From Bacteroidota bacterium (GTDB lineage: Bacteria; Bacteroidota; Bacteroidia; 2-12-FULL-35-15), in NCBI GenBank assembly GCA_023251835.1, contig JAHEXZ010000034.1:1-48391 (forward strand): a stretch of DNA of 48,391 nt, given 5' to 3'. The notes below the pieces were generated by a model. It had not been told where the DNA came from and searched no databases. It worked only from the letters and a program-made list of their open reading frames with translations. Below, in pieces: positions 1-48,391 of the stretch. The translations under genes and the position numbers were made by a program. The number at the start of each line of letters is the position of its first letter. Positions within the stretch are counted from its first letter, which is position 1.

Positions 1-1
1 A

Positions 2-850
2 GCGAATACCATTATAACCCAACAAAAAGCAGAAGTAGAAAAGCAAAAAAAAGTTGTAGAAGAAAAAAATAAAGATATTCTTGACAGCATCCATTATGCC
101 AAACGCATACAAGATGCACTGCTAAAGGCAGAAGAGCATGTTTCGGAACATTTACCTGAGCATTTTGTTTTGTTTACGCCCAAAGATATAGTAAGCGGTG
201 ATTTTTATTGGACGTATGAGGGGGTGAGGTATTGGTATGTTGCAGCAGTTGATTGTACAGGACATGGCGTACCGGGTGCATTTATGAGTATGCTCGGCAT
301 GTCATTTCTTAATGATATTGTTTCATCAAACAGTTGGCTGAGCGCAGCCGAAGCCACACCTGCCGAAATCCTTAATCAGCTTCGTGATAAAGTAGTAAAA
401 GAACTACGTCAAACGGGCGAAACCGGAGGAAGTAAAGATGGTATGGATATTTCCCTTGTTAGACTAAAATTAACACAGGGGGCTGAGCCTGTCGAAGTCC
501 AGTGGGCGGGTGCCAATAATGCACTAAATATAATTCAAAACGGGGAACTCCGAGAGATCAAAGCAGATAAGCAACCCATAGGCTATCATCCCGCACCAAA
601 ACCATTTACCAACCACGAAATACAAATCAAAAAGGGTGATAGCATTTATATTTTCTCCGATGGCTATGCCGACCAGTTTGGCGGCCCAAAAGGAAAAAAG
701 TTTAAGTACAAACAATTAGAAGAATTGCTTCTAACAAATAACCATTTACCAATGGACGAACAAAAAAATATTTTAAAAAAAACGTTTACTGATTGGAGAG
801 GCGCATTGGAGCAGGTGGATGATGTTTGTGTGATTGGGGTTAGAGTTTGA
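2..850 (+). CDS. SpoIIE/PP2C-family serine phosphatase, C-terminal part (cut by window edge)
   Basis: The frame is open to the left edge, so the true start lies outside the window. The visible part begins with a charged, Lys/Glu/Gln-rich helix that looks like a coiled coil, followed by the motif DSIHYAKRIQDAL that links sensors to this phosphatase domain. The phosphatase then carries the expected metal-binding acidic motifs: DIVSGDFYW, DCTGHGVPGAFMS, KDGMDISL, SDGYADQFGG and QVDDVCVIGV at the C-terminus. Such enzymes dephosphorylate Ser/Thr on anti-anti-sigma-like or other partner proteins; the partner is not visible here. The domain is a close paralogue of the C-terminus of the gene at 16107-19304, sharing the signature after SDGYADQFGG. 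The missing N-terminus is probably a TPR or propeller sensor, by analogy only. Confidence 0.9.
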   Translation, partial: ANTIITQQKAEVEKQKKVVEEKNKDILDSIHYAKRIQDALLKAEEHVSEHLPEHFVLFTPKDIVSGDFYWTYEGVRYWYVAAVDCTGHGVPGAFMSMLGMSFLNDIVSSNSWLSAAEATPAEILNQLRDKVVKELRQTGETGGSKDGMDISLVRLKLTQGAEPVEVQWAGANNALNIIQNGELREIKADKQPIGYHPAPKPFTNHEIQIKKGDSIYIFSDGYADQFGGPKGKKFKYKQLEELLLTNNHLPMDEQKNILKKTFTDWRGALEQVDDVCVIGVRV

Positions 851-864
851 AAAGTTACGAATAG

Positions 865-1863
865 CTAATACAACTTTAATCCGGCTTCAGCATAATTTCC
901 TTCTACTTCATTTAACAGACTTATAATCTCTTCATAGGAATTTGTTGTAACCAGTTTCAGCCGGTATTCTTTAAAATGAGGCAAGCCTTTGAAGTAATTG
1001 GTATAATGCCTGCGCATTTCAAGTATTCCGGCATGTTTACCTTTCCATTTAATGGAAAAATCAAGGTGTTCTTTACAAACCCGGACACGTTCAGCAATAG
1101 CAGGGGAGGGAAGGTGTTCGCCTGTTTTTATAAAATGTTTAATTTCATTGAAGATCCACGGATAGCCTATGCTCGCTCTGCCAATCATAATGCCATCAAC
1201 TCCATAGCGGTTTTTCATCTGCTTTGCTTTTTCCGGTGAATCAATATCACCATTTCCGAAAATGGGAATGGTGATACGCGGATTATTCTTTACTTCACCA
1301 ATTAGTGTCCAGTCGGCCTCTCCTTTATAAAGCTGGGCACGTGTACGTCCATGAATAGTAAGGGCTGCAATACCAATATCCTGCAAACGTTCAGCAACTT
1401 CTACCACATTTTTAGTTGAATCATCCCACCCAAGGCGGGTTTTAACTGTTACCGGACGGGTAGCAATCTTAACAATTTCAGAGGTCATCTTCACCATCTT
1501 TGGAACATCCTGTAACAAAGCAGCTCCTGCTCCCCTGCATGCTACCTGCTTTACCGGGCATCCATAATTAATATCAATCAAATCAGGGTGAGCATTATCA
1601 GCAATACTGCCTGCTTCACGCATGGAATCTATATCCGAACCGAATAGCTGGATACCTATAGGACGTTCTTGTTCAAAAATATCCAGCTTCTGAATGCTTT
1701 TAGCCGCATCCCTTATAAGGCCTTCTGAAGAAATAAACTCTGTATACATCAGGTCTGCCCCGTTTTTCTTACATACCGCACGAAAAGGGGGGTCACTGAC
1801 ATCTTCCATTGGAGCCAGCAATAAAGGAAAATCCCCTAATTCTATGTTGCCAATCTTAACCAC
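865..1863 (-). CDS. dusB: tRNA-dihydrouridine synthase, DusB type
   Basis: FMN-dependent enzyme that reduces uridine to dihydrouridine in the tRNA D-loop, acting in the cytoplasm. The 332-residue length is normal for the family. Seen directly: the N-terminal LLLAPMEDVSDPPFR segment, the NYGCP motif with the likely catalytic Cys near residue 101, the phosphate-binding-like GNGDI segment and the GIMIGRASIGYPWIF segment of the TIM barrel. The start is GTG: a TAA stop lies two codons upstream in frame and no ATG precedes the conserved MVKIGNIEL start, so GTG is nearly forced. It is transcribed towards the phosphatase gene (convergent, 14 bp apart). Its upstream region is filled by a nested palindrome (1904-2062). 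Assignment to the DusB branch is by overall resemblance. Confidence 0.93.
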   Translation of the reverse strand: MVKIGNIELGDFPLLLAPMEDVSDPPFRAVCKKNGADLMYTEFISSEGLIRDAAKSIQKLDIFEQERPIGIQLFGSDIDSMREAGSIADNAHPDLIDINYGCPVKQVACRGAGAALLQDVPKMVKMTSEIVKIATRPVTVKTRLGWDDSTKNVVEVAERLQDIGIAALTIHGRTRAQLYKGEADWTLIGEVKNNPRITIPIFGNGDIDSPEKAKQMKNRYGVDGIMIGRASIGYPWIFNEIKHFIKTGEHLPSPAIAERVRVCKEHLDFSIKWKGKHAGILEMRRHYTNYFKGLPHFKEYRLKLVTTNSYEEIISLLNEVEGNYAEAGLKLY

Positions 1864-1903
1864 TTTAAGTTATTGATAAACGTTATAAAATTGAAATTGC
1901 AGG

Positions 1904-2062
1904 TTTCGGTGCTCTGCACCTTTAAAAAACAGATGCTTTTGTAAGCTACAAATATTTTGCGGCTCGGCCGCTATAATCTGCTTTGAGTCCAAAAAGCGGC
2001 AGAGCCGCGAAATATTTGTAGATAAAGTCAAATATAAATCTGTTAGGTGCAGCGCACCGAAA
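1904..2062. repeat. Nested palindromic element upstream of dusB
   Basis: Two pairs of inverted arms are nested. The outer arms are 1904-1921 (TTTCGGTGCTCTGCACCT) and 2045-2062 (AGGTGCAGCGCACCGAAA). The inner arms are 1946-1971 and 1996-2021, both holding ACAAATATTT plus a GCGGC...GCCGC stem. The RNA could fold into one long rod. The arms are far more GC-rich than the flanks. It occupies most of the 334-bp gap between dusB and the CPBP protease gene. Only one copy is present in this window, so dispersal is inferred from its form. Confidence 0.8.
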
Positions 2063-2161
2063 TATAATAATGTGTGTATTGGGCGTATATTGCTTGTTCG
2101 TTTAGAAAGAATATAATCCACGTGTTTTGCCTGCAAAGCTGCTAAGATTCAGTATAATTTA

Positions 2162-2169
2162 TAATTTTG
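2162..2169 (+). promoter_or_regulatory. Probable -7 box (TAATTTTG) of the CPBP protease gene
   Basis: An exact match to the Bacteroidota -7 consensus TAnnTTTG lies 28 bp before the ATG at 2198. I could not place a convincing -33 TTTG element at 17-21 bp. Confidence 0.5.
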
Positions 2170-2197
2170 CAGCAAAATTACCCAAAAAACGCAAGGA

Positions 2198-3106
2198 ATG
2201 CAACATACAGAACAAGAGCGCCATTCATGGCTTAAGTTGATTATACTCTTTATTTACATTTTTATTTTAGGAGTCATAACCATTTTTGGGGATGGTGGGG
2301 ATGTAGGAATGAATTTAGACAATCCGAATACGGTTATGCTGTTAAAAGTGCTACAGGCGGCAAGTGTACTTTTAATTTTTATTTTTCCTGCGTTTATGTT
2401 TGCCGCCTTCTGGACAAAGCCGGGAATACGTTATCTGGGTATTACCACTAAATCTGATTTTGTAACATTGGCACTTGCTACAATTGGTATGCTTATCGCG
2501 ATGCCTCTTATTAACTGGCTGTCTGAGCTTAATCAACACATGAAATTGCCTGAGGTATTTAGTGGTATTGAAATATGGATGCAGCAGAGTGAAGAAAAAG
2601 CAGCACTGATTACTGATGCTTTTACAAAAGGTACTTCAATAGGTGTTTTAATAATGAATTTATTTGTGATTGCATTTATGGCAGCTATTAGTGAAGAGCT
2701 GTTTTTTAGAGGTATTTTACAAAAAGTGATGGTAGAATGTTTTAAAAACAAACATATCGGAGTATGGGTCAGTGCAATTGTTTTTAGTGCTTTTCACATG
2801 CAGTTTTATGGTTTCCTTCCCCGAATGTTGATGGGAGTTTACCTTGGCTATTTATTTCTGTGGAGCGGTTCATTATGGCCGGGAATACTTGCGCATTTTA
2901 TCAATAATGGTATGGCTGTATTTTTAGTTTGGCTGGCAAACAGGGAAGTTATTAGTAAAGATATTGATAAAGTGGGTATGCAACAGGAGGAATTGATATA
3001 TGTAATAATCAGTAGTGTGCTGGTTGCCGCATGTTTGTTCATTGTTTTTAAATTGGGAAAAAAAAGACTTCAGGCATCCGCTCTTACTTCGGAACAAAAT
3101 GAGTAG
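2198..3106 (+). CDS. CPBP (CAAX/ABI) family intramembrane glutamic endopeptidase
   Basis: A polytopic membrane protein of 302 residues with about eight hydrophobic segments. It carries the three family motifs: EELFFRGIL near residue 166 (paired Glu and Arg), SAIVFSAFHMQ near residue 195 (catalytic-type His), and GSLWPGILAHFINNG near residue 230 (second His and Asn). Family members are Rce1-like glutamate proteases; in bacteria they are linked to bacteriocin self-immunity, prenyl-protein-like processing or sigma/anti-sigma control. The substrate cannot be inferred here. The gene stands alone, converging with the zinc-ribbon gene 11 bp downstream. ATG at 2198 is preceded by AAGGA, a weak ribosome-binding-like sequence. 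Confidence 0.9.
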   Translation: MQHTEQERHSWLKLIILFIYIFILGVITIFGDGGDVGMNLDNPNTVMLLKVLQAASVLLIFIFPAFMFAAFWTKPGIRYLGITTKSDFVTLALATIGMLIAMPLINWLSELNQHMKLPEVFSGIEIWMQQSEEKAALITDAFTKGTSIGVLIMNLFVIAFMAAISEELFFRGILQKVMVECFKNKHIGVWVSAIVFSAFHMQFYGFLPRMLMGVYLGYLFLWSGSLWPGILAHFINNGMAVFLVWLANREVISKDIDKVGMQQEELIYVIISSVLVAACLFIVFKLGKKRLQASALTSEQNE

Positions 3107-3117
3107 GAAAGAAAATT

Positions 3118-3468
3118 TTACTCTTTTCTTTTCACCAGAAAATAATAATCATTTTCTATTGGCAGATAACCATATTCATAGCAAAAGAAATAAGTAGCTC
3201 CTTTTTTGGTGGTATATATATTTGTATAATACTGAAAATTAAATCCTTTTTGAATAAGTTTTGCTTTGGTTGTTTTTGCTGTTTCTTCAGGGATAAGCTC
3301 TTCAAGTATTCTTCTGTTTTTTCGTAAAATATTATTTACGTTTCTTACGTAGTTGGTGGTATCGCTGTTTAACTTATTGTTATATGAATTTCTGCAAAGA
3401 TCGGAACAGAATTTTTTATCTGCCCTTCCTTTTATAGGTTCTCCGCATTCAGGACATTCTTTGCTCAT
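3118..3468 (-). CDS. Small zinc-ribbon protein of unknown function
   Basis: 116 residues. The N-terminus is a zinc ribbon with Cys5, Cys8, Cys21 and Cys25 (CPECG... FCSDLC), followed by a basic helical stretch (VRNVNNILRKNRRILEEL) and a mixed beta C-terminal part rich in Tyr and Phe ending FLVKRKE. The ribbon resembles the DUF2116/YacG-like treble-clef class; similar short proteins are common in Bacteroidota but have no assigned role that I know. A Bacteroidota promoter matches just upstream (3491-3521), supporting a real, separately transcribed gene. Confidence 0.75.
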   Translation of the reverse strand: MSKECPECGEPIKGRADKKFCSDLCRNSYNNKLNSDTTNYVRNVNNILRKNRRILEELIPEETAKTTKAKLIQKGFNFQYYTNIYTTKKGATYFFCYEYGYLPIENDYYFLVKRKE

Positions 3469-3490
3469 GGTTTTACCATTATTTGAGTTT

Positions 3491-3521
3491 CAAATATAAT
3501 AATTGCATTAATGCGAACCAA
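3491..3521 (-). promoter_or_regulatory. Bacteroidota-type promoter of the zinc-ribbon gene
   Basis: On the minus strand TTG (3519-3521) is separated by 20 bp from TATATTTG (3491-3498), an exact TAnnTTTG -7 box. The predicted transcript start lies about 15 bp before the ATG at 3468. Confidence 0.55.
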
Positions 3522-3560
3522 GGGGGGAGGAGCTGTATAGATGCGATAGAGTTAATCTTA

Positions 3561-5126
3561 TTATTTCACCTTGAGCAACTCAGACACGGCATTATTAGCA
3601 TTAACAACACCTCCGGAAATACACAACTCTTTCACTCTCGTTTTCTTTTTACCTGCACCCGGCAATAGAACTTTCTTCTTATATGGAACCACTGTTTTCA
3701 TCATCACAGCTTTTACTTCTTCTGCTTTTAACTCAGGAAAATAACTTCTGATCAATGCAGCAACACCGGCTGTAGAAGGTGCAGCCATGCTTGTTCCTGA
3801 TTCGCTAATGTATTTATTATCAGGAATAGTAGAATAAATATCTACTCCCGGAGCAAATAAATCAACTTTTAATTTTCCATAATTAGAAAAGCTGCCGATC
3901 AGATTTTTATTTTTTTTGTATGCATTTGCACCAACTTCAATCCAGTTGGGAGCTGTAATTCCTGTATATAATTCGCGGTTGGGAAAGGTAAGTGCTGAGT
4001 CAACATTTTTTGATTCATTACCGGCTGCGTGTATAAGTAATACATCTTTAGACAAAGCATACTGTATTGCTTCATCCACTATTTTTTTATCCGGTGAATA
4101 ATATTTACCAAAACTCATATTAATAACGGATGCGCCATTATCAACAGCATAATGTATAGCATTAGCAATATCCTTATCTCTTTCATCTCCGTTGGGAACA
4201 GCTCTCACAGGCATAATCTCAACATGATTTGCAATGCCATTAATACCAATATTGTTATTTCTTACTGCTGCAATAATACCTGCTACATGTGTTCCATGCA
4301 GAGCATCAGGTCCTTTGACGCGGTTACACCCGTAATAACGTTCATTGGTGTTATTTATATCATCACCAATAGTATATTGGCGAATTGAGTCGGTATTTAA
4401 TTTGTTGTATTTAACATTATTTTCAAGGTATTCTTTTCCTTCATTCAGCTGCTTTTCTAATTCTTCTGGTTTTACGCCAAAGGCAAATGCAAGCTTCGTG
4501 AATTTTTTCAGTTGTTTCTCTCTCTTGTTTTGTGCAGTATAATTATTGAATGCAGCTTTGGTGAGTGAGCCATTATTTTGTTTTTTCACTTTAATCAGAA
4601 AATCGTAAACAAAATTAATAGCTTGTAGTTCCTGCTCATCTTTTTCCATGTCAGCTATAAACGTTGCTTTCGTTTTTTTAAATTCTGCAAACTCTGGTAT
4701 TTCTGTTCCTGTTAGTTTATTGGTATCTGCATGGCTGAATTTTTTATTCAAACGGTGATATATTCTCGCAAGTTCACTTGCTTCATAATTGATATCCCCA
4801 TTCCGGCCTCCTAAAAAGCTCCATCCATGAACATCATCTATGTAGCCATTCTTATCATCGTCTATTCCATTATCGGGTATTTCTCCTGTATTTGTCCAAA
4901 TAACATCTTTCAAGTCTTCATGATCTGTATCAACACCACTATCAATAACAGCAACAATAACTGTTTTAGCTTTTTTATCTTTTAGTTTTTCATAGGCCTT
5001 TTCTACTCCAGCTCCGTAGGTTTTGTCAGATAGAGGATCCATAAGTATCCAGTTATCGGGTGATTTTTTTTGTGCGAATGTAAAGGTAGCTGCAAACAAT
5101 GCGGCAAAAAACAGGTGTTTATGCAT
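3561..5126 (-). CDS. Secreted S8 (subtilisin-like) serine protease with a large insertion
   Basis: 521 residues with an N-terminal signal peptide (MHKHLFFAALFAATFTFAQ). The catalytic triad is complete: Asp62 in VIDSGVDTDHEDL, His277 in HGTHVAGI and Ser446 in GTSMAAP, with an oxyanion Asn in HAAGNES. The Asp-to-His spacing is about 215 residues, against roughly 30 in classical subtilisin. The extra segment (about residues 105-265) is charged and Lys/Glu-rich, with helical character. There is no recognisable propeptide, and no T9SS sorting domain at the C-terminus, which ends in a Lys-rich segment and ELLKVK. It probably acts in the periplasm or is anchored by other means. Bacteroidota S8 proteins with such an insert exist; the role of the insert is unknown to me. 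Confidence 0.92.
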   Translation of the reverse strand: MHKHLFFAALFAATFTFAQKKSPDNWILMDPLSDKTYGAGVEKAYEKLKDKKAKTVIVAVIDSGVDTDHEDLKDVIWTNTGEIPDNGIDDDKNGYIDDVHGWSFLGGRNGDINYEASELARIYHRLNKKFSHADTNKLTGTEIPEFAEFKKTKATFIADMEKDEQELQAINFVYDFLIKVKKQNNGSLTKAAFNNYTAQNKREKQLKKFTKLAFAFGVKPEELEKQLNEGKEYLENNVKYNKLNTDSIRQYTIGDDINNTNERYYGCNRVKGPDALHGTHVAGIIAAVRNNNIGINGIANHVEIMPVRAVPNGDERDKDIANAIHYAVDNGASVINMSFGKYYSPDKKIVDEAIQYALSKDVLLIHAAGNESKNVDSALTFPNRELYTGITAPNWIEVGANAYKKNKNLIGSFSNYGKLKVDLFAPGVDIYSTIPDNKYISESGTSMAAPSTAGVAALIRSYFPELKAEEVKAVMMKTVVPYKKKVLLPGAGKKKTRVKELCISGGVVNANNAVSELLKVK

Positions 5127-5262
5127 TTATGAGGTTTGTATAAGGGTTAAGATTTGGACGATGTTATAACATATTTGAGAAATAATAAAACTTACCAGCC
5201 TGTTGCTAATGGTGTATTTGTATGCTTGGTTATGAAATGACCTAAGTCATTATGTCATTTTG

Positions 5263-5344
5263 TGTCATTTCGAATCCTGCTGAAAGCAGGGTGAGAAATC
5301 CTTGCAATCGATTGACAAGATTTCTCACTGCGTTCGAAATGACA
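5263..5344. repeat. Palindromic intergenic element (TGTCATTTCGA arms)
   Basis: The terminal arms TGTCATTTCGA (5263-5273) and TCGAAATGACA (5334-5344) are perfect inverted repeats. Inside lie paired GAGAAATC (5293-5300) and GATTTCTC (5319-5326), a small hairpin CCTGCT-GAA-AGCAGG, and the palindrome CAATCGATTG at the centre. The form belongs to a very widespread bacterial intergenic palindrome class. The rest of the 328-bp gap (5127-5454) holds no ORF I trust. Confidence 0.8.
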
Positions 5345-5400
5345 GGGGGCACAGGTTATCTACTCTTAAAAAGTAGTATATTTATTTCTAAGAAGATAAA

Positions 5401-5440
5401 CTTTGAAAGGCTGTTTTAGGCTAATTTTGAAACAGCCCCC
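5401..5440 (-). terminator. Possible terminator hairpin after the bacilliredoxin gene
   Basis: GGCTGTTT (5409-5416) and AAACAGCC (5430-5437) form an 8-bp stem, 18 bp beyond the stop of the minus-strand gene. The U-tract following it on that strand is short, so the call is weak. Confidence 0.35.
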
Positions 5441-5454
5441 ATTTTATTTGGCTT

Positions 5455-5865
5455 TTAACAAAATTCATTAAAAGCAGTTTGCAAATTTTCTGCAATCATT
5501 TGTGCTGTATGGCCTTCAATATGATGACGTTCAACAAAATGAACAAGTTTGCCATCTTTAAACAATGCTATAGAAGGCGATGATGGCGGATAAGGAGCAA
5601 AATGTTTACGGGCTTCTACAACTGCTTCGGTATCAAAACCGGCAAAAACAGTTGTTATTCTGTCAGGGCGTTTTGCTCCCGAAATAGATAGTTTTACACC
5701 TGGGCGCGCAGCACCTGCAGCACAACCACAAACAGAATTTACAACTACCAAAACACTACCTTTACTGTTTATAGCTGCATTTACTGCTTCCGGAGTTGTT
5801 AAATCTTCAAAACCGACAGCAGTAAGTTCTGCTTTCATTGGCTTTACAATACTTTCTGGATACAT
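5455..5865 (-). CDS. BrxA/BrxB-family bacilliredoxin (thiol-disulfide oxidoreductase)
   Basis: A 136-residue thioredoxin-fold protein of the YphP/YqiW family. The Cys46-Gly-Cys48 motif (NSVCGCAAGAARPG) is the family hallmark. In Firmicutes these proteins remove bacillithiol from proteins; in Bacteroidota they are common and presumably handle mixed disulfides with a local low-molecular-weight thiol. I chose the ATG at 5865 because conserved homology starts at MYPESIVKPMKAEL; a longer frame reaches back to 5964 but its extra 33 residues look non-conserved. The gene stands alone between two repeat-bearing gaps. Confidence 0.9.
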   Translation of the reverse strand: MYPESIVKPMKAELTAVGFEDLTTPEAVNAAINSKGSVLVVVNSVCGCAAGAARPGVKLSISGAKRPDRITTVFAGFDTEAVVEARKHFAPYPPSSPSIALFKDGKLVHFVERHHIEGHTAQMIAENLQTAFNEFC

Positions 5866-6036
5866 GATTATAGTTATTAGTTTATGATGTTTTAACAATT
5901 TAATTGAATGTAAAAATACAAAACATTCCTTTATACGGATATCCATTTTAACAATTCTTGGCAATCACTTTACAAAAGCAGAAAGCATTTATCCGATAAT
6001 AATAACATATATTTGTGATGGTTCTGAATCAATGAC

Positions 6037-6172
6037 TTTGGTAATATTTTGTTCGGTTGGGCTGAAGCCCATGATAATCGCGGTTTTACATTTGCCCCGA
6101 CCTTAAGGGGGATAAAACCAATGATAATAGGGGTTTTGGCCAAAATTATTAAAAAACTACCGAACTATTGTG
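6037..6172. repeat. Dispersed palindromic element, copy A
   Basis: About 135 bp that match, in inverted orientation, the element at 22940-23084; I estimate roughly 85% identity. Shared blocks include GGTAATATTTTGTTCGGTT, GGGCTGAAGCCC, ACATTTGCCCCGAC and AAAATTATTAAAAAACTACC. The ends (CTTTGGTA... and ...TACCGAACTATT) are imperfect inverted repeats. It lies just before the M16 peptidase gene and fills most of the gap 5866-6190. Confidence 0.85.
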
Positions 6173-6190
6173 AATTAAAAATAACAAATA

Positions 6191-9121
6191 ATGAAGCTGA
6201 AAAATCGTATTACAGTTATACTTATTTTAATTTCATGTTCTTTTGTTTTTTCTCAGGTAAAATTTATTGAAAAGGTTACTCGTAAGGGGAGTGAACTGAT
6301 TATTCCATACGAAAAATACGAGTTATCAAATGGGCTTATTGTGCTTGTTCATGAAGATCATTCCGATCCTGTTGTTTATGTGGATGTTACCTATCATGTA
6401 GGTTCTGCACGTGAGCAGGAAGGACGTTCAGGATTTGCTCATTTTTTTGAACACATGATGTTTCAGGGCTCTGAACATATTGAAGATGAGCAGCATTTTA
6501 AAATTATAACGGAAGCTGGTGGTACTTTAAATGGTACTACCACTATGGATCGTACCAATTATTTTGAAGTATTGCCTTCTAATCAATTAGAAACAGCATT
6601 ATGGCTTGAATCTGACAGAATGGGATTTTTATTAGATGCTGTTACACAAAAAAAGTTTGAGATTCAGCGGGCGACAGTAAAAAATGAGCGAGGCCAGAAT
6701 TATGATAACAAACCTTATGGACTTGTTCGTGAAAAAATAGGAGCAGCATTGTATCCTGCTAACCATCCTTACTCATGGTTAACAATTGGTTATATTGAAG
6801 ATTTGAACAGAGTAGCTGTTACTGACCTGAAAAACTTTTTTATGCGTTGGTATGGTCCTAATAATGCAACACTCACAATTTCCGGGGATGTAACATCTAC
6901 AGAAGCAGTGAAATTTGCCGAAAAATATTTTGGAACTATACCCCGTGGGCCGGAAGTAACAGCACAGACCGTTTCCCCGGTGGTATTAGACAAAGACCGT
7001 TATGTTTCATATGAGGATAATATCCGTGCGCCTCAAATCAGCTTTACTTTTCCTACAGTACCTCAACATCATCCTGATGAGGCTCCATTGGATGTGCTTG
7101 CAGATATTCTTGCAGGAAATAAATCTTCCATTTTTTATCAGAATTTTGTGAAATCACAGTTTGCACAATTTGCTAATGTTAGCCATTCGGCAAAAGAGCT
7201 GGCCAGTGAATTAACTATCGCTGTTCGTATATTTCCGGATAAAACACTAACACAGGCAGATTCACTGATTCGGGCTTCACTTTTAGAATTTGAAAAGCGG
7301 GGAGTTACAGATGACGACCTGGTAAGATACAAAGCCGGTTTTGAAACACAGTTGGTTAATGCCTTGTCAAGTGTGCAGGGTAAGGGTTCAACACTTGCTT
7401 CTTTTCAAACCTTTGCCAATAATCCCAACTATATTGTTAAAGAAATTGAGCGATACAACAGTGTAACTAAAGGGGATATAATGAGGGTATATAATAAATA
7501 TATTAAAAATCAACATGCTGTTATTCTGAGTGTTTGTCCGAAAGGTCAGCCGCAACTGGCTGCAAAGCCTGATAACTATACACTTCCTGTGAGAAATACC
7601 AGTACAACGGAGTCTCCTGAATATAAAAACTTAGTTTATAATAAAGCGAAAGATGTATTTGACAGGAACAAACAGCCGGTTGCAGGTACTGCCACACTTG
7701 TGAAAGCACCGCCTTACTGGCAGCAAAACTTTGATAATGGAATAAAAATAATTGGCGCTGTAAATGATGAAGTTCCTAATGTAAATATTCAGATATATAT
7801 TGAAGCAGGTCATCGTTATGAACCGATGGAAAAGGCCGGAATTTCAGAAGTGCTGACCAGTCTGCTGAATGAATCAACAACTCAGCATACTGCTGAACAG
7901 ATTGCTGATAAATTAGAGCGTTTAGGAAGCAGTGTTTATTTTGCAAATAATGGTCAGGATATTATAATGTATATATCATCGTTAAATAGAAATGTTGATA
8001 CTACGTTAGCTATTGCAGAAGAAGTGTTATTTCATCCAAAGTTTGGCATGGATGATTTTGAACGCATAAAAAAACAAAAAGCAGAAGCTGTTGCCAACCA
8101 GGTTACTCAGGCAACTACTATTGCCGGCAATGTTTTTTCACGCCTTCTTTATGGTAATAAGCATGTAATGGGAATTTCTTCTATAGGTACGGCTGCAACA
8201 GTTGAGAAAATTACATTAGAAGACGTTAAAAAATATTATTCAGACTCTTTTTCACCAACAGTTTCATCTGTTGTTGTTGTTGGAGATATATTGCAGGAGT
8301 CAGTTATCCCCAAACTTAATTTTCTGAAAAACTGGAAAGGAAATAAAATAATACATAAAACGGAACCACAGTTGCCAGCTATAGAAAAAACAAAGTTATA
8401 CATAGTTAACAAAGATAAAGCACCCCAATCGGAGATTCGTATTGGTTATATAGCAATGCCTTTTGATGTTACAGGAGAGTATTACAAATCAGGCATTATG
8501 AATCATGTTTTAGGAGGCAGTTTTAATAGTCGTATAAACCTCAATCTGCGTGAAGCGCATGGTTATACTTATGGTGCACGGTCAGGCTTTTCGGGAAATA
8601 AATTTGCCGGGCCTTTTATTGCAAATGCAGGGGTAAGAACAAATGTTACAGATAGTTCAATAATAGAATTTATGAAAGAAATAAAAAAATATGCTGATAA
8701 TGGAATCACAGAACGGGAGCTGTCTTTTACCAAAAATTCTATCGGGCAAAGTGAAGCTTTAAAATATGAAACCGCATGGCAAAAAGCAGGGTTTATTAAA
8801 CGTATACTTGATTATAATTTAGATAAAACATTTGTTGGCGAACAAAATGAAATACTGAAATCCATTACAAAACAAGAAATAGATGGGCTTGCAAAAAAAT
8901 ATCTGCCATATAATAATATGGCGATTCTGGTTGTTGGTGATAAATCCAAAATATATGAAGGTTTATCAAAGCTGGGATATGAGCTGATTGAATTAGATAC
9001 AGATGGTAATGTTTTAAAACCAGAAACAAATCAACAGAAAAACACATCCCCTAAAAAAGAAGCGTCAAAGCCTATGCCTATGAGCAAACAGCCTGTTATG
9101 GGGAAACAAAAAGCAAGATAA
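6191..9121 (+). CDS. Secreted two-domain M16 zinc metallopeptidase
   Basis: 976 residues with a signal peptide (KNRITVILILISCSFVFSQ). The first M16 domain (about 35-490) has the inverted zinc motif HFFEH near residue 84 and the downstream Glu region (VKNERGQNYDN). The second half (about 520-930) is the catalytically inactive partner domain that closes the clamshell, without HxxEH. These pitrilysin-like enzymes degrade short peptides, probably in the periplasm. Bacteroidota often have the two halves as separate genes; here they are one protein. The C-terminal tail after residue 940 is low-complexity (Lys, Pro, Met) and not conserved-looking. It converges with tadA (10 bp between stop codons). 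Confidence 0.93.
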   Translation: MKLKNRITVILILISCSFVFSQVKFIEKVTRKGSELIIPYEKYELSNGLIVLVHEDHSDPVVYVDVTYHVGSAREQEGRSGFAHFFEHMMFQGSEHIEDEQHFKIITEAGGTLNGTTTMDRTNYFEVLPSNQLETALWLESDRMGFLLDAVTQKKFEIQRATVKNERGQNYDNKPYGLVREKIGAALYPANHPYSWLTIGYIEDLNRVAVTDLKNFFMRWYGPNNATLTISGDVTSTEAVKFAEKYFGTIPRGPEVTAQTVSPVVLDKDRYVSYEDNIRAPQISFTFPTVPQHHPDEAPLDVLADILAGNKSSIFYQNFVKSQFAQFANVSHSAKELASELTIAVRIFPDKTLTQADSLIRASLLEFEKRGVTDDDLVRYKAGFETQLVNALSSVQGKGSTLASFQTFANNPNYIVKEIERYNSVTKGDIMRVYNKYIKNQHAVILSVCPKGQPQLAAKPDNYTLPVRNTSTTESPEYKNLVYNKAKDVFDRNKQPVAGTATLVKAPPYWQQNFDNGIKIIGAVNDEVPNVNIQIYIEAGHRYEPMEKAGISEVLTSLLNESTTQHTAEQIADKLERLGSSVYFANNGQDIIMYISSLNRNVDTTLAIAEEVLFHPKFGMDDFERIKKQKAEAVANQVTQATTIAGNVFSRLLYGNKHVMGISSIGTAATVEKITLEDVKKYYSDSFSPTVSSVVVVGDILQESVIPKLNFLKNWKGNKIIHKTEPQLPAIEKTKLYIVNKDKAPQSEIRIGYIAMPFDVTGEYYKSGIMNHVLGGSFNSRINLNLREAHGYTYGARSGFSGNKFAGPFIANAGVRTNVTDSSIIEFMKEIKKYADNGITERELSFTKNSIGQSEALKYETAWQKAGFIKRILDYNLDKTFVGEQNEILKSITKQEIDGLAKKYLPYNNMAILVVGDKSKIYEGLSKLGYELIELDTDGNVLKPETNQQKNTSPKKEASKPMPMSKQPVMGKQKAR

Positions 9122-9131
9122 ATTTTTCATT

Positions 9132-9638
9132 TCACCTTTTTCCTTGAAAAAATTTTTTTAACAATAAAGAGCACTCCTCCTCCAACACACCTTGTTTTAC
9201 CGTTGTCTTAGGGTGCAGAATAGAACTATAGCCTTTACTCTCGTTTGATCGGGTTGATTGTATATCCTCCAAATCTTTTTTTTCCTTTATTAACAAACTA
9301 AAACCACGTTTAATATCGGAAGCACCATATACAAGTTTACCCAATTGTGCCCAGGAAATAGCTCCGGCACACATTATACACGGTTCCAAAGTTACATAGA
9401 GTGTACATTCATTCAAATATTTTCCATTTAAAAAGTTAGCAGCAGAAGTAATAGCCTGCATTTCGGCATGAGCAGTAACATCAATCAAACGTTCAGTTAA
9501 ATTATGTGTTCGTGCAATAATTTTATTATTGCAAACAACTATAGCGCCTACAGGTACTTCATCAGCTTCAAAAGCTTTGTTTGCTTCTTTTAAAGCTTCG
9601 CGCATAAAATATTCATCTGAAAAAATGTTTAATTCCAT
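9132..9638 (-). CDS. tadA: tRNA-adenosine deaminase / nucleoside deaminase
   Basis: Zinc-dependent cytidine-deaminase-fold enzyme of 168 residues that converts the wobble adenosine of tRNA-Arg to inosine. Seen: His57-Ala-Glu59 (zinc ligand and proton shuttle) and Pro86-Cys87-x-x-Cys90 with the following AGAISWAQLGKLVYGA segment. EVPVGAIVV is also typical. The family overlaps guanine deaminase, but the length and the NLTE substrate-loop region favour TadA. It stands alone between the convergent M16 gene and the MITE-like element. Confidence 0.9.
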   Translation of the reverse strand: MELNIFSDEYFMREALKEANKAFEADEVPVGAIVVCNNKIIARTHNLTERLIDVTAHAEMQAITSAANFLNGKYLNECTLYVTLEPCIMCAGAISWAQLGKLVYGASDIKRGFSLLIKEKKDLEDIQSTRSNESKGYSSILHPKTTVKQGVLEEECSLLLKKFFQGKR

Positions 9639-9681
9639 TAGTAAAATAGATAAACTTTATGATAAAAGGTAAAAATAGTAG

Positions 9682-9836
9682 TTATACATTAAACGGGATA
9701 AATTTCCGCAATCCAGCCCACACTCTTCGACAAGCTCAGAGTGACCCGTGTGCCAGTCATACTGAGCTTGTCGAAGTATCTGGGTTGGCCATTTTGAAAT
9801 ATAACAATGCGGAAATTTATCCCGTGCACAGTATAA
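9682..9836. mobile_element. 155-bp MITE-like element, copy 1
   Basis: Base-for-base identical to 23190-23344 when compared by eye. The termini are inverted repeats: TTATAC...GTATAA outermost, then a shared block GGGATAAATTTCCGCA on both arms. The centre has a second inverted pair, CTTCGACAAGCTCAG against CTGAGCTTGTCGAAG. It has no coding capacity; a 69-residue frame crossing it is made of repeat translation. It occupies half of the gap 9639-9950. I saw no convincing target-site duplication. Confidence 0.85.
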
Positions 9837-9895
9837 TTCTACTAAAAATTGTTCATAAAATAAAATAAAGTTAAAAACATTTAAAGGATGTTTGC

Positions 9896-9925
9896 TTGCT
9901 GATTTAAAAAATAGTATTACTTTCG
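9896..9925 (+). promoter_or_regulatory. Promoter of the giant PKD/SprB protein gene
   Basis: TTG (9896-9898), a 19-bp spacer, then TACTTTCG (9918-9925), a 7-of-8 match to TAnnTTTG. The predicted leader is about 20 nt before the ATG at 9951. Confidence 0.55.
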
Positions 9926-9950
9926 CGGAAAACCTATAATAATAGAGAAC

Positions 9951-12900
9951 ATGAAAAAAATTACTTTTAAGTTTATTATTGCTGCATTTTTACTTTTAAT
10001 CAGCAACATTAGCCTGTTCGCTCAGAGCGTTAATTTAACTGCCAGTCCTAATCAGGGATGTGCTCCACTTGCTGTAAGTTTTAATGTCAGCGGTAACCAG
10101 CCTACAGGTACTTATCGCGTTGTATGGGACTTTAATGACGGCAGTCCGGCATTTCTTGATACGGTGCCTCTTTTAACTACCGTAACTCATACATTTGCCA
10201 ACCCCGGCTACTATAATGTATGGATAACTGCCTTTGATAATGCGGGTAATAATCTTGGCACTGTTTATTGCAATAACAATATCCAGGTAGATGGCATTTC
10301 TATTAGTTCATCGGATTCTGCCTGTATAAATGATTTAACTTCGTTTTGCGCAAATGGTGACCAGGTTAACTCCGTTTCATGGAGTTTTAGTGATGGCTTT
10401 ACATCCAACCAGCAATGCGTTGATCATGCTTTTACCACTACAGGAACTAAAACAATAACCCTTACTGCAAGTTCATCCTGTGGAACCCAAATTGTAACCA
10501 AAACTATTGTTGTGTCAACTACAGCACAGCCTTATCCTTATATGTGGGCAAACTCAAATTCCACTTGTTCGGGTGCTCCTGTTAGTTTTTATACTGGGAC
10601 GTACGCATCGTATTTCTGGTATTTTGGTGATGGAACTACTTCAAATTTACAATATCCAGAGCATGCCTTTACAACAACTGGAAATTATACTGTTATCTTA
10701 ACTGTAACAAATGGATGCGGAATGTCCGGTTCTGCTCCCACTCAAACAATATCTATTATTAATAACCCTCCGTTTCCTAACCAATCATGGTTTAATTTAA
10801 ATAATTCTTCACCTGTTTGTCCGGGTTCTAATGTGAGTTTTAATGCACCTGGCGGTTACAATAGTTACCAATGGAATTTTGGAGATAATTCGGCAGTAGT
10901 AACAACTACTGATAGTTGGGCCAACCACACTTATGGCAATACGCTTGGAAATTATACAGCAACTGTAAAAATATTCAGCGCTTGTGGAACTGATACTACC
11001 ATGTCTTCCATTGTTTATATAACTAATAATGCCCCATGGCCAAATGATCCGCAGTGGTTTACCATGCAAAATAGTTCTCCGGTATGTCCAAATTCAAATG
11101 TATCTTTTAATGCGCCTGGTGGTTACAATACGTATCAATGGAATTTTGGTGACAATTCTCCTGTTGTTACAACAACTGAGAACTATAGTAATCATACCTA
11201 TGGTAATACATATACAAATTATACAGCTACTGTAACAATAACGAATAGCTGTGGAAACGATACTACACTATATTCTGTTGTTCATGTAACTAACAATGCC
11301 CCATGGCCAAATAATCAGAACTTTACATTAGAAAATGCACCTTTTTCCTGCCCGAACTCAAATGTAAGTTTTAATGCGCCATGGGGATATAGCAATTATC
11401 AATGGAACTTTGGAGACGACTCAACTATAGTAACAACTACAAATAATTACAATCATCACACTTACGGCTCATCGCTCAGCCAATATACTGTTTCTGTAAA
11501 AGTAACTAATAACTGTGGAAGTGATACAATACTATATTCAACAGTTAATATAAGCAGCACAGCACCATGGCCTAACAATTGGTTTGATTTATATGTTAAC
11601 TCACCTTCCTGCCCGAATTCCAATGTAGGTTTTAATGCCCCGGAAGGTTATAGCAACTATCAGTGGAGCTTTGGTGATAATTCTCCATTGATAACAACCA
11701 ATACCAATTGGGCGAATCATTTTTATGGTAATGTAACTGGTACTTACAGTGTTTCTGTAAAAATAACCAGTGCTTGCGGAAATGATACCATTTTGTATTC
11801 GACATTAGTGATAAACAATACTGCTCCATTCCCTAACCAGTCATGGTTTAAATTGGAAAGTCCAAATTCTGCATGTCCGAACGATGATGTGAATTTTAAT
11901 GCCCCTGATGGATACCCGCATTATGAATGGAACTTTGGGGATGGATTTCCTGTTGCTGTTACAACGCAGAACTACAGCCATCATAGTTATGGTAATACAA
12001 ACGGAACGTATACAGCTTCTGTAAAAATTACCAATGGTTGTGGCCAGGATACTATATTATATACTACCATACAGGTTTTAAACACCGGAGGTTTCTCAAA
12101 TCAGTGGTTTGAATTATATACTACTTCCCCAGTCTGTCCTAATTCAAATGTAGGCTTTGGAGCACCTGATGGATATTCCAGTTACGTATGGGATTTTGGT
12201 GATAATTCACCTCTTACCACTTCCAGCAGCAATAATTATGGCCATACATATCTGGGTACCGCTCAAACCTATACAGTTTCAGTAAAGATAACCAATGGCT
12301 GCGGAAATGATACCACCTTATTTGCAACGGTACAGATACAGAATAACGTTGGTTTCCCAAATGATCAATGGTTCAAAATAGAAGGAGGCCCAAATCCTGC
12401 ATGTCCTGGTGATCAGGTGAATGCAAATGCTCCTTGGGGCTATTCTGACTATTTCTGGAAATTTGGTGATGGAGATAGTATTTCCAGCAGTCAAAACTAT
12501 GCACACCATGTTTATACAACAGCTGGAACCTACACTTATTCCGTAAAAATTACCAATGCCTGTGGAAATGATACCACTCTTTTTGGTACTATTGTGGTTG
12601 GAAGTAATGGAGCCTTTTACAGTGGGCTAAGCATTGAAATAGATCAAAATACAAGCTGTCCTAATGATTTGATTCATTTCAGACTTAACCAGAATGGTTT
12701 TAATGCTTATCACTGGAATTTTGGTGATGGTGATTCTGTCACTACAAACGGAGAAGATATACAACATGCGTTTGATACGCTTGGGCTATATACAGTATCC
12801 TGTAAAGTTTCAAACGGATGTGGTAATACAACAACTGTATATGCAACAATTCAGGTAACAAGTAATAGCCCTGTAAGTGGTGATTTAGCTGTGATGGGTA

Positions 12901-15900
12901 TACAAAATCCATCTTGCCCTGGTGATAATGTGTTTTTTGTTCTGAATGATATACAAGCTACTACTACCTATATATGGAATTATGGAGATGGTTCTCCTGC
13001 AGATACAACTGTTGGTACAGGTTCTAATCATGTTTATTCTTCAATAGGAACTAATGTTGTAACCGTTACAGCTATTAATACCTGTGGAATGAGTAAAACA
13101 GTTACCATGACACAGATTGTTTCTTCCGGACCTACACCAAGTCTTATCGGTCAGGATGGAGGAAAAACCTGGGGCTATCCCGGAGGTGAAAATAATAACA
13201 ATGGAACTGTCGGTTGTGCTGGTGATGCCATTATTTTTTACTTCATGGGATCTGCGGCAAATAATGTATGGGATTTTGGAGATGGCAATACGGGAACTGC
13301 AACAGAAGAAATGTTAGTGAGTGGTGGAGATGGTGGGGTATTTCCTGTTACTATTATCAAACACGTATATACCAACAATGGATCTTATGTTGTTCACCTT
13401 ACAATTACAAACAATTGTGGCAATAGTGTAACGGATTCTATAGCAATTAATGTTGGAGGAAATCAGCCTGTAAACGGGGAATTAACAACTTCTCCCCCAC
13501 CATATACAACCTGTGCTCCAATTGATTTCCTTGCATTTGGCGGTTCTACTTATGCCTGGAACTTTGGTGACGGAGCTACTCTTACTTCATCTTCACCTAC
13601 AGCTTCACATACGTTTGCTACACAGGGAGTTTATGTTGTAACTGTTTTGGTTACCAATGGTTGTGGAAACACAGCAACATATTCAAAATCGGTTAATGTA
13701 AATGGTGCCGGAGGCCCTGCTATTACGATTGTTTCCTCTACCAGTCCAACCTGTGTTGGTGGAAATAACGGAAGTGCAATTATTGCTGTTGCCAGTGGAC
13801 AAACGCCTTATACTTATTCCTGGACAAATCCAAACGGACAATTAAATACACAAACTACTGATTCAGTTACTAACTTAACTCCGGGAATACACTATGTGAA
13901 AGTGACTGATAACATTGGTTGTGCTTCTATATTTGCAGTAAATATTAATAATGCTGTACCTATTATACTTGCAGGTTCTTCAACAGCATCGTCATGTACA
14001 TCTGCAACCGGTTCGGCAAGTGTTAGTGTTACAAGTGGCGGAAATGGCCCATTCACTTATTCCTGGTCGAACGGAAGTACAACATCATCTATATCGAATC
14101 TTGCTTATGGATTGTATTCAGCAACAGTAACCGATTTAAATGGATGCCATGCAACTGCTAACGTTAATGTTAGTCAAACCAATGCTCCTACAATTACTTT
14201 AAATACAGTAACCGATGTTACTTGTTATGGAAGTAATGATGGTGCAATAAATATTAATGTTGCCGGTGGTACTTCTTATACTTACTTGTGGTCAACCGGT
14301 GCAACAACTCAGGATATTGACAGCCTGGTTGCCGGAACATATAATGTTCAGGTTACAAGTAATACAGGTTGTTCAGGAGTATTTAATGCTACTGTTGCAG
14401 AGGCAGCCATTTTACAGGTTGTTACAGCTACTGAGGCTGCTCCAACTTGTGGCAATTTTGATGGCGAGGCTTCGGCTACCGTAACCGGTGGAACATCTCC
14501 TTATACTTATCTGTGGGATGCGAATGCTAACAACCAAACAACAGCAACTGCTACCGGACTTCCTGCCGGAACATATACTGTTACCGTTACTGATGCACAT
14601 GGATGTACTGAAGACTCAGAAGTATCTCTCAGCAACTCTAATGCTCCGGATATAGCCGCTGTTGTTACAGATATAAGCTGTAATGGTAATGCCGATGGTT
14701 CAATTGATATTACTGTAACTGGTGGTACTTCTCCTTATTTATATACATGGAATGTTGGGTCTCCTCAAACAAATCATCAGGATTTGAACACATTAGGTGC
14801 AGGTAATTATCTGATATTTGTTAATGATGCACAAGGTTGTATGAGCGTACGCAGCTATACAATTGTTGAACCTGAACAACTGGGAGTTACAGTTACCAAT
14901 ACAGGTGCTACATGTAATATAGCTGATGGAACTGCAATGGCAACTGTTGAAGGTGGAACTACTCCATATACTTATTCCTGGACTGGTGGACAAACTTCAC
15001 AAGATGCGGATAGTTTAGCAGTAGGCAGCTACACAGTAACAATTACTGATAATAAAGGATGTATTGCCACTGCAACAACAACAGTTGCCACTTCTGCACC
15101 TACTCCAAGCATTTGTATGGTTACAGTAGATGAAGCATCTGTTAACAATATCATCTACTGGGATAAAACAACATATACCAATGTAGATTCATTTATAGTT
15201 TACCGTGAGGTTTCTACTAACTTATACAAACGTATTGGTGCTGTACTTTACGATTCACTGAGTATGTTTGCAGATACTACACGTAGTGTTGGCCCTGCAA
15301 ATGGTAATCCTAATGCCGGTACATACCGTTATAAATTACAATTGCTTGATGCTTGCGGAAACTATAGTGCTATGAGCCCTTATCACAATACAATTTATGT
15401 GGTTGATAACGGACAAGGTCAATTCACCTGGAATTCTTATGACGTTGAGGGTGTTTCGTCCTCTCTTGCAAACAATTATATTTTGATTTGTGATACAGCC
15501 AACTTAAATTCCTGGTTTGCTGTTGCAACAGTTGCAGGAACACAAACTGTAGCCGTTGACCCTGATTTTGCAACTCATAACCTGGATTCTGCAGCCGTTT
15601 GGCGTGTAAAAACAGACTGGAGCATTACTTGTGATCCTTCAAGGGCACCAATTGTAACTTCTCGTTCTAATAAAAAGCATGCAACTCCTACCGGTATTTC
15701 AACATTATCTTTCGCAGATATGGGTATGAAAGTATACCCTAATCCGGCAAAAGATAATCTGACTGTCGAGTTGGCACCATTGGATAAAAATGCCCGATTA
15801 AAAATTGTAAATATGTTAAGTCAAACAGTATACAATGAGGTAATTAACGCTTCTTCTGTTAAAACAATAAAACAGGTGAATACGGGTAATTATTCAAAAG

Positions 15901-15965
15901 GCGTTTATTATGTTATTCTTGAAACAACAGGCAAAACAACAATGAAAAAATTGGTAATAGATTAA
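9951..15965 (+). CDS. Giant secreted PKD- and SprB-repeat protein with T9SS sorting domain
   Basis: 2004 residues. A signal peptide (KFIIAAFLLLISNISLFAQ) is followed by 14 PKD-like modules (about 27-1255), each with a WNFGDG-type core and ending in an NGCGxDTT-like strand. Modules 4-10 (about 276-890) are close copies with a period near 87 residues. Then come six SprB-type repeats (about 1260-1715; TCxGxxDGxxxxxVxGGTxPYTY), an Fn3-like segment (about 1720-1820), and a C-terminal T9SS type A sorting domain (VYPNPAKDNLTVEL... KKLVID). SprB is the gliding adhesin of Flavobacterium johnsoniae, so this is probably a surface adhesin or matrix protein exported by the T9SS. It has its own promoter and terminator, so it is likely monocistronic. 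Confidence 0.93.
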   Translation: MKKITFKFIIAAFLLLISNISLFAQSVNLTASPNQGCAPLAVSFNVSGNQPTGTYRVVWDFNDGSPAFLDTVPLLTTVTHTFANPGYYNVWITAFDNAGNNLGTVYCNNNIQVDGISISSSDSACINDLTSFCANGDQVNSVSWSFSDGFTSNQQCVDHAFTTTGTKTITLTASSSCGTQIVTKTIVVSTTAQPYPYMWANSNSTCSGAPVSFYTGTYASYFWYFGDGTTSNLQYPEHAFTTTGNYTVILTVTNGCGMSGSAPTQTISIINNPPFPNQSWFNLNNSSPVCPGSNVSFNAPGGYNSYQWNFGDNSAVVTTTDSWANHTYGNTLGNYTATVKIFSACGTDTTMSSIVYITNNAPWPNDPQWFTMQNSSPVCPNSNVSFNAPGGYNTYQWNFGDNSPVVTTTENYSNHTYGNTYTNYTATVTITNSCGNDTTLYSVVHVTNNAPWPNNQNFTLENAPFSCPNSNVSFNAPWGYSNYQWNFGDDSTIVTTTNNYNHHTYGSSLSQYTVSVKVTNNCGSDTILYSTVNISSTAPWPNNWFDLYVNSPSCPNSNVGFNAPEGYSNYQWSFGDNSPLITTNTNWANHFYGNVTGTYSVSVKITSACGNDTILYSTLVINNTAPFPNQSWFKLESPNSACPNDDVNFNAPDGYPHYEWNFGDGFPVAVTTQNYSHHSYGNTNGTYTASVKITNGCGQDTILYTTIQVLNTGGFSNQWFELYTTSPVCPNSNVGFGAPDGYSSYVWDFGDNSPLTTSSSNNYGHTYLGTAQTYTVSVKITNGCGNDTTLFATVQIQNNVGFPNDQWFKIEGGPNPACPGDQVNANAPWGYSDYFWKFGDGDSISSSQNYAHHVYTTAGTYTYSVKITNACGNDTTLFGTIVVGSNGAFYSGLSIEIDQNTSCPNDLIHFRLNQNGFNAYHWNFGDGDSVTTNGEDIQHAFDTLGLYTVSCKVSNGCGNTTTVYATIQVTSNSPVSGDLAVMGIQNPSCPGDNVFFVLNDIQATTTYIWNYGDGSPADTTVGTGSNHVYSSIGTNVVTVTAINTCGMSKTVTMTQIVSSGPTPSLIGQDGGKTWGYPGGENNNNGTVGCAGDAIIFYFMGSAANNVWDFGDGNTGTATEEMLVSGGDGGVFPVTIIKHVYTNNGSYVVHLTITNNCGNSVTDSIAINVGGNQPVNGELTTSPPPYTTCAPIDFLAFGGSTYAWNFGDGATLTSSSPTASHTFATQGVYVVTVLVTNGCGNTATYSKSVNVNGAGGPAITIVSSTSPTCVGGNNGSAIIAVASGQTPYTYSWTNPNGQLNTQTTDSVTNLTPGIHYVKVTDNIGCASIFAVNINNAVPIILAGSSTASSCTSATGSASVSVTSGGNGPFTYSWSNGSTTSSISNLAYGLYSATVTDLNGCHATANVNVSQTNAPTITLNTVTDVTCYGSNDGAININVAGGTSYTYLWSTGATTQDIDSLVAGTYNVQVTSNTGCSGVFNATVAEAAILQVVTATEAAPTCGNFDGEASATVTGGTSPYTYLWDANANNQTTATATGLPAGTYTVTVTDAHGCTEDSEVSLSNSNAPDIAAVVTDISCNGNADGSIDITVTGGTSPYLYTWNVGSPQTNHQDLNTLGAGNYLIFVNDAQGCMSVRSYTIVEPEQLGVTVTNTGATCNIADGTAMATVEGGTTPYTYSWTGGQTSQDADSLAVGSYTVTITDNKGCIATATTTVATSAPTPSICMVTVDEASVNNIIYWDKTTYTNVDSFIVYREVSTNLYKRIGAVLYDSLSMFADTTRSVGPANGNPNAGTYRYKLQLLDACGNYSAMSPYHNTIYVVDNGQGQFTWNSYDVEGVSSSLANNYILICDTANLNSWFAVATVAGTQTVAVDPDFATHNLDSAAVWRVKTDWSITCDPSRAPIVTSRSNKKHATPTGISTLSFADMGMKVYPNPAKDNLTVELAPLDKNARLKIVNMLSQTVYNEVINASSVKTIKQVNTGNYSKGVYYVILETTGKTTMKKLVID

Positions 15966-15991
15966 AAATACTTTTATCAATTAAAAAATTT

Positions 15992-16033
15992 AAATTTGCC
16001 TGGCTATGATTAGTCAGGCAAATTTTTTTTTCG
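15992..16033 (+). terminator. Rho-independent terminator of the giant PKD/SprB gene
   Basis: A 15-bp stem (15992-16006 with 16011-16025, one G-T pair, loop TGAT) is followed by a run of T. It starts 26 bp after the stop codon. Confidence 0.9.
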
Positions 16034-16106
16034 GCTCACTTAAATTATTTTTGTCAATAGTGTTAGTAATAGCATCCATTAAAACTTATGCTCTTTTATC
16101 AGCCTT

Positions 16107-19100
16107 ATGATCCGTGTACGATTTAAGTATTATTTGTTTTTCTTATTCTCCTTACTGCTGAACAGAGCTATTGCCCAGCAATACAACTTTAAAAATTATA
16201 CCCCAAAAAATGGGCTTGCAAGCTCCATTGTGATTAATATTTTTCAGGATAGCAAAGGCTACTTATGGTTTGCTACCCAGGGAGGAGGCATAAGCCGGTT
16301 TAATGGCAAGGAATTTAAAAATTTTACAAAAAATGATGGACTTGTTTCAAATGATATTACCTGCATTAATGAAGATAAACAAGGTAATATATGGATTGGA
16401 ACAACAACAGATGGAGTTTCAAAATTCGATGGTCTGAAATTTCATAACTATACTATAAAAGAAGGACTGGTTAATAATTCGGTATATTCTATCTATTGTG
16501 ATAATAAAGGGAATGTTTGGTTTGGTACAGAAGGTGGCGGTATCTCGATATTAAACAATGGAAATTTTATTAAGAAGATCACTAGTGGTGATGGACTTTC
16601 TTCCAACACAGTATATGCCATTACCCAGGATAAAAAGGAAAATTACTGGTTTGCTTTAAAAAATGGTATCGCAAAATTTGATGGGGCAAGAATTATAAAT
16701 TATGATAAAATACCTCCTTTTAATAATAAAAAATTCTGGGCAATATTTTGTGATACTAAGGGTGAACTCTGGTTTGGTTCAAGTAATGGTGGGGTTATTA
16801 AATTCAATGGGGCGCATTTCTTTGAAATTAAACTTCCGGAAGAAATAAGCAAAGATTTTATTGGAAGCATAGCAGAGGATACACACGGAAATATATGGTT
16901 TGCAACCGAACATGGGGCATTGAAATATGATGGACACAATTATACCTTGTTTGATGAAGAAAAAGGATTGTCTTCTAACATTGTATTTTCAATCAGTCCG
17001 GATTACGAGGGAAATATTTGGATAGGCACTCAACAGGGTGGAGCTAATCTATTCAGCAGTGAAGCCTTTGTTAGCTATACTTCTCAAAATGGTCTTATTA
17101 GCAATAAAATAACATCTGTTTGCCAAACCGATGATAATTCTTACCTAATTGGAACATTGGGTGATGGAATTATTGATTTTTCAAATAATACTTTTTGCCG
17201 CATTACTTCTATTCCGGAATTAAAACAGAGTATAATATCTTCCATAACTAAAGATAATCAGAACAACGTATGGATTGGAACAAATGATGGAGTGTTTATA
17301 GTAAAAAAACAAAATGGCACCTATGTATTAAATAAATCCATCAAAGAGCTTGCTAAAACTACATTACCTATGATAGCAAATATTATTCAGGATAAACAGG
17401 GTGCTATCTGGATTGCAACGTATGGAGCGGGAGTGTTTAAAATTGACGATAATAAAACGGAGAGATATTTTGCAAATAATGGATTGGTATCTGATAACAT
17501 ATTAACAATGTTTAAAGACAGCAAAGGTGTTATTTGGTTGGGAACCAATGATGCTGGTGTAGTGAAATTAGAGAATGGTAATTTTACAAATTATTCCGAA
17601 AAAGAAGGGCTTGCGAGTAAATCTGTATGGACGATTACTGAAGACGAAAACCAGAATATGTATTTTGGAACAAATGACGCAGGTATAAGTTGTTTTGATG
17701 GTAAACGATTTAAAACACTGACTGTAGGCGATGGATTATGCTCTAATAATATTACCACTCTTATTTGGGATACTATTGATAAAAGTTTATTTGTAGGCAC
17801 TGACAAAGGAATTAATAAGTTAAAGTTATCGTCAGGCCTTAAAATAGAATTGCTTAAGTATTACGGTGAGCAGGAAGGTTTTAAAGGAGGAGAAGTAACT
17901 TCTAATGCTGTATTGATTGATAATGAGGGGGTAATCTGGTTTGGAACCCCTAATGGTTTATTCAGATATAATCGTAAATATGATTTTGCCAATACCGTAG
18001 CCCCAAAACTCAATTTAGGTGCTATTCGTTTGTTTTATCAGAATGTGGATTGGCTAAAATATGCAGATTCTGTTGATTTGAAAACTAATTTACCACATAA
18101 CCTGGTGCTATCTCATAAAAATAACCATTTGACTTTCGATTTTCAGGCTCTTACTACCAGTGATGTAAAATATACCTATATATTGGAAGGTCAGGATATG
18201 GACTGGTCTCCGCTGTCGGCAACTTCAGAAGCAAGTTTTACCAATATTGCTCCTGGAAAAACCTATACTTTCAGAGCAAAAGCAGTAAATAATAATGGGG
18301 TATGGAGTAATGATGACATTTCATTTACATTTACCATCAATCCTCCCTGGTGGCAAACCTGGTGGTTTTATACTTTAACTGTATTAAGCATTGTTCTTGG
18401 TGTTTTCGGATTCATTAATTACCGTACAGCAAAATTGGCGGAAGAGAAAAAAATACTGGAAGAAAAAGTAATTGAACGTACACATGAACTAAAACAAGCC
18501 AATACCAGGCTTTCAGAAGCAATTCATGCTATAACTGACAGTATGAATTATGCACAACGTATTCAGCAAAGTTTTCTTACTTCGGAAAAATTGCTTGACC
18601 AAACATTAAAAGATTATTTTATTTTTTATGCGCCAAGAGATATTGTCAGCGGAGATTTTTATTGGTCGTATGATTTACCCGACAGAACGTTGATTGCTTG
18701 TGCTGATAGCACAGGTCATGGCATTCCCGGTGCTTTTATGAGCCTCATTGGGCTTAGTCTTTTGAATGAAATAGCAAATTCAAAAGCAATATTTGAACCG
18801 GCAGCCATGCTGAATGAATTAAGACGTATTATTATTTGCGGACTTAATCCTGAACAATCAGAAACAGGTGGCAAAGATGGAATGGATATCTCCTTGATTT
18901 CGATAATGAAATCTCCCGATTCTGATAACGTTAAAATTTATTTTTCCGGTGCAAACAGTACTTTGTGTCTTACTTCTAAGCATAGTGAACAAGCGGAACT
19001 TCTTGAATTCCGGGGCGACAAACAACCTGTAGGATATTACTCAATAATGAAACCCTTTACCCAACAGGAAATTATTGCTAAAAAAGGTGATACACTTTAT

Positions 19101-19304
19101 ATGTTTACTGATGGTTATGCCGATCAATTTGGTGGCCCTAACGGAAAAAAGTTTATGGCTAAACAGCTCAAAAAAACAGTGTTGGTTATGGCACATTTAC
19201 CATTGAACATACAGCAGGTAGTATTGAAAAAAACATTTGCAGAATGGAAAGGAGAGCTTGACCAGGTAGATGATGTAACAGTTATTGGCGTGAGACTGGG
19301 CTGA
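16107..19304 (+). CDS. Membrane sensor: 14-blade propeller, Y_Y_Y domain, TM helix, SpoIIE phosphatase
   Basis: 1065 residues. A signal peptide (YYLFFLFSLLLNRAIAQ) precedes 14 two-component-regulator-propeller repeats (about 27-640), each with a D-x-x-G-x-[IV]-W-[FI]-G-T core: enough for two seven-blade propellers. A Y_Y_Y immunoglobulin-like domain (about 670-745) leads to one transmembrane helix (about 750-772), a coiled coil (EEKKILEEKVIERTHELKQ) and a SpoIIE/PP2C phosphatase (about 838-1065) with DIVSGDFYW, DSTGHGIPGAFMS, KDGMDISL, TDGYADQFGG and QVDDVTVIGV. The outer half matches hybrid two-component (HTCS) sensors, but the histidine kinase is replaced by a Ser phosphatase. It probably turns a periplasmic ligand into a partner-switching signal; ligand and target are unknown. 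Confidence 0.93.
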   Translation: MIRVRFKYYLFFLFSLLLNRAIAQQYNFKNYTPKNGLASSIVINIFQDSKGYLWFATQGGGISRFNGKEFKNFTKNDGLVSNDITCINEDKQGNIWIGTTTDGVSKFDGLKFHNYTIKEGLVNNSVYSIYCDNKGNVWFGTEGGGISILNNGNFIKKITSGDGLSSNTVYAITQDKKENYWFALKNGIAKFDGARIINYDKIPPFNNKKFWAIFCDTKGELWFGSSNGGVIKFNGAHFFEIKLPEEISKDFIGSIAEDTHGNIWFATEHGALKYDGHNYTLFDEEKGLSSNIVFSISPDYEGNIWIGTQQGGANLFSSEAFVSYTSQNGLISNKITSVCQTDDNSYLIGTLGDGIIDFSNNTFCRITSIPELKQSIISSITKDNQNNVWIGTNDGVFIVKKQNGTYVLNKSIKELAKTTLPMIANIIQDKQGAIWIATYGAGVFKIDDNKTERYFANNGLVSDNILTMFKDSKGVIWLGTNDAGVVKLENGNFTNYSEKEGLASKSVWTITEDENQNMYFGTNDAGISCFDGKRFKTLTVGDGLCSNNITTLIWDTIDKSLFVGTDKGINKLKLSSGLKIELLKYYGEQEGFKGGEVTSNAVLIDNEGVIWFGTPNGLFRYNRKYDFANTVAPKLNLGAIRLFYQNVDWLKYADSVDLKTNLPHNLVLSHKNNHLTFDFQALTTSDVKYTYILEGQDMDWSPLSATSEASFTNIAPGKTYTFRAKAVNNNGVWSNDDISFTFTINPPWWQTWWFYTLTVLSIVLGVFGFINYRTAKLAEEKKILEEKVIERTHELKQANTRLSEAIHAITDSMNYAQRIQQSFLTSEKLLDQTLKDYFIFYAPRDIVSGDFYWSYDLPDRTLIACADSTGHGIPGAFMSLIGLSLLNEIANSKAIFEPAAMLNELRRIIICGLNPEQSETGGKDGMDISLISIMKSPDSDNVKIYFSGANSTLCLTSKHSEQAELLEFRGDKQPVGYYSIMKPFTQQEIIAKKGDTLYMFTDGYADQFGGPNGKKFMAKQLKKTVLVMAHLPLNIQQVVLKKTFAEWKGELDQVDDVTVIGVRLG

Positions 19305-19364
19305 GGACTTGTATTGAATATATATGATATTAATTGAAATAGTTTTGATTTATACTGAATCTTA

Positions 19365-20288
19365 CTAAACCCTCCCCGCTAGCAAAAACAGCACCGCCAT
19401 ACGCACCGCCACACCATTCTCTACCTGTTCAAGAATAATGCTTTGGCTGCTGTCAGCTACATCGCTTGTAATCTCAACTCCACGGTTGATAGGGCCGGGG
19501 TGCATAATGATTATTTTCTTGGAAAGTGAATCAAGCAGCTCTTTGTTTAAACCAAAAAGCATGGTGTATTCCCGTAAAGATGGGAAATATTTTATGTCCT
19601 GGCGTTCTAACTGAATACGAAGCATATTAGCTACATCACACCACTCCAGTGCTTTCTTAAGGTTATGCTCTACCTTAACTCCAAGACTGCTGATGTATTT
19701 AGGCATAAGAGTACTGGGCCCGCAAACCATTACTTCAGCACCTAATTTTTGCAGGCAAAAAATATTGGAAAGCGCTACCCTGGAATGGAGAATATCACCT
19801 ATAATAGCTATTCTTTTCTTCTTAATGTTTCCTAATTTTTCCCTGATAGAATAGGCATCTAACAATGCCTGTGTAGGGTGTTCATGAGCTCCGTCACCAG
19901 CATTAATGATTTTTGCATCTACATGTTTTGACAAAAAAACGGCTGCTCCCGGGTTGGGATGACGCATCACCACCATATCCACTTTCATGGCCAGTATGTT
20001 ATTTACAGTATCTATCAGTGTTTCTCCTTTTTTTACTGAAGAGGTAGAAGAAGAAAAATTAATAACATCGGCACTCAACCGTTTTTCAGCCAGCTCAAAA
20101 GAAAGTTTGGTACGAGTAGAGTTTTCAAAAAAAAGATTGGCTATAGTAGTATCACGTAACGAAGGAACTTTCTTAATAGGGCGGTTAATAACTTCTTTAA
20201 AGTTTTCTGCCGTGTTTAATATCAGATTTATATCGTCAGCATTAATATCTTTAATTCCCAGTAAATGTTTGGTACTTAGTTTAGTCAT
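19365..20288 (-). CDS. pyrB: Aspartate carbamoyltransferase catalytic subunit
   Basis: 307 residues, the usual length. It joins carbamoyl phosphate to aspartate in the first committed step of pyrimidine synthesis. Visible motifs: the carbamoyl-phosphate loop FENSTRT (about 54-60), the conserved SSVKKGETL loop, HPTQALLD and HPGPINRGVEI near the C-terminus. No regulatory chain (pyrI) is beside it. It lies downstream of pyrR on the same strand with a 185-bp gap filled by hairpins and a tandem repeat, so co-transcription is likely but not certain. Confidence 0.96.
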   Translation of the reverse strand: MTKLSTKHLLGIKDINADDINLILNTAENFKEVINRPIKKVPSLRDTTIANLFFENSTRTKLSFELAEKRLSADVINFSSSTSSVKKGETLIDTVNNILAMKVDMVVMRHPNPGAAVFLSKHVDAKIINAGDGAHEHPTQALLDAYSIREKLGNIKKKRIAIIGDILHSRVALSNIFCLQKLGAEVMVCGPSTLMPKYISSLGVKVEHNLKKALEWCDVANMLRIQLERQDIKYFPSLREYTMLFGLNKELLDSLSKKIIIMHPGPINRGVEITSDVADSSQSIILEQVENGVAVRMAVLFLLAGRV

Positions 20289-20323
20289 TTTAATTTAGTT
20301 AATTATGATTTAGAGATTTGGAG

Positions 20324-20383
20324 AATCCTGACCTGTCGTCAGGACAGGTTAGTGAATTGATAATCCGATAGCCTATCGGATCA
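20324..20383. repeat. Two small hairpins in the pyrR-pyrB gap
   Basis: ACCTGTC-GTCAG-GACAGGT (20332-20350) and the palindrome TCCGATAGCCTATCGGA (20366-20382) lie side by side. They could be remnants of intergenic palindromes or processing/attenuation structures between the two genes. Confidence 0.55.
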
Positions 20384-20418
20384 AAAATTTAAATCTTTTA
20401 ATCTGCAATTCTCCTATT

Positions 20419-20482
20419 CTCCAACTCAACAATTCTCCAACTCAACAATTCTCCAACTCAACAATTCTCCAACTCAACAATT
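20419..20482. repeat. 16-bp tandem repeat, four exact copies, overlapping the pyrR stop codon
   Basis: Four exact copies of CTCCAACTCAACAATT at 20419-20434, 20435-20450, 20451-20466 and 20467-20482, with a degenerate partial copy upstream (20406-20418). The pyrR stop codon (20474-20476) and its last two codons lie inside the fourth copy. Confidence 0.95.
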
Positions 20483-21028
20483 CAAAAGTGTTACTTTATC
20501 AGCCCCATCTGTTTCTTCCCATTCTACTTTTACCTGTTCGGAGGTAATAGAATCTATAGTTTTACCAATATATTTAGCCTGTATTGGCAGATGACGACTC
20601 AACCTGCGGTCAATCAATACAAGCAGTTCCACATCTTTTGGCCTGCCAAAAGCCAGCATAGCATCTAATCCTGCGCGTATGGTTCTGCCCGTATATAAAA
20701 CATCATCAATGAGTACAACATTTTTATTATCTATGTCAAAATCTATATCAGTACTTTTAGGTATCAGTTCTTTCTGACGAAAATCATCGCGGTAAAAAGT
20801 AATATCCATGCTGCCGCATCTGATTTCTTTTTTTTGGGATTTTCCAACTGTTGGATTTAATATTTCAGTAAGTTTTTTTTGGATACGTTTTGCAAGAAAA
20901 ATACCTCGTGGCTGTAGCCCTATTAGTACAGTTTGAGAAAAATCATTATGTACTTCAATCAGTTGATAACAAAGCCGGGTAACGGTGATTTCAAAGTGTT
21001 TGCTATCTAAAATGACGCGGGGTTTCAT
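20474..21028 (-). CDS. pyrR: Bifunctional pyr operon regulator / uracil phosphoribosyltransferase
   Basis: 184 residues. PRPP-binding motif DDVLYTGRT is intact, with the dimer-forming DxxxYRDD-like segment (ITFYRDDFRQKEL) and LLVLIDRRLSRHLPI typical of PyrR. It controls pyrimidine genes by RNA binding in Gram-positives; its action in Bacteroidota is less clear. I chose ATG 21028 rather than the upstream start at 21067: a perfect promoter (TTG-19 bp-TATCTTTG at 21038-21067) covers the longer start, and homology begins at KPRVILDSKHF. The last residues (Asn-Cys) come from the 16-bp tandem repeat. Confidence 0.93.
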   Translation of the reverse strand: MKPRVILDSKHFEITVTRLCYQLIEVHNDFSQTVLIGLQPRGIFLAKRIQKKLTEILNPTVGKSQKKEIRCGSMDITFYRDDFRQKELIPKSTDIDFDIDNKNVVLIDDVLYTGRTIRAGLDAMLAFGRPKDVELLVLIDRRLSRHLPIQAKYIGKTIDSITSEQVKVEWEETDGADKVTLLNC

Positions 21029-21037
21029 ACTGGGCAG

Positions 21038-21067
21038 CAAAGATACATTTATTTGTTTGTTTTGCAA
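21038..21067 (-). promoter_or_regulatory. pyrR promoter, very close to the start codon
   Basis: On the minus strand TTG (21065-21067), a 19-bp spacer and TATCTTTG (21038-21045) match both Bacteroidota promoter elements. Only 9 bp separate the -7 box from the ATG, so the leader should be a few nucleotides at most. This decides the pyrR start. Confidence 0.65.
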
Positions 21068-21283
21068 TAGTTTTAGTCAGAAGTCAGGAGCCTGCCTGTC
21101 CGGCATACGGGCTGGAGAAAAGGGAATGCAACTGGCGGTTGGCAATAAGCAATAGGAATATATTCATAATTCGCAGCTCTTGTTCATCTGTCAGAAAATA
21201 ATATTTGTCACAAAAAAAATAAGTATATTGAAACATTCCCCAAACATAGCCGTATAGCTTTTTAGTTTCAAAACTATATATTT

Positions 21284-22153
21284 ATGAGGCAACTAAAAAT
21301 CTCCAAACAGGTTACTAATCGCGAAACAGCGTCACTTGATAAATATTTACAGGAAATAGGCAGAGTTGAAATGATTACTGCAGAAGAAGAGGTGGAGTTA
21401 GCCCGCAGGATACGTGCCGGTGATCAGGCTGCTCTGGAAAAACTTACTAAAGCTAATTTACGTTTTGTGGTTTCTGTATCCAAACAATATCAAAATCAGG
21501 GACTTAGCTTGCCTGATTTGATTAATGAAGGCAATTTAGGCTTAATAAAAGCCGGCCAGCGTTTTGATGAAACTCGTGGTTTTAAATTTATATCTTATGC
21601 TGTTTGGTGGATACGTCAATCCATTCTTCAGGCATTAGCTGAACAATCCAGGATAGTGCGTTTACCTCTCAATAAAATAGGCTCTATAAACAGAATCAAC
21701 AAAACATTTGCAAAGCTTGAACAGGAATTTGAACGTGAGCCAAGCCCTGAAGAAATTGCCGGTATTCTTGAAATTACAGAGCTTGAGGTTAAAGAATCAA
21801 TGAAGATTACAGGTCGTCACGTATCTATGGATGCCCCATTGGCTATGGGCGATGAAAATGCCGGAAATATGTATGATTTAATGGAGGCAGATGATAGTCC
21901 AAGCCCGGAAAACGGTTTAATTAATGAATCGTTACGCAGGGAGATTGAACGTGCTTTATATACCCTTACTCCTCGTGAAGCGGATGTGATAAGGATGTAT
22001 TTTGGTTTAAATGTAGACCATGCCATGACATTGGAAGAAATTGGCGAAAAATTGGATCTTACCCGTGAACGCGTGCGTCAAATCAAAGAAAAAGCGATAC
22101 GCAGACTAAAACAAACATCACGCAGCAAGATATTAAAAACTTATTTGGGATAG
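21284..22153 (+). CDS. rpoD: Primary RNA polymerase sigma factor, Bacteroidota type
   Basis: 289 residues; Bacteroidota housekeeping sigma factors are this short because region 1.1 and the non-conserved insert are missing. Regions seen in order: 1.2 ([20 protein letters not shown]), 2 ([20 protein letters not shown] and the melting segment [14 protein letters not shown]), 3, and 4 with the helix-turn-helix [20 protein letters not shown]. It directs polymerase to TAnnTTTG promoters such as those marked in this window. It is followed closely by rpe on the same strand (102 bp to its ATG), but rpe has its own -7 box. Confidence 0.96.
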
Positions 22154-22220
22154 GCAAAATATTTTTGAGTTATTGTGGGAGCGGAAAAGGTAAATCTTCA
22201 CTTTTTTCGCTCTTTTTTTG

Positions 22221-22228
22221 TACTTTTG
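22221..22228 (+). promoter_or_regulatory. Probable -7 box (TACTTTTG) of rpe
   Basis: An exact TAnnTTTG match 27 bp before the ATG at 22256. A good -33 element is not evident. Confidence 0.45.
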
Positions 22229-22255
22229 ATTACAACAACAAACCCCCGCTTATAT

Positions 22256-22921
22256 ATGTCCCATTTAATTGCCCCTTCTGTATTATCAGCTGACTTTGCT
22301 AACATTCAGCGTGATGTTGAAATGATTAACAACAGCCAGGCCGATTGGTTTCATGTAGATATTATGGATGGAATGTTTGTTCCAAATATCTCTTTTGGCT
22401 TCCCTGTAATTAAAGCAATTAAAAAGCATGCAAAGAAACCCTTAGATGTACATTTAATGATTGTTGAGCCTGACAGGTATCTGCAAAATTTTAAAGAAGC
22501 AGGAGCTGACATTTTAACTGTTCATATAGAAACATGCACCCATTTGCACCGCACCATCCAGGCAATTAAAGCATTAGGTATGAAGGCTGGTGTTGCTATT
22601 AATCCGCATACTTCAGTGAACTTGCTTATCGATATCATTACAGATATTGATTTGGTTTGTGTTATGAGTGTAAACCCTGGTTTTGGTGGCCAGAAATTTA
22701 TTGAAAATACGTATCATAAAATTTCCACGCTGACGGAATTAATAAAGGTATTCAAATCGAAAGCTCTTATTGAGATTGATGGCGGGGTAGATATGAATAA
22801 TTACAAAAGGTTAATTGATACTGGTGCTAATGTATTGGTTGCCGGCAATACAGTATTTTCATCTGCTAACCCGGTTGAAACAATTGCTTCCTTGAAAATA
22901 GTTGGAAGTTATGCACAATAA
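22256..22921 (+). CDS. rpe: Ribulose-phosphate 3-epimerase
   Basis: 221 residues. A TIM-barrel enzyme that interconverts ribulose-5-phosphate and xylulose-5-phosphate in the pentose phosphate pathway. Seen: APSVLSADFANI at the N-terminus, HVDIMDGMFVPNISFG (metal ligands), DVHLMI, SVNPGFGGQKF (phosphate loop) and EIDGGV. I chose ATG 22256 because MSHLIAPSVLSAD is the conserved start; a longer frame from 22175 adds 27 residues that span the -7 box and are not conserved-looking. Confidence 0.95.
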   Translation: MSHLIAPSVLSADFANIQRDVEMINNSQADWFHVDIMDGMFVPNISFGFPVIKAIKKHAKKPLDVHLMIVEPDRYLQNFKEAGADILTVHIETCTHLHRTIQAIKALGMKAGVAINPHTSVNLLIDIITDIDLVCVMSVNPGFGGQKFIENTYHKISTLTELIKVFKSKALIEIDGGVDMNNYKRLIDTGANVLVAGNTVFSSANPVETIASLKIVGSYAQ

Positions 22922-22939
22922 ATTCAAATATTAGACTTC

Positions 22940-23084
22940 AATAGTTCGGTAGTTTTTTAATAATTTTGGCTAAAGCCTCATTATCATTGGTGTTTTAGTA
23001 GCCCCGACCTTAAGTCGGGGCAAATGTAAAACCCTCGATTATCAGGGGCTTCAGCCCAACCGAACAAAATATTACCGAAGTATT
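22940..23084. repeat. Dispersed palindromic element, copy B (inverted relative to copy A)
   Basis: The inverted counterpart of 6037-6172. It carries a better central palindrome than copy A, GCCCCGACCTTAAGTCGGGGC, and ends AATAGTTCGGTA... and ...TACCGAAGTATT as imperfect inverted repeats. With the MITE copy 2 it fills most of the 535-bp gap 22922-23456; I see no gene there. Confidence 0.85.
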
Positions 23085-23189
23085 GAGACTTTATACAAGT
23101 TAGAATGTTATAGTTATTTAGAAAATTTAAAACTCGGTGAAATCAATACTTTTGAAAACCCAAAATAGTAAAAAAGCATATCCTGTGTC

Positions 23190-23344
23190 TTATACATTAA
23201 ACGGGATAAATTTCCGCAATCCAGCCCACACTCTTCGACAAGCTCAGAGTGACCCGTGTGCCAGTCATACTGAGCTTGTCGAAGTATCTGGGTTGGCCAT
23301 TTTGAAATATAACAATGCGGAAATTTATCCCGTGCACAGTATAA
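23190..23344. mobile_element. 155-bp MITE-like element, copy 2
   Basis: Identical to 9682-9836 and in the same orientation. The flanks of the two copies differ completely (left flank CCTGTGTC here, AATAGTAG there), which fixes the element's ends. Confidence 0.85.
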
Positions 23345-23442
23345 CTTGTATAGGAGTCTAATATAAAACCCACATATTGAATCAAAAAAGAAAAATGAGA
23401 ATTTTTAATTTTTCGTAGTTAAAATTCCTCATTTGAATTTAT

Positions 23443-23450
23443 TACCTTTG
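23443..23450 (+). promoter_or_regulatory. -7 box (TACCTTTG) touching the mtaB start
   Basis: An exact TAnnTTTG match with only 6 bp (CAGCCC) before the ATG at 23457. If used, the transcript would begin at or next to the start codon. No clear -33 element. Confidence 0.5.
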
Positions 23451-23456
23451 CAGCCC

Positions 23457-24857
23457 ATGAAAAAAGTAGCATTTTATACGTTGGGCTGTAAGCTGAATTT
23501 CTCGGAAACTTCTACTATTGCACGTTTGTTTGAAGAACAGGATTATCAAAAAGTTGATTTTAAAGAACCTTCTGATGTATATGTTATCAATACCTGTTCT
23601 GTTACTGCCAATGCTGATAAGGAATGTAAACAAATTGTAAAATCCGCATTAAACATATCTCCTGATGCTTATATTGTGATTATTGGCTGCTATGCCCAGT
23701 TAAAGCCGGAAGAAATAGCCAGTATTGATGGTGTTGACCTTGTACTGGGAGCTTCTGAAAAATTTAAATTACTTAATTATTTGAATGATCTCACTAAAAA
23801 ATCAAAAGCAGAGATATATAGTTGCGAGATTGAAGAAGCCGACTTTTTTGTAGATGCTTATTCCTTTGGCGATCGTACACGGGTGTTTTTAAAAGCCCAG
23901 GACGGTTGTGATTACAGTTGTTCATTTTGCACCATTCCACTGGCAAGAGGTAGCAGCCGGAGTGATAACATTGCAAACGTTGTAAAAAATGCAACCGATA
24001 TTGCTAAACAAAATATAAAAGAAATTGTACTTACAGGCGTTAATCTGGGAGATTTTGGAAAAAAAGTACAACACCAAAAGTCCGCAGCTCAAACAAAAGA
24101 AAAACAAGAAACATTCTTTGATTTAGTGAAGCAACTGGATAGGGTAGAGGGTATTGAACGGTTTCGGATTTCTTCTATTGAACCTAATTTGTTGAAAGAT
24201 GAAATTATTGAGTATATAGCACAATCAAAACGATTTGTTCCCCATTTTCATATACCATTGCAATCAGGAAGCAATAAAATTCTGAAAGCAATGCGCAGGC
24301 GTTATTTGCGTGAGTTATATGCCGAGCGTGTTGCAACAATAAAAATGCTAATGCCTCATTGTTGTATTGGTGTGGATGTGATTGTTGGTTTTCCTGGCGA
24401 AAGCGATGAAGACTTCTTAAATACGTATAATTTCTTAAATGAATCACCTGTTTCTTACCTGCATGTATTTACCTATTCTGAACGTGATAATACCGATGCT
24501 ATTCAGTTAAAAGGTGTTGTTCCCATTGCTGTTCGTAAAAAAAGGAATAAAATGCTACGCATTTTATCTGCTAAAAAATTACGTCATTTTTATGAACAGC
24601 ATCTTGGGGAAACACGAACGGTATTGTTTGAAGGTGATAACAAAGGTGGCTTTATGCACGGTTTTACTGATAACTATATCAAAGTAAAAACACCATTCAA
24701 TGCGGCATTAATCAATCAGTTAAAACCCGTTTCCCTTAAAGAAATAGATGCTGATGGATGTGTTTTGATTAGGCATTTGGCAAAGGAAATTATGCCAATT
24801 CTTAATATGAATAATCCATGCCCCCCTCCTTACGCTTGCGCTGAAGCTACAGCATAG
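23457..24857 (+). CDS. mtaB: tRNA N6-threonylcarbamoyladenosine (t6A37) methylthiotransferase, MtaB type
   Basis: 466 residues. A radical-SAM methylthiotransferase that adds a methylthio group to t6A37. The N-terminal cluster-binding domain has Cys in TLGCKLN, NTCSVT and GCYAQ; the radical-SAM motif is CDYSCSFC; a TRAM-like domain follows (about 390-450). The N-terminal KVAFYTLGCKLNFSET favours MtaB over MiaB or RimO. I chose ATG 23457 because homology begins at MKKVAFYTLGC. The last residues (PCPPPYACAEATA) are encoded by one arm of a palindrome (24819-24872) and look like a repeat-derived extension. Confidence 0.93.
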   Translation: MKKVAFYTLGCKLNFSETSTIARLFEEQDYQKVDFKEPSDVYVINTCSVTANADKECKQIVKSALNISPDAYIVIIGCYAQLKPEEIASIDGVDLVLGASEKFKLLNYLNDLTKKSKAEIYSCEIEEADFFVDAYSFGDRTRVFLKAQDGCDYSCSFCTIPLARGSSRSDNIANVVKNATDIAKQNIKEIVLTGVNLGDFGKKVQHQKSAAQTKEKQETFFDLVKQLDRVEGIERFRISSIEPNLLKDEIIEYIAQSKRFVPHFHIPLQSGSNKILKAMRRRYLRELYAERVATIKMLMPHCCIGVDVIVGFPGESDEDFLNTYNFLNESPVSYLHVFTYSERDNTDAIQLKGVVPIAVRKKRNKMLRILSAKKLRHFYEQHLGETRTVLFEGDNKGGFMHGFTDNYIKVKTPFNAALINQLKPVSLKEIDADGCVLIRHLAKEIMPILNMNNPCPPPYACAEATA

Positions 24858-24872
24858 GCGCTGAAGGAGGCA
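24819..24872. repeat. Palindrome overlapping the 3' end of mtaB
   Basis: TGCCCCCCTCCTTACGC (24819-24835) and GCGCTGAAGGAGGCA (24858-24872) are inverted arms around the mtaB stop codon (24855-24857). It lies between the convergent mtaB and pdxH genes, only 17 bp apart, and could also act as a weak bidirectional terminator; no T-run is present. Confidence 0.7.
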
Positions 24873-24874
24873 GA

Positions 24875-25525
24875 TCAAGGCGACAGCCTCTCAATCTTCC
24901 AATTATTACCTTCTTTTGAGTATAAAATCCTGTCATGCAAACGACTGGGGCGGCCTTGCCAGAATTCAATACTCGAAGGTTTTAGCAAATAACCTCCCCA
25001 ATGTGGCGGACGTGTAATTTCTTTTCCGGCAAATTTTTCTGAAATTTTTTCATATGCTTTTGTAAGCTTATCACGGTTGGCAATTACTTTGCTTTGTTCA
25101 GATGCCCAGGCTCCAATTTTGCTGCCATGTGGACGTGTGTTAAAATAAAGGTCAGATTCTTTTGTACTTTGTTTTCTGGCAATTCCTTCAATACGTACCT
25201 GTCGTTCTAACTCAGGCCAGAAAAATAGTAAAGCACAATATGGATTCTTTGCTATCTCACAACCTTTGCGGCTGTTATAATTAGTGTAATATACAAATCC
25301 CCCTTTACTAAAATTACGTAACAGTAAAACACGTGCTGATGGTCTGCCTTCTTTTGTTGCTGTGCATACTGTCATTGCATTTGGTTCATTTACCTGGGCA
25401 TCTATCGCTTCTTTGAACCATTTTTCAAACTGAACAATCGGATTGGCATTCACCTCATTTTCGCTTAATATTTCCTTTGCAAAATCCTTTCTAAGTGTGT
25501 TGATGTACGATTTTAAATCTTTCAT
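24875..25525 (-). CDS. pdxH: Pyridoxamine 5'-phosphate oxidase
   Basis: 216 residues, normal length. FMN enzyme that oxidises pyridoxamine- or pyridoxine-5'-phosphate to pyridoxal phosphate. Seen: NAMTVCTATKEGRPSARVLLL, GGFVYYTNYNSRKG (FMN phosphate contacts), ALLFFWPELERQVRIEG, RPHGSKIGAWASEQS, PPHWGGYLLKP, FWQGRPSRLHDR and the C-terminal IERLSP. It is last in a probable minus-strand run with the class IV aminotransferase, which also needs pyridoxal phosphate; 122 bp with a heptamer microsatellite separate them. Confidence 0.96.
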   Translation of the reverse strand: MKDLKSYINTLRKDFAKEILSENEVNANPIVQFEKWFKEAIDAQVNEPNAMTVCTATKEGRPSARVLLLRNFSKGGFVYYTNYNSRKGCEIAKNPYCALLFFWPELERQVRIEGIARKQSTKESDLYFNTRPHGSKIGAWASEQSKVIANRDKLTKAYEKISEKFAGKEITRPPHWGGYLLKPSSIEFWQGRPSRLHDRILYSKEGNNWKIERLSP

Positions 25526-25570
25526 TTATTATTTGAGGGTATTGATTATTGAGTTATCGGAATGTTGGAA

Positions 25571-25603
25571 TATTGATTATTGATTATTGATTATTGATTA
25601 TTG
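25571..25603. repeat. 7-bp microsatellite (TATTGAT), 4.7 copies
   Basis: Perfect heptamer repetition between pdxH and the class IV aminotransferase gene. Diverged heptamer runs continue on both sides (25541-25560 and 25610-25665), reaching the stop codon of the aminotransferase gene. Confidence 0.9.
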
Positions 25604-25647
25604 CCAACTATTAATTACTCTCCACTCTCCGCTCTCCATCCTATGAA

Positions 25648-26511
25648 CTACGAACTACCAACTAAAGACTTATCAGCTGATTCATTTAACTTTTCAGTTA
25701 ATTTCTTTGAAGTATCATTGAAATACCTTTTCTGTTTATAAGCCACCACCCAACGGATACCATTAACAGCATTGGTTAAAAACAGTTCATCTGCCCCAAG
25801 CAATACACTTTGTGTTATAGACATTTCGTAAACCGCAATGCGATTGGCTTGTGCAATTTCAATAACTTTTCTGCGCATTACACCATCAATACAGCCCTCT
25901 GCAATTGGTGAGGTATATAACACTCCGTTTTTAACTGCAAATATATTGGAGCTGATAGCTTCTGTAATATTTCCTTTGTCATTGGTTAAGATACACTCGT
26001 CCAAAGCATGAATATTTTTATAAATGCCTGCCAACACATAAATAGCACTGTTGGCTGTTTTTAAGGCTGCTAAAGGTCCGGGAGATTTTTTAAACTCGGT
26101 AAAAATATCTATAGTATATCCTTTTGTGTTAAGTGTATAACCTTTTTCTTCTATTGAAGTTACTTCTATTAAATATGAAACAGTATTGTTCTCCGGAGCA
26201 TAATACCCGCCATCATTGCGGTAAATTGTAAGTTTGGCGCGCCCGTCAGAGCTGATACCATTCTTTGCTGCAAGCTCTGTTATTGAATTTTCAAAAAATG
26301 TTTCGTTGAAAAAATCTGTGGGTTGCATTTTGAAAATCCCCATCCCATTATTCAAACGTTGTATATGTTCTTTTATAAATTGGGGTTTATGATAAGCAAT
26401 ACGAATGGTCTCAAATAATGCATCCCCATATTTAAAAGCCCTGTTCTGCACCAAAAATAAAGGTTGATCAGCTCTTACATAGGCTCCATTATGGTTGACA
26501 AATTGTTGCAT
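25648..26511 (-). CDS. Class IV aminotransferase (aminodeoxychorismate lyase / branched-chain-like)
   Basis: 287 residues, PLP fold type IV. Seen: RAFKYGDALFETIRI at the N-terminus, ALKTANSAIYVLAG with the likely PLP-binding Lys near residue 148, ECILTNDKGNITEAISSNIFAV and GCIDGVMRRKVIEIA. The size and motifs suit 4-amino-4-deoxychorismate lyase (folate synthesis) or a D-/branched-chain amino acid aminotransferase; I cannot separate these. It sits 16 bp downstream of gmhB in a tight minus-strand run. Its stop codon lies in a degenerate GTAGTT-type repeat. Confidence 0.85.
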   Translation of the reverse strand: MQQFVNHNGAYVRADQPLFLVQNRAFKYGDALFETIRIAYHKPQFIKEHIQRLNNGMGIFKMQPTDFFNETFFENSITELAAKNGISSDGRAKLTIYRNDGGYYAPENNTVSYLIEVTSIEEKGYTLNTKGYTIDIFTEFKKSPGPLAALKTANSAIYVLAGIYKNIHALDECILTNDKGNITEAISSNIFAVKNGVLYTSPIAEGCIDGVMRRKVIEIAQANRIAVYEMSITQSVLLGADELFLTNAVNGIRWVVAYKQKRYFNDTSKKLTEKLNESADKSLVGSS

Positions 26512-26527
26512 GAGCGTATGAAGATAT

Positions 26528-27010
26528 TTAGTTGATTTGATTTAAAATTAATTTTAATGAACTGTTGGCTTCTATCAGTATACCTTTTACTCCCGCTTTT
26601 TCTGCAGCTTGCACATCTCGTTCTTTGTCACCAATAAAGTAGGATGTTGTTGCATCTATATCAAAGCGCGATAATGCCTTTTCTATAAACAAGGAATCCG
26701 GTTTACGGCATATACAGCGGCTTACATCAGGATGGTGTATGCAATAATAAATTTCAGAAAGAGTAATATTGTTTTTTTTGAGCTCTATTAATAAATAATC
26801 ATGCAGCATTTCAACATCTTTCTGCATGTACAATTCTTTTGCAACTCCACTCTGGTTAGAAACAATAATTAGCAGATATCCTTTTTCCTGTAGCAATTGT
26901 AATACTTCTATCAGGTCAGGTAAAATCACAAAATCTTCCAAACGGTGTGTATATCCCCGTTCCACATTTATTACTCCATCTCTGTCTAAAAATATTGCTT
27001 TGTTTGCCAT
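26528..27010 (-). CDS. gmhB: HAD-family histidinol-phosphate-type phosphatase, GmhB-like
   Basis: 160 residues. HAD motif 1 is FLDRDGVIN with Asp9 and Asp11, motif 2 is IVSNQSGVAKEL, and motif 4 is FIGDKERDVQAAEKAGV. A zinc loop (C-x-H...C-x-C-RKP) is present, typical of the HisB-N/GmhB class, and the loop is compact. In lipopolysaccharide synthesis GmhB removes the 7-phosphate from heptose bisphosphate; no other heptose genes are nearby, so the sugar substrate is inferred. Eight bp from the rhomboid gene upstream, indicating an operon. Confidence 0.82.
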   Translation of the reverse strand: MANKAIFLDRDGVINVERGYTHRLEDFVILPDLIEVLQLLQEKGYLLIIVSNQSGVAKELYMQKDVEMLHDYLLIELKKNNITLSEIYYCIHHPDVSRCICRKPDSLFIEKALSRFDIDATTSYFIGDKERDVQAAEKAGVKGILIEANSSLKLILNQIN

Positions 27011-27018
27011 TGTTATTA

Positions 27019-27633
27019 CTATCCCTTTATCTGTTGAATAAATTCCATTGCTAAACCAGGTTTCAATGCTATTGTAAATACAATACCGTAAATAGCTCCC
27101 CAGAAATGGGCATCATGCCCTATATTGCTCTGTCCCCGTTTTCCCAAATAATACTCTATCCCAAGAAAAATTAATCCAAATAAGTAAGCAGGAACAGGTA
27201 TTGGTAAAATCAGCAGCATCAGTTTTTGTGTTGGTGCCAGAACAATAAATGCAAATATTACGGCAGATACAGCCCCAGAGGCACCCAATGCGTTATAGTA
27301 AACATTATTCTTATGTTTTTCATATGAATACAGAGAGGAGGTTGCCAGGCTGCTGATGTATAGTAAAATATAAAGTAAAGTACCTTTTTCTCCATATACG
27401 CCACTATCGCAGAACATAGCTTCTACAGCTCCACCAAACATATATAATGAAAACATATTAAATGCAAGATGTACCCAGTCACCATGAATCAGGCCGCTCG
27501 AAAAAAGCCGGTACCACTCTTTGTTCCTGTTAATCATATACGCATTAAACATTAGTTTGCCTTTAACTGATTGATTATCCATGAACATAACGGATACGGC
27601 TACAGTGACGATAATGATGATAAGTGTAATCAT
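27019..27633 (-). CDS. Rhomboid-family intramembrane serine protease
   Basis: 204 residues with about six transmembrane helices. The catalytic dyad is Ser119 in GASGAVSA and His176 in DAHFWGAIYG. The HxxxN element of helix 2 (His55, Asn59 in HLAFNM) is also present, so the enzyme should be active. Rhomboids cut membrane-spanning substrates; the substrate is unknown. It is in a run ndh-rhomboid-gmhB-aminotransferase-pdxH with short gaps (60, 8, 16 bp). Confidence 0.92.
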   Translation of the reverse strand: MITLIIIIVTVAVSVMFMDNQSVKGKLMFNAYMINRNKEWYRLFSSGLIHGDWVHLAFNMFSLYMFGGAVEAMFCDSGVYGEKGTLLYILLYISSLATSSLYSYEKHKNNVYYNALGASGAVSAVIFAFIVLAPTQKLMLLILPIPVPAYLFGLIFLGIEYYLGKRGQSNIGHDAHFWGAIYGIVFTIALKPGLAMEFIQQIKG

Positions 27634-27693
27634 GGATATAAAGATAGGGAATCGGCTACTTTAAATACTTTCTATTTTTTTGCCAATTTTTAA

Positions 27694-28971
27694 TTATTTT
27701 TTCTTTTTCGTTTCAATGATTAGCCGCAGCGACTGGTCATACGTAAAATAATTCCAAGCCCAGTTAATAAATACAAACAGCCGGTTTTTTACTCCAACAA
27801 TAGCCATCAGGTGAACAAACATCCATACTATCCATGCGAAAAAACCCTGAAATTTTAGGTACGGCAAATCGGCTACTGCTTTGTTTCTGCCAATGGTAGC
27901 CATTGAGCCTCTGTTTTTATAGCTAAATGGTTTCAGTGGTTTATTCAGCAACATAATTTTGAAATTTTTTGCCAGTAAACGTCCCTGTTGTATTGCTACC
28001 TGGGCTACCTGCGGATGGCCATTTGGGTAATCCGGCTCTGTCATAAAAGCAATATCGCCAAGGGCAAAAATAGCAGAATAACCTTCCACTTTATTGTATC
28101 GGTCAACCTTTATACGATTGGCTTTGGTAATTATCTTAGCCTCTAATCCTTCAATTTTATTACCTGTTACACCGGCTGCCCAAACCAACGTATTGGTTTT
28201 TATTGTTGTACCATCTTCAAGATAAACGATACTACCATCATAATCTTTAACACGTGCATTCAGCATCACATTAACTCCGATATCAATCAGGTATTTTTTT
28301 GCTTTATCAGAGGCCGCTTCAGACATGGTACCCAGCACACGCGAAGAACCTTCTAACAAATGTATTTGCATCATCTGAAAATCTAATTCAGGGTAGTCTT
28401 TGGGTAATATATATTTTTTCATTTCCGCCAGAGTTCCTGAAACTTCAACTCCTGTTGGCCCTGCACCCACAACCACAATATTCATCAACCCTTTTTTTAT
28501 TTCATTATCTTCAACAATTAAGGCATTTTCATAATTTTTTAGTATGGTATTTCTTAGCGTAAGAGCTTCTGATACTGATTTCATTGGAATAGCATTCTCC
28601 ATCAGTTTTGCATTTCCAAAAAAGTTGGTATTGGTTCCTATAGCTATTACTAAATAATCATAATTGATGATGCCAATACTCGTATATATCTGATTATTAT
28701 TTGGTACAATTTGGATAACCTCTGCAATACGGATATGTATGTTTTTAGCTTTCTGAAAAATTTTTCGGAATGGAAAAGAAATAGCGCTGGGTTCAAGCCC
28801 TGAAGTTGCTACCTGGTAAAAAAGAGGTTGAAACTGATGGTAATTGTTCTTATCAATTAATACTATCTGGTAACCGGAGTTAGAAAGCTGACGGGCCAGT
28901 TTAAGTCCGCCAAAACCCCCTCCAATGATTACAATACGTTTTTGAGTTGTTTCTTTTATATTAGCTTTCAT
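27694..28971 (-). CDS. ndh: Type II NADH:quinone dehydrogenase (NAD(P)/FAD oxidoreductase)
   Basis: 425 residues. A two-dinucleotide-binding-domain flavoprotein: FAD site IIGGGFGGLKLARQL, NADH site VVVGAGPTGVEVSG, and the late FAD motif IFALGDIAF. The C-terminal region is hydrophobic and amphipathic (FFAWIVWMFVHLMAIVG), as needed for membrane attachment. It feeds electrons from NADH to quinone without pumping protons. I chose ATG 28971; the longer frame would start at a TTG (28983) that is part of a -7 box match, so the ATG fits better. Confidence 0.93.
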   Translation of the reverse strand: MKANIKETTQKRIVIIGGGFGGLKLARQLSNSGYQIVLIDKNNYHQFQPLFYQVATSGLEPSAISFPFRKIFQKAKNIHIRIAEVIQIVPNNNQIYTSIGIINYDYLVIAIGTNTNFFGNAKLMENAIPMKSVSEALTLRNTILKNYENALIVEDNEIKKGLMNIVVVGAGPTGVEVSGTLAEMKKYILPKDYPELDFQMMQIHLLEGSSRVLGTMSEAASDKAKKYLIDIGVNVMLNARVKDYDGSIVYLEDGTTIKTNTLVWAAGVTGNKIEGLEAKIITKANRIKVDRYNKVEGYSAIFALGDIAFMTEPDYPNGHPQVAQVAIQQGRLLAKNFKIMLLNKPLKPFSYKNRGSMATIGRNKAVADLPYLKFQGFFAWIVWMFVHLMAIVGVKNRLFVFINWAWNYFTYDQSLRLIIETKKKK

Positions 28972-28980
28972 ATAAGCAGT

Positions 28981-28988
28981 CAAAATTA
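28981..28988 (-). promoter_or_regulatory. Possible -7 box (TAATTTTG) next to the ndh start
   Basis: An exact TAnnTTTG match on the minus strand, 9 bp before the ATG at 28971. No -33 element was found, so this is weak alone. Confidence 0.35.
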
Positions 28989-29111
28989 ATTATGAATTTA
29001 GTAATTGAGAAATATAAGTTCTTATTTATTATGCCCTTTTACTGTAAATACTGAGGTATATTCTTGTTTTTGAGCAAAGTATTTTGTTACTTTACTGAAA
29101 ACTGTATACCT

Positions 29112-29570
29112 ATGTCAACAATAAGATTAAAATATAATTTCTTTTGTTTGATATCGGTGCTAATCCTTGATTTGAAAGCACAAGATGCTTATAATCAATC
29201 TGTTGTTACCATTATTGGGGATGATCCGGTTGAGGTAAATAATACTCAGGATTTTGTTAATACCAATCTATATAATCAACGCGATAACCCGCCTGAACAT
29301 CAAACTATAATTAATGATAACCAGAACGTAGTTGTTCCCTCATTAGAGAATGGGTTTCACATGCGTTTTGAGATAACTTATGCAAAGCCTGCAGAAAGGC
29401 TGGGTGGTGCTTCTTTTGCTACCTCGTCCTATAATTATGAAGAATATGAAAAAGCAGAAAAGAGAACTGTCTCTTTAGCGGAACGCAAGTTCAATGCAAA
29501 AAAGAAATTAAGAAAATGGCTGCCTAAAAGAAAGAAAAAATACCGTCCTACGCTTTGTGGCCGTTTTTGA
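29112..29570 (+). CDS. Small secreted protein of unknown function
   Basis: 152 residues from ATG 29112 (a longer frame starts at 29064). A signal peptide (LKYNFFCLISVLILDLKAQ) is followed by an Asn/Gln-rich, acidic middle part and a strongly basic C-terminus (KKLRKWLPKRKKKYRP). No domain is recognised. The basic tail could bind nucleic acid, polysaccharide or membrane, but this is only inference. It converges with the DUF5683 gene (9 bp between stop codons). Confidence 0.65.
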   Translation: MSTIRLKYNFFCLISVLILDLKAQDAYNQSVVTIIGDDPVEVNNTQDFVNTNLYNQRDNPPEHQTIINDNQNVVVPSLENGFHMRFEITYAKPAERLGGASFATSSYNYEEYEKAEKRTVSLAERKFNAKKKLRKWLPKRKKKYRPTLCGRF

Positions 29571-29579
29571 CGCTTTGTG

Positions 29580-30188
29580 TTAAAATTTAACATTCAGGGA
29601 AAGACCGGTTATATACTGGTTCAGGTAAGCTGTATTGATGAGTGTTGGGTGAATATTCAATGACAGGTCATCATCTTCTACGCTGAAATTAAACAGGTGA
29701 GCATCAACGCTTGCATCTATAACATTCATAAAATATAGCAATGTGGCACCAATTACTGATAGATCGCGGTAACGGTGATAATATTTTTGCAGCATGTTTA
29801 AATCATTGTCAGAGTATTTGGGGTAATTACCAACTGTTCCGGGACCATTATACAGTCGGACTTTATATGCGTTACGATATTCAATGTATTTGGCATGATT
29901 AAAATTAAACGAATAACCAAGACCAACCATTCCGGCATATATGATTGGAGCCTTCCAGTATTTTTTGTTGTATATCTGTCCTGCTCCGGGTAAAATGGCT
30001 GACATAGTTGCTGCCATTCTGGGAGAATGTTGTTTGGGGATATTAAATTTTTTAGCGATTATATTTGTTTTGGCAGAATCACTTATTTGTGAAACTGCAG
30101 GCATATAAAAAACAGCTGCAAACACCATTAAATAAATCAACCTAAACCATTTATTGTTGAAATAGTATGGCTTTTTTAGAGCAGGCAT
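29580..30188 (-). CDS. DUF5683 membrane protein next to parAB
   Basis: 202 residues. An N-terminal hydrophobic segment (FRLIYLMVFAAVFYMPAVS) and the conserved PRMAATMSAILPGAGQIYNKKYWKAP motif, with a second hydrophobic region (PIIYAGMVGLGYSFNF) and ATLLYFMNVIDASVDAH. This family sits downstream of parA-parB in many Bacteroidota, often followed by dapB and lepB; those two are not here. Function unknown; the conserved order suggests a link with the cell envelope or division. 43 bp after parB. Confidence 0.85.
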   Translation of the reverse strand: MPALKKPYYFNNKWFRLIYLMVFAAVFYMPAVSQISDSAKTNIIAKKFNIPKQHSPRMAATMSAILPGAGQIYNKKYWKAPIIYAGMVGLGYSFNFNHAKYIEYRNAYKVRLYNGPGTVGNYPKYSDNDLNMLQKYYHRYRDLSVIGATLLYFMNVIDASVDAHLFNFSVEDDDLSLNIHPTLINTAYLNQYITGLSLNVKF

Positions 30189-30231
30189 AGTTGATGGATT
30201 CGGTACGATGGGGAAAAATCAAAAAGAGCTA

Positions 30232-31143
30232 CTATACATCCAACAGGTCAATGATACGTTTCAAATCATTATCCGATTTAAAAGGGATAATAATTTTACC
30301 TTTTCCAGTGGATTCACGGTTGATATTTACTTTGGTGTTAAATACTGCACGCAAGTCTTCTACAATTTTCTTCTGTTCAAATGTTAAGCTGATTTTTGAA
30401 GGTTTTGTATCGTTGTTTTTATCCGCACCAGCAGCACGTTCTGTTTTTATACCTTTGGCAAGATTTTCAACATCACGTACTGATAGGTTATCTGCTACAA
30501 TTTGATTGTATAAGTCAATTTGTTTATCTGTATCTTCAATATTTATCAATGCGCGCGCATGACCCATTGAAATATCCCCATTACGAATGGCTAATTGTAT
30601 TTCAACCGGCAACTTTAACAAACGTAAGTAATTAGTAATGGTAGAACGTTGTTTACTTACCTTTTGCGACAGTTGTTCCTGTGTTAATGTACATTCATCA
30701 ATTAAACGTTTATAACTGATAGCAACTTCAATAGGGTCGAGGTTTTCGCGTTGAATATTTTCTACAAGTGCCATTTCAAGCATTGCCTGATCATTTGCAA
30801 TGCGTATGTATGCCGGAACACTTTTTAAACCGGCTATTTGTGACGCACGGAAGCGCCTTTCTCCGGAAATCAGCTGATATTTGTCATAGCCCAGCTTACG
30901 AACAGTTACCGGTTGTATAATACCATGTTCTTTGATAGAAGCAGCTAATTCATTCAGTGCTTCCTCTTCAAAATGAGTTCGAGGCTGAAAGGGATTGGTT
31001 TCAATAGCAGTTATTTCAATTTGTGCTATGGCGCCTACCACTTTACTTTCGCCTTCTGTTTTATTTTTGCTGGTGATATCAGTATTAGCATTTTCCAACA
31101 ATGCACTTAAGCCTCTTCCTAATGCGTTTCGTTTAGTTGACAT
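30232..31143 (-). CDS. parB: Chromosome-partitioning ParB protein
   Basis: 303 residues. The CTP-binding ParB/Srx domain has NPFQPRTHFEEEALNELA, the GERRFRAS motif and ENIQRENLDPIE; a helix-turn-helix (LTQEQLSQKVSKQRSTITNYLRLL) binds parS and a C-terminal dimerisation region follows. It spreads on DNA near the origin with ParA. The N-terminal KRNALGRGLSALL is typical. I did not find a canonical parS site in the window. Confidence 0.96.
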   Translation of the reverse strand: MSTKRNALGRGLSALLENANTDITSKNKTEGESKVVGAIAQIEITAIETNPFQPRTHFEEEALNELAASIKEHGIIQPVTVRKLGYDKYQLISGERRFRASQIAGLKSVPAYIRIANDQAMLEMALVENIQRENLDPIEVAISYKRLIDECTLTQEQLSQKVSKQRSTITNYLRLLKLPVEIQLAIRNGDISMGHARALINIEDTDKQIDLYNQIVADNLSVRDVENLAKGIKTERAAGADKNNDTKPSKISLTFEQKKIVEDLRAVFNTKVNINRESTGKGKIIIPFKSDNDLKRIIDLLDV

Positions 31144-31146
31144 TTT

Positions 31147-31290
31147 TACCCTCCTAACCTCCCCACAAGGGAGGAATTTATTTTATATTATTTATAAGTT
31201 AGTAAACGATTTAGAATTTGAGTACCTTTTTCCCTTCCTGTATTCTAACACTTAACCTGGTTCCTCCCCTGTGGGGAGGTTAGGAGGGGT
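31147..31290. repeat. Palindromic element filling the parA-parB gap
   Basis: ACCCTCCTAACCTCCCCACA (31147-31166, arm runs to 31173) pairs with the right arm CCTCCCCTGTGGGGAGGTTAGGAGG (31264-31288) almost perfectly. The 90-bp loop is AT-rich without coding capacity. It occupies nearly all of the 149-bp gap and would be transcribed in the parA-parB mRNA. Confidence 0.85.
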
Positions 31291-31292
31291 GT

Positions 31293-32108
31293 TTAATTTT
31301 CCTCCACCACATTAATAATTTTTTCAGCATCATTTAGCCGTGTAAGCCCATTTTTTTGCAACAATTCGCGGGCAAGGTTCAGGTAATTGATAGATGCTTT
31401 TCCGCTGGCATCATGCATAATGATGCTTTGTCCAAAGCTTGGAGCTTCTCCCAGCTTGGTATTACGCTGAATAATAGTATCAAATACCATTTGTTGAAAA
31501 TGGGTTTTTATTTCATCTACTACCTGGTTACTAAGACGTAAACGCATATCATACATGGTGAGCAGTATACCTTCTATTTCTAAGTTTGGATTAAGGCGCG
31601 ACTGAATAATTTTAATGGTATTTAACAATTTACCCAGCCCTTCCAAAGCAAAGTATTCACATTGTACAGGTATCAAAACTGAATTGGCAGCAGTTAATGC
31701 ATTAATTGTAATTAAACCTAATGATGGTGAGCAGTCGATAACAATAAAATCATATTCATTTTTAATTTTATCGAGTGTCATTTTCATCATTTTTTCCCGT
31801 TGAGGAAGGTTAATCATTTCAATCTCGGCACCTACTAAATCAATATGGGCAGGTAAAAGAAAAAGATTGGGCGTTTCTGTCTGAAGAATGGTATCTCTTG
31901 GATCTACACCATCAATAATACATTCATAAATGCCTGTTTTTATATTGCGCGGATCAAAACCTACACCCGAAGTTGAATTGGCCTGTGGGTCAGCATCTAT
32001 CAGCAGCGTTTTATATTCAAGCACTGCTAAACTGGCCGACATGTTTATAGCAGTTGTTGTTTTACCAACCCCGCCTTTTTGATTTGCTATTGCTATTATT
32101 TTTCCCAT
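31293..32108 (-). CDS. parA: Chromosome-partitioning ATPase ParA (Soj)
   Basis: 271 residues. Deviant Walker A motif KGGVGKTTTAIN at the N-terminus, Walker A' DADPQANST, Walker B region FIVIDCSPSLG. It binds DNA in the ATP form and moves ParB-parS. Upstream of parB in the expected order. The protein ends DAEKIINVVEEN. Confidence 0.96.
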   Translation of the reverse strand: MGKIIAIANQKGGVGKTTTAINMSASLAVLEYKTLLIDADPQANSTSGVGFDPRNIKTGIYECIIDGVDPRDTILQTETPNLFLLPAHIDLVGAEIEMINLPQREKMMKMTLDKIKNEYDFIVIDCSPSLGLITINALTAANSVLIPVQCEYFALEGLGKLLNTIKIIQSRLNPNLEIEGILLTMYDMRLRLSNQVVDEIKTHFQQMVFDTIIQRNTKLGEAPSFGQSIIMHDASGKASINYLNLARELLQKNGLTRLNDAEKIINVVEEN

Positions 32109-32212
32109 CTATGAATTACGTATTTTAAACGAATATGTATTTACTTGTTCGATTGTTTAATTGTTTAATTGTTAGACTGTTATGCTGGTTAATTGCCTCT
32201 CCAACTCCCGTC

Positions 32213-32239
32213 AACTTCTAACTCCTAACTCCTAACTCC
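32213..32239. repeat. Heptamer tandem repeat at the end of the UPF0173 gene
   Basis: Three copies of TAACTCC (32219-32239) with a degenerate TTCTAAC partner before them. The stop codon of the minus-strand gene is in the first unit. Confidence 0.7.
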
Positions 32240-32910
32240 TTACTTTCCCCAACATTAAATAGAATCAACTCACTACCGGCTTGTGCAAATTTTTTTACGG
32301 CTTCATCTTTATCAATTTTAATCATTCCGAAAGTATCATAGTGCATACCTATTATCTTACGACAATTGATAAATTCAGCAGCTATAATGGCATTATCTAC
32401 ACCCATAGTGAAATTATCACCAATTGGTAAAAAAGCAAAGTTGATGGTACGGTAATTACCAATCAGTTTCATGTCATAAGTAAGAGCAGTATCACCGGCA
32501 AAGTAAAAATTTCCTTGTGTCGATTCAATAATAAAGCCCATCGGGTTACCTCCATAGCTTCCATCAGGAAGGCTGCTCGAATGGACTGCTACAACACATT
32601 TTACATTTCCGAAATCAAACTTGCTTTTACCTCCTATGTTCATAGGGTGGGTATTGGAAATATTATTTTTGTTTAGCCAGTTATGAATTTCAAACGTACA
32701 GATTACCTTAGCTCCGGTATGTTTTGCAATGCTAATGGCATCTGCAATATGATCTTCATGGCCATGAGAAATAAGTATGTAATCTGCCTTAATGGAAGAA
32801 ACAGTAATATCTTTTGCTAAAGCATTCGAACTTATAAAAGGGTCAAAAAGAAGATGTTTGCCATTCACTTCAACTCCAAAACAGGAATGGCCATAATAGG
32901 TTATTTTCAT
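32218..32910 (-). CDS. Metallo-beta-lactamase-fold hydrolase, UPF0173 family
   Basis: 230 residues. The metal motif HxHxDH is His49-Gly-His51-Glu-Asp53-His54, with the other ligands in VVAVHSS, FYFAGDTALT and IGMHYDTF. The family is widespread with no proven substrate known to me. The protein's last residues and stop (TAG at 32218-32220) fall in a TAACTCC heptamer repeat. Confidence 0.9.
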   Translation of the reverse strand: MKITYYGHSCFGVEVNGKHLLFDPFISSNALAKDITVSSIKADYILISHGHEDHIADAISIAKHTGAKVICTFEIHNWLNKNNISNTHPMNIGGKSKFDFGNVKCVVAVHSSSLPDGSYGGNPMGFIIESTQGNFYFAGDTALTYDMKLIGNYRTINFAFLPIGDNFTMGVDNAIIAAEFINCRKIIGMHYDTFGMIKIDKDEAVKKFAQAGSELILFNVGESKELGVRS

Positions 32911-33020
32911 AAAAAAATAAATACGTTACTTTGTAATCCAATTTTCACTAAAAATACGGATTTTTGTGGCAGCCCCACATGAAACTTATTAAGAGTTTTT
33001 AAACAGTTTTTTGTTAATAA

Positions 33021-33082
33021 TGTATACTGAATCATACTGGGTTTGCGATTAGCAAAGCAGGTTAGAGTCAGCCGAAGTATAA
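33021..33082. repeat. Small terminal-repeat element before the FMN reductase gene
   Basis: It starts TATACTG and ends GCCGAAGTATA. The motif GGGTTTGC is shared with the element at 33797-33852. Likely a diverged member of the same family. Confidence 0.45.
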
Positions 33083-33088
33083 CACCCG

Positions 33089-33610
33089 ATGATAACGATT
33101 ATAGCAGGTACGAACAGGCTAGAGAGCAATACGTTGAAAGTTGCAAAGCATTACCAGCGATTGATTGAAAATCGAGGTTTGCAGGCTAAACTTTTATCAT
33201 TGGAAAAAGTTCCTGTTGATCTTGCTTTTAATGAATTGTATGGTAATCGATCCGTTGCTTTTCAAGAAATTCTGAATGAGTATATTATTCCGTCCCGTAA
33301 ATTTGTAATCATAGTTCCTGAATACAATGGAAGTTTCCCGGGAATATTGAAAACTTTTATTGATGCTATACATCCTGACTTGCTGAGAGGAAAGAAAGCT
33401 GCATTTGTTGGTGTTTCCAGTGGCAGGGCTGGTAATCTGAGAGGAATGGAGCATTTAACAGGTGTTTTGATGTACCTGGGTGTGTTTGTTCATCCTAACA
33501 GGTTGCCTGTTTCAGGCATTTTGACATTATTAGATAGCCAGGGAAACCTAAAGGATGAGAATACAAAAACAGTGTTGGAAAAGCATGCAGGCGATGTTGT
33601 GAATTGGTAA
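33089..33610 (+). CDS. NADPH-dependent FMN reductase family protein
   Basis: 173 residues, flavodoxin-like fold. The flavin phosphate loop is IIAGTNRLESNTLKVA; the FMN-ring contact is VPEYNGSFPGILKTFIDA; GKKAAFVGVSSGRAGNLRG follows. It is a cytosolic quinone, chromate or azo-type reductase by family; its substrate is unknown. The start ATG 33089 overlaps no alternative. The gene stands alone between two repeat-rich gaps. Confidence 0.9.
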   Translation: MITIIAGTNRLESNTLKVAKHYQRLIENRGLQAKLLSLEKVPVDLAFNELYGNRSVAFQEILNEYIIPSRKFVIIVPEYNGSFPGILKTFIDAIHPDLLRGKKAAFVGVSSGRAGNLRGMEHLTGVLMYLGVFVHPNRLPVSGILTLLDSQGNLKDENTKTVLEKHAGDVVNW

Positions 33611-33640
33611 GAAATTTTCACTTAGTAAAGTTTTCAAAAT

Positions 33641-33765
33641 AACTTCCTCAATCCACGCACATATTTCGACAAGCCCAATATGACTCACGCGCGGTCAGTC
33701 AGAGCTAGTTTACCCTGAGCAAAGTCGAAGGGAAGACTGTGGGTGGCAATTTGAAAATGAATCAT
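33641..33765. repeat. Diverged relative of the 155-bp MITE-like element
   Basis: Aligned with 9707-9805: CAATCCACGC, TTCGACAAGCCCA, GACTCACGCG, TCAGTCAGAGCT, CCTGAGCAAAGTCGAAG, TGGGTGGCAATTTGAAAAT in the same order as in the intact copies. The terminal TTATAC arms are not recognisable, so it is an old or partial copy. Confidence 0.65.
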
Positions 33766-33796
33766 ATTTCTTTTGTCGAAGTTATATTGAAAATTT

Positions 33797-33852
33797 CTCT
33801 TATATACTGAGCGAATGGGTTTGCTGGTTTTTGTATACCCATTCAGTCGAAG
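33797..33852. repeat. Hairpin element with TATACTGA/TCGAAGTATA ends
   Basis: GAATGGGT (33811-33818) and ACCCATTC (33835-33842) form the inner stem; the ends are TATACTGA and TCGAAGTATA. It resembles 47283-47306 read on the other strand (TATACTGAGCGAATG-GTTTGC). Confidence 0.55.
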
Positions 33853-33864
33853 TATACACTCCAT

Positions 33865-34347
33865 TTAAGGTATAATTGAATTTATCCGGTATTCAATATT
33901 TCCATTTCTTTTCTTAAAAAATTTTTCAAAATTTTCGCTGCTTATTTCGAGGTTTTTATCAGGAAAGGCAATTGTTATGTTTTTCAAATTGACCCGGTCA
34001 TTGGTTGTTTTCTGGTTATGATTTTCATAATGGTCGTTTGTCAAACTTCCCATTATTATTACACTTTTTGCAGGTAATGTTATTCCAATGTTGTATAATG
34101 AACTATCTGAATCTATAACAGGAAACTTACTACTCCAGTCAATATCACCGGAAGGATTGAGTTGATAAACAGCCGGCTCTGTATCAAACGTACCAAATCC
34201 ATTGTTAGATTCATTAAGTGTATAATTAATTGTAATTGGGAAGTTTGTTTCATTAACAATAATAAAATATTCCTGCCAGGAGCAGCCACCGAAAAAGGGG
34301 AGAAGCAGCAGAAAAAGATATAAACAACGCAATTTCAATCTTAACAA
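33865..34347 (-). CDS. Putative lipoprotein of unknown function
   Basis: 160 residues. A hydrophobic leader ends in the lipobox LPFFGGC, so the mature protein would be lipid-anchored at Cys22. The rest is beta-rich (VNETNFPITINYTLNES) with no recognised domain. The start is TTG: an in-frame TAA lies two codons upstream and there is no ATG before the leader. A second TTG three codons later is possible. Confidence 0.6.
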   Translation of the reverse strand: MLRLKLRCLYLFLLLLPFFGGCSWQEYFIIVNETNFPITINYTLNESNNGFGTFDTEPAVYQLNPSGDIDWSSKFPVIDSDSSLYNIGITLPAKSVIIMGSLTNDHYENHNQKTTNDRVNLKNITIAFPDKNLEISSENFEKFFKKRNGNIEYRINSIIP

Positions 34348-34360
34348 AATGTTTTATGGA

Positions 34361-34412
34361 GATATGAAAACCGGATATACTGGCTTTTGAGACAGCCTCA
34401 AGCCGAAGTATA
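34361..34412. repeat. Hairpin element after the alpha-oxoamine synthase gene
   Basis: GGCTTTTGAG and CTCAAGCC form an imperfect stem. The ends TATACTGG and GCCGAAGTATA match the family at 33021 and 33797. It could act as a weak terminator for the minus-strand synthase gene; there is no T-run. Confidence 0.5.
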
Positions 34413-34414
34413 AA

Positions 34415-35659
34415 CTAAAACACTGCAATTTTATCTGATATATATTGCCCGGATTTTAATTTATCAACAATTTTTGAAAATGCATCAATTGTATAATTTA
34501 CATCTTCAATGGTGTGAACAGCAGTAGGTATAATCCGTAAAATAATCATTCCTTTGGGAACTACCGGATATACTACCATTGAGCAGAAAATATTAAAATT
34601 TTCGCGTAAATCCAAAATCAGGTTGGTTGCTTCGGGGATAGAACCATTCATATACACAGGTGTTACAGGGGAGTTGGTTACTCCAATTTCAAATCCTGCT
34701 TTCTTCAATCCACTTTGCAATGAACGGGTAATTTCCCACAATTTATTTTTTAATTCGGGTTTAGAACGCATTAATTCTAATCGTTTTAATGCTCCTGCAA
34801 CTAATGGCATTGGTAATGATTTTGCAAATATTTGTGACCGCATGTTGTAGCGCAGGTATTCGATGATTTGTTCATCGCTCGATAAAAAACCACCTATAAG
34901 TGCAAATGATTTGGCAAATGTTCCGAAATAAATATCAATACCATCCTGGCAGCCCTGTTCCTGGCCTGTTCCACCACCTGTAGCACCCATAGTACCAATA
35001 CCATGAGCATCGTCAACAAATAAACGGAACTGGTATTTTTTCTTTAAAGCTACAATTTCTTTCAGTTTACCCTGGTCGCCACGCATACCAAACACTCCTT
35101 CTGTAATTACCAGGATAGACCCATTTTGTTCTTCGGCCAGTTTAGTAGCACGTTGCAACTGTTTTTCACAATCTTCCATATCATTATGCTTAAATACATA
35201 ACGTTTGCCCATATGTAAACGTACACCGTCCAATATACAGGCATGTGCTTCGGCATCATATACAATAACATCATGGCGGTCAACCAGACAATCAATAGCG
35301 GAAACCATAGCCTGGTAGCCAAAATTACAGAGTATGGTACTTTCTTTCTGAACAAAGGCCGACAGCTCTATTTCTAATTGTTCATGTAAACCAGAATTAC
35401 CACTCATCATACGGGCACCCATTGGCATTGCAAAACCATATTTGGCTGCGGCATCAGCATCTGTTTTACGTACTTCGGGATGGTTAGCCAATCCCAGATA
35501 ATTATTTAAACTCCAGTTTAAACGTTCTCTACCACGAAAAATCATACGTGGTGCTATATCACCTTCTAATTTAGGAAATGTAAAATAACCATGCGACTCT
35601 TTGGCGTGCATTCCTATCGGACCACGGTTGGCTTTGATTTTCTCAAATAAATCTTTCAT
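34415..35659 (-). CDS. Alpha-oxoamine synthase family PLP enzyme (serine palmitoyltransferase / KBL-like)
   Basis: 414 residues from ATG 35659; a longer frame from a TTG at 35698 is less likely. Fold type I PLP enzyme: NNYLGLANHPEV, GNSGLHEQLE, DAEAHACILDG, DDAHG (Asp217) and GTFAKSFALIGG with the PLP Lys250. Family members condense an amino acid with an acyl-CoA: glycine C-acetyltransferase, BioF, serine palmitoyltransferase or cysteate acyltransferase (sulfonolipids). The sphingolipid or sulfonolipid role is attractive in Bacteroidota, but the sequence alone does not decide. No lipid genes are adjacent. Confidence 0.87.
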   Translation of the reverse strand: MKDLFEKIKANRGPIGMHAKESHGYFTFPKLEGDIAPRMIFRGRERLNWSLNNYLGLANHPEVRKTDADAAAKYGFAMPMGARMMSGNSGLHEQLEIELSAFVQKESTILCNFGYQAMVSAIDCLVDRHDVIVYDAEAHACILDGVRLHMGKRYVFKHNDMEDCEKQLQRATKLAEEQNGSILVITEGVFGMRGDQGKLKEIVALKKKYQFRLFVDDAHGIGTMGATGGGTGQEQGCQDGIDIYFGTFAKSFALIGGFLSSDEQIIEYLRYNMRSQIFAKSLPMPLVAGALKRLELMRSKPELKNKLWEITRSLQSGLKKAGFEIGVTNSPVTPVYMNGSIPEATNLILDLRENFNIFCSMVVYPVVPKGMIILRIIPTAVHTIEDVNYTIDAFSKIVDKLKSGQYISDKIAVF

Positions 35660-35888
35660 AATAAATAGTGTTTTTAGGGTAGCTCTGCTTCTTTTCAAAC
35701 CACGAAATTAAACTATTACAGCTTATCTTCAAAAACTTTTTTAGTTTATATATGTGTGAAAGCCATGCAACCGCCAATAAAAATAAATTATATACGCATG
35801 AAACTATGTAATAATTTTTGTTTGTATAACATGAGTTATCATTTATAAAAAAATAGTACCTTGGAAACCTCCTATGTTCTGATTAAAA

Positions 35889-36464
35889 ATGGATAAGCTT
35901 AGAAAATACAAATTAATATTAGCTTCAAAATCACCAAGAAGGCAGTATTTGCTGAAAGAGCTTGGGCTTGATTTTGAAGTATACACTAAAGAAACTGATG
36001 AAAGTTTTCCGCATGACTTAAAGGCACAGGAAATACCGTTATACCTTTGCCGGAAAAAAGCGGATGCATTTGATAAAGAACTAACAGATAACACCATTGT
36101 AATCACGGCTGATACTATTGTCTGGATTGAAGGTCAGGTACTCAACAAACCCGAAAATTTTAATGATGCTGTACGGATGTTGAAGCTGCTTTCTGGTAAA
36201 AAACATCAGGTATATACCGGAGTTTGTTTAAAATCAAAGTATAAAACAAAAACACTTTATGCCCAAACGGATGTTTACTTCAAAGAATTATCGCGGGAGG
36301 AAATAGAATACTACATCATTAATTTTAATCCTTACGATAAAGCTGGTGCCTATGGTGCCCAGGAATGGATAGGATATATTGCAGTTGAAAAAATAGCAGG
36401 CTCATATTTTAATGTGATGGGGCTGCCAGTAAGGGAAGTATATGAGGAGTTGATGAGGTTCTGA
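35889..36464 (+). CDS. maf: Maf-family nucleoside triphosphate pyrophosphatase
   Basis: 191 residues. The signature ILASKSPRRQYLLKELG is at the N-terminus, followed by ITADTIVWIEGQVLNKP and YDKAGAYGAQEWIGY. These enzymes hydrolyse dTTP/UTP or modified nucleotides and affect septation. Converges with the PapD-like gene (7 bp). Confidence 0.95.
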   Translation: MDKLRKYKLILASKSPRRQYLLKELGLDFEVYTKETDESFPHDLKAQEIPLYLCRKKADAFDKELTDNTIVITADTIVWIEGQVLNKPENFNDAVRMLKLLSGKKHQVYTGVCLKSKYKTKTLYAQTDVYFKELSREEIEYYIINFNPYDKAGAYGAQEWIGYIAVEKIAGSYFNVMGLPVREVYEELMRF

Positions 36465-36471
36465 ATATTTT

Positions 36472-37338
36472 TTATTCAAGAGTAAATTCTATTTCGGCAG
36501 TTTGTAATTCGTCTTTATTACCAAAATCAAGCACGGCCATTGCTGAATATTTGCCTTTTTCAAGTTCTTTAGGTAATTCGAAGCGTAATTCTTTTTCGTA
36601 TCCCGGAAAAATACTAAATTGTTTTACTTTTAATTTGCTTTGCCTTCCGGTAAGGATGCTGGTAAGCTCAATATAATACAAACAATAGCCAATTCCATCA
36701 CCGGTATTTTTAGCTTTCATCACCAATGTATTACCATTTTTAGGTCCCGCTTTTACATATTTCATTGATTGTATTTCAACACTGTTTACAGCTACATTAG
36801 GAGGGTTTTGAAATACATTAACTCCAAAGCTCATTCCTGCACTTATGCCCATTCCCATTGTATTAATGTTTGTGTTAGGTGCTTGTAATTTTGGTCTTTC
36901 AATAACCTGGTCTATGATTAGGGTTGTCCACATGGCGATAGCATAAATGTCTCCAGGAGGAATATCGAGGGTTACGCTGATTGTTTTTGCCTCATAAGGT
37001 TTTAATTCTATCAGAGTAGGAGATACTACAACGTATTTTGAAAGTGCATTACGATAATCTGATTTTACACCAACATCCTGCTGTCCATCCTGTCCTAAAC
37101 CATAATCCTGAAAAGTAACCTGGTAAGTTATCTTTTTTTTAGTGTCATTGGTAATCTTTATTGTTTTGGTTTGGGTTGTTCCAGGTTTTGTATTAAAACG
37201 CAGGGTAGATGGAGAAACAGAAACACCTGTTTCTATTTCATTCTGATTACCTGATGTCGGATTGCCGGTGCCTTGAGCAATAGATAATGTAATTTGCATT
37301 ATGCACGCAAGGCTCATTAAAATAATTTTTTGTAACAT
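36472..37338 (-). CDS. Secreted PapD-like / immunoglobulin-fold protein of unknown function
   Basis: 288 residues with a signal peptide (KIILMSLACIMQITLSIAQG). The first domain (about 35-125) looks like the N-terminal immunoglobulin fold of periplasmic chaperones or the DUF916 type (GVSVSPSTLRFNTKPG... KTIKITNDTKKKITYQVTF, ...LKPYEAKTISVTLDIPPG). A middle Asn/Met-rich linker leads to a second beta domain (about 165-288). No sorting domain or lipobox. A chaperone or adhesin-assembly role is inference only. Confidence 0.65.
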   Translation of the reverse strand: MLQKIILMSLACIMQITLSIAQGTGNPTSGNQNEIETGVSVSPSTLRFNTKPGTTQTKTIKITNDTKKKITYQVTFQDYGLGQDGQQDVGVKSDYRNALSKYVVVSPTLIELKPYEAKTISVTLDIPPGDIYAIAMWTTLIIDQVIERPKLQAPNTNINTMGMGISAGMSFGVNVFQNPPNVAVNSVEIQSMKYVKAGPKNGNTLVMKAKNTGDGIGYCLYYIELTSILTGRQSKLKVKQFSIFPGYEKELRFELPKELEKGKYSAMAVLDFGNKDELQTAEIEFTLE

Positions 37339-37507
37339 ATTAAGGGGTTTTTTTGTTATTCTTTAAACGCTGCATAGTGTTTTCCGTAAAAATACTAAAA
37401 CAATCCATAGTTTGCTCCAATTGTACGGTAATATGAAAAAATTGGTTTTGTTTTTTGTGGAAAGAATACAGTTATTTTATAAAGCAAATTAATTTTTCTT
37501 AAATAAA

Positions 37508-37537
37508 TTGTAAATCCAATCTGTTTGCTTATATTTG
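37508..37537 (+). promoter_or_regulatory. rpmE promoter
   Basis: TTG (37508-37510), a 19-bp spacer and TATATTTG (37530-37537), an exact -7 box. The leader before ATG 37567 is about 22 nt, AAAAGTAAAAGAA-rich. Confidence 0.65.
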
Positions 37538-37566
37538 CAGTCCGAAAAAATATAAAAGTAAAAGAA

Positions 37567-37824
37567 ATGAAAGCAGGAATTCACCCGGAAAATTATCGTT
37601 TAGTGGTATTTAAAGATTTAAGCAACGATTATGCTTTTTTGACTAAATCATGTGTAGAAACGAAAGAAATTATTAAATGGGAAGACGGCAATGAATATCC
37701 GGTTGTGAAATTAGAGATTTCGCACATGTCGCATCCTTTTTATACGGGTAAAGTTAAATTGGTAGATACAGCTGGTCGCGTTGATAAATTCCGCACCCGT
37801 TACGCTAAAAAAGAAGGTAAATAA
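37567..37824 (+). CDS. rpmE2: 50S ribosomal protein L31, type B (zinc-free)
   Basis: 85 residues from ATG 37567 ([18 protein letters not shown]). It has the type B sequence ([20 protein letters not shown]) and only one Cys, so the zinc-binding CxxC of type A L31 is absent. It binds between 50S and 30S. Its own promoter and terminator make it monocistronic. No type A copy is in the window. Confidence 0.95.
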
Positions 37825-37849
37825 TTATTACCTTTATAAGGTTAAAAGA

Positions 37850-37887
37850 ATCCCTCACCAATACTGTTGGTGGGGGATTTTTGCTTT
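37850..37887 (+). terminator. Rho-independent terminator of rpmE2 (possibly bidirectional)
   Basis: A 12-bp stem ATCCCTCACCAA / TTGGTGGGGGAT (37850-37861 and 37867-37878, loop TACTG, one mismatch) followed by TTTTTGCTTTTTATTT. The minus-strand gene ends at 37888, so the same hairpin may serve both. Confidence 0.92.
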
Positions 37888-39327
37888 TTATTTGTGCAGG
37901 CTGATTTTTTTTGTGAGTAATTTTTCCGGTAACTGAACTGTTAAAAAATATAGTCCGGGTTCTGTGCCTCTCAAATCAATAACCTTGTTATGGCCGTAAC
38001 TGACTTTTTCGGAAAAAACAACCTGGCCTAACATATTGCTTATATTCATTGTGGTTTCATTAACAGGCATTTTATCCAGTTTAATATATATGATGCCGTC
38101 AGAAGGGTTGGGATAAATATCAATGGAATTATTACTATAATCATCAACAGCTACAGTGGTGCTCAACGTACCGATAGAATTTAGTTTGAGCATCATAATT
38201 TCATCGGTAGAGCTGAAGCTTTCTGTATGTCCGATGGCGATGAAGCCACCATCTGATGTTTGCCGGGCTGTATAACAATGTTCGTGGTCTGCACCACCAT
38301 AATGCTGGGTCCAGAGAGTATCACCTGACGTATTTATTTTAATAAGCCACATATCAGGATTGACCCATCCAAAGCTGCGGCTATGTCCGGCAATAATATA
38401 TCCTTCGTCAGAAGTAGGCTGAATCATTTTGCCGGTATCTTTTTTATCGCCTCCATAGTTTTTGTCCCAGATAATGGTACCATTATTACTTGTTTTGACT
38501 ATTTTTATATCTACATCACCTGCACCTGAGCTGCTATCGCGAATACAAAACATCAAACTACTATCACTATTTTCCAGGGTGAATATTCCCTCATCATACA
38601 ATACCCCTCCAATAGCCCGGGTCCACAACGTATCTCCGGTTGAATTTGTTTTTACTATCCAGGCATCACTATTTCCATGACCATAGCTATATGTTTGGCC
38701 AATCATAATATATCCGCCATCTGCACATTGCTTCACTGAAGCACCGGCTTCATAAGCTCCACCACCATATTCTTTGCTCCATATAACATCGCCATCAATA
38801 TTGATTTTTGTCAGGTAAGCATTGTAATCAGGTGTGGCAAGGCCATTTGTAAAACCCACTATCATATAGTTATCATCAGCAGTAGGTACTATTTCCCGGC
38901 CTTGCTCATTTCCATAGCTTCCATAAGTTTTTGTCCATAAAGTATCACCAGATGTGTTTATCTTTAACAGGTAGGTATCGTAATCGCCTCCACCAAAACT
39001 TTGTGAATAGCCTAATACGAAATAATTTCCATCATTTGCTTTTAATATACAACTTGCAAAGTCAGGTAATGCACCTCCGTATGATTTTGTCCATTCAATA
39101 TCCCCTAAGCTATTGGTTTTAAAAATGTATACATCGGTATCCTCAAAAATGTTATTGGTGGTCATTCCTACTGCAATATATCCTCCATCACTGGTTGGTA
39201 GTACATCTAATCCATCCTTATCGTAAAAACTGGAATATACTTTCTGAAAAGTAACCTGGCTAAGAATAACGGAAGGCAAAAAATATATTGCCATTGCAGC
39301 TAAGTAATTTTTGTAATTCATTTTCAT
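37888..39327 (-). CDS. T9SS-exported repeat protein (propeller-like), type A sorting domain
   Basis: 479 residues. A signal peptide (NYLAAMAIYFLPSVILS) is followed by about seven repeats of near 50 residues with the core DGGYIxxGxTxSxGxGDxDxYLxKxNxxGDTLWTKxYGG (about 45-385), which probably fold as a propeller. The end is a T9SS type A sorting domain (DIYPNPSDGIIYIKL... TKKISLHK). It is exported to the cell surface or medium. Function unknown. It is 13 bp downstream of the SBBP/Big_5 gene on the same strand, so the two are likely co-transcribed. Confidence 0.9.
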   Translation of the reverse strand: MKMNYKNYLAAMAIYFLPSVILSQVTFQKVYSSFYDKDGLDVLPTSDGGYIAVGMTTNNIFEDTDVYIFKTNSLGDIEWTKSYGGALPDFASCILKANDGNYFVLGYSQSFGGGDYDTYLLKINTSGDTLWTKTYGSYGNEQGREIVPTADDNYMIVGFTNGLATPDYNAYLTKINIDGDVIWSKEYGGGAYEAGASVKQCADGGYIMIGQTYSYGHGNSDAWIVKTNSTGDTLWTRAIGGVLYDEGIFTLENSDSSLMFCIRDSSSGAGDVDIKIVKTSNNGTIIWDKNYGGDKKDTGKMIQPTSDEGYIIAGHSRSFGWVNPDMWLIKINTSGDTLWTQHYGGADHEHCYTARQTSDGGFIAIGHTESFSSTDEIMMLKLNSIGTLSTTVAVDDYSNNSIDIYPNPSDGIIYIKLDKMPVNETTMNISNMLGQVVFSEKVSYGHNKVIDLRGTEPGLYFLTVQLPEKLLTKKISLHK

Positions 39328-39340
39328 AATGTTTGATGTT

Positions 39341-41644
39341 TTATTGCACTACAATTTTTTTCCTAATCTTTATTAAATCTGCTGTCATAATCTCAACAAA
39401 GTAAATTCCTTTTGCTTGTGTTGACAGGTTGATAACAAATTCGGATGATGTTTTGTAGAGTTCTTTATTAGCAATTTGTCCAAAACAATTTGTAATGGTT
39501 ATTTTGATATTTTTTGTATCTGTATTATTTAAATTAAGGGTAAAAATGCCGGTTCCTGGATTGGGATAAATAGTATAATTTTCATTGGCAATATATTCTT
39601 TTATTGTAGTTGGGATATCAATTGTAAAATTCCATGTTGTTGAATCATTTATTCCCAGGTAATTGTTATTGGCTGTATCTTTAAATACTCCTGCCACCAT
39701 TTCTATATTTACCAAGGCATTAGGAGTAAAATCATCAGCATCAATAGTAACTATATTATTTGCTATAGTTACATTTGCTCCTGCCACATCAACTGTTTGG
39801 GTAACAATGCCTCCTTCCTTAATAAGGATGTTTCCTGTTCCTTTTTGTATATTTTTATTAAAAGTTATTGTCAGGTCTGCATTGCCGGGTATGTTAATGG
39901 CATTATCGGGAGGATTGTAGTTGATAACAACAGGTGTATCGGCAACGGTAAAATTCCATGTTGTTGAATCATTTATTCCCAGGTAATTGTTATTTGCCAT
40001 ATCTTTAAATACTCCTGCCGCCATTTCTATATTTACCAAGGCATTAGGAGTAAAATCATCAGCATCAATAGTAACTATATTATTTGCTATAGTTACATTT
40101 GCTCCTGCCACATCAACTGTTTGGGTAACAATGCCTCCTTCTTTAATAAGGATGTTTCCTGTTCCTTTTTGTATGTTCTTATTAAAAGTTATTGTCAGGT
40201 CTGTATTGCCGGGTATGTTAAAGGCATTGTCGGGAGGATTATAGTTAACCACAGTAGGTGCTATGGTATCAGTTCCCTGTGTGATTTTAGTGATAAAAAC
40301 ATCTGTTCTGCTATATGGGGTAATGGTATCGTTACCAAATACACCTCCTGCAAGCAAAGCTCCGGTGGCGTATATATTGCCATAAGCATCACTACAGATA
40401 GCGTTTCCAGATTCATAGCTGAGCAGTTCTATAGAATCAGCAACACCACTTACAGCTATAGCCCACTCAAAATCACCCGTATTGCTCAGTTTGGCCATAA
40501 ATATCTCAGAACTGTCAACTCCGGCAAGTGTATAGGAGCCAAATGTTGCTGTTAAAGAAAACTGTCCGGTGATATACAGATTGCTGCCATCACAACCAAT
40601 ACCTCTGGCTCTGTCAATTAATTGGCCTCCTGCAGATTGTGCCCATAATGCATTGCCGGATGTATCATAACAAACAATAAATATTTCTGTCTGACCAGTG
40701 GTTATTAATGGAATTGTGTCAAATAACGCATAAGCATTATACTCACCGGTGATGTATATTTTTCCGACAGTATCCATTGTTAAAGACCAGCCTACGTCAT
40801 CATAATCGCTGCCTGCAGATTTAACCCAGATAAGGTTTCCATCGGGTGCATATTTGGCAAGGAATAAATTTACATATCCATTAGAGCTGGCTAAAGTAGT
40901 GGATTCGAAAAGTGCATTGTCTGCATGCATACCTGTAATGTATACATTACCATCAGCATCGCATTTAACCGATTTTGCTTCGTCTCTGCCAGTGCTTCCG
41001 GCATGTTTTACCCACTGGAAGTTGCCAAGGCTGTCGTATTTAGCTAAGAATATATCTTTTCCCCCGTGCCCCGTAATGGCGATTCCACCGAAAGTGGCAT
41101 TGTTTTCATAGAGTCCGCAGATGAATACATTGCCATTATTATCAGCAGCAATCCCCATGGCTTTATCATTATAATCCCCCCCCGCACTTCGTGCCCATAA
41201 AAGGTTTCCATCAAGATCATATTTCGCAAGAAAAACATCATTATCGCCAATGCAGGTTAAGGTAACAGTAGAGCTGTCAAAATAGATACTATTCCCATAT
41301 CCTTCTATTTCACCTGCTATATATAGATAAGAACCATCACAATAGAGAGCCTGGGCATAATCTCCCAATGGCCCTCCTGCGGTAGTTATCCAAACCAAAT
41401 CTCCGGAAGAAGTATATTTGGCGAGATAGCTATCATGGTTTCCATGGTCGGGTAATAGGATTCCACTAAAATCAGCATTCATCTCATATTTTCCTGCTAC
41501 ATAAACATTACCTAAGGTATCAGTTGCTATTCCATTTCCATAGTCATACGCCCATAAACCTTCGCGCTTTGTCCATTCAAAGTTTTGTGCATTAAGGTTG
41601 GCAATCAATAAATTAGAAGTAATGGTCAGGTATATTTTTTTCAT
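39341..41644 (-). CDS. T9SS-exported SBBP-repeat protein with two Ig-like (Big_5) domains
   Basis: 767 residues. A signal peptide (YLTITSNLLIANLNAQ) leads into about eight SBBP-type beta-propeller repeats (about 30-455; GNVYVAGxY, SGDLVWxxxAGG). Two Big_5 domains follow (about 465-675), almost identical: in about 100 residues I count four differences. A T9SS type A sorting domain (YTIYPNPGTGIFTLNL... RKKIVVQ) closes the protein. It is a surface or secreted protein of unknown target. It is the first gene of a likely two-gene transcript with the one at 37888. Confidence 0.9.
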   Translation of the reverse strand: MKKIYLTITSNLLIANLNAQNFEWTKREGLWAYDYGNGIATDTLGNVYVAGKYEMNADFSGILLPDHGNHDSYLAKYTSSGDLVWITTAGGPLGDYAQALYCDGSYLYIAGEIEGYGNSIYFDSSTVTLTCIGDNDVFLAKYDLDGNLLWARSAGGDYNDKAMGIAADNNGNVFICGLYENNATFGGIAITGHGGKDIFLAKYDSLGNFQWVKHAGSTGRDEAKSVKCDADGNVYITGMHADNALFESTTLASSNGYVNLFLAKYAPDGNLIWVKSAGSDYDDVGWSLTMDTVGKIYITGEYNAYALFDTIPLITTGQTEIFIVCYDTSGNALWAQSAGGQLIDRARGIGCDGSNLYITGQFSLTATFGSYTLAGVDSSEIFMAKLSNTGDFEWAIAVSGVADSIELLSYESGNAICSDAYGNIYATGALLAGGVFGNDTITPYSRTDVFITKITQGTDTIAPTVVNYNPPDNAFNIPGNTDLTITFNKNIQKGTGNILIKEGGIVTQTVDVAGANVTIANNIVTIDADDFTPNALVNIEMAAGVFKDMANNNYLGINDSTTWNFTVADTPVVINYNPPDNAINIPGNADLTITFNKNIQKGTGNILIKEGGIVTQTVDVAGANVTIANNIVTIDADDFTPNALVNIEMVAGVFKDTANNNYLGINDSTTWNFTIDIPTTIKEYIANENYTIYPNPGTGIFTLNLNNTDTKNIKITITNCFGQIANKELYKTSSEFVINLSTQAKGIYFVEIMTADLIKIRKKIVVQ
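39624..40250. repeat. Direct repeat of about 300 bp, period 324 bp
   Basis: The two halves 39624-39930 and 39948-40250 encode the twin Big_5 domains of the T9SS protein. They differ at few bases, including synonymous sites, which suggests recent duplication or gene conversion. Confidence 0.9.
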
Positions 41645-41690
41645 ATTTTTATTTGATTATGAATACTGATACCCATTGATACTGTTTTCA

Positions 41691-41719
41691 CAAACATATA
41701 CTTTGATATATCTGCCAAA
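41691..41719 (-). promoter_or_regulatory. Possible promoter of the SBBP/Big_5 T9SS gene
   Basis: On the minus strand TTTG (41716-41719), a 17-bp spacer and TATGTTTG (41691-41698), an exact -7 box about 46 bp before the ATG at 41644. The spacer is slightly short. Confidence 0.4.
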
Positions 41720-41746
41720 TCTTAATTTTCGTTGACAGAGCCTTTT

Positions 41747-42946
41747 CTATAGCTTAATACCAGGAACTATTTCTTGGCTTAGAATATTTTCGGCAAGCAC
41801 CTCAGACGTTTCAATTTTTTCGTTAGTTTTTATAATTGCATATTTTTCCTTCAGTTGAAGAAAGGGTAATTCAAAAAAACGATAGGATAATGCAGTTATA
41901 AGGGCTAATGCCAGATGCACCAGCAGCAAAAAAACAGGAAAGTTTTGAAAAGAATATTTCTTATACAGTTCTAAAAACAGGTATACAATTAAGGGATTGA
42001 ACATGTATATACCATAAGTTACTTTTCCAAACAAGTGAAGGATGTTAAACTTATTTACAGCAAATACAGCATCTGAATTAAACAGGAAATTGCCCATCCA
42101 ATAGGCTATAAAAAGAACAAAAACGTACTTTTTCATAGTAGCGGTAAAAAAAGTACCACATTCATTATAATCTACATTTATAAAAATGAGAATAAAAATG
42201 GAGTAGATAATCAGCCTTATTGGCAATGAATGGTTAAATTCAAGCTTCTTCTGATAATACAGGTAGCCAAAGAGGCTCCCTAATGCTAAAACATCAATAC
42301 GGCTGAGTGTATGTAAATACAAAACATCCCCATAATTTTCAATATGTGTAGCTGCATAAGCTCTGAATAAGATACTTATAAAAATAATGGTCAATAAAGC
42401 GGATGGAAGTTTCTTTACCGGAACAAAAGCTATTAATAACGGACAAACAAGATAAAAATGCTCTTCTATACATATTGACCATAAATGATCCGTTGCTACT
42501 GATTTTGTTCCCTGGTTAATGATATCAAAATTACCGGCAAATAAAAAATGGTACAGGTAGCCCGGGCTTTGTTCAAAAAAGAAATAAGTTAAAAGCGGGG
42601 CAAGAAGAATCATAAAAAAATAGAGCGGCCAGATACGAAATGCCCTGCGGATATAAAATTTTAATACATCTACTTTTCCATTTCTGTCATACTCGGCTAA
42701 CAAAAGATAAGTGATTAAAAATCCGCTGATTATGAAAAATATATCTACTCCAATAGTAAAATTGTTTACAGAGCTCTCTATTTTATTGTATAGTTCAGGT
42801 GAAGTGCGGGAAGTAATAAATGCAGGATTTCCAAAATAGCTTTTCCATCCAAAAAAGCAATGTAAAATAACGATCATGTAAGCCGCAACAAACCTGAGTA
42901 TATCCATATTCTGGAAATAAATACGTTGGTTATTGGGAGCATTCAT
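41747..42946 (-). CDS. Acyltransferase 3 family (OafA-like) membrane O-acyltransferase
   Basis: 399 residues and about ten transmembrane helices. Family motifs: LRFVAAYMIVILHCFFG with the catalytic-type His near residue 25, DIFFIISGFLITYLL, RRAFRIWPLYFFM, and DHLWSICIEEHFYLVCPLL. It transfers acyl groups, often acetyl, to cell-surface sugars. It is 7 bp downstream of the secreted beta-sandwich gene and near other polysaccharide genes, which fits a surface-glycan decoration role. Confidence 0.92.
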   Translation of the reverse strand: MNAPNNQRIYFQNMDILRFVAAYMIVILHCFFGWKSYFGNPAFITSRTSPELYNKIESSVNNFTIGVDIFFIISGFLITYLLLAEYDRNGKVDVLKFYIRRAFRIWPLYFFMILLAPLLTYFFFEQSPGYLYHFLFAGNFDIINQGTKSVATDHLWSICIEEHFYLVCPLLIAFVPVKKLPSALLTIIFISILFRAYAATHIENYGDVLYLHTLSRIDVLALGSLFGYLYYQKKLEFNHSLPIRLIIYSIFILIFINVDYNECGTFFTATMKKYVFVLFIAYWMGNFLFNSDAVFAVNKFNILHLFGKVTYGIYMFNPLIVYLFLELYKKYSFQNFPVFLLLVHLALALITALSYRFFELPFLQLKEKYAIIKTNEKIETSEVLAENILSQEIVPGIKL

Positions 42947-42953
42947 GTATTGG

Positions 42954-43730
42954 TTATTTTATAGCAATCAACTCGTTATCAGTAATTTTTTTGTCAGAAA
43001 AACATATAAAATCAAAGAACCATTTGTGCCGGGCGGTATACATGGCCGGTTGTTCAAATTGAAAAATAATGTTATGTACCCCCTTTTTTTTAGTGGCATT
43101 AAACTCATTGTCGCCCCCCTCATTTTCGTCACTAAAACTGTTTAAGGGAATTGAGATAAATTGCCAGGTATCCTGGCTTGCTATATTTATGGTATACCCC
43201 CAGGTATCATCTTTATCTTTTTCTAAGATTCCATCGTCATTGTCTTCTTCCTCTAGAATAACCTTTATTTTTTCGTTATTATTACCATTGCTTTTAGGAA
43301 TATATATTCTGAAATTAAGATAGTCCGTTGCCGGGTTAAGCTCAAAGTTGCTTGCAATGCCTTTGCCCCATCCTCCAAAGGCATCTGTATTTCTCCAAAT
43401 CGCCTTTAAAGTTGTTTTTGAAGCTATAGCTGTATGGTCAGTTTGTTCTGTGTCAACTGCAATTCCTATACTTCCATAGCTGAAAAAGCTATTTTTTTGC
43501 AGAGATATACTATCCGGATTGATTCCTTCAAAATCATCAATAAGCTGGTGTACATGGTTTATCCATTTAATTGTTTCATAACCGCTTAATGAACTGCCTC
43601 TTGGCTGGGCAACAAGAAACTTATTTTCAGCAAAAAAGATGGTAACAGATGTCAATATCAATGTTAATAATATGATGATTGCCCGTTTGTTTGATTCCAC
43701 ACTTATGATTGATATAGAGATAACAAACAT
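42954..43730 (-). CDS. Secreted/anchored beta-sandwich protein of unknown function
   Basis: 258 residues. An N-terminal hydrophobic anchor or signal (RAIIILLTLILTSVTIFFA, about 16-34) precedes a jelly-roll-like domain of about 200 residues with the pattern of CBM or CIA30-type carbohydrate-binding modules: YLNFRIYIPKSNG, a Glu/Asp-rich loop, WQFISIPLNSF and HKWFFDFICF. I infer carbohydrate binding. It is directly upstream of the acyltransferase on the same strand. The exact start is uncertain; a -7-like box overlaps the ATG. Confidence 0.6.
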   Translation of the reverse strand: MFVISISIISVESNKRAIIILLTLILTSVTIFFAENKFLVAQPRGSSLSGYETIKWINHVHQLIDDFEGINPDSISLQKNSFFSYGSIGIAVDTEQTDHTAIASKTTLKAIWRNTDAFGGWGKGIASNFELNPATDYLNFRIYIPKSNGNNNEKIKVILEEEDNDDGILEKDKDDTWGYTINIASQDTWQFISIPLNSFSDENEGGDNEFNATKKKGVHNIIFQFEQPAMYTARHKWFFDFICFSDKKITDNELIAIK

Positions 43731-43877
43731 ATTGATGCAGAGATAATTTATTTATGATTTTCGCTGTTTTTAGATTTTTGATGGCTGAAATGAGGGAACC
43801 AATAAACCAACATCTAATTAACATTTTGTTATTCATAAGTAAGTCAATGTTTTTAAGTACAGGAACATTCTAAGAGG

Positions 43878-43885
43878 TATTTTTG
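43878..43885 (+). promoter_or_regulatory. -7 box (TATTTTTG) of the Gfo/Idh dehydrogenase gene
   Basis: An exact TAnnTTTG match 22 bp before the ATG at 43908. No clear -33 element. It probably drives the Gfo/Idh-lipoprotein-WcaJ run. Confidence 0.45.
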
Positions 43886-43907
43886 CAAGCATCCAATTTA
43901 CTGTACT

Positions 43908-44915
43908 ATGATAAAAATAGGAATACTCGGTGCCGGGCATTTAGGCAAAATTCATATCAGGCTTTTAAAAGAAATTGATAAATTCAAAGTAATTGGTTTT
44001 TATGATATGGATTCCGCAGCAGCGGAACTGGTGGAGAAAGAATATGGGATTAAATATTTTAATTCGATGGAATCGTTATTGGAACAGGTAGATGCTGTTG
44101 ATATAGTTACTCCTACTATTGCTCATTATAGCTGTGCTTCTAAGTCGATTAAAAAGTCAAAACATATCTTTATTGAAAAACCGGTTACAAACACTATTGA
44201 AGAGGCCAAAATATTGATGGGACTTTCTAAGGAGGCGGATGTAAAGGTGCAGGTTGGACATGTAGAGCGTTTTAACCCGGCTTTTATTGCTGCGAAAGAC
44301 TATTGCTCTAACCCTATGTTTATTGAAACACACCGGTTAGCCCAGTTTAATCCTAGGGGAACAGATGTTTCGGTTGTGCTTGACCTTATGATTCATGACA
44401 TTGATATTATATTAAGTACTGTAAAGTCAAACATTAAACGTATCAGTGCAAGTGGGGTAGCTGTAGTAAGTGATACTCCTGATATTGCCAATGCCCGTAT
44501 TGAGTTTGATAATGGTTGTGTAGCTAACCTCACTGCCAGCCGGATTTCTATGAAGAATATGCGAAAATCAAGGTTCTTTCAAAAAGATGCTTATGTTTCG
44601 GTTGATTTCTTAGATAAAAAAGTAGAAGTAATACGGCTGGTGAATATAAAAGGGGAGGGCGACCCTTTGGCAGTAACTATTGATCTTGGAAATGGAAAAG
44701 GCAGCAAACAGATATATTTTGAAAATCCAACAATTTTACCTACCAATGCAATAAAAATGGAGCTCGAAACGTTTGCCGATTCAATAATCAGCAATACCAC
44801 TCCTTTAGTCAGCATTGACGATGGATATAAAGCCTTAGATGTGGCCTATAAGGTGATTGAAAAAATGCGGGTTACATCAAATTTTATGGAAGAGCCCAAG
44901 ACGGGTTCCAATTAA
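43908..44915 (+). CDS. Gfo/Idh/MocA-family NAD(P)-dependent oxidoreductase
   Basis: 335 residues. The Rossmann motif GILGAGHLGKIH is at the N-terminus and the family EKP motif is Glu90-Lys91-Pro92 (IFIEKPVTNT). The second domain has VGHVERFNP and DLMIHDIDIIL. Such enzymes oxidise sugars, e.g. UDP-N-acetyl-sugar precursors, and are common in Bacteroidota near lipid A or glycan genes. Here it is first in a plus-strand run with a lipoprotein (9 bp) and WcaJ, so a surface sugar is the likely substrate. Confidence 0.9.
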   Translation: MIKIGILGAGHLGKIHIRLLKEIDKFKVIGFYDMDSAAAELVEKEYGIKYFNSMESLLEQVDAVDIVTPTIAHYSCASKSIKKSKHIFIEKPVTNTIEEAKILMGLSKEADVKVQVGHVERFNPAFIAAKDYCSNPMFIETHRLAQFNPRGTDVSVVLDLMIHDIDIILSTVKSNIKRISASGVAVVSDTPDIANARIEFDNGCVANLTASRISMKNMRKSRFFQKDAYVSVDFLDKKVEVIRLVNIKGEGDPLAVTIDLGNGKGSKQIYFENPTILPTNAIKMELETFADSIISNTTPLVSIDDGYKALDVAYKVIEKMRVTSNFMEEPKTGSN

Positions 44916-44924
44916 CCAGGTGAA

Positions 44925-45788
44925 ATGACATACGGGTACAAATCCTTTTTTTATTTTCTGTTTATTGCTGTTACCACTTTCAGTTCATGTGAGTTATATA
45001 ACCCTCCGGAACCTATACCAGCTTATATTCATATTGATAAAATAGACCTGAGCACCACTCCTCTTCAGGGAACCAGCTCACATAAAATTACTGATGCCTG
45101 GGTATATATAAATGGGCAACTGATGGGGTGTTTTGAATTACCAGCTACCTTTCCTGTTCTGTTTGAAGGTAATTACCAGGTACTTATAAAAGCAGGGATA
45201 AAAATAAACGGAATTTCTGCCATCAGATCGCCTTATCCTTTTTTTGAACCCTATTCGGAGATTATTAATTTTCAAAAAGGTACAACGGTTACTTTAACTC
45301 CTACCGTGACTTATACATCAAATTCGAATTTTGTTTTTATGGAAGATTTTGAGGACTCAGGAATTGCTATTGATACTTCTGTTGGTTCAGATACTACCCT
45401 GCAACGTTTGTTTTTACCAGACCCGAATGTATTTGCAGGTAATAGTTGTGGGATTGCTTATCTTGATAAAACAAACACTTTCTTTGAATGTGTATCCTCA
45501 CAATCTTATACATTGCCAAAAGATGGTAAAAATATATTTCTTGAGTTTAACTATAAATCCAACAATGGGTTTGTGGTAGGAGTGATTGCTCAGCCTCCTT
45601 ATTATTTAAAAACGGCATCATTGAACTTTAACCCAACTAACGAGTGGAATAAGACCTATCTGTATTTAACTCCCGCAGTTAGCGGGTCAACCAATGCTAC
45701 ACAGTTTAAAATATTTTTTGGAATGTTAAATAAAACGAACTCTGATAGCCTGGCGCTTTTGCTTGATAATATTAAGCTTATTTATTAG
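44925..45788 (+). CDS. Putative surface lipoprotein of unknown function
   Basis: 287 residues. The signal ends in the lipobox TFSSC (Cys23) followed by ELYNPPEP. The chain is beta-rich: a PEGA/carboxypeptidase-like first part (AWVYINGQLMGCFELPATFP) and a C-terminal jelly-roll-like segment (about 135-287; FVFMEDFEDSG, NIFLEFNYKSNNGF, DSLALLLDNIKLIY). No family is recognised with certainty. Located between the Gfo/Idh and WcaJ genes, it may work with the polysaccharide; this is inference. Confidence 0.65.
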   Translation: MTYGYKSFFYFLFIAVTTFSSCELYNPPEPIPAYIHIDKIDLSTTPLQGTSSHKITDAWVYINGQLMGCFELPATFPVLFEGNYQVLIKAGIKINGISAIRSPYPFFEPYSEIINFQKGTTVTLTPTVTYTSNSNFVFMEDFEDSGIAIDTSVGSDTTLQRLFLPDPNVFAGNSCGIAYLDKTNTFFECVSSQSYTLPKDGKNIFLEFNYKSNNGFVVGVIAQPPYYLKTASLNFNPTNEWNKTYLYLTPAVSGSTNATQFKIFFGMLNKTNSDSLALLLDNIKLIY

Positions 45789-45823
45789 TTAAGGTTTAAG
45801 GTTTCAAGTTTAAGGTTTACAAA
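45789..45823 (+). repeat. Low-complexity AAGGTTT array after the lipoprotein stop codon
   Basis: TTAAGGTTTAAGGTTTCAAG followed by TTTAAGGTTTAC: imperfect 7-mer units beginning directly after the stop codon. Short and degenerate. Confidence 0.6.
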
Positions 45824-45851
45824 AGCTCGTCTGATTTGAAGAAAAAGCAGT

Positions 45852-47273
45852 ATGAATAAAAAGTTACAGGTTTTAAAATACTTAGTTGCCGATTTTTTTT
45901 CAGCTACTACTGCCTGGACTATATTTTACATTTTCAGGAAGTTATATATTGAGCCGGAAAAATTTGGTAAACCTATTCCACTTGTATTTGAAAAACAGTT
46001 CTTTTGGGGGCTTCTGTTTATTCCATTGTTTTGGATTATAACTTACCTTCTTTCAGGCGCTTATAATAATATTTATAGAAAATCAAGACTTAAGGAGCTG
46101 GGGCAAACATTTCTTTTATCAGGTATTGGAATTATTTTTATTTTCTTTGTTTTAATACTGGATGATGAGGTAGTTTCTTATAAAAACTATTACCAGAGTA
46201 TTCTGGTTTTATTCCTGATGCACTTTGGACTTACTGCAAGTCTTCGTTTTATTTTATCGAGTATCACAAATTATCGTATTCATAACCGCATTATAGGTTT
46301 TAATACATTGCTGGTTGGGAGTAATGCAAATGCACTGAATTTGTATAATGAAATGGAGAACCAGCATGAATCTTCGGGTAATAAATTTGTTGGTTTTATA
46401 CATGTAGATGAAAAAAACGGGTACTCACATGAGTTAAATAAACGCTTGAATCATCTTGGGGAATTGGCTGATTTAAAGTTAATTATAAAAAAACATGAAG
46501 TGGCGGAAGTTATTATTGCCATTGAATCTTTTGAGCATGAGAATCTTGGAAAAATTATCAATGATTTGGATACAGAAGACGTAATTATAAAGGTTATACC
46601 TGATATGTACGATATCCTTTCCGGTTCTGTTAAAATGACTTCTATTTTTGGAGCGCCACTTATAGAAATTTCCAGGGAGATAATGCCTGCCTGGGAACAA
46701 TCGGTAAAACGAATTATAGATATTCTGCTTTCTTTGTTTGTTCTGAGCACTTTTAGCTGGGTATATGTTATTGTGGCTATTGCAGTAAAAATGGGTTCGC
46801 GGGGTTCTGTATTTTATAGTCATGAACGTATAGGCTGGCATGGAAAACCGTTCTTTATACATAAGTTCCGTTCCATGCACATGGATGCCGAGAAAGAGGG
46901 ACCGGCACTTTCCAGTAAAAAGGACTCCCGTATTACCCCTGTCGGAAAATTTTTACGTAAAGTGAGGTTAGATGAAATACCTCAATTTTATAATGTACTG
47001 ATTGGAGAGATGTCTATTGTTGGTCCGCGTCCTGAACGCCAGTTTTTTATTGACCAAATTGTTCAAAAAGCTCCTCATTACAAGCATCTTCATAAAGTAC
47101 GTCCGGGAATTACTTCCTGGGGGCAGGTAAAATACGGGTATGCCGAAAATGTTGATCAGATGATAGAACGCCTCAAATACGATATTATCTATATTGAAAA
47201 CATGTCATTAGGTGTAGACGTGAAAATTCTAATTTATACTGCTTTAATTGTTATCCAGGGGAGGGGGAAGTGA
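45852..47273 (+). CDS. Polyprenyl glycosylphosphotransferase initiating exopolysaccharide synthesis (WcaJ type)
   Basis: 473 residues. Four N-terminal transmembrane helices (about 10-125), a CoA-binding-like domain (about 140-265; LLVGSNANALNLYNEM), a fifth helix (IIDILLSLFVLSTFSWVYVIVAI) and the catalytic bacterial sugar transferase domain (about 275-470) with YSHERIGWHGKPF, KFRSMHMDAE, RLDEIPQFYNVLIGEMSIVGPRPE and VRPGITSWGQVKYGY. It moves a hexose-1-phosphate to undecaprenyl phosphate, the first step of repeat-unit assembly. It is the start of a polysaccharide locus probably continuing beyond the window; a group II intron lies downstream. Confidence 0.94.
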   Translation: MNKKLQVLKYLVADFFSATTAWTIFYIFRKLYIEPEKFGKPIPLVFEKQFFWGLLFIPLFWIITYLLSGAYNNIYRKSRLKELGQTFLLSGIGIIFIFFVLILDDEVVSYKNYYQSILVLFLMHFGLTASLRFILSSITNYRIHNRIIGFNTLLVGSNANALNLYNEMENQHESSGNKFVGFIHVDEKNGYSHELNKRLNHLGELADLKLIIKKHEVAEVIIAIESFEHENLGKIINDLDTEDVIIKVIPDMYDILSGSVKMTSIFGAPLIEISREIMPAWEQSVKRIIDILLSLFVLSTFSWVYVIVAIAVKMGSRGSVFYSHERIGWHGKPFFIHKFRSMHMDAEKEGPALSSKKDSRITPVGKFLRKVRLDEIPQFYNVLIGEMSIVGPRPERQFFIDQIVQKAPHYKHLHKVRPGITSWGQVKYGYAENVDQMIERLKYDIIYIENMSLGVDVKILIYTALIVIQGRGK

Positions 47274-47282
47274 TTTGCGAAA

Positions 47283-47306
47283 AACTGCAAACTCATTCGC
47301 TCAGTA
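47283..47306. repeat. Half copy of the TATACTGAGCGAATG hairpin family
   Basis: Read on the minus strand it gives TTATACTGAGCGAATG followed by GTTTGC, matching the left arm of 33797-33852. The right arm is missing. Confidence 0.5.
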
Positions 47307-47354
47307 TAATATACTATTACTTTAAAAAGGTTGGAACAGAAAGGGTATGAATCT

Positions 47355-47426
47355 ATGCTTGATTATTATTTTAAAGTAGCTCCACAATTTAATGAACCGC
47401 TGGTGCGCCACGAAGTGTGCGTTTAA
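47355..47426 (+). pseudogene. Short reading frame interrupted by the group II intron
   Basis: ATG 47355 opens 16 codons (MLDYYFKVAPQFNEPL) up to 47402; the intron begins at 47403, exactly between codons, and read-through gives eight more codons of intron sequence before TAA at 47424-47426. The exon part has ordinary coding-like composition, and the frame is preceded by an in-frame TAA. It could be the 5' end of the next polysaccharide gene, which splicing could restore. The 3' exon is outside the window, so this remains inference. Confidence 0.4.
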
Positions 47427-48391
47427 TAATAAACCTAAGTAGATGAAAGAACTACTCAACCCAATTAGCCGTTCAGGTTGAAGCTGTTGTGATAGTAATA
47501 GAGGAAACAAAATTGTTAAAGCTCACAATACGCAGGATTAATAAGCTGTATCAGTAACAAGCCTCGTTACGTAATTAGTAGTGGTCAATCAGTCAGCGGA
47601 GACGAAACCTGCCATCCTACTCGACAATAAACGGAGAGATAACAAAGTAGGGACTACTCGGGGTAATGTGATGTTGCGTGTTAATCAAAGGTTTCGCATA
47701 AACGTGGGATACCCTACCCTAATTCAAAGTAAACCAAGCTAAGAAAAGGGAGTCGGATATGTTCGTAGTAGTGTTGAACCCCGAAAAGGTAAAAGCGGGA
47801 GGAGCGAAGGGACATTACTGTAAATCAAATTTTTCAATAACAAACCCAAGACAGAATTGATGTTTAAAAGTCAGCAAAGCGTTGAAGCGGAAAAGCAAGG
47901 CACGCTGCTTAAAATAAGTAAGCGTAAACTGCCATCTGCCGAAAGAGTAGGAATGTTACAGGAGAAATTATATTGCAAAGCCAAGCAAGAGCGGGACTAT
48001 AAATTTTACGTATTGTATGACAAAATGTTCATACCATTTATGCTTCAAGAGGCTTATAAGCAGGTGAAAACAAATGGAGGCTCACCCGGAATAGACGGAC
48101 AAGATTTCAAAGACATAGAAGAATATGGACTTGAAAAATTTCTGAGCGAATTAGGAGAAGACCTTCGTAAGCGCACCTACAAGCCTCAAGCAGTAAAACG
48201 AGTATGGATAGAAAAAGCCAATGGCGGAGAACGCCCATTGGGTATTCCAACCATACGAGATAGGGTAGGGCAGATGGTATGTAAACTGATAATAGAACCG
48301 ATATTTGAAGCCGATTTCGAGGAAAGTTCTTACGGGTTTCGTCCCGAGCGTTCATCAAAAGATGCGATGACAGCGATAAAAGAACACTTAC
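47403..48391 (+). mobile_element. Group II intron, 5' part (continues past the right edge)
   Basis: The 5' boundary is the consensus GTGCG (GTGCGCCACGAAGTGTGCG). About 450 bp of non-coding, structured and more GC-rich ribozyme sequence follow (domains I-IV), including GGGATACCCTACCCTAATTC and GGGAGTCGGATATGTTCGTA, strings typical of bacterial group II introns. The encoded reverse transcriptase starts at 47860. Domains V and VI and the 3' splice site lie beyond 48391. The 457 bp before the ORF contain no other gene. Confidence 0.9.
47860..48391 (+). CDS. ltrA: Group II intron-encoded reverse transcriptase/maturase, N-terminal part
   Basis: Open to the right edge; 177 codons are visible from ATG 47860. 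Seen: the RT-0-like GGSPGIDGQDFKDIEEY, RT-1/2 with KRVWIEKANGGERPLGIP and DRVGQMVCKLIIEPIFEADF, then SSYGFRPERSSKDAM. These match intron maturases that splice the intron and copy it into DNA. The catalytic YADD box, the X/thumb domain and any endonuclease domain are outside the window, so I cannot assign a subclass or say whether it is intact. Confidence 0.93.
   Translation, partial: MFKSQQSVEAEKQGTLLKISKRKLPSAERVGMLQEKLYCKAKQERDYKFYVLYDKMFIPFMLQEAYKQVKTNGGSPGIDGQDFKDIEEYGLEKFLSELGEDLRKRTYKPQAVKRVWIEKANGGERPLGIPTIRDRVGQMVCKLIIEPIFEADFEESSYGFRPERSSKDAMTAIKEHL

What the first reader, a model, noticed from the sequence alone, without database searches (positions are those of the whole stretch)
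16107..19304. HTCS-like outer sensor joined to a SpoIIE phosphatase instead of a histidine kinase
Fourteen propeller repeats plus Y_Y_Y are the outer half of hybrid two-component systems that detect glycans. Here the output is a PP2C Ser/Thr phosphatase. This would connect an outside ligand to partner switching. A second phosphatase of the same subtype ends at 850, so the output domain is used at least twice in this genome. Propeller-SpoIIE fusions occur in Bacteroidota, but I know of no defined ligand or target.
Basis: partly seen in the sequence, partly recalled or inferred. Interest (0 to 1): 0.5.

Follow-up and report, generated by a model that had tools for sequence, protein, structure and literature searches.

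The report
Sugar-sensor-like protein wired to SiaA-type phosphatase
A bacterial sensor of the type that gut bacteria use to detect complex sugars is here attached to a protein phosphatase of a biofilm-control switch, and the genome carries dozens of such phosphatases together with the matching switch proteins, so the wiring can now be tested.

Summary
ORF 16107-19304 (1065 aa) is a signal peptide, 14 propeller blades, Y_Y_Y, one transmembrane helix, a coiled coil and a SpoIIE/PP2C phosphatase. A model splits into two known structures: residues 25-747 fit HTCS sensors (3v9f, 4a2l), 802-1065 fit SiaA-PP2C (6k4e, 2.0 Å over 244 aa). Metal-binding residues are intact. Partner switching is right in kind, but the likely substrate is the STAS-like SiaC family, with SiaB as kinase, not a classical STAS protein. 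The genome has 44 SpoIIE ORFs, 10 SiaC matches and 6 SiaB genes. In 13 genomes 38 of 63 SiaC clusters have such a phosphatase within 5 kb (6.2 expected), 12 a propeller-phosphatase, mostly in operons. No GGDEF was found, so a SiaD-like target is missing. The window gene itself is not SiaC-linked; 12 of 16 orthologues sit directly behind a type IX-secreted SprB-repeat protein. Substrate, ligand and effector are inferred. New variant of known kinds.

The parts
16107..19304 (+). propeller/Y_Y_Y-PP2C sensor phosphatase, 1065 aa
16107..16172 (+). signal peptide (aa 1-22), cleavage before AQQYNF inferred
   Evidence: sequence; predicted N-terminal helix aa 2-18
16179..17072 (+). first 7-bladed propeller (aa 25-322)
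17088..17996 (+). second 7-bladed propeller (aa 328-630)
18024..18341 (+). Y_Y_Y domain (aa 640-745)
18360..18422 (+). transmembrane helix (aa 752-772)
18432..18584 (+). coiled coil plus conserved switch helix I-x-D-S-x-x-Y-A-x-x-I-Q (aa 776-826)
18594..19298 (+). SiaA-type PP2C phosphatase domain (aa 830-1064): D850, D867, G870, D927, D1002, D1006, D1055, D1056; DQFGG loop 1006-1010
9951..15965 (+). 2004-aa secreted protein (PKD and SprB repeats, type IX C-terminal sorting domain) 141 nt upstream; linkage conserved in orthologues
2..850 (+). second SiaA-type phosphatase, cut at its 5' end by the contig end

Best explanation
It is an inner-membrane sensor phosphatase of a SiaABC-type partner switch. 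The periplasmic double propeller plus Y_Y_Y (HTCS fold) binds a ligand or surface-protein cue; the change passes through the single TM helix, coiled coil and switch helix to a cytoplasmic PP2C (a dimer in SiaA); the active phosphatase removes phosphate from the Ser/Thr of a SiaC-family (DUF1987) protein that SiaB-family kinases had phosphorylated; SiaC then acts on an effector. Shown here: domain make-up, both folds, intact catalytic residues, presence of SiaB and SiaC in the genome, Ser/Thr at the expected position of most SiaC proteins, and operon linkage of paralogous propeller-phosphatases with SiaB-SiaC. Inferred: that this particular protein acts on SiaC, which SiaC, the ligand, the direction of control, and the effector, which cannot be a GGDEF cyclase if the assembly is representative.
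For: Fold: 25-747 vs 3v9f Z 36.4 and 4a2l Z 33.8; 802-1065 vs 6k4e Z 32.1, rmsd 2.0 Å over 244 residues. SiaA is the only PDB sequence hit at E 0.01, E 1.1e-35, aligned through the coiled coil. Own SpoIIE ORFs share SiaA's DQxGG loop in 37 of 44 and the five-position core of its switch helix in 39 of the 42 rows that hold it; the RsbU-like C142 has neither and scores 33 bits on the SiaA profile vs 166-193 for the four SiaA-type proteins of that call. 38 of 63 SiaC clusters have a phosphatase matched by the SiaA-like HMM within 5 kb vs 6.2 expected from density, 22 as direct neighbour. SiaB-SiaC-x-propeller-PP2C in own C83, G214, G215; propeller-PP2C-x-SiaB-SiaC in 7 further relatives. SiaC and SpoIIE counts rise together over 36 congeneric genomes: Spearman 0.63, partial 0.49 after genome size. 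In the class sample the 4 SiaC-bearing genomes are exactly the 4 with 3 or more SpoIIE matches among 22. Pseudomonas biochemistry: SiaA-PP2C dephosphorylates SiaC T68 in peptide LLYLNTSSIK (PMC7647112, passages); the equivalent position is S/T in 61 of 69 ORFs matched by the SiaC HMM.
Against: No SiaC in any of the 21 loci L154-L174 related to the window gene (up to 10 kb each side, less where contigs end), so its link to SiaC rests on subtype and paralogues. The clusters are related by descent, so the nominal p (5.5e-23) overstates independence; 25 of 63 clusters have no phosphatase within 5 kb. Outside the class the rule fails: of 130 genomes there with a SpoIIE match only 8 have SiaC, so SpoIIE proteins in general do not need SiaC. 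Five SiaC ORFs carry I or V at the acceptor position. The SiaA score (175 bits) is far below the NCBIfam equivalog cut-off of 700. 3 STAS and 5 HATPase_c_2 matches leave a classical partner possible; one sub-cut-off HATPase_c_2 match (C47:15305) lies in a 1236-aa ORF about 0.6 kb from a propeller-phosphatase gene. No biochemistry.
Confidence: 0.72

Rival explanations
1. Classical RsbU/SpoIIE-type partner switch: the phosphatase acts on a true STAS anti-anti-sigma factor and thereby frees a sigma factor held by an RsbW-type kinase.
For: 3 STAS and 5 HATPase_c_2 matches exist in the genome. PP2C-STAS pairing is the general rule of the fold family (established knowledge). In the phylum sample most genomes with SpoIIE have no SiaC.
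Against: No SiaA-like phosphatase within about 5 kb of the 3 STAS genes. Subtype is SiaA, not RsbU. A separate RsbU-like phosphatase (C142, 407 aa) exists; matches of similar score are listed for 35 of 36 congeneric genomes and could serve that role.
Confidence: 0.12
2. Gene-specific local circuit: the sensor phosphatase watches or controls the type IX-secreted SprB-repeat protein encoded just upstream (adhesion, gliding or secretion status), whichever cytoplasmic phosphoprotein it uses.
For: In the 17-row sensor clade 12 of the 16 other loci have a homologue of the upstream gene directly upstream, same strand, gap 11-214 nt; L170 has it directly downstream, L164 about 1.5 kb upstream, L157 and L167 lack it there. 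The five rows of the neighbouring paralogue clade (L094, L155_7, L169, L172, L173) have none directly upstream. From the other side, 10 of the 20 listed homologues with 41% identity or more, own gene included, have the sensor within 1.5 kb downstream. In Pseudomonas SiaABCD governs aggregation and biofilm.
Against: Adjacency alone does not show interaction; 10 of those 20 and all 5 examined below that identity lack the sensor within 1.5 kb; the secreted family has up to 20 matches per genome. Compatible with, not exclusive of, the best explanation.
Confidence: 0.3
3. Glycan sensor: the propellers bind an oligosaccharide like Bacteroides HTCS and the switch controls sugar use.
For: Best structural matches are HTCS periplasmic domains, among them the heparin/heparan-sulphate sensor BT4663. 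Four HTCS periplasmic domains bound oligosaccharides by ITC (PMC3243724, passages).
Against: No SusC/SusD or glycoside-hydrolase family came up in the scans of the window ORFs that I tested (many window ORFs were not scanned). Binding residues could not be mapped without model coordinates.
Confidence: 0.25

Closest known systems
Hybrid two-component systems of Bacteroides (BT4663, BT3049)
   Same: Two 7-bladed Reg_prop propellers and Y_Y_Y in the periplasm, one TM helix; same fold over 25-747.
   Different: No histidine kinase, receiver or AraC domain; output is a PP2C phosphatase.
SiaA of Pseudomonas aeruginosa (SiaABCD)
   Same: Coiled coil, switch helix and PP2C domain, with catalytic residues and DQxGG loop.
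   Different: Sensor replaced by an HTCS-type double propeller; no GGDEF (SiaD type) in this genome; dozens of paralogues.
Propeller/Y_Y_Y sensors with a LytS-type His_kinase (PF06580) output in other Bacteroidota (L175-L191)
   Same: Homologous sensor and TM half, 26-34% identity up to about residue 814-835.
   Different: Output is His_kinase in 5 of 5 scanned of the 17. PP2C-linked sensors group apart from the kinase-linked ones on a quick tree: 2 label changes needed, a single one not ruled out.
RsbU/SpoIIE partner-switching phosphatases
   Same: Same PP2C superfamily (PF07228).
   Different: Different subtype: the RsbU-like C142 lacks the DQxGG loop and two of the five switch-helix core positions.

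Membership tests
HTCS | Periplasmic Reg_prop double propeller plus Y_Y_Y | tested here: met
HTCS | Histidine kinase, receiver and AraC domains in one polypeptide | tested here: not met
   no such Pfam match at E 0.001; an HTCS such as L210 shows HATPase_c, Response_reg and HTH_18 in the same kind of scan
SiaA-type PP2C domain | Sequence and fold homology through coiled coil and PP2C | tested here: met
   E 1.1e-35; Z 32.1, rmsd 2.0 Å, 244 residues
SiaA-type PP2C domain | Metal-binding Asp/Gly residues (D457, D474, G477, D534, D600, G601, D604, D653 of SiaA, named in PMC7647112 passages) | tested here: met
   equivalent positions present in this protein; D850, D867, G870, D1002, G1003, D1006, D1055, D1056 invariant and D927 nearly so in 19 aligned proteins
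SiaA equivalog (NF038263) | Full-length score above the curated cut-off of 700 bits | tested here: not met
   175.4 bits, C-terminal part only
SiaABC partner switch | SiaC-family phosphoprotein in the genome | tested here: met
   10 matches over the PF09345 cut-off, two of them cut by contig ends; the C83 SiaC is below the cut-off of the Pseudomonas equivalog NF038265 (65 vs 150 bits)
SiaABC partner switch | SiaB-family kinase in the genome | tested here: met
   9 DUF6272 domains in 6 genes; C83 SiaB 130 bits vs cut-off 85 on the subfamily NF038262, but 64 vs 225 on the equivalog NF038264
SiaABC partner switch | Phosphatase gene linked to SiaB/SiaC | tested here: inconclusive
   met for paralogous propeller-phosphatases; not met for the loci of the window gene's relatives
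SiaABC partner switch | Dephosphorylates SiaC | not testable with these tools
   needs an enzyme assay
SiaABCD | SiaD-type GGDEF diguanylate cyclase | tested here: not met
   0 GGDEF matches at E 0.001 in an assembly 96.6% complete
Classical STAS/RsbW partner switch | STAS gene linked to SiaA-like phosphatases | tested here: not met
   0 of 3 STAS genes with such a phosphatase within about 5 kb, the C99 contig ending 3.3 kb away on one side
Classical STAS/RsbW partner switch | RsbW-type kinase linked to SiaA-like phosphatases | tested here: inconclusive
   no SpoIIE match on the contigs of four of the five HATPase_c_2 matches (C41, C135, C97, C158); the fifth, C47:15305, below the cut-off, lies in a 1236-aa ORF about 0.6 kb from a propeller-phosphatase gene

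The most novel reading that the evidence does not exclude
In this Bacteroidota lineage, in whose studied genome no GGDEF cyclase was found, the SiaABC switch has become a main signalling system: up to dozens of sensor phosphatases (propeller, TPR, PAS/GAF) converge on a handful of SiaB-SiaC pairs, SiaC acts on an effector other than a diguanylate cyclase, and the window gene is a branch that reports on a type IX-secreted surface protein encoded beside it.
Probability: 0.3. Interest if true: 0.78.

Novelty: new variant of a known kind. Interest (0 to 1): 0.55.

Why it matters
It also shows one HTCS-type sensor used with two outputs, a LytS-type kinase and a Ser/Thr phosphatase, and points to a type IX-secreted surface protein as a candidate cue or target.

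Tried and rejected
Classical STAS/anti-sigma partner for this phosphatase: considered first, demoted because the 3 STAS genes are not near SiaA-like phosphatases and the subtype is SiaA.

c-di-GMP output by a GGDEF cyclase: rejected for this assembly, 0 GGDEF; relatives were not searched for GGDEF.

A degenerate, non-catalytic phosphatase: rejected, residues intact.

SiaC next to the window gene: looked for and not found in L154-L174.

Structure of the conserved 420-aa C-terminal part of the upstream protein: poor model (pLDDT 57), not searched further. The 487-aa protein between SiaC and the propeller-phosphatases on C83 has no Pfam or NCBIfam match. A conserved SiaC effector was sought among neighbours in 62 loci; the commonest families, a TerB/ABC-2 transporter protein in 10 loci and a putative lipoprotein in 8, are leads only, one representative of each scanned. 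Ligand-pocket mapping was not possible because model coordinates are not exposed.

Literature: judged by titles and abstract beginnings, no paper on propeller-SpoIIE fusions or on SiaC in Bacteroidota was listed (open-licence PMC papers only; searches listed none). Four papers were opened, passages only: PMC7647112, PMC8457831, PMC9239204, PMC3243724; all others were seen as search listings.

Limits of the counts. The careful tree did not finish; the quick tree was used, and repeated without four long rows with the same 2 label changes. In the phylum search for SpoIIE only 15 candidates per genome were scored, so counts there are lower bounds. The SiaC HMM made here also hit one STAS protein (C48), so a few SiaC labels could be STAS, though the regions were chosen by PF09345 hits. 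The SiaA-like HMM also hits the RsbU-like C142; by coordinates, the RsbU-like top matches that one search lists for these genomes lie outside the regions. The 12 relatives were chosen by hand from 35, roughly by contiguity (some, such as G200 and G224, were left out), and only SiaC places listed were fetched. One search examined 25 of the 30 loci. Alignment A1 leaves out the relatives L162, L173 and L174. L155_7, L169, L172 and L173 match full length but fall in a paralogue clade, so L154-L174 are relatives, not all orthologues.
Full report
What is there. The ORF at 16107-19304 is exact. Pfam places Reg_prop repeats, one Y_Y_Y domain and one SpoIIE domain on it, all above gathering scores. [quoted passage not shown] A single hydrophobic stretch (752-772) divides sensor from output.

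Two known halves. An AlphaFold2 model from 19 related proteins has mean pLDDT 85.3, pTM 0.62. Against the PDB, Foldseek's first fifteen rows are periplasmic or extracellular domains of Bacteroides HTCS-type proteins (BT4663, BT3049, BT4673), followed by SiaA-PP2C. VIA-align: 3v9f Z 36.4 (683 residues, 5.2 Å), 4a2l Z 33.8 (693 residues, 4.3 Å), and 6k4e Z 32.1 (244 residues, 2.0 Å) for 802-1065. By sequence, SiaA is the only PDB hit of the output half at E 0.01 (E 1.1e-35) and the alignment runs back through the coiled coil. NCBIfam gives SiaA (175 bits, below the full-length cut-off of 700) and, weakly, the propeller protein PorZ.

Catalysis. The residues that hold the metals in SiaA (PMC7647112, passages) are present here and invariant or nearly so in the 19 aligned proteins. 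Of 44 own-genome SpoIIE ORFs, two are contig-end fragments lacking the first Asp residues; the other 42 keep the equivalents of D850 and D867, and all 44 those of D1002, D1055 and D1056; C52 has V for the conserved Gly, C29:3717 V for D927, and C142 and one fragment a gap there.

How many. The genome (4.1 Mb, 171 contigs, 96.6% complete) has 47 SpoIIE matches in 44 ORFs. Of 42 scanned, 7 carry propellers, 25 TPRs, 1 GAF/PAS only, and 9 (the truncated window ORF among them) no other domain at the thresholds used; two fragments were not scanned. A DQ pair at the SiaA loop is present in 41 of 44, DQxGG in 37 of 44, and the five-position core of the switch helix in 39 of the 42 rows that hold it; C142 is RsbU-like. 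In a phylum sample of 198 genomes this genome had 45 first-look SpoIIE candidates, the next highest listed 21; in its own order (36 genomes, one genus) matches run from 1 to 67.

Partners. SiaC: 10 matches, two cut by contig ends. SiaB: 9 DUF6272 domains in 6 genes, three of them tandem. STAS: 3; HATPase_c_2: 5; GGDEF: 0. SiaC is uncommon in the phylum sample, 13 of 198, but present in 34 of 36 genomes of the order. SiaC and SpoIIE counts correlate over the 36 (Spearman 0.63; partial 0.49 after genome size; incomplete genomes included). In the class sample, of 22 genomes other than this one with a SpoIIE match, the four with SiaC are the four with three or more matches; three of the four share a family and two a genus. 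Outside the class this does not hold: 130 sampled genomes have SpoIIE, 8 of them SiaC.

Linkage. I fetched 55 regions round SiaC genes in 12 of the 35 relatives plus own regions. Of 63 SiaC clusters, 38 have a phosphatase matched by the SiaA-like HMM within 5 kb (6.2 expected from density), 22 as immediate neighbour, 12 a propeller-phosphatase, and 43 a SiaB. The clusters are related by descent, so the nominal p is not a true probability. SiaB-SiaC-x-propeller-PP2C is one-strand with small gaps in own C83, G214 and G215; propeller-PP2C-x-SiaB-SiaC likewise in G210, G202, G232, G209, G229, G221 and G198; a second G232 locus has SiaC next to a propeller-phosphatase; a second G198 locus has the propeller-phosphatase on the other strand. 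None of 3 STAS genes has a SiaA-like phosphatase within about 5 kb. One HATPase_c_2 match below the cut-off (C47:15305) lies in an ORF about 0.6 kb from a propeller-phosphatase gene. The phospho-acceptor position is S or T in 61 of 69 ORFs matched by the SiaC HMM; of the other eight, four have I, one V, and three were not matched by the pattern, two of these with S or T after a His.

The window gene itself. None of 21 loci with its relatives (L154-L174) has SiaC in reach. On the quick sensor tree it lies in a 17-row clade (support 100) distinct from the SiaC-linked propeller-phosphatases. In 12 of the 16 other members the gene directly upstream, same strand, gap 11-214 nt, is homologous to the C-terminal 420 aa of the window's 2004-aa PKD/SprB-repeat protein with a type IX sorting tail; L170 has it directly downstream, L164 1.5 kb upstream, L157 and L167 not. 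The five rows of the neighbouring paralogue clade have none directly upstream. Some loci carry tandem copies. From the other side, 10 of 20 listed homologues with 41% identity or more, own gene included, have the sensor within 1.5 kb downstream; the 5 examined below that identity have none. Genes further upstream (M16 peptidase, deaminase, in two loci also the S8 peptidase) are shared with some of these loci.

Output swap. Relatives L175-L191 match only to about residue 814-835; 5 of 5 scanned carry a LytS-type His_kinase, and L210 is a full HTCS. PP2C-linked and kinase-linked sensors need 2 label changes on the quick tree, shuffled mean 15.6, with one change not ruled out; dropping four long rows gave 2 again.

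Mechanism. In Pseudomonas SiaB phosphorylates SiaC at T68, SiaA removes the phosphate, SiaD activity follows the phosphorylation status of SiaC, and SiaC binding promotes SiaD (PMC7647112 and PMC8457831, passages). That the unphosphorylated form is the one that binds SiaD is recalled. By analogy I propose periplasmic cue, phosphatase change, SiaC dephosphorylation, effector. The authors of PMC8457831 suggest that DUF1987 proteins in general modulate adjacent proteins (passage). With no GGDEF found here, the effector should be another protein. The direction of control, ligand and SiaC identity are inferred or unknown.

Verdict. Confirmed observation, sharpened interpretation, new variant combining two known halves; the most interesting part is the expanded SiaABC network without a GGDEF and the conserved tie to a secreted surface protein.

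Noticed in passing
G000 C90:15724-16815, C47:41594-42694, C100:24867-25949: Three of six SiaB genes are tandem double-domain kinases (about 360 aa, two DUF6272 domains each).
   Followed up: partly
L279, L284, L286 (G198): Larger SiaC-bearing ORFs (367, 273 and 320 aa), the last also matching the SiaB model, so a possible SiaB-SiaC fusion.
   Followed up: no
L089:4578-7667 (-) and homologues near SiaC in 10 of 62 loci: TerB plus ABC-2 transporter protein recurs beside SiaC genes; possible SiaC effector.
   Followed up: partly
L089:7784-8632 (-) and homologues in 8 of 62 loci: Putative lipoprotein without Pfam match, median 23 nt from SiaC.
   Followed up: partly
L091:9253-10713 (+): 487-aa protein without Pfam or NCBIfam match, overlapping SiaC by one base, between SiaC and two propeller-phosphatases; ORFs of 464 and 450 aa lie at the same place in G214 and G215.
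   Followed up: partly
window 21284-22153: RpoD-like sigma factor of 289 aa about 2 kb downstream; probably the housekeeping sigma factor and unrelated.
   Followed up: no
C142:7992-9215 (-): One RsbU-like SpoIIE protein; matches of similar score in 35 of 36 congeneric genomes; no STAS or HATPase_c_2 match on its contig.
   Followed up: partly
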